From positions 1 to 23,434 of the IMG/VR virus record IMGVR_UViG_3300032291_001199: DNA of 23,434 nucleotides; one strand, 5' to 3'. Of this stretch, positions 1-23,434 are shown in pieces. The notes beneath the pieces were generated by a model that was not told where the DNA came from, made no database searches, and saw only the letters and a program-made list of their open reading frames with translations. This DNA comes from a virus. The translations under genes were made by a program, and so were the position numbers. Each line of letters opens with the position of its first letter. The stretch's first letter is position 1.

Positions 1-153
1 ATCACCCATCCGACCCCCGAGCAGGTGCAAACGCAAGCTGTGCAAAAAGCAACAGACTACCTGCGAGAGCAGCAGCAGTCTATTCAAGGCGAGTACAGCA
101 AGTACCAACAGATGACCACATGGCAACGCATTAAAGCGGCTATTGGTTTCTGA
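1..153 (+). CDS. C-terminal end of an unidentified gene (partial)
   Basis: The frame is open from the first base of the window to a TGA at 151-153 and gives the last 50 residues of a protein that begins outside the window. The visible part is polar and Gln-rich, probably helical, with a run of three Gln near residue 25 and an ending in AAIGF. It shows no recognisable domain. Codon use looks like that of the genes that follow, and the next ATG lies only two bases beyond its stop, which supports a real gene at the head of the same transcription unit. No function can be assigned. Confidence 0.55.
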   Translation: MTHPTPEQVQTQAVQKATDYLREQQQSIQGEYSKYQQMTTWQRIKAAIGF

Positions 154-155
154 TC

Positions 156-452
156 ATGGCGGCAACACCAGAAGCTAAAGTTAAAGCCAAGGTTCGCATC
201 ATACTAAACAAGTACAACGCTTATCATTTCATGCCCGCAACAGGTGGCTATGGAAAGAGCGGTGTGCCTGACATCGTAGGGTGCTTCCGAGGCTACTTCT
301 TTGCCATTGAATGTAAGGCAGGAAAGAACACGACCACAGCATTGCAAGAACTTGAGCTTAACAAGATCAAGTATGCAGGAGGGTGGTCTACTGTAATCAA
401 CGAAGACAATATTCAGGAGGTAGAGCAATGGCTACGTCACGTAAGCGAGTAG
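156..452 (+). CDS. VRR-NUC domain nuclease (PD-(D/E)XK superfamily)
   Basis: A 98-residue protein that is essentially a bare VRR-NUC domain. The restriction-like nuclease core is readable: GVPDI at 36-40 (catalytic D39), ECK at 52-54 (E52 and K54) and Q64 in the following helix, the usual G-x-PD ... E-x-K ... Q order. Family members bind and cut branched DNA; stand-alone phage versions are thought to act as Holliday-junction or flap nucleases during replication and packaging. That role here is inferred from the family. The start is the ATG two bases after the preceding stop; its ribosome site is weak, so translation may be coupled. The 3' end overlaps the next gene by 25 bp. The domain call is secure and the substrate is not. 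Confidence 0.9.
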   Translation: MAATPEAKVKAKVRIILNKYNAYHFMPATGGYGKSGVPDIVGCFRGYFFAIECKAGKNTTTALQELELNKIKYAGGWSTVINEDNIQEVEQWLRHVSE

Positions 453-610
453 ACCCAAACAGTCTAGGCAACGTGTACCGCGAAAAAACAATCCGCAATT
501 ACTTAAACCTAAAGCAGATAGCAACAAGACCGAATTCATTAACCATCTTAATGAAACCAAGCCGTATTGGAAATATACTTTTTTATCCCAAGGAGATCGA
601 CCATGTTTAA
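428..610 (+). CDS. Small basic protein, unknown function
   Basis: Sixty residues, starting at the ATG at 428 because a full AGGAGG (415-420) lies seven bases upstream. An earlier in-frame ATG at 383 has no such site and would run deep inside the nuclease gene. The protein is basic at its N-terminus (MATSRKRVDP), has no membrane segment and no recognised motif. Its TAA (608-610) overlaps the start of the next gene. Being translated from inside the nuclease tail suggests coupled expression. It is accepted as real on ribosome site and packing, not on homology. Confidence 0.6.
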   Translation: MATSRKRVDPNSLGNVYREKTIRNYLNLKQIATRPNSLTILMKPSRIGNILFYPKEIDHV

Positions 611-1085
611 TTCCGTTCAACAACACGTACAGCAAATCACGCAAAAACACGCGCAACAAAACCAACTACCACTGTTCAACACACCACAAGCCGCACCACA
701 ATCTAACCCTGTACAAGAAGCAAAGAAGCGCAAGCTCGAAAACACGTTGCTTGTTTTACGTGCGTTAGGTGCCGAGTTCATCATCAAAGATGAGATGGGG
801 CGTATGTTTGCACATGGTGGACTTGAACTCAAAGAGCCAAAGCCCGCTAAGCCCGCACGTAAGAAGCGTATCGTCACTGCACCACATGGTACGTACACAT
901 CCATACTGGAAGCATCAGGCTTTGACGCAATGGAAAAGGGTGACTTACTTGTTATCGACCCACAGGGCTACAACCCTGAATCACTACGTAGTACCGCATC
1001 ATCACGTGCATCACGTGCATGGGGTCTGGGCGCGTTGACTACCGAGGTGAACAACGGAAAATTGGAGGCACTTCGTGTTAAATAA
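603..1085 (+). CDS. Conserved-type hypothetical phage protein
   Basis: One hundred and sixty residues. The ATG at 603 is chosen over one at 567 because AAGGAG (590-595) sits seven bases before it. The N-terminal 40 residues are Gln-rich and low in complexity. A helix with KKRKLENTLLVLRALGAEF follows (about 48-66), then a Lys/Pro-rich linker and a C-terminal part with Ser/Ala/Arg repeats around residues 135-147. The shape (disordered leader, small folded core) would fit a DNA- or partner-binding protein, but no family is recognised and no function is assigned. Stop and start overlap the genes on both sides. Confidence 0.7.
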   Translation: MFNSVQQHVQQITQKHAQQNQLPLFNTPQAAPQSNPVQEAKKRKLENTLLVLRALGAEFIIKDEMGRMFAHGGLELKEPKPAKPARKKRIVTAPHGTYTSILEASGFDAMEKGDLLVIDPQGYNPESLRSTASSRASRAWGLGALTTEVNNGKLEALRVK

Positions 1086-1317
1086 CGCCGCCCCCTTGCA
1101 GTGCAAAGTAAAGATCGGTTCAGCATACGAATACAAATGGTTCGAGCGTAGGTACACACAAGGTACTTATTCGGCAAAGAATATACCGCCATGCTCGGAG
1201 ACGGCGTGGCTACAGAAGGCTATGTTAGGTGCACCGAAACCTTACAGCAGTAAGGTTGGTAGATTGATATTCATCGCGGGTGGTATCGCCGCACTTGCAG
1301 TTATTGCTTACATCTAA
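1075..1317 (+). CDS. Small tail-anchored membrane protein
   Basis: Eighty residues from a GTG start at 1075, which overlaps the preceding gene by 11 bp and is preceded by TTGGAGG (1062-1068). Residues 1-58 are soluble and rich in aromatic and charged residues. Residues 60-80 form one hydrophobic helix (LIFIAGGIAALAVIAYI) that ends the protein, the layout of a C-tail-anchored inner-membrane protein. Such small phage proteins can act in lysis control or superinfection exclusion, but nothing in the sequence decides this. The topology call is firm and the role unknown. Confidence 0.65.
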   Translation: MLNNAAPLQCKVKIGSAYEYKWFERRYTQGTYSAKNIPPCSETAWLQKAMLGAPKPYSSKVGRLIFIAGGIAALAVIAYI

Positions 1318-1327
1318 GGAGCAGGAC

Positions 1328-1489
1328 ATGACTAAGTACTTCAATAAATTTTTGATCGGCTTGATGCTTACATTATCGGCAACAGCAGTTTATGCGGCAT
1401 GCACAACGCACACATACATATCGGGTGGGCGTATAGTCACATGCACTACGTGTTGCTATGGAAATAACTGTACGACCAACTGTTTTTAG
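1328..1489 (+). CDS. Secreted cysteine-rich small protein
   Basis: Fifty-three residues from the ATG at 1328, which has AAGGAG (1316-1321) in front; an upstream in-frame ATG at 1280 lacks a site. The N-terminus is a clear Sec signal: MTKYFNK, then a hydrophobic core FLIGLMLTLSATA, then VYA before A-C, giving a signal peptidase I site near residue 23. YAAC is a poor but possible lipobox. The mature part of about 30 residues has six Cys (25, 39, 42, 43, 48, 52) and many Thr, suggesting a disulfide-bonded periplasmic or extracellular peptide. It lies between membrane-protein and unknown genes. A role at the host envelope is inferred; the target is unknown. Confidence 0.65.
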   Translation: MTKYFNKFLIGLMLTLSATAVYAACTTHTYISGGRIVTCTTCCYGNNCTTNCF

Positions 1490-1498
1490 GGGGCGGCT

Positions 1499-1912
1499 AT
1501 GGATGATACCGAATTGAACGACGGTGTAAAAATCTACATCAAACAGCTTGAAGATTACCCCAATGAAACTACACGCAGTGGGAAGTGGCAGAAGTTTTTC
1601 ATGGAAGTGAGTGATGTTATGACTCAAGCCGAGCACGAAGCAGTTGATGTAGCGCGGCGCAATGCGGCAAGGCAAGTGATGACTCTACGGGCTATGCAGA
1701 TATTGACCGAAGGTGAACCAGTGGAGAAAGCAAGCGCACTGCTCACCGCGAACCAGATAACCAACGCATCACTAAAAATCTTGGAAGACCAGTTATCAAT
1801 GTCCCACAAGTTAAACACTACTGCTATACAGGATTCGCGTGGGCATTACGGTGACGCCATTTCTTATACTGGTGGTGGTAGTGTTAGGTATGGATCAGGA
1901 GGAGCATTATGA
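1499..1912 (+). CDS. Hypothetical helical phage protein with Gly-rich tail
   Basis: One hundred and thirty-seven residues starting at the ATG at 1499, after a G-rich but imperfect ribosome site (GGGGGCGG). The first 110 residues are predominantly helical and Ala/Glu/Arg-rich; the last 20 or so change to Gly/Ser/Tyr-rich (YTGGGSVRYGSGGAL). No motif or family is recognised. Its TGA overlaps the ATG of the next gene as ATGA, typical of translational coupling. Length, composition and packing support a real gene. No function is proposed. Confidence 0.7.
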   Translation: MDDTELNDGVKIYIKQLEDYPNETTRSGKWQKFFMEVSDVMTQAEHEAVDVARRNAARQVMTLRAMQILTEGEPVEKASALLTANQITNASLKILEDQLSMSHKLNTTAIQDSRGHYGDAISYTGGGSVRYGSGGAL

Positions 1913-2145
1913 CTGAAGAAGAGGAGTTTCGTTCTCTTGAAGAGAAGCTCAAGCGCGAGGGTAGCTTAAAGATTGTTCCCGATTACATGCATGATGCGGT
2001 GCTTGCCGCACAGCGGTTTGTCGAGGACAGCGAACGTGAACTTGGTGTATTTACTTTACGTAAAGCATTCGAGTTGGGTTACCGGCAGGGACGCATTGAG
2101 GCAGATCGTAAAGCACAAAGCGCAAGGACTTGTGGTAATGATTAA
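1909..2145 (+). CDS. Small acidic helical protein, unknown
   Basis: Seventy-eight residues, starting in the ATGA overlap with AGGAGG (1898-1903) just upstream. It begins with a strongly acidic coiled stretch (MTEEEEFRSLEEKLKREG) and has a second helix around 50-68 with the spacing FELGYRQGRIEAD, a pattern common in small phage accessory proteins. It ends eight bases inside the next gene. There are no cysteine clusters, membrane helices or catalytic motifs. Function is unknown. Confidence 0.65.
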   Translation: MTEEEEFRSLEEKLKREGSLKIVPDYMHDAVLAAQRFVEDSERELGVFTLRKAFELGYRQGRIEADRKAQSARTCGND

Positions 2146-2308
2146 ATACATTCTTGCCTTTCTTGCGGCGTGTGGTCTGGTGCTGTTATGGGTGGTGTTG
2201 CTGTTGATGCTACCTGTAAAAGCTGTATACCGCTGTGACCTTGCGGCATTTCACCCCGACTACCCTACGCAAGTAAGGGCAGAATGTAGAACAACCAAGG
2301 AAAAATAA
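2138..2308 (+). CDS. Small N-terminally anchored membrane protein
   Basis: Fifty-six residues from the ATG at 2138; an in-frame GTG at 2132 is an alternative. Residues 3-28 are one long hydrophobic helix, followed by a short tail with two Cys (33 and 50) flanking FHPDYPTQVRAE. This fits an inner-membrane anchor with a small periplasmic domain held by one disulfide. I recall similar Cys-x(n)-PD-x(n)-CR tails in other tailed-phage small proteins, but I cannot name a family. It overlaps its neighbours by 8 bp and 1 bp (TAATG). Lysis-related or exclusion roles are possible but unproven. Confidence 0.65.
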   Translation: MIKYILAFLAACGLVLLWVVLLLMLPVKAVYRCDLAAFHPDYPTQVRAECRTTKEK

Positions 2309-2490
2309 TGAACAACGACTTTGAATTGTGGTGGCGTGGCGAGGATCAAGAGTTCCGTGATGATATCCGCAAGAAAGATGCCAAGCGTATTTGGAATGCG
2401 GCATACAGGGCAGGTGGTTACAGACCTTGGTGGACAATCACGCAAGAGCAATGGGCTGTGCTTAACAAGAATCTTGGGGGTAAGAAATGA
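2308..2490 (+). CDS. Small Trp-rich protein, unknown
   Basis: Sixty residues, beginning in the TAATG overlap with AAGGA just upstream. It is unusually rich in Trp and Arg (WW at 9-10 and 41-42, plus W29 and W49), with a central helix KRIWNAAYRAGG. Such compact aromatic proteins occur in phage early regions, but this one matches no family I can name. The end overlaps the next start as ATGA. It is likely real by packing. Confidence 0.65.
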   Translation: MNNDFELWWRGEDQEFRDDIRKKDAKRIWNAAYRAGGYRPWWTITQEQWAVLNKNLGGKK

Positions 2491-2768
2491 ACGAGAAAGA
2501 AATCAACGAAGGCTTTGACCGTGAGTACGATAAGTACAAAAACAGCCCTGAGTACAAAGCGTTTGCTGAGCAAGAGCCTGTGAATACAATGCCAACAAAA
2601 ATCGTTGGCCCGAACCTTGAACAGATTCTTAACGCCGCAGGGTTTTATAAGCGTGAATGGGTTGGGCTGATGGACGCTGAACTGGCTGAGTTTTCAACTA
2701 TGAAACTTGGTGCGTATGACTTGTGCCTCGAAGTCGAAGCCAAACTCAAGGAGAAGAACGGTGGATAG
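2487..2768 (+). CDS. Hypothetical early-region protein
   Basis: Ninety-three residues starting in the ATGA overlap, with a weak purine-rich site (GGGGGTAAG) before it. The N-terminal third is Glu/Lys/Tyr-rich (FDREYDKYKNSPEYKAF); the rest alternates short helices. No motif was recognised. The last eight bases overlap the GTG start of the next gene. Function is unknown. Confidence 0.65.
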   Translation: MNEKEINEGFDREYDKYKNSPEYKAFAEQEPVNTMPTKIVGPNLEQILNAAGFYKREWVGLMDAELAEFSTMKLGAYDLCLEVEAKLKEKNGG

Positions 2769-2913
2769 AGTAAAAATTATTACAACGCTTAAGTGGGTGC
2801 ATGACCTTTTGCAATTTAATGGTATCACCGCGCCGCTTGAAGACCTTGATGACATCATCATGATGCTGAAGAAAGAGAGCCTCGCGGATCTTATACGGGA
2901 GAAGAACACATGA
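2761..2913 (+). CDS. Small helical protein with GTG start
   Basis: Fifty residues from a GTG at 2761. The start is fixed by AAGGAG (2748-2753), seven bases upstream; extending to the ATG at 2707 would put it far inside the preceding gene and add an unrelated Arg/Ser-rich leader. The product is an amphipathic two-helix protein with an acidic middle (LEDLDDIIMMLKKES). It overlaps the next gene as ATGA. Function is unknown. Confidence 0.55.
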   Translation: MDRVKIITTLKWVHDLLQFNGITAPLEDLDDIIMMLKKESLADLIREKNT

Positions 2914-3098
2914 GGTACGAACAAGCCAAGCCGTTGATAGAGAAGCTACAGGTTATTGCGGTGCTGTATCACGCATCGCCCGGAATGTTGCCGATGAAGA
3001 TATACGAAGCCCTTGACGAGTTCTTGCCTGACTTGGACGAAGGGTGTCGGGCGCGTGGGTGTATCGCTGTGGATAATTTTAAGGAAAAAGATACATGA
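2910..3098 (+). CDS. Small hypothetical protein
   Basis: Sixty-two residues starting in an ATGA overlap with a GGGAGAA ribosome site. It is helical in the first 45 residues and has two Cys near the end (CRARGC) that could form a disulfide or bind metal. No family is recognised. Its stop overlaps the start of the HNH-derived gene as ATGA, so that gene sits in frame with the operon's translation pattern. Confidence 0.6.
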   Translation: MRYEQAKPLIEKLQVIAVLYHASPGMLPMKIYEALDEFLPDLDEGCRARGCIAVDNFKEKDT

Positions 3099-3736
3099 AT
3101 AAGTTAAGGAAAGGGTATGACGCCCATTATAGGCACATACCTCCGCCAAAATCAGGAATGTTAAACCAAGGTTCACAGTTAACACCGATTGCAAAAATCA
3201 AATCAAAGCTGCCGTTCAACTGCGACCATTGTGGATTGCTTTTTGAAAAATACGCGTGTTGGGCTAAACGAACCGCGCATCACTATTGCTCAAGGGCATG
3301 CTGTTGGGCAGCGAAAGTTATTCGGATACCAAAAAGCTGTGCGGTTTGTAATACCGAAATGTTTTTAACGCCAACCTATTACAAACGAACATCTACATGT
3401 TCAAGACTATGCTTGAGAAAAAACAGAGTCACCAACAACTCTAACTTGCGGTCATCACCGGATTACATTGGTATTGTAAATAGGCTAAGGAAAAATACTT
3501 CGTGCAATACTTGCAACACAACAAGCGGACCTTGGGTTGTAGCTAATATAAAAACATGGGTGGAGAATGGGCTTTCTTGCGCTGATGGGGAAGGAGCGTA
3601 TCTGCTTTGTAAACAGTGCCATTTAAAAACTGCGTCAAATGAAGCGCTAAATTCTTTGTATATAGTTAACAGGAACGAATACAAAGAAAGAAACTTAAAG
3701 GAGAAAAAGAATGTCACAGAACGAAGCGATACGTGA
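3095..3736 (+). CDS. HNH-type zinc-ribbon protein, catalytic residues apparently lost
   Basis: Two hundred and thirteen residues with three Cys-pair clusters. Zinc site 1 is C43/C46 with C65/C69; site 2 is C82/C85 with C102/C106; site 3 is C137/C140 with C172/C175, followed by H176. The last unit has the layout of phage homing-type HNH endonucleases (C-x2-C ... VV-x-x-IK-x-W ... LLC-x2-CH). The two residues where this family normally carries His-His (or Asp-His) are A150-N151, and the usual Asn before LLC is replaced (G167 region). Zinc scaffold kept with active site gone suggests a DNA-binding remnant or a repurposed factor. The gene is visibly richer in A+T than its neighbours, a sign of separate origin. 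It overlaps the next gene by 26 bp. Confidence 0.75.
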   Translation: MNKLRKGYDAHYRHIPPPKSGMLNQGSQLTPIAKIKSKLPFNCDHCGLLFEKYACWAKRTAHHYCSRACCWAAKVIRIPKSCAVCNTEMFLTPTYYKRTSTCSRLCLRKNRVTNNSNLRSSPDYIGIVNRLRKNTSCNTCNTTSGPWVVANIKTWVENGLSCADGEGAYLLCKQCHLKTASNEALNSLYIVNRNEYKERNLKEKKNVTERSDT

Positions 3737-3899
3737 AGCACTGAGCTTCTTGCAGACTGGTAAAGCACTGGATGTTGTACGTGCTATCGAGGTACTGCAC
3801 AAGGCTCTTGTGATACCCAAGCAATGCGAGAACTGCATAAGCCCCATGGCATGCGAGTTTAATGACCGATGCCAAAAAGGTCTAACCAAGGAACGATAA
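3711..3899 (+). CDS. Small cysteine-containing protein, unknown
   Basis: Sixty-two residues with a good AAAGGAG site before the ATG at 3711. The N-terminal half is helical (EAIREALSFLQTGKALDVVRAIEVLHKAL). The C-terminal half has four Cys (C39, C42, C48, C54) in a C-x2-C-x5-C-x5-C arrangement that could bind zinc or iron. It lies 26 bp inside the end of the HNH-derived gene, which would fit an insertion just upstream of it. Function is unknown. Confidence 0.65.
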   Translation: MSQNEAIREALSFLQTGKALDVVRAIEVLHKALVIPKQCENCISPMACEFNDRCQKGLTKER

Positions 3900-4240
3900 T
3901 GCCACATATAAATCTTAGAGCGCAGAACCCCACCATCGTACAGGAAGGGTTAAAAGAACTTGGTGAGTCACTTACCATAGACTTAGCAGAGCATGTCAAC
4001 TTGCCTGTTGCTACAGTATCGGCTGTCATTGCTGAGTTGTACAGACGACACATGGTGCACATCGCAGGATGGTCACGCAACAAGCAAGGCACACCGATTA
4101 AAGTATACGCATGGGGTGAGGGTGATGACGTCAAGCAACCACTCAAGACATCTAAGCCCAAGAAAGAAATTGTAAATGAGGTGCAACTGCCGTTCCCACG
4201 CTGTGATGTAGCCGCATCATGGATAAGGAACATGGTATGA
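3899..4240 (+). CDS. Winged-helix DNA-binding protein
   Basis: One hundred and thirteen residues. The ATG at 3899 overlaps the previous stop as TAATG and has AAGGA (3889-3893) ahead of it; an ATG at 3869 is possible but lacks a site. Residues 14-72 read as a winged helix: a helix at 14-22, helix-turn-helix around LTIDLAEHVNLPVATVSAVI (25-44), then RRHMVHIAGW and a wing ending at PIKVYAWG. A basic linker (KTSKPKKE) follows. Similar phage proteins act as small transcriptional or origin-binding factors. The fold is a fair inference from pattern alone; the target is unknown. Confidence 0.65.
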   Translation: MPHINLRAQNPTIVQEGLKELGESLTIDLAEHVNLPVATVSAVIAELYRRHMVHIAGWSRNKQGTPIKVYAWGEGDDVKQPLKTSKPKKEIVNEVQLPFPRCDVAASWIRNMV

Positions 4241-4563
4241 AACAACACATAGCACCTACACTAAAAGAAGTTATACAAGCATCACTGGACAGAGGAAGAG
4301 AACGCGATATGGAAGAGCGACGTGCCGCAGGAGTATTTATCGAACCTACGAAAGCAAACGATGCGCAAGTAGGAGGTAACCATTACCAAAAAAATATTCA
4401 GCCATGGGACTACATCATTGCAAATAACCTTGGGTATCTCGAAGGTAACGTAGTAAAGTACGTGTCCCGTTGGAAGGACAAGGGTGGGGTGCAGGACTTG
4501 AAGAAAGCCCAACACTACTTACAGAAGTTAATCGAAGTATCGGAGAAGAACAATGAACGATGA
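4237..4563 (+). CDS. DUF3310 (SaV-like) phage protein
   Basis: One hundred and eight residues from the ATG at 4237, in an ATGA overlap with AAGGAA (4225-4230) seven bases upstream; the ATG at 4219 is less well placed. Residues 44-98 are a clear DUF3310 domain: VGGNHY, then QPWDYI, LGYLEGNVVKYVSRWKDKGG and DLKKAQHYLQKLIE. The family is widespread in tailed phages and is often labelled nucleotide kinase without direct proof. Its biochemical function is not established. It sits just before the polymerase gene, a common place for it. Confidence 0.88.
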   Translation: MKQHIAPTLKEVIQASLDRGRERDMEERRAAGVFIEPTKANDAQVGGNHYQKNIQPWDYIIANNLGYLEGNVVKYVSRWKDKGGVQDLKKAQHYLQKLIEVSEKNNER

Positions 4564-4786
4564 AGACCTAAGAGATTTTTTTGCGGGTATGGCGTTAATA
4601 GGTTTAGTTATGCGGGAGGGCTATAGCTTTGCTATTGAATACGATGCCTATGCTCTAGCGGATAACATGATTAAACGTAAGCACGATCCAGACCCTTACG
4701 GTAAAAACGATGAGGACTATGTAGAAGATGAACCCGACGTAGGTATTACCGCAGTTAAAAGAAAACGTAAAACCAAGGAAGAATGA
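4553..4786 (+). CDS. Small conserved phage protein, LRDFFA-type
   Basis: Seventy-seven residues; the start overlaps the previous gene by 11 bp and has CGGAGAAG close before it. Residues 1-42 follow a pattern frequent in phage and prophage small proteins: DLRDFFAGMAL near the start, then a helix ending YALADNMIKRK. The tail is acidic and then basic (KRKRKTKEE). The function of that group is unknown to me. It is translationally coupled to the polymerase gene (ATGA at 4783-4786). Confidence 0.7.
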   Translation: MNDEDLRDFFAGMALIGLVMREGYSFAIEYDAYALADNMIKRKHDPDPYGKNDEDYVEDEPDVGITAVKRKRKTKEE

Positions 4787-6612
4787 TGGACTTAATCGTA
4801 CTGGACTTTGAGACATACTACGACCAAGACTTTAGCCTCTCGAAGGTTACGACCGAAGAGTACGTGCGTAGCGACAAGTTCGAAGTCATCGGGCTTGCGA
4901 TAAAGGTCAACAACAATCCAACCGAGTGGGCGAGTGGCACACATGAACAGATCAAGGAATGGCTACATACTTTTAATTGGTCAGACGCGATGGTTGTATG
5001 CCATAACACTCTGTTTGATGGTTCCATTCTTGCTTGGCGGTTTGATGTTCATCCTCGCGTTTGGGCTGATACTCTATGCATGGGACGCGCTTTGCATGGT
5101 ATCGAGGTGGGTGGTTCACTCAAGGCTATGGCTGAACGCTACAAGGTGGGTATCAAGGGCGAGGAAGTTATAGTCGCTAAGGGTAAGCGCCGCCTAGATT
5201 TTAGCGATGCCGAATTGAGCCGCTATGGGGATTACTGCATCAATGACGTGGAGATAACCACGAAGCTCTTTCATCTTATGTCGCAAGGGTTTCCTAAGCA
5301 GGAGTTGCGGTTAATTGATTGCACTTTACGTATGTTTATCGAGCCGACGCTGGGCCTAAACAAGAAGTTGCTTGCTGAACATTTAGAAGATATACGTAAA
5401 CGCAAGGATGAGTTGCTGGATAAGTGCAATGTAAAGCGTGAAGAGCTGATGTCGAACCCGAAGTTTGCCGAGGCACTCCTTGCCCTTGGCGTTGAGCCTC
5501 CGATGAAGGTAAGTCTGACCACGAACAAGCCCGCCCTTGCTCTAGCTAAGAGCGACGAGGGGTTCAAGGCTTTAGCAGAACACCCAAATCCTGATGTGCA
5601 AGCATTGGTTGCCGCACGACTAGGGACAAAATCTACGCTCGAAGAAACCCGCACACAACGATTCTTGGGTATTGCATCACGAGGGATGTTACCTGTACCT
5701 ATCCGGTACTACGCCGCACACACTGGGCGTTGGGGGGGTGATGATAAGATTAACTTACAGAACCTGCCGAGTCGTGGGGCGAATGCCAACAAGCTAAAAC
5801 AAGCTATCGTAGCCCCCGAAGGCTATACCATTATTGATGCTGACTCTGCACAGATCGAAGCCCGCGTACTTGCATGGCTTGCGGGGCAGGGGGACTTGAT
5901 ACAGGGTTTTGCGAATGGCGAAGATGTGTACAAGAAGATGGCATCCGTTATCTATAACGTCGCCGAATCCGACGTAACCAAGGATCAGCGGTTCGTGGGC
6001 AAGACCACAATCTTGGGCGCAGGGTATGGCATGGGTGCGTTGAAGTTTCAGGCACAGCTCAAGACGTTTGGCTATGACATGGACTTGGAAGAAGCGCGGC
6101 GAGTTATCAACATTTATCGCCAGACCAATGACCGTATTGTTGAGCTATGGCAAGACGCTCATTCCTGCTTAGTCACCATGATTAACGGTGAAAGTAAATA
6201 CTTAGGAGTTCCGCCTAACGTATTGAGTGTTGTGGAAAAAACCCCTGCGATACGTCTACCCTCTGGGTTACTAATGCGGTATGATGGGTTGAATTTCGAA
6301 CCCGGAGAGCGTGGTATCGAGTTTAGTTACGCCACCCGCAGAGGGCGCACACGTATTTATGGCGGCAAGGTTATCGAGAACGTGTGTCAGGCAATTGCAC
6401 GATGCATCATAGGTGAGCAGATGTTGCTTATCGCCAAGAAGTACAAGGTGGTGCTGACCGTGCATGATGCGATTGCTTGCGTGGTGCGTGACGAAGAGGT
6501 AGAAGAAGCGGTCAAGCATGTTGAAGAGTGCATGCGATGGACGCCGGAATGGGCAAAGGGGCTACCGCTTAATTGCGAGTCAGGGCATGGGAAATCATAC
6601 GGGGATTGTTAA
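4783..6612 (+). CDS. Family A DNA polymerase with 3'-5' exonuclease
   Basis: Six hundred and nine residues, a replicative phage polymerase without the 5' nuclease domain. Exonuclease motifs are D8/E10 (LDFET), D79 (NTLFDG) and Y151-x3-D155. Polymerase motifs are TGRW at 314-317, NLQNLPSRG at 324-332, motif A around D354 (DSAQIEAR), motif B R403-x3-K407-x3-L411-x3-Y415-G, and motif C HD at 561-562. All catalytic acids are present. The motif B residue matching E. coli Pol I Phe762 is Leu411. The protein synthesises and proofreads phage DNA, presumably with the primase-helicase at 11034. ATGs at 4783 and 4786 are both possible; AAGGAA (4775-4780) fits the second better. It overlaps the next gene as TAATG. 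Confidence 0.97.
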   Translation: MMDLIVLDFETYYDQDFSLSKVTTEEYVRSDKFEVIGLAIKVNNNPTEWASGTHEQIKEWLHTFNWSDAMVVCHNTLFDGSILAWRFDVHPRVWADTLCMGRALHGIEVGGSLKAMAERYKVGIKGEEVIVAKGKRRLDFSDAELSRYGDYCINDVEITTKLFHLMSQGFPKQELRLIDCTLRMFIEPTLGLNKKLLAEHLEDIRKRKDELLDKCNVKREELMSNPKFAEALLALGVEPPMKVSLTTNKPALALAKSDEGFKALAEHPNPDVQALVAARLGTKSTLEETRTQRFLGIASRGMLPVPIRYYAAHTGRWGGDDKINLQNLPSRGANANKLKQAIVAPEGYTIIDADSAQIEARVLAWLAGQGDLIQGFANGEDVYKKMASVIYNVAESDVTKDQRFVGKTTILGAGYGMGALKFQAQLKTFGYDMDLEEARRVINIYRQTNDRIVELWQDAHSCLVTMINGESKYLGVPPNVLSVVEKTPAIRLPSGLLMRYDGLNFEPGERGIEFSYATRRGRTRIYGGKVIENVCQAIARCIIGEQMLLIAKKYKVVLTVHDAIACVVRDEEVEEAVKHVEECMRWTPEWAKGLPLNCESGHGKSYGDC

Positions 6613-7280
6613 TGGTTAAGGCTTGGTCGTACAGCGGCATGAAGAAGTTTGAGACATGCCCAAAGCAGTATTACCATATCAAGGTGTTGAAGGAGTACGA
6701 CGAGCCGCCCACTGATGCAACCACCTATGGCAAAGAGTTCCATGAAGCCGCAGAGTTCTACATCAAGGATGGTACACCACTGCCCCCACAGTTTGCGTTC
6801 GCCAAGGACGTACTCGATAAGCTAAACGCAATTGAAGGCGATAAGTTATGCGAGTACGAACTGGGGTTGACCGAAAACTTAGAACCATGTAAATTTGATT
6901 CCCCTAATGCGTGGTGGCGAGGGGTTGCAGATTTAGTAATTGTGAATCATGATACGGGTGTAGCTCGCATAGTTGATTACAAGACCGGAAAGAACGCAAA
7001 GTATGCAGACAAGGGGCAGTTGGAGTTGATGTCTCTTGCGGCGTTTAAGCACTTTCCGTTAGTCGAGCGTGTCAAGGCAGGATTGCTGTTTGTTATAAGC
7101 AAAGATTTCGTGACTGCTGAGTACTCGCTTAAAGATGAATCAGAGTTGTGGCAAAAGTGGCTCACCTCTTTTAACCGTTTGAAAGCCTCGCATGATAGTG
7201 ACGTGTGGAACGCAAGACCGTCCGGCTTATGTAAAAAACATTGCGTAGTAACAAGCTGCCCGCACAATGGGAGAAATTAA
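6612..7280 (+). CDS. RecB/Cas4-like PD-(D/E)XK nuclease with probable Fe-S cluster
   Basis: Two hundred and twenty-two residues starting in the TAATG overlap with the polymerase. It opens with the WSYSGMKKFETCPKQYY motif of RecB/AddB/Cas4-type nucleases. The active site reads H44, D107 (GVADLVIV) and D122-Y123-K124 (VDYKTGK); the Asp-Tyr-Lys form is normal for this group. One Cys at 16 plus a C-terminal trio at C207, C211 and C216 reproduce the 1+3 Cys arrangement that holds a 4Fe-4S cluster in Cas4 and AddB. Phage members act as 5' or 3' exonucleases in recombination and DNA end processing. The family call is strong; polarity of digestion and cluster content are inferred. Confidence 0.9.
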   Translation: MVKAWSYSGMKKFETCPKQYYHIKVLKEYDEPPTDATTYGKEFHEAAEFYIKDGTPLPPQFAFAKDVLDKLNAIEGDKLCEYELGLTENLEPCKFDSPNAWWRGVADLVIVNHDTGVARIVDYKTGKNAKYADKGQLELMSLAAFKHFPLVERVKAGLLFVISKDFVTAEYSLKDESELWQKWLTSFNRLKASHDSDVWNARPSGLCKKHCVVTSCPHNGRN

Positions 7281-7577
7281 ATGCCTTACGTAAACAAACC
7301 TAGACCGTACGCAAAAGAGTACGACCAGTATCAAGGCACACCAGAGCAAATAAAAAAACGCGCTGAGCGTAATAAAGCTCGTGCAAAATTAGCGAAAGCT
7401 GGTAAAGTACACAAAGGTGATGGTAATGATGTTGCGCACGTTAAAGCTATCGACAAAGGTGGTTCGATTAAAGATGGTCTGCGTGTTGAAGATGCGAATG
7501 CCAACCGCTCATTTAAGCGTGATTCAAAGAGTAACCTAGTATCAGAAGTAAGCAAGCGCGAACGTAAAAAGAAATAA
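7281..7577 (+). CDS. Small basic HNH-like phage protein
   Basis: Ninety-eight residues, very rich in Lys and Arg, starting directly after the nuclease stop with GGGAG (7269-7273) upstream. The middle (about 46-80: GDGNDVAHVKAIDKGG, then LRVEDANANRSFKR) matches the layout of a small HNH-like protein common in phages, normally with VDH or DHI before the GG turn and an Asn before LRV. Here H53 is kept, the preceding acid is Ala52 and the Asn position is Gly66. It may therefore be a weak or inactive member that mainly binds DNA. It lies between nuclease and helicase genes, in keeping with DNA processing. Confidence 0.65.
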   Translation: MPYVNKPRPYAKEYDQYQGTPEQIKKRAERNKARAKLAKAGKVHKGDGNDVAHVKAIDKGGSIKDGLRVEDANANRSFKRDSKSNLVSEVSKRERKKK

Positions 7578-7770
7578 GTATTTACACGCATGGGCATATA
7601 GTGTCTATGCGTGTGGGTACTACGGTTTAGCTCCGTAGGGCGTTGCAAAAAAGGTACCTTGGCAGGCACCTGCACTCTTCGCCAATTCGATTTCGACCCT
7701 GCTTTATGGGAACCCATATATAACAAGACCGTGCACACCGTGTTCGGTCAATTTGCCGTCGGAGAACAAG
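7578..7770 (+). other. Hairpin-rich intergenic region before the SNF2 gene
   Basis: A 193-base gap with no convincing coding frame, the longest non-coding stretch in the window. It holds a long stem at 7584-7614 (ACACGCAT pairing with ATGCGTGT, extendable through G-U pairs to about 14 bp with a 3-base loop). It also holds CTACGG/CCGTAG (7620-7625 with 7633-7638), TTGGC/GCCAA (7659-7663 with 7681-7685) and TATGGG/CCCATA (7705-7710 with 7713-7718). None is followed by a T-run, so these are not standard terminators. A processed mRNA leader, a small RNA or a protein-binding site are all possible. A weak TATATA at 7717-7722 has no good -35 partner. Confidence 0.6.
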
Positions 7771-7773
7771 TTG
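7761..7773 (+). promoter_or_regulatory. Ribosome binding site setting a TTG start
   Basis: GGAG at 7761-7764 lies six bases before TTG 7771-7773. The same GGAGAAC spacing stands before the ATG at 9357. No ATG or GTG is in frame near the conserved start of the helicase, so this TTG is the best initiation codon. An upstream TTG at 7753 has no purine-rich site. Confidence 0.7.
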
Positions 7774-9309
7774 GAAATTATTGATAACAAGTCTTTGCTT
7801 TTGAATTTACGTAACCCACAGAAGATCACAACAGTGATCCCAAAGAGCAAAGATCTTGGTAATGGTAAGGTGCTTGTACGATGGGGACTTGACGAAGCAC
7901 AAGTACTCAAAAACCTAAAGATACGTAACGTACCTAGTCCTATCCTTGGGCATTACAAGTGGACAGGGCAGTACAAACCATTTGATCACCAACGTACCAC
8001 CGCAGCATTTTTAACATTAAACAAACGTGCGTTCTGCTTTAACGAGCAAGGCACAGGCAAGACCGGAAGCGTCATTTGGGCGGCAGACTACTTGATGACA
8101 CAACGCCGAATTAAACGTGTGTTGGTGGTCTGCCCCATGTCAATCATGGATATTGCGTGGCGTGCGGATTTGTTTAAGTTTGCAATGCACCGCACAGTGG
8201 ACATTGCGTATGGCACATCAGACAAGCGCAGACAGATCATCAAGGGCGATGCCGAGTTTGTGATCATTAACTATGACGGTGTTGAGATTGTGCGTGACGA
8301 GATTGCCAACGCTAACTTTGATTTGATCGTAGTCGATGAAGCCAACGCATACAAGAACAGCCAAGCCAAACGGTGGAAAGTACTCAACGGACTGCTCAAA
8401 CCCGAGACATGGTTGTGGATGTTGACCGGTACACCCGCCGCGCAGTCGCCCGTGGATGCCTATGGACTTGCAAAACTTGTGAACCCAACAAGTGTTCCGC
8501 GCTACGCCGGTTCGTTTAAAGACATGGTGATGACCAAGGTTTCAAACTTTCGGTGGGTTCCCAAGTCGCAAGCAACGCAGATTGTGTTCGAGGCATTGCA
8601 ACCCGCTATCCGGTACACCAAGGACGAGTGTCTGGACTTGCCGGAAATGACTTACGTCAAGCGAGCCGTGGAGTTGACCAAGCAACAGCAGAAGTACTAC
8701 ACCCTGCTTAAGAACCGTATGATCGTTGAAGCATCAGGTGAGTCCATCACATCGGTTAATGCCGCCGTGAACATGAACAAGCTCTTGCAAATATCCTGCG
8801 GCGCGGTCTATTCCGATACTGGCGAGACCCTTGAGTTCGACATCAAGAACCGGTACAAGGCGCTCAAGGAAGTTATCGACGAGACCAACCAGAAGGTGTT
8901 GGTGTTTGTACCATTCAAGCACATCATCAGCATCCTGACCGGCAAGCTCCAAGCAGACGGTATTACCACTGAGATCATATCCGGTGACGTACCCGCCAAT
9001 AAGCGCACCGACATCTTTAGCCGATTCCAGACCACGGATAACCCACGGGTGCTTGTGATTCAGCCACAGTCTGCTGCGCATGGTGTAACCCTTACCGCCG
9101 CCGATACGGTTGTTTGGTGGGGTCCTGTACCGTCACTTGAGACCTATGCGCAGGCAAACGCACGGGTGCATCGTTCGGGGCAACGCCACCCAACCACCGT
9201 TGTACAGCTCCAAGGCTCAGGCGTAGAGCGTCACGTTTACCAACTTCTTGACAATAAAATAGACGTACACACAAAAATTATAGATTTATATAACAATCTA
9301 CTTGATTAA
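7771..9309 (+). CDS. SNF2-type DNA helicase / translocase
   Basis: Five hundred and twelve residues from a TTG start. Helicase motifs in order: Walker A EQGTGKT at 92-98 (K97), motif Ia VLVVCP, motif II VVDEAN with D189/E190 (DEAN instead of the usual DEAH), motif III TGTP at 219-222, motif IV region KVLVFVPF, motif V PQSAAHGVTLT, and motif VI QANARVHRSGQ at 461-471 with R465 and R468. This is the compact SNF2 core without chromatin-binding additions. Phage versions are thought to remodel forks or displace proteins and may replace UvsW/RecG-like activities; that role is inferred. It follows a structured leader, and a sigma-70 promoter overlaps its last codons. Confidence 0.93.
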   Translation: MEIIDNKSLLLNLRNPQKITTVIPKSKDLGNGKVLVRWGLDEAQVLKNLKIRNVPSPILGHYKWTGQYKPFDHQRTTAAFLTLNKRAFCFNEQGTGKTGSVIWAADYLMTQRRIKRVLVVCPMSIMDIAWRADLFKFAMHRTVDIAYGTSDKRRQIIKGDAEFVIINYDGVEIVRDEIANANFDLIVVDEANAYKNSQAKRWKVLNGLLKPETWLWMLTGTPAAQSPVDAYGLAKLVNPTSVPRYAGSFKDMVMTKVSNFRWVPKSQATQIVFEALQPAIRYTKDECLDLPEMTYVKRAVELTKQQQKYYTLLKNRMIVEASGESITSVNAAVNMNKLLQISCGAVYSDTGETLEFDIKNRYKALKEVIDETNQKVLVFVPFKHIISILTGKLQADGITTEIISGDVPANKRTDIFSRFQTTDNPRVLVIQPQSAAHGVTLTAADTVVWWGPVPSLETYAQANARVHRSGQRHPTTVVQLQGSGVERHVYQLLDNKIDVHTKIIDLYNNLLD

Positions 9310-9330
9310 GTTAAATAATGACACTATAAT
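9302..9330 (+). promoter_or_regulatory. Sigma-70 type promoter
   Basis: TTGATT (9302-9307) and a perfect TATAAT (9325-9330) are separated by exactly 17 bases. The -10 box and most of the spacer fall in the short gap before the gene at 9357, while the -35 box uses the last codons of the SNF2 gene. Transcription would begin near 9337 and give a leader of about 20 bases ending in AGGAGAACATC. Host RNA polymerase would therefore start the coiled-coil, HTH, SSB-like and primase genes independently of upstream read-through. Confidence 0.75.
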
Positions 9331-9356
9331 AAACATTCCAACACTAGGAGAACATC

Positions 9357-9752
9357 ATGACCGACCAAGTACCCGTAGAAAAGCTAGTAAAGGTTTACAT
9401 TAAGATGCGCGAGAAGCACACAGCTATGCTCCACGAGTTCCAAGAGAAAGAGAACGAGATCAAAGAGCAGATGCTGCAAGTCAAGGACGCGCTCCTGACC
9501 CACTGCAAAGAGCATAACGTCGAAAGTGTGCGTACTTCCGAGGGTTTATTCTTTCGCACGATCAAGCAGAGCTATTGGACAAACGATTGGGATTCAATGG
9601 GTAAGTTTATCCTCGATCACCAAGCCCCTGAGCTACTTGAAAAGCGCCTACACCAAGGCAACATGAAACAATTTTTGGAGGAACACCCTGATCTTTTACC
9701 CCCCGGGCTTAACGTAGACAGCCAATACTCAGTAACCGTAAGGAGAAAATAA
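9357..9752 (+). CDS. Coiled-coil phage protein of the replication block
   Basis: One hundred and thirty-one residues with AGGAG (9346-9350) before the ATG. Residues 5-52 form a charged helix or coiled coil (YIKMREKHTAMLHEFQEKE and onward), followed by a small alpha/beta part with VESVRTSEGLFFRTI, DWDSMGKFI, LLEKRL, and a closing PPGLNVDSQYSVTVRRK. The same order occurs in small proteins beside phage SSB and polymerase genes, but I know of no assigned function. It is the first gene after the sigma-70 promoter, so it is probably made in quantity. A role as a replication accessory is an inference from position only. Confidence 0.8.
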   Translation: MTDQVPVEKLVKVYIKMREKHTAMLHEFQEKENEIKEQMLQVKDALLTHCKEHNVESVRTSEGLFFRTIKQSYWTNDWDSMGKFILDHQAPELLEKRLHQGNMKQFLEEHPDLLPPGLNVDSQYSVTVRRK

Positions 9753-10030
9753 TGACATTCCCCCAATTTGTACCAGTGGAAACACTGGCGCGACACTTCA
9801 CGGTGTCGGTTTCTTGCATCCGAGGTTGGTTGCGGCAAGGCAGGATTCCAAAGAATACCTACATCAAAGTAGGTAACACGTACCGATTCAACATTGATGC
9901 TGTCATCAAGGCATTGATTGCTGAACCGGACGATGATGTAAAACCAGTGGTCGAATCTGTTGAAGTCGGAATCGCCTCTGCCCCTGTCCAACTTGAGTTG
10001 GATTTTAAAAACCCTGATGCTGATCTATAG
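9752..10030 (+). CDS. Excisionase/MerR-type HTH protein
   Basis: Ninety-two residues starting in the TAATG overlap, with AAGGAG just upstream. Residues 8-54 are a helix-turn-helix of the excisionase/MerR-like type: VETLARHFTVSVSCIRGWLR, then GRIPKNTYIKVGNTYRF as the wing and a closing helix IDAVIKALI. The remaining 35 residues are an acidic, probably flexible tail. Such proteins bind DNA as small regulators or architectural factors. No integrase is in the window, so excision is not supported; local control of the replication operon is the likelier guess. Confidence 0.75.
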   Translation: MTFPQFVPVETLARHFTVSVSCIRGWLRQGRIPKNTYIKVGNTYRFNIDAVIKALIAEPDDDVKPVVESVEVGIASAPVQLELDFKNPDADL

Positions 10031-10041
10031 GAGAACTAAAA

Positions 10042-10968
10042 ATGACTTCAATGACCTTGTTTGGCGGTAAAACTTCCGCACTTGCTAAGCAGTTGCAAGA
10101 CAACCTGCTCGATACCCTGTCGGGCGGATCCAATGAAGGTGCGCAGAATCGACGCATCTCGATTAAGGGTGGTGTGTTTCGTGAGATGATCAACGGAAAA
10201 GAATTCCGTGTCAGCGAAGAACGCGCTATGAACGTGGTAATCGTAAACGCCGCACCAGTATCCCGCATGTACTTTGCCGGAACCTATGTCGAGGGTGAAG
10301 TAGTCAAGCCCATGTGTTGGTCATCCGATACGCAAAAGCCTGATGCGACTGTGCCACAGGATCAAAAGCAAGCCAACCGTTGCCTTGATTGCAAACAAAA
10401 CATCAAAGGCTCTGGTGCAGGTGAAGGACGTGCTTGCCGATTCCAACAGCGTTTAGCGGTGCAGATCGAAGGCGAGATTGAGAAACGCGAGGTGTACCAG
10501 TTGACCGCACCCGCAACATCTGTCTTTGGTGAAGGCGACAAGAACAAGATGCCCTTGCAAGCTTACGGGCGTCACTTGAAAGCACACGGTGAAGCTCCTG
10601 CCGGAATCATTACCGAGATTCGTTTTGACACAGCTAGCCCAACAGCGAAGCTCATCTTCAAACCGATCCGTGCGTTGGACGATGCGGAAATCAGCGTTGT
10701 GCTTGAGATGCAGAAACATCCCGATACGATCAAGGCAATTACTTTGAACGTGTCGCAGATGGATGGCGTTATCCCCGCCGGTAAGAAAGAGGAACTGTTC
10801 GAGAAGCCTGTAGAGAAAGCCGCACCAAAGCTCGAAGCTCCAAAGGCTGAACCGAAAGCTGCGGCAGAAGAGCCAATCGAAGAGCCTAAGAAGATGGTTA
10901 AAAAGAGTGCACCGCCAGCCGATGCAAAAGCTGACCTTGCGAGTCTAGTGGGTGACTGGGACGACTAA
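10042..10968 (+). CDS. Probable ssDNA-binding protein with Cys4 site and acidic tail
   Basis: Three hundred and eight residues, with AGGAG overlapping the preceding stop. The N-terminal 230 residues look like one beta-rich domain (RRISIKGGVFREMINGKEF, MNVVIVNAAPVSRMYFAGTY). Four Cys (C92, C114, C117, C132) are spaced C-x21-C-x2-C-x14-C as in a structural zinc site. Residues 240-295 form a Lys/Ala/Pro/Glu linker, and the protein ends SLVGDWDD. An acidic tip with an aromatic residue after a disordered linker is the hallmark of SSB, T7 gp2.5 and T4 gp32, where it recruits partner proteins. The order of domains and the gene's place before the primase support ssDNA binding. The fold itself is not one I can assign, so this is inference. 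Confidence 0.7.
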   Translation: MTSMTLFGGKTSALAKQLQDNLLDTLSGGSNEGAQNRRISIKGGVFREMINGKEFRVSEERAMNVVIVNAAPVSRMYFAGTYVEGEVVKPMCWSSDTQKPDATVPQDQKQANRCLDCKQNIKGSGAGEGRACRFQQRLAVQIEGEIEKREVYQLTAPATSVFGEGDKNKMPLQAYGRHLKAHGEAPAGIITEIRFDTASPTAKLIFKPIRALDDAEISVVLEMQKHPDTIKAITLNVSQMDGVIPAGKKEELFEKPVEKAAPKLEAPKAEPKAAAEEPIEEPKKMVKKSAPPADAKADLASLVGDWDD

Positions 10969-11033
10969 TCCAGTTAGGGGGAAAGCGCGAGTAAGTACCC
11001 CACACCTTTCCACTACGATTCGCGGGCAGAGCT
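10969..11033 (+). other. Short intergenic leader of the primase-helicase gene
   Basis: Sixty-five bases between the SSB-like and primase genes. GGAAAG (10980-10985) can pair with CTTTCC (11006-11011) across a 20-base loop. There is no T-run, clear promoter or strong ribosome site; only GGGCAGAG stands before the ATG. The weak site may keep primase output below that of the preceding gene. Confidence 0.4.
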
Positions 11034-13892
11034 ATGGACACAAAAACATTTCTTGGGACAGTACTTAGTGACGCAGGATACTACTGCATCACAGGCATAG
11101 AAGAATTACATGGAGAAAAGCGTGACCCCTACGTAGAGCAGAAATTCTTTGACAACCTCGATGACGCGGTGGACCAAGCCCGCAAGTTCGACGAGGATGG
11201 ACGTAATGCATACTTTGCGCTTGCTACTTTTGTAGAAGAAGGCTCGCGTCGTAACCAAAACGTGCACCAACTCAGGTCGTTGTTTCTGGATCTGGACTGT
11301 GGCGCATCAAAGGATTACGATACACAGCATGATGCGCTAGTGGCACTACGTCGGTTCTGCAAAGAATTGAAGCTACCGAAACCGACGCTGATCAATTCAG
11401 GTCGTGGGGTGCATGTGTATTGGGCATTAACCGAACCTGTTTCACGTGAAACATGGTTGCCTGTTGCCGAGCGACTCAAAGAGCTATGCGTGGATAACGG
11501 GTTGTTTGCTGACCCCGCCGTTACGTCGGATTCGGCACGGGTGTTACGAGTTCCGGGAACACACAATTACAAAGACAATCCTGCAAAGGATGTCGTGTAT
11601 ATCGGTGAAGTTGCACCGGCTATTGAGTTTGCAGGGTTTCGTGACCTGCTTGGGGTTAGCCCCTTTGCAAGAAAGAAGAACTTTACCCCACGTGAAGTTG
11701 ACCCTGTGATGATGAAGTTGATGGGCAGCTACATAAGTAAGTTTAAGACCATCATGATGAAGACCGTTGATGGTGTGGGTTGTGGGCAGTTGAAGTGGGT
11801 TGTTGAAAACCAAGACACAATGCCGGAACCAATGTGGCGGGCAGGGTTGTCGATTGCCGCATTCTGTGAAGACCGTGACAAAGCTATACACAAGATTTCG
11901 CGGAACCATCCAGAGTATTCGCCGGAGTCAACAGAATACAAAGCATCACAGGTGCGCGGACCTTACAGCTGTGAGACATTCAACAAGTACAACCCGAACA
12001 TTTGCACTGAGTGTTCACACTGGGGCAAGATTAAAAACCCGCTGTCTCTTGGGCGCGAGTTAGATGCAACAGAAGAAGTAGTAGTCGAGGAGCGTTCACT
12101 TGATTTACCAAACTCTCCTATACAGAGTTACTTCATACCGAAGTACCCTGCTCCTTACCGCCGTGGTGTGAACGGTGGCGTGTTTAAAGTAGTTGAAAAA
12201 GACGGTGAGTCAATTGACGTACCGGTGTACCACAATGACCTGTATGTAGTAAGCAGGTTACGAGACCCTGAAATTGGGGAATCACTAGTAATGCGCCTGC
12301 ACTTACCAAAGGATGGCGTACGAGAATTCACGATACCGTTTACAGCGGTAACCGCAAAAGACGAGTTTCGACGCTACATGTCTATGTATGGCGTCGCTAT
12401 TATGAAGGTGGACGAACTTATGACTTACGTTACGAAATGGGTAAATGACCTGCAGATGGTATCAGCCGCTAGCGAGGCGCGTCGGCAGTTTGGTTGGACA
12501 GATGATGATGCAACATCGTTTGTTGCCGGTAGTACTGAGGTGTTCAAAGATTCAATGGGTATGAACCCCCCATCGAGTAGTACGGCAGGGTTATTCCCCG
12601 CTTTCCCCCCAAAGGGAACCCTCGATAAGTGGAAAGAAACAATGAATTTCTTTAACCGCCCGGAGTTTGAACAGCACCAGTACATGTTTGGAATCGGTTT
12701 TGGTTCGCCGTTGATGCATTTCTTTCCGATCAATGGTACGACGTTTCACATTTTTAGCAAGGAAAGCGGTTTGGGTAAGACCACTGCAATGTACGCAGGG
12801 GCGTCGATCTGGGGCAACCCTGATATCTTAGTAATGTTTGAGCGTGATACGTTTGCATCCAAGATGAATCGCGCAGAGGTGTATAAGAACTTGCCGTTCT
12901 ATAGCGACGAGATGACAAACACCGCACCGAAAGACTTGAGTGACTTCTCGTATCAGATGACACAAGGGCAACAGCGTAACCGCATGTCCCTTAAAGCCAA
13001 CGTCGAACGTTTCCGTGGCGCACCTTGGAAACTGATCTGCGGTACATCGGGTAACACTGGGTTGCTTGAGCGTATGTCAGCATACAAGGCACTCCCAAAA
13101 GCTGAAGCACAGCGTGTGTTGGAATCGTTGACGCGCCGAATTAACTTTACAACCAAAGCCGAAACCGATGAGCTTAGTACGGACATTAAAGATAACTACG
13201 GTCATGCATGGATACCGTATATACAGTACGTGATTGCTAACAAGGAAGCTGTAATCGAGCTGCTGAAATCAACACAGCAAAAGATTGACATCAAAGCAAA
13301 ATTAAAAGCAGAGAACCGGTTTTGGTCGGCGCAAGCCGCATGCGTACTGGTGGGCTTAATCATTGCCAAACGCCTTGCGCTGATTGACTTTGACCTTGCC
13401 GCATTGTTTAAGTGGATCGTTATGACCATGGAAAATGCACAAGTTGAAACCGTAGCCATGGATGCTGAAGTCGATGACATCTTGACCAACTATCTTGCCG
13501 AAAATTACAACAACGTACTGCGCATCACAAGTCTGCAAGACCTGCGTAAGGATGGCAACAACATCGAGAAGGCAATATTGCCGGAAGCAACGCCACGTAT
13601 ATCACTTATCGCACGTTACGAATACGACTTGAAGATGATGTACCTGTTACCAAAACCGTTCAAGGATTGGTGCGTCAAGCATCAGCACAACTACTTGAGC
13701 ATCGTGGAAGCGCTTAAAGCCGGAAAGACTAAGGCAGTGAAGGCTAAGGTTCGACTCGGCAAAGGTACGCACGTCAACCTGCCCGCCGCCGACGTTTGGG
13801 TGTTGGACTTCTCGGAGTTTATGGACGATGAAAAAGAGCAAGTCTTGGCGACTACCGCCACGCTATTCGGAGAACAAGAGAGTTCCGTTTGA
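11034..13892 (+). CDS. AEP-type primase fused to DUF927-like helicase
   Basis: Nine hundred and fifty-two residues. The N-terminal half is an archaeo-eukaryotic/RepB-like primase: metal-binding DLD at 86-88 (SLFLDLDCG), SGRGVHVYW at 122-130 with H127, and SARVLRVPGTHNYK around 167-180 with R169, R172 and H177. A C313/C324/C327 cluster (NICTECSHWGKI) marks the linker. The C-terminal half is an ATPase of the DUF927 kind: Walker A SGLGKTT at 578-584 (K582), Walker B-like LPFYSDE with D625/E626, a sensor-like ICGTSGN near 668-674 and a possible arginine finger around 700-702. The protein should unwind DNA and lay primers for the polymerase at 4783, replacing the T7 gp4 type. Its last 65 bases overlap the next gene. 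Confidence 0.9.
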   Translation: MDTKTFLGTVLSDAGYYCITGIEELHGEKRDPYVEQKFFDNLDDAVDQARKFDEDGRNAYFALATFVEEGSRRNQNVHQLRSLFLDLDCGASKDYDTQHDALVALRRFCKELKLPKPTLINSGRGVHVYWALTEPVSRETWLPVAERLKELCVDNGLFADPAVTSDSARVLRVPGTHNYKDNPAKDVVYIGEVAPAIEFAGFRDLLGVSPFARKKNFTPREVDPVMMKLMGSYISKFKTIMMKTVDGVGCGQLKWVVENQDTMPEPMWRAGLSIAAFCEDRDKAIHKISRNHPEYSPESTEYKASQVRGPYSCETFNKYNPNICTECSHWGKIKNPLSLGRELDATEEVVVEERSLDLPNSPIQSYFIPKYPAPYRRGVNGGVFKVVEKDGESIDVPVYHNDLYVVSRLRDPEIGESLVMRLHLPKDGVREFTIPFTAVTAKDEFRRYMSMYGVAIMKVDELMTYVTKWVNDLQMVSAASEARRQFGWTDDDATSFVAGSTEVFKDSMGMNPPSSSTAGLFPAFPPKGTLDKWKETMNFFNRPEFEQHQYMFGIGFGSPLMHFFPINGTTFHIFSKESGLGKTTAMYAGASIWGNPDILVMFERDTFASKMNRAEVYKNLPFYSDEMTNTAPKDLSDFSYQMTQGQQRNRMSLKANVERFRGAPWKLICGTSGNTGLLERMSAYKALPKAEAQRVLESLTRRINFTTKAETDELSTDIKDNYGHAWIPYIQYVIANKEAVIELLKSTQQKIDIKAKLKAENRFWSAQAACVLVGLIIAKRLALIDFDLAALFKWIVMTMENAQVETVAMDAEVDDILTNYLAENYNNVLRITSLQDLRKDGNNIEKAILPEATPRISLIARYEYDLKMMYLLPKPFKDWCVKHQHNYLSIVEALKAGKTKAVKAKVRLGKGTHVNLPAADVWVLDFSEFMDDEKEQVLATTATLFGEQESSV

Positions 13893-14091
13893 CGTTGCGC
13901 CCGACGGGGTTCGGTTTGAGATTAACTGGGGCGGGTTTGTTGTAGGAGCGTCAATTTTCATACCCGCCATCAATACAGTAAAACTCAAGAATCAAGTCAA
14001 TAAGATAGCAAAACATAAAAACTGGCGCATCGACCATTCCGAAAGAATTGAAAATGGTTGCTGGGGGGTGCGCTTCTGGCGAATATTATGA
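13828..14091 (+). CDS. Small conserved phage protein (GVRFWR type)
   Basis: Eighty-seven residues in a different frame, overlapping the primase gene by 65 bp; GGAG (13814-13817) lies ten bases upstream of the ATG. Despite the long overlap the sequence looks real. Residues 28-87 follow a pattern I recall from other phage small proteins: VRFEINWGGFVVGASIFIPAIN, a helix with LKNQVNKIAKHKNWRI, then a closing strand GVRFWRIL. This suggests a small alpha/beta domain, possibly nucleic-acid binding. Function is unknown. It is the last gene before the terminator. Confidence 0.7.
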   Translation: MKKSKSWRLPPRYSENKRVPFDVAPDGVRFEINWGGFVVGASIFIPAINTVKLKNQVNKIAKHKNWRIDHSERIENGCWGVRFWRIL

Positions 14092-14146
14092 TAGGATCAG
14101 GGTTACAAGTAACTTGGTCGTTGCTTGTTCTCCTTGGTTGTCCCTT

Positions 14147-14176
14147 ACCCCCACCTAAGCCGTGGGGGTCTTTTTT
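14147..14176 (+). terminator. Rho-independent terminator of the plus-strand block
   Basis: ACCCCCAC (14147-14154) and GTGGGGGT (14162-14169) form a perfect 8-bp GC-rich stem with a 7-base loop, followed by C and six T (14171-14176). On the minus strand the stem is not followed by a T-run, so it stops plus-strand transcripts only. The T-run overlaps the TAA stop of the convergent 2004-aa gene. Confidence 0.9.
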
Positions 14177-17100
14177 AATCCCCGTTGAACTCGCGCATAC
14201 TTTGCAGGATCTCGGGCATCAACCGCTTGTTATAAGCAACCCCACCGTACATCGAGGCAGTCGTCTGCATGTGCTTGCGCATTGAGCTGCGGATTGAATT
14301 TGCTGTAATGGCAATCGTTGGGTGTTTGGCGTTAAACTCACCAATCTTCTGCATTACCTCCGACATACCCTCGGCAACGCCCGTGCTAGCTGCTAGATAA
14401 TACTTCTTTAGCAACTTAGACGACTGCTGTACCACAGCACGTTCAAACCCTTTGAGCGCAGCGTTTTGCTCGTTCTGCATCATGTACTCAGCGGGGGCAA
14501 AACCCAACATCTGTGCACCAGCGTTCCATGCACTGACTTCACCCACAATCGGATCACCACGCAATGTGTTAGCGCCTTCGGTTGCAAACCGGATACCCTT
14601 GAGTACGTTACCGGCAGCTGCGGGAGCCATCTGTTCAAAGGCCCTGCCCGATTCACCTTCATTCAATAGCTTGATACCACGCTGTACACGATTAGCTACG
14701 CCAAGGACCGGACCGCCAAGCATTTCAATCCATGAGTCAATTACTGTACGGTCAGGATTGGTGTTGCCGTCACGGAAAATCAGGTCGCTTAAGCCCACAC
14801 GCGACGAGATTGCAAGGCCGGTAAGAGCGTTTAGCCCACCACTGTATGCTTCTTCACCCAAGAACTTACGGACTTCGGTGCGGAAATCATCTTCGTCATC
14901 GTCTTTCAAGGAATCGTATAGCAACGCAGCGACACCAAACATTGGCAACCCACGCACACCTGACAGCAAAGCAGACGAACCAAAGATACCTGCAATCTGA
15001 CGCATCGCCAAGGAACGCTCTTCCGCAGTACCACCTTTCATTGCTTCACGAGCGGTCTTAAACATCATGTAGTACATTGACGCGCCATAGCGCTTGTACA
15101 TAAACATAACGCTACCAAGTCCACCTTGAGCTAAGCGCGGTGCGGATGCTGCAGAAGTTCCGCCGTTAAGGGATTCGGTTGTCTCGATTGCTCGTGTTGC
15201 TGCAATCATTTCACGCTCGGCTTCAGGCAACTTACCTTCTTTGGGGTCACTCTTCATGCGTTGCAACTCAAGGTCGTACGCCGCAATCATAGCTACCTGA
15301 CGGTTCATACGTTCGCCATGGTGGAACGCTGCACCCGATACCGAGTTTACCTTTTCAGACAACGTATCTTTACCACGGATGTCGAGCATGTCTTGAGTGA
15401 TTGAGCGTGAGGTCTGCCCACGTTCTTTAGCAAGCTTAGCAAGGGTTTCGTAGTGCTTGAGTTCAGCTGACGCTTTACTGAAGTCGTAGTTGTCAATGGA
15501 CGGTGCAGACTTGATGCGGCTCTTGTTGCCGTTTAGGTCAGTTACCTCACGAGTAAATCCGCTACCCATAAACACACGAGTAGCATTCCCAATAGCTTTT
15601 GTAGTATCGGAATAGCCATACTTAGCACCAAGGTAGGGGGCAACAACCAACGGCAGCTGCATCATGTTGACCAGTGCGGCAGAGATGTTAAACCCAAGCG
15701 TCATGTTAAACCCAAGTGTGCGCGTAACTTGTGCCCACTTAGGAGTGTTGGGGTTCATGGCAAACTGAATACGCTGGTTAAATTCTTCTGCGTACTCACG
15801 CCCAAGGTCACTAGGATTTTCTTTAACGTATTCTTGAATATCGTTATTGAGCTTACCCAACTTCGCACCATACTTCATGTTCATGAGCTGGTTGATGATC
15901 ACAGGCGCTCTGGACTGCATCGCGGCAATTGCGTCTTGTTGAAAGCCTAGGCGACCCTTGATATCTGCACGTTGTCTAAACGATTGTGCAAACGAAGACT
16001 CCGGCATGACGTTCAAGAACAGCTGCATGATCTCGTCAACAGCAGTATCGGATACTTTGTTTAGCTCCAACGTCTGCAACACTTGGTTCATAAACGAACC
16101 AGATGGGGCGTTGCGGTACGTCCTGCGGGTTGGCTTTGCAAATTCTTCGATACCTTTAACGCCGCTCTTTTCCAGTTCACGCACGTAATCGCGGCGCTCA
16201 ATTGGGGTCTCGAACGCCTCAACGTATGTTTCGGTTGTGTTGGTCTTAGGGTTAAACGCACGGTAAGAAATCCAGAAGTCACCAGAACGTGTCAGCGGGA
16301 AGTAAGGTGCAATCACACCAGCGTTTTCCATGATCCTGCGCAAGGCTTCGTTAACTGCCTTAGCCTTTGACTTGTCACCACTAAACTCTTCGTTTACACG
16401 GCTCTTTAGAATCTCACCGATTTTGTCGTATAGCTTCTTGTATGCATCTCGCATCTCAGTGTATGTACGTTTAGCACTGGCATCTAGTGCGTCCCACTTA
16501 GCCTTTAGCGCATCGTACTGCTTGAGCTTTTCGGGATCCTTCTCGTACTTTGTACGGAGTTCGGTTGGGTCAACCTGCTCTGTCGTGCTGGTATAGATCA
16601 CGTCGTTAAACGCTTTCATCTTTGCTTCGGTCTGAGTCTTAGCCCAATCGGTTACACGACGCAACGTAGCATCAGAGCCGTCGATAAGTGTATCTGTCTC
16701 ACCCTTGCGCAGGTCAATGAGTTCACCAAGGCGCTTAGCTAGAGGGATGATGTTCTTTGCCGAATCAATCAAAGCGTCAAGAGGTAACGCACCACGCAAT
16801 GCGTTCTTTACCCAACCGGGCAAATCGCTTCCAAGGACCTTGTGCGTCTGGCTAACAAACTTCTGACCACGCTCAGGTAAGGATTCGTTAATTTTGCTTG
16901 CCGCATCAATTACGCGGTCACCCATCCTAGTGGCTGATGCCATGTACAGTGCTTCACCGATACGGGAGTCAGGGGCAGGCGACAGAATTGATTCAATCAA
17001 AGCGTCCACTTCGGATAACGTACTGCCTACGGGTTTTGCTTCCACACCAAACTTACGACGCAAGAAGTTCATAATGACATTTGTAAACTTCTGTAACGCT

Positions 17101-20100
17101 GTAATGTTTGAGCCGTCCATGTTGATGGAAGCAAGCTGGTTGCGAAACTCTTGGTTACCCCAAGTCTCAGCTACGAATTCCTGCAGGTTCTGTGCACCAT
17201 ACGCTGTATCAAGTTTACCCTTGACCAAATCGAATATACGTTTCAGTTGTTTAGTAACCGGATGGTTTGCATTAGCTAAGATATGCGATACCGCCCCGTG
17301 CGTAGCCTCGTGCATCAAGGCGTGTGGAGTCATACCAGTTTCGGCATCAAGTAGTATGGTGTTGGTTTCGGGGTCAAACATACCCGGAACGCGCTTGCCA
17401 CTATCATCCTTTAAATTCTGTACGACCTTAACTTTTGTGCCGGTCAAGGCTTTAGCGAGCAGCTGCGTAATGCGCCGTATGCCGCCGCTCTGTTGTTGTG
17501 CAAGGGCACCAAGCGCTTCGGTCAAATTCCTCGCTTGTAAATGGCTTGCTACTGTGTCGGACACAGGTTCGGTTGCACTTACTTCAAGTTTAAGTTTTTT
17601 GCCTTTTGCCGTGGCTGGGTTGTTCGCCCAATTTAAACCTTCTCTTGCCGCCCTAGAAACTTCGCTTTCGGCTTTAACAGCTTCTGCCTTAGTTTCAGTT
17701 TTTGGTGCGGCATCGATTGCAGCTTGTGCCTGTGCTACAAGAGACGCAAACGGATCCACTGGTGCTTTCGGTGCAGCGGGTTTATCTTCAGCCTTTGGTG
17801 CAGCAGGTTTCTTTGCCTCTGGTTTCTTTACTGGAGCTGGTGCAGCTGCCTTTCCAGCAGGACTAGGTTTAGCTCCTCGACCAGTATCAGCCAGTCGTCC
17901 TCCAGCAGGTTTTGAAACTCCTGCGGTACTAGGCGTAGCACTGGTTCCTGTTGGGACGCTTGGTTTACCCACTCCCACAGACGGCTGACTTGTTCCGGGC
18001 TGAGCGGTCGGCTCAGCGGCAGTTCGCTGATTAACATTTTGCGCTCCTTGCGGTAACACCGACTTGAACTTAGCAACGCCTCCTCGTGGACCGAACAGCT
18101 CACCTTGTTCTTTTACGAACGGTGATTGCGACAATATATCGTTAATGCGTTTTACGACAGTACGCGAGCGAGGATCAGTACGCGCAGCAAAAGCATCACG
18201 AGCAGCAACAAGTTGGTCTTTTACATACGCACGTTGTGTAGGGTCAAAGATGTCCTTACCAATAATATTGTTACGTACGGCAGAGGCAGCGGGAAGATAC
18301 AAATAATCGACTTGTTCTTGCTGGATAAGTCCTTGCTCTGGGCGCTCCGCGACTTGTTCCTCAACCGCAGGGGCAGCTGCCTTCATCCCTTTAGGTGCGG
18401 CAAAACCGGGCAACCCAATCTGTTGTGGTTCTTGCCGACGTGCCTCTCGGTACACATCCATCTCGTTAGGCACAGTATCCTGCGCCGTAGCCTCTGGAGT
18501 AGCACGGACATCGTAAGCGCGTTGAATTAACTCACGCTCTCTTGGGGTGAACTGGGTATCTGTAAACCCAGCTGACTGCAAAGCGTTACCAAAAGCTTTG
18601 GGGATATTTTTTACTGCGGTATTTTCAATCAGGGGTAACAACAACCCTAGACGGTCGTTCTCTGTTGTGCGTTCTTGCGTACTTTTAATACGGGCGTCGG
18701 TTTCGGCAAGATCAGATTCAAACTTTAAACGTTCCTGTTGCGCGGCGCGAGCGCCAGCTTCACCTTGTGCTACACGCTCTGCTTGTTTAGCTTGTGCATT
18801 AGCAACTGCTTGCGCGTTTTGATCCGCGACGTACATCTCTACAATCTGTTGGTTTTCAGTGCGTCCACCTACAAGCGGTAACGTACCTTGTCCTGCAGGA
18901 GCAGCCGTACTTGGTTCTGCGGCAGGAGTAACACCCGGTAACTGCATATCTTCTGGCGCAATTGGTGCGGGTTGTTCTGGTGCAGCACCGAATAGATCCT
19001 GACCGCCTAGGTCTAGTTCACCCTGTCGTGCTGTGGTTGGGGCAGCGGGGGCTTCAGGAGTTGTTACTTCCGGCGCAGGGGGGCCTTGCATACCGGCAGC
19101 AGTTTCTTGTGCTTGCTGTAATTCTTCGGGGAACATTTCCCCTTGTGCTGTGTATTGTGGGGTAATACCAGCAGCTTCTTGCTCCGCTGCTTGCTTAGCA
19201 GCACGGGCGTCTAGTTCGCGTTGTGCACGACCTTTAGCCCCGATACCACTTACACCACCGAATGTACCGCCAAGTACTGCGCCCCCAATGAGACTTTCCA
19301 GATACTCTTCGCGTGCCGATTCGTCCGTGGTACTAATGTCTGCTTGCAAACGCTCAAGGAACTGCTGCCCAACTTCAGTAAGACCTTCAACACCAGCAAC
19401 CTTACCACCCTTAAGCCCCACGTTAGTGAGCAGGTTGCGTTGCGCGATAGTTTTAAGCTGATCTTCGGTAAGCTCTTTACCAGCGGATCTAAAAATCTTG
19501 TTGATGCCGGGCAGCATCCGTAATGACACTACGTCCAATAACGCTTGTGGAACCGCAGCGGCACCTGCTGCTAATACGTCTGTATCGGCAAGGCTTACAC
19601 CTTTTTCCTGAACCTGTCGGGATAAGTTAGAACCTGTGAATTGCGCAAGCGAGGCAAGACCCGCAGCAGTACCAGCAGCAACCCCTGCACCCACACCAAG
19701 CGCACCAGCAACGGGAGCCGCACCAGCAACTGCACCCGCAGCAATAGGAGCTGCCATGTACGCAAGCGATCCACCTAGGGTCTCTTTAAACTTTTGCCAT
19801 GGGGATTCTAACCAACCGTCTTGTGTACCTTGGAAAGTTTCGGCAGCAGTTTTCTCTCTTTCAGCGGCAATCTCTTCTGCTCTGCTGACGTCCATAATCC
19901 CCGTGCGTCCAGCAACACGGGCAAGGTCTGCAATGAGTTGTTCTTTACCGGCTTTTGCTGCAGCTTTGAACCCGCCTTCTGGCGTAGGCTTCGCCGCTTG
20001 TAACGCCGCTTCTTCAGCTTGTCTTCTAAGATCAGCTATCTCTGCTTCACGTTGAGTCTTCTTAGCCGTCTGATCTTCTTGTTGCATGTACCGCTGAGCC

Positions 20101-20189
20101 GTTGCAAACAGATCTTTTTCAGATGCGCCTTCTGGACCTTCGATTTCGTACGTACGCTTATCAGGGCCTTCGATTGTGTAAATCGGCAT
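14175..20189 (-). CDS. Giant virion-type protein with metallopeptidase motif and LPD38/PLxRFG-like end
   Basis: A 2004-residue protein with AAAGGTG before the ATG. It opens with a short MPIYTIEGPDKRTYEIEGPEG domain seen at the head of many large phage proteins. A Gly/Ala-rich hydrophobic stretch (about 139-182) and a second (about 295-320) could insert in membranes. Long Gln/Ala and Pro/Lys/Ala linkers cover roughly 320-850. HEATH at 960-964 is a zinc peptidase motif, with EFVAE (E1008 a possible third ligand). Helical segments follow, then, about 1680-1930, the QGGLGSVMFMYKRYG and LRGLPMFGVAALLYDS region resembling the C-terminal domain of large polyvalent (PLxRFG/LPD38) proteins. Likely an internal virion protein ejected into the host, helping DNA passage and cutting wall or protein targets. 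The motif is visible; the role is inferred. Confidence 0.8.
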   Translation of the reverse strand: MPIYTIEGPDKRTYEIEGPEGASEKDLFATAQRYMQQEDQTAKKTQREAEIADLRRQAEEAALQAAKPTPEGGFKAAAKAGKEQLIADLARVAGRTGIMDVSRAEEIAAEREKTAAETFQGTQDGWLESPWQKFKETLGGSLAYMAAPIAAGAVAGAAPVAGALGVGAGVAAGTAAGLASLAQFTGSNLSRQVQEKGVSLADTDVLAAGAAAVPQALLDVVSLRMLPGINKIFRSAGKELTEDQLKTIAQRNLLTNVGLKGGKVAGVEGLTEVGQQFLERLQADISTTDESAREEYLESLIGGAVLGGTFGGVSGIGAKGRAQRELDARAAKQAAEQEAAGITPQYTAQGEMFPEELQQAQETAAGMQGPPAPEVTTPEAPAAPTTARQGELDLGGQDLFGAAPEQPAPIAPEDMQLPGVTPAAEPSTAAPAGQGTLPLVGGRTENQQIVEMYVADQNAQAVANAQAKQAERVAQGEAGARAAQQERLKFESDLAETDARIKSTQERTTENDRLGLLLPLIENTAVKNIPKAFGNALQSAGFTDTQFTPRERELIQRAYDVRATPEATAQDTVPNEMDVYREARRQEPQQIGLPGFAAPKGMKAAAPAVEEQVAERPEQGLIQQEQVDYLYLPAASAVRNNIIGKDIFDPTQRAYVKDQLVAARDAFAARTDPRSRTVVKRINDILSQSPFVKEQGELFGPRGGVAKFKSVLPQGAQNVNQRTAAEPTAQPGTSQPSVGVGKPSVPTGTSATPSTAGVSKPAGGRLADTGRGAKPSPAGKAAAPAPVKKPEAKKPAAPKAEDKPAAPKAPVDPFASLVAQAQAAIDAAPKTETKAEAVKAESEVSRAAREGLNWANNPATAKGKKLKLEVSATEPVSDTVASHLQARNLTEALGALAQQQSGGIRRITQLLAKALTGTKVKVVQNLKDDSGKRVPGMFDPETNTILLDAETGMTPHALMHEATHGAVSHILANANHPVTKQLKRIFDLVKGKLDTAYGAQNLQEFVAETWGNQEFRNQLASINMDGSNITALQKFTNVIMNFLRRKFGVEAKPVGSTLSEVDALIESILSPAPDSRIGEALYMASATRMGDRVIDAASKINESLPERGQKFVSQTHKVLGSDLPGWVKNALRGALPLDALIDSAKNIIPLAKRLGELIDLRKGETDTLIDGSDATLRRVTDWAKTQTEAKMKAFNDVIYTSTTEQVDPTELRTKYEKDPEKLKQYDALKAKWDALDASAKRTYTEMRDAYKKLYDKIGEILKSRVNEEFSGDKSKAKAVNEALRRIMENAGVIAPYFPLTRSGDFWISYRAFNPKTNTTETYVEAFETPIERRDYVRELEKSGVKGIEEFAKPTRRTYRNAPSGSFMNQVLQTLELNKVSDTAVDEIMQLFLNVMPESSFAQSFRQRADIKGRLGFQQDAIAAMQSRAPVIINQLMNMKYGAKLGKLNNDIQEYVKENPSDLGREYAEEFNQRIQFAMNPNTPKWAQVTRTLGFNMTLGFNISAALVNMMQLPLVVAPYLGAKYGYSDTTKAIGNATRVFMGSGFTREVTDLNGNKSRIKSAPSIDNYDFSKASAELKHYETLAKLAKERGQTSRSITQDMLDIRGKDTLSEKVNSVSGAAFHHGERMNRQVAMIAAYDLELQRMKSDPKEGKLPEAEREMIAATRAIETTESLNGGTSAASAPRLAQGGLGSVMFMYKRYGASMYYMMFKTAREAMKGGTAEERSLAMRQIAGIFGSSALLSGVRGLPMFGVAALLYDSLKDDDEDDFRTEVRKFLGEEAYSGGLNALTGLAISSRVGLSDLIFRDGNTNPDRTVIDSWIEMLGGPVLGVANRVQRGIKLLNEGESGRAFEQMAPAAAGNVLKGIRFATEGANTLRGDPIVGEVSAWNAGAQMLGFAPAEYMMQNEQNAALKGFERAVVQQSSKLLKKYYLAASTGVAEGMSEVMQKIGEFNAKHPTIAITANSIRSSMRKHMQTTASMYGGVAYNKRLMPEILQSMREFNGD
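17298..17312 (-). other. HEATH zinc-metallopeptidase motif codons
   Basis: These codons give H960-E961-A962-T963-H964 of the 2004-aa protein. The preceding residues TPHALM and the following EFVAE about 40 residues on match the usual setting of gluzincin-like peptidase motifs in large phage and plasmid proteins. H960, H964 and a downstream Glu (1004 or 1008) would hold the zinc. Confidence 0.7.
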
Positions 20190-20198
20190 ACTTCACCT

Positions 20199-23100
20199 TT
20201 AATTTGGACGTACGTTGGTTACTCTAAAACCCCCAGCACTGTTTCCTAACACTCGATCCATCAAGGCGCTTTGCCCTGCCAACGCCCGGGCTTTTTGTTC
20301 TTCGTAAGGATCCAATGCGGCTTTAAGATCAGCAGCTTGCTTGAGTTCCAACGCTCTTAATTGAGCTGCTTTTGCTTCAGGTTTACCAGCGGAAAATTGT
20401 ATTGCTTCGCGTTGTTTTGCAAACGCCCTTTCAAGATCTGCCGCAGTCTTACGCATACCTTCCTGAACCGTAGAAATCTTTGACTCATACCCAGCCATAA
20501 GAGTTTGAGCTTGGATATTATTAGTGTTTGCCATTCTCGCAGCAAAATCGTCTTTATGTACTTGAACGTTTTGCTGATGAATAAGCATTTGTTGATCACG
20601 TGCCAACTGTCGATCCGCCAACGTATTTTGTTGCATTTCTTTACGGGCGTTAATTTCTTCCGCAAGACGACGATCACTTGCACCAGCGGAGATACCAGCA
20701 GCTTGAATCTTACCAACATAGTCAGTGTAAGACTTATAGAACGTGCCGTACATCTCGTTAGCAAGCTTCTTGTTGCCTTGCTTGAGCGCCGTGCGATATT
20801 GATCAAATGCATCCTGTGCGTCTTCTGCCTTGTCAATAGCTTTACGGGCTTCGGCTTTAGATTCAAAATACTTAGTACCACCTTTTTCAGCAGCGCGACG
20901 GATACCATCGGATAGGTTCAAACCACCCATCATTGCAAGACCCGCAGCAATAAACGCTTCGTTCATTACGCCTTTCTCTTGTGTCTCAGCACGGGACAAA
21001 CGCTTCAAGGTGCGGGCTTCCATGTTAGCAAGAACGGCTTTGTCTTCAGGATCAAGCTTAGCCAAGTCTTGAACGTTTGCACGGTATGTAGCAAAGCTCA
21101 TTGGATCGCCGGGTACGCCAACTGGAATACCAACACTGCCAGCTCCACCACCAGCAGGAGCGCCACCAGTACCGCCAACAGTAGGAATACCACCAGCGCT
21201 AGGTGCAGCAGAAGTTATTGGAGTGCCTGTAGTCGTAGTTGTACCCGCCGGTGCAGCGGCTGGAATACCTGATGTTGTGGTTGTTGGAGTACCTGTAGCC
21301 GCTGTTGCTGCGGGCGCAGACGTAATGCCACCATAAGGTTGTACTTGGCTATCAGCGTCTTGCATCTGCAGTGCTTCCGCCGCATCCATTACTGCATAGT
21401 CAGAATCTACTACACTTTGAGGTTGTACTTGGCTATCTGCATCCTCGTTTAACAATTCCCGGTTAACGGCGGCAACAGCTTCCGATGCACCAGCACGATT
21501 TGGTTGTGCTTGCGAATCAACGTTCTGGGCTTGTTGAGTTAGTTGCGTACGGCGTTGGCTTGGTGTAACTCCAGCAGCCTGAAAAGTTCGTAGCTCTTCC
21601 GGTGTAGCCGAACGCAACTCACCCATCATTTCTCTTGCTGTGCTACGTTTTTCGGGTGGGGATGTAAAGTATCCAATTGGACCCGCGACTTGCTTAAAAG
21701 GTAGCATTAATTTATTACGTAAATCTTCAATACGTACATTTTCTTTCCGTGCCGCTAGGTCTTGACTAAATTCGGAAGCATCAGGGTCATTTGCTGTACT
21801 ACCCGTCTGTCCGTTTAAAGCAACAATACCGCCGCCCGCTGCCATCATAGGCTGCTGACCAATACCACTTGGAGCTTCCTGTGCCTGTGCCTCTTGTGCT
21901 TGCGTAGCTTGTTGCGACTGGCGCATTTCGGCACGGCGTTGCATCTCGGCTTGAACTTCTTCTCTTGCAGCGGGGTTTCTGACCGTACGTGCGTACGCCA
22001 TCAACTGATCATCACTTAGACGTGATAATTTGCTGGGAAGAGATGCGGGGCTAACCGAAGACAATGCACGGGGGTCAACCTGCACACCGCCGCCTGCAGC
22101 ATAGGACTTCATGATGCCACCTTCTTTAGCACCGCGACCAGCTGAAGCGCCATATGCTGCAAGACCGGCACCGAGCAACTGAGGCATCATCGCGCCAGTG
22201 TTCTGGTAAATCGTCTGCGAGGCTTGTGACAGCGGTAAGCCCCGGAACATGTCCGATTGGAACGCCAATTGCTTGTATGGATAGTTGAGTTGCTCTTGGT
22301 ACTCTTGGTATGGAATATCCAAACCACGCTGAGCTTGAGCTTGTTGAGCAGCACCTGCTCGCATCTGTGCATCAGCGATAGACATCTGCTGTGCAAACTG
22401 TGCGTTACCAATATTGGTTAGTGTATTGGCACCTTGCAGACCAAGATTGTAAGCATTCTGTGCGCCTTGCACACCCTGCAGCCCCATACCAGCGCCTTGA
22501 ATACCGGTCTGTGCGCCTTGGATTCCAGCTTGTAATCCTTGTAAGCCGACTCCAGTACCGTACTGCATCGACTGAATGGCCTTGTCGTATGCCGATTGTG
22601 ACCCTTGGGCTTGGATGTTAGCCAACGCAACGTTACGGTTACGCTCGTTTTCAGAACGCATCAATGCGTCACGCGACCCACCGAAAGCGCCAGCAGCAGC
22701 ACCACGACCCATAGTTTGCGCACCAGTAATGTCGTATGCACGGTTAGCTTCGTGCTTTTGCAAGTCTACTACGTTCTGCATATAGGGCGACATGTAGGCG
22801 CTTACAGCCCCGGGTGACGTAGCCATGTTAGCGTAGCGGTCACCCACACCTGTTGCATACGCGCCATATCCTGCACCAATACCGCCATAGCCCGCACCCG
22901 ATGCGCCATAACCTAGCGCTGGGGTAGCAGTAGCCATACCACCTTGAGTAGCCGTGTTTGCGTAACCCGTAGCTTGTGCAAGTTGGGGTGCGACTTGCAT
23001 GTCCCCTAAGCTTGTAAACGCTTGGCTTTGCAAGGGGGTGAATTGCGCAACCCGTTGCCCGGAGTATGGCTGGTATGGGTTCTGGTTGATATCCGTTAGC

Positions 23101-23207
23101 GCAGCAGCTTGCCCAAGCGTCCTTTCGACGTACGGACGTGCGTATTCGGGGATGTTTGTCGTTGTGACGTTTTGACTTGTAGGTGCTGAAGATCCGCCGC
23201 CGCTCAT
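20199..23207 (-). CDS. Large repeat-rich virion (ejection-type) protein
   Basis: One thousand and two residues; the ATG overlaps the preceding stop as ATGA, with AGAGG upstream. The N-terminus has the PEYARPYVERTLGQAAAL and PYSGQRVAQFTPLQ pattern I associate with internal or tail-associated proteins of podovirus-like phages. Then come a Gly/Tyr-rich run (99-117), the segment GRGAAAGAFGGSRDALM, four Gly-Gln heptads (221-248), and a Gly-rich hydrophobic patch near 340-375. Next are a Gln/Ala region, three DSQ-x-QP peptides (about 563-625), a Thr/Pro/Gly linker (about 625-700) and a charged coiled coil to near the end. It lies between the small GNAT-tail-like gene and the giant peptidase gene, like gp13-14-15-16 in T7. 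A channel or ejection role is inferred from layout only. Confidence 0.75.
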   Translation of the reverse strand: MSGGGSSAPTSQNVTTTNIPEYARPYVERTLGQAAALTDINQNPYQPYSGQRVAQFTPLQSQAFTSLGDMQVAPQLAQATGYANTATQGGMATATPALGYGASGAGYGGIGAGYGAYATGVGDRYANMATSPGAVSAYMSPYMQNVVDLQKHEANRAYDITGAQTMGRGAAAGAFGGSRDALMRSENERNRNVALANIQAQGSQSAYDKAIQSMQYGTGVGLQGLQAGIQGAQTGIQGAGMGLQGVQGAQNAYNLGLQGANTLTNIGNAQFAQQMSIADAQMRAGAAQQAQAQRGLDIPYQEYQEQLNYPYKQLAFQSDMFRGLPLSQASQTIYQNTGAMMPQLLGAGLAAYGASAGRGAKEGGIMKSYAAGGGVQVDPRALSSVSPASLPSKLSRLSDDQLMAYARTVRNPAAREEVQAEMQRRAEMRQSQQATQAQEAQAQEAPSGIGQQPMMAAGGGIVALNGQTGSTANDPDASEFSQDLAARKENVRIEDLRNKLMLPFKQVAGPIGYFTSPPEKRSTAREMMGELRSATPEELRTFQAAGVTPSQRRTQLTQQAQNVDSQAQPNRAGASEAVAAVNRELLNEDADSQVQPQSVVDSDYAVMDAAEALQMQDADSQVQPYGGITSAPAATAATGTPTTTTSGIPAAAPAGTTTTTGTPITSAAPSAGGIPTVGGTGGAPAGGGAGSVGIPVGVPGDPMSFATYRANVQDLAKLDPEDKAVLANMEARTLKRLSRAETQEKGVMNEAFIAAGLAMMGGLNLSDGIRRAAEKGGTKYFESKAEARKAIDKAEDAQDAFDQYRTALKQGNKKLANEMYGTFYKSYTDYVGKIQAAGISAGASDRRLAEEINARKEMQQNTLADRQLARDQQMLIHQQNVQVHKDDFAARMANTNNIQAQTLMAGYESKISTVQEGMRKTAADLERAFAKQREAIQFSAGKPEAKAAQLRALELKQAADLKAALDPYEEQKARALAGQSALMDRVLGNSAGGFRVTNVRPN
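21338..21518 (-). repeat. Three dispersed DSQ-x-QP peptide repeats
   Basis: The plus-strand string GGTTGTACTTGGCTATC occurs at 21338-21354 and identically at 21421-21437; a diverged copy (13 of 17 bases) lies at 21502-21518. On the coding strand each gives Asp-Ser-Gln-(Val/Ala)-Gln-Pro, usually after an Asp/Ala pair. Starts are 83 and 81 bases apart, so the repeat keeps frame with the 1002-aa protein. It falls in a region likely to be disordered. Confidence 0.75.
22464..22547 (-). repeat. Four in-frame 21-bp units encoding Gly-Gln heptads
   Basis: Residues 221-248 of the 1002-aa protein read GLQGLQA, GIQGAQT, GIQGAGM, GLQGVQG: a seven-residue unit G-(L/I)-Q-G-x-x-x repeated four times. The DNA units are diverged in third positions, so the pattern is kept at protein level. 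Spacing of Gly every three to four residues with an aliphatic face suits a glycine-zipper helix that packs tightly or enters a membrane. Confidence 0.75.
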
Positions 23208-23425
23208 AATGATACCTCTAAGATAATGTACTTTTCGTTAAACCCAAACCGCCCTAACATCCTAGACATCGAATCTCTTGCAGCGCATTCTATCTTAGTA
23301 GCACCGTTGATTCGGCAAATATTTTCTAGTTGCTTGAACGTTTCTTCATTGATGACAAACTTACCGCCAGTACCTGTAACAAACGCTACTCTATGGTTTG
23401 GGCGGTTTATAAAATCTACGGTCAT
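23204..23425 (-). CDS. Small virion-block protein with GNAT-like tail
   Basis: Seventy-three residues. The middle helix FKQLENICRINGATKIECAARDSM and the ending MLGRFGFNEKYIILEVSL resemble the last half of a GNAT acetyltransferase fold (the helix-strand after the acetyl-CoA loop), as seen in very short GNAT-like proteins near phage tail and internal-virion genes. The acetyl-CoA binding Q/R-x-x-G-x-G/A loop is not evident, so enzyme activity is doubtful. Its stop overlaps the start of the 1002-aa gene and its start overlaps the stop of the gene before it, both as ATGA, placing it in the same operon. Confidence 0.65.
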   Translation of the reverse strand: MTVDFINRPNHRVAFVTGTGGKFVINEETFKQLENICRINGATKIECAARDSMSRMLGRFGFNEKYIILEVSL

Positions 23426-23434
23426 TGCACCATG
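23422..23434 (-). CDS. Last codons of an upstream minus-strand gene (partial)
   Basis: On the minus strand the window opens with codons Met-Val-Gln followed by TGA (23422-23424), which overlaps the next ATG as ATGA. All other minus-strand and most plus-strand junctions here have this form, so this is probably the very end of another structural-block gene. Nothing can be said about its product. Confidence 0.3.

Follow-up and report, generated by a model that had tools for sequence, protein, structure and literature searches.

A conserved structured RNA preceding a phage helicase gene belongs to a candidate RNA family found beside many other phage genes

Why would a phage keep 193 nt non-coding in front of a helicase gene? 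The window analysed here is a whole virus record of 23,434 bases, in which a non-coding gap of this length separates the stop codon of a 98-aa ORF (7281-7577) from the TTG codon at 7771. A preliminary description of this DNA had proposed that the gap is structured, a view borne out by folding: its minimum free energy is -70.6 kcal/mol, compared with -53.5 +/- 4.4 kcal/mol for shuffled sequences (z = -3.86), and 0 of 200 shuffles folded as well. The helicase start is most likely TTG 7771. ORF calling extends the gene to an earlier TTG at 7753, and we favour 7771 on sequence grounds because it is preceded by GGAG (7761-7764) and because many homologues have ATG or GTG at the equivalent site. Since TTG, GTG and ATG all occur there among helicase homologues, the TTG does not stand out as a signal in itself. 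The features of the region are as follows.

7281 to 7577, plus strand: basic ORF of 98 aa upstream of the gap, phrog_4590 (function not assigned)
7578 to 7620, plus strand: P0 hairpin of 20 pairs, its 3' strand overlapping the P1 5' arm
7597 to 7602, plus strand: weak -10-like TATAGT inside P0, placed as in promoter-bearing relatives
7611 to 7719, plus strand: RNA1 core, a new structured RNA family as judged from covariance-model matches and covariation
7611 to 7618, plus strand: P1 5' arm, GUGUGGGU
7620 to 7638, plus strand: P2 hairpin, CUACGG-UUUAGCU-CCGUAG, with a conserved UUAGC loop
7639 to 7683, plus strand: P3 arm with CCUUGGCAGG tip, subfamily-specific, with different sequence in its place across the broad family
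7697 to 7710, plus strand: P4 hairpin, CCC-UGCUUUAU-GGG
7712 to 7719, plus strand: P1 3' arm, ACCCAUAU
7727 to 7749, plus strand: P5 hairpin, before the ribosome-binding site
7761 to 7764, plus strand: Shine-Dalgarno-like GGAG, 6 nt before TTG 7771
7771 to 9309, plus strand: SNF2-type helicase, TTG start at 7771

The first inverted repeat had been described as about 14 bp long; the hairpin was confirmed, but it comprises 20 pairs including G-U (7578-7597 with 7601-7620). The at least four perfect inverted repeats reported earlier correspond to helices P0, P2, P3, P4 and P5, which were checked as helices only. P0 and P1 share the strand GUGUGGGU and would therefore exclude each other, the element existing either with P0 whole or with P1 and a shortened P0. 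Their computed energies are -70.6 and -64.2 kcal/mol, respectively, a difference of 6.4 kcal/mol that places whole P0 at the minimum, and the folding model makes both states plausible in the window. A long-range pairing between the P3 tip and CCUGCUU, suggested by RNAalifold on six sequences, was dropped because a twelve-sequence set gives P3 and P4 instead and P4 covaries. Kissing between the P2 and P4 loops was considered by eye only.

A scan of positions 6500-9500 revealed no terminator-like or promoter-like site on the plus strand inside the gap, and we rejected an intrinsic terminator on that strand. The same scan placed a terminator-like site at 7671-7652 on the minus strand, the site counts being not above those of shuffled sequences. 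ARAGORN detected no tRNA or tmRNA in the window. The TATAGT at 7597 is also present in L087, where no TTGACA precedes it, and is absent from L091, L246 and L251; we give it little weight as a promoter of the window.

We then compared the gap with those of 80 fetched helicase relatives, 79 of which had both ends found. The spacing between the small ORF and the helicase varies from 58 to 816 nt, and its contents differ from group to group. The window clade (L001/L083, L006/L086, L007/L089, L073, L084 and L091) shares one module, and the same module precedes the helicase in L085, L087, L092 and L093, where that protein is only 56% identical to its counterpart in the window. In the sister group L002-L005 the gap is only 72-77 nt long, the module is absent and only the last hairpin, P5, is kept. 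In the six sequences of set A2, 97.5% of cells were paired and 13 of 47 pairs had two-sided changes; P0, helix 1 of this set, had 98.3% of its cells paired and two-sided changes in 4 of its 20 pairs. None of 500 shuffles of A2 reached these values for pairing or covariation, while the number of pair types was not significant (195 of 500). The P1 3' arm is retained in the clade that has P0. In L251 and L246 (3002-3901 in reverse-complement coordinates), an ORF of about 234 aa, whole in L246, is inserted between RNA1 and the helicase, and both loci keep P0 and P5 beside RNA1 despite the insertion.

Each model search took in part of the fetched loci. Model R1, which was built from A2 and includes P0 and P5, also scored L002, L004, L009 and L011 at 36-39 bits (E 1e-7 to 2e-8), scores that we ascribe to the shared P5 because models R2 and R3 find no RNA1 there. 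R3 found no RNA1 among the helicase relatives searched outside the window clade, none of the three models matched L094-L097, and no RNA1 was seen by eye in the helicase-side gaps of four cultured relatives. The window RNA1 itself scored 119.5 bits with R2, of which it is one of 12 training rows, and 49.5 bits with R3, of which it is one of 37.

A scan of IMG/VR viral contigs for the P3-arm motif returned 39 stretches, 27 of them not seen before. When R2 was run on 26 of these 27, 25 matched over the full length and L227 in part; L234, outside the R2 input, has the same core as L228. Of the 27, L246 and L251 lie at a window-like site and the rest lie elsewhere. These loci end in a closing helix P1, GUGGGG/CCCCAC, whose counterpart in the window is the pairing of 7611-7618 with 7712-7719. 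RNAalifold applied de novo to the twelve sequences of set A4 recovered the same four helices. Over 56 sources R2 gave 35 matches, and in set A5 (29 distinct rows) 95.7% of cells were paired with two-sided changes in 19 of 27 pairs. L252 and L253, without an R2 match, were discarded as chance pattern matches. R2 also matched L110, which is without the P3 motif, indicating that P3 is variable and that the core consists of P1, P2 and P4. A pattern made from the P2 and P4 loops then matched at least 120 viral stretches; in all, the pattern scans located this core in more than 100 stretches of IMG/VR, beside various genes.

A5 and A9, a set of 93 members aligned to R3, took the model structure as their guide, which inflates their pair counts: in A9, 94.3% of cells were paired compared with 63.0% after shuffling, and covariation was 0.756 compared with 0.167 (0 of 500 shuffles as high). 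This fitting is why a test with swapped partners matters, and it is a fair test of P1 since that helix lies outside the search pattern: P1 pairs (score of at least 7) in 107 of 109 distinct matches, compared with 15.7% (maximum 23.9%) when partners were swapped. Under a tree-based null of our own design, run on 92 rows with 40 simulations (hence a smallest possible E of 0.0125), 13 of the 18 core pairs exceeded every null value and no non-structural pair of columns did so; the other five are invariant or nearly so, or are the innermost P1 pair. Furthermore, a scan with the P4 15-mer alone yielded at least 40 new loci. The 7-nt-loop hairpin and P1 were found automatically in 31 of the 40 listed, 30 of them with a TTAGC loop (GTTAGCG in 23, TTTAGCT in 3, GTTAGCT in 3, ATTAGCC in 1) and one, L392, with an off-register call. 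Among the remaining nine, the hairpin was seen by eye in L377 (loop GTTAGTG), L386, L399, L409 (cut) and L413, and L376, L380, L383 and L389 look like chance matches. Recovery of TTAGC loops by a P4-only scan means that UUAGC is conserved on evidence independent of the P2 pattern. Finally, G-U cells outnumber A-C cells by 106 to 25 in A9, 43 to 2 in A2 and 15 to 4 in A4, indicating that what is conserved is the plus-strand RNA.

Taken at the level of sequence comparison, these results show RNA1 to be a closed multi-helix RNA of the plus strand (P1, P2, a variable P3 and P4) carried by many phages, with loops of the UUAGC and UGCUUUAU types that are strongly conserved. The window has the P1 closing helix, P2 with a UUAGC loop, P4 with a UGCUUUAU-type loop and plus-strand covariation. 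No reading frame stays open across the core in more than 8 of 24 relatives on either strand, and the core varies from 118 to 158 nt in length; we therefore rejected a coding explanation. Covariation and conservation in relatives, which the preliminary description required of its proposal, were observed, and a conserved reading frame through the region, which would have spoken against it, was not. Its reading of a structured, covarying plus-strand RNA stands, but its scope, tied to the helicase, proved too narrow.

The genes next to RNA1 bear this out. Upstream proteins were scanned for 54 of 65 eligible cases and downstream proteins for 61 of 70. Downstream, phrog_13900 occurs in 15, two terminase small-subunit families in 7 and 5 (members may overlap), primosomal families in 4 and ParB-like proteins in 2. 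The core is thus not specific to this helicase, given its absence from the R3-searched relatives outside the clade, the 72-77 nt gap of the sister group and the other neighbours elsewhere. Against a merely incidental link, the commonest upstream neighbour in the broad set is phrog_62, the same helicase family (17 of 54 proteins), with the RNA on the downstream side of the helicase. The window phage has the same order of helicase and phrog_13900, but there the RNA lies upstream of the helicase.

No protein cluster was present in more than 29 of 135 RNA1 loci, and hence no common protein partner emerged. Both phrog_13900 and phrog_27714 occur in the same 4 of 25 carrier records, and the window phage has both; absence of these families from other carriers is weak evidence because the records are fragments. 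All 24 carrier records searched, which were chosen because they carry RNA1, contain a strong match; a single record contains two, and in one the second match scores no better than chance. Tandem second copies were observed in L270, L284, L344 and L347. The next ORF, called mechanically, lies on the opposite strand in 33 of 113 cases. Three of 60 carrier loci include tRNA genes. In L339 and in L291, where the ARAGORN call has an odd anticodon, 8-10 nt separate them from RNA1, and in L290 they lie about 650 and 730 nt away. Pattern scans of bacterial genomes gave no match to the P3-type motif, a blastn search of cultured phages in INPHARED with one window-type and one broad query gave only short weak matches and no carrier, and plasmids gave no match at E 0.1 with the window-type query.

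Many RNA1 copies adjoin a second element, RNA2 (e.g., L265:1594-1694, L269:903-1002, L258, L290 and L332). RNA2 has a conserved frame, (C)AACACG-CAU-GGGGAUUG ... CAGUCCCC-AGC-CGUGUUGG, in which ACACG-CAU-GGGGAUUG forms a helix with CAGUCCCC-AGC-CGUGU and encloses hypervariable inserts that differ widely in sequence. One motif search, which also caught window-type P0 hairpins, returned 56 distinct cores. RNA1 itself is the RNA2 insert in L265, L269 and L315, and RNA2 units directly follow RNA1 in 11 of 100 cases. Another unit lies within 900 nt in 44 of 169 locus-strands with an RNA1-like match (in three, only a second RNA1); since most of these loci had been retrieved by way of RNA1, this proportion is no population estimate. 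Along the RNA chain the outer stems are, by eye, GUUGGU and ACCAAC in turn. In the window, P0 (ACACGCAU..AUGCGUGU) resembles a reduced RNA2 frame (ACACGCAU..CGUGU) and adjoins RNA1 on its 5' side.

Transcription signals were assessed by position. Relative to the start of P1 in 110 distinct matches, TATAAT-like hexamers peak sharply at -12 (22), -13 (6) and -11 (5), and a -10 box lies between -16 and -9 in 35 of the 110, compared with 2.8 expected from nearby control windows. These position statistics show that, in about one third of broad-family matches, transcription directed by the -10 box would begin at the first base of P1, which makes such a promoter typical of the family and not a defining trait. 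When 19 of these boxes were checked for a -35 element, TTGACA was perfect in 2 and only 2 of 6 positions matched in 11. In the 90 nt that follow RNA1, a further -10 box was found in 25 of 100 cases, compared with 10.5 at random positions and 32.2 in shuffles of the same AT-rich stretches; as a sign of a separate RNA gene it did not exceed the control and was rejected, save for nine related terminase-side copies (L226, L228, L233, L237, L238, L239, L242, L247 and L249) that share TATACT 21-39 nt after RNA1. A gene start bearing a Shine-Dalgarno sequence occurs within 110 nt after RNA1 in 39 of 100 cases, compared with 18.9 (maximum 30) at random same-strand positions. The failed second-promoter control and this twofold excess of close downstream genes lowered our estimate of an action in trans and raised that of a leader acting in cis. 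A discrete 3' end of RNA1 is assumed.

RNA1 has the look of an RNA gene that serves some general role in infection, since it is conserved across phages that share few nearby genes, usually occurs once per record and often has its own start site. From its usual single copy, its diverse carriers and neighbours and the company of RNA2 and tRNAs, we infer, tentatively and at somewhat less than an even chance, that RNA1 represents a novel class of small structured RNAs encoded by phages, about 70-160 nt long, stable and acting mainly in trans. The trans-acting RNA listed among the options of the preliminary description thus becomes our favoured reading. Such an RNA would be transcribed from a promoter of its own or, in the window, would derive from a longer operon transcript; it would act mainly through the conserved loops of P2 and P4, and P3 would be its variable domain. 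In the window lineage it may be cut out of, or act within, the transcript of the small ORF and the helicase, and the element could adopt either whole P0 or P1 with a shortened P0. Counted against an action in trans are the excess of close downstream genes, the window's lack of a convincing promoter before the RNA, the preference of the minimum free energy for P0 and the existence of tandem copies. The main rival, a 5' leader acting in cis, strikes us as a real possibility, somewhat less probable than an action in trans. RNA1 would here cap the 5' end of an mRNA and control the stability or translation of the next gene, in the window the helicase, within whose 5' region it lies; this agrees with RNA1 beginning at +1 where a promoter is seen and with the close downstream gene starts, only 10 and 13 nt away in L301 and L310. 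The downstream genes are unrelated to each other, however (phrog_13900, terminase small subunit, primosomal, ParB), about a third of the mechanically called next ORFs lie on the opposite strand, and RNA2 units come directly after RNA1 in some cases, as do tRNA genes in two loci.

The other explanations fare worse. An antiterminator borne on the RNA, modifying the polymerase that made it in the manner of put or EAR, is unlikely: the 5'-terminal position, the usual single copy and a location upstream of or between same-strand genes in most matches would suit it, but no Rfam model matches and many next ORFs point the other way. A riboswitch or other ligand-sensing leader would exploit the strand exchange between P0 and P1 in the window, two exclusive states separated by 6.4 kcal/mol in a clade that keeps the P1 3' arm with P0. 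We consider it very unlikely, as there is no common downstream gene, conservation is strongest in the terminal loops, and free-standing copies with a -10 box are without P0. Least probable of all, and hardly to be expected, is an element acting as DNA (a packaging site, origin or recombination hot spot extruding hairpins). It would fit the terminase genes adjoining RNA1 in some phages, whereas the excess of G-U over A-C in A9 and A2 is not required of duplex DNA, and a promoter-like box is aligned to P1. Returning to the favoured action in trans, we regard as possible, if short of probable, an extended form of it, in which RNA1 is an RNA gene of a new class, trans-acting and usually present once, borne by many phages that share few neighbouring proteins and exchanged as a unit of a modular chain; the chain would consist of RNA1, RNA2 frames with interchangeable inserts and sometimes tRNAs, its units using complementary outer stems (GUUGGU/ACCAAC). 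If RNA1 acts in trans, a step of phage biology would prove to be performed by RNA and not by protein; if the chain is modular, it would amount to a phage RNA toolkit, possibly overlooked in studies of host takeover and defence evasion.

Phage small RNAs without an assigned function have been known since T4, so that what would be new is the RNA class and not the general kind. The closest in kind are T4 rnaC and rnaD (species 1 and 2), small stable RNAs of 139 and 119 nt annotated beside tRNA genes and, like RNA1, without an assigned function. Their region has no detectable relation to RNA1, as the best R3 score with filters off was 5.1 bits (E 1.9), a chance value. The packaging RNA of phi29 is likewise a small, multi-branched phage RNA, and some RNA1 copies similarly adjoin terminase genes; unlike it, RNA1 has no Rfam match to such a family, and many copies lie away from packaging genes. 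HK022 put and Bacillus EAR are structured antitermination RNAs located at or near the transcript start or inside an operon, a position similar to that of RNA1, while to our knowledge their folds differ from it. A large screen of viral structured RNAs has reportedly been published, and RNA1 may be an unnamed candidate in it.

Rfam 15 had no family at gathering threshold in the window, and a search of 7500-7860 at E up to 10 gave five matches, all far below gathering. Across 20 helicase-relative loci, four of them RNA1 carriers, Rfam 15 called only int-alpA in L048, away from the gap, and across 16 further loci only two tRNAs, in L290. A literature search that included parts of PMC9004378, PMC12197685 and PMC9964418 found nothing on RNA1. 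Candidate structured RNAs derived from metagenomes, such as those of the 104-motif screen PMC2864571, were like RNA1 found by comparative covariation and often have no assigned function; as a difference, RNA1 is matched by no Rfam 15 model, either in the window or in the scanned loci. The novelty of RNA1 rests on Rfam 15 (window and 36 loci) and on this literature search.

Several other elements were noticed in the relatives and in the window. A different leader RNA with GUAAGGYRYGRGUG occupies the helicase leader gaps of L014, L020-L024, L027, L050, L065, L074 and L079, with an apparent covarying pseudoknot seen by eye (GGUGUG/CGCACC, GGUACG/CGUACC, GGUAUG/CAUACC); at least 120 raw matches to its pattern occur, among L106-L224. 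The leader gaps of L009, L010 and L011 contain a core CUGANGA..GAAA..GUC with stem I, which we take to be a hammerhead-ribozyme-like motif; Rfam made no call for it at gathering in L009 and L011. A small hairpin with loop GGAAAGAC and variable G-C-rich stems lies beside other RNA modules in L009, L011, L076, L225 and L227, with a variant in L060. In L033, L054, L066 and other helicase relatives, the ORF preceding the helicase has its stop codon overlapped, by eye, by a sigma-70-like promoter (TTGAC..17..TACATT type), whose -35 and -10 elements flank a palindrome that varies in sequence. A whole extra ORF, presumably a 2OG-Fe(II) oxygenase from its motif, lengthens the helicase gap to 811-816 nt in L016, L029, L030, L041 and L047. 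The minus strand of the window contains two giant ORFs, one at 20199-23207 (1002 aa), for which no Pfam match was found, and one at 14175-20189 (2004 aa), which matches a DarB-like antirestriction profile. The int-alpA RNA of the helicase relative L048 lies at 6394-6466.
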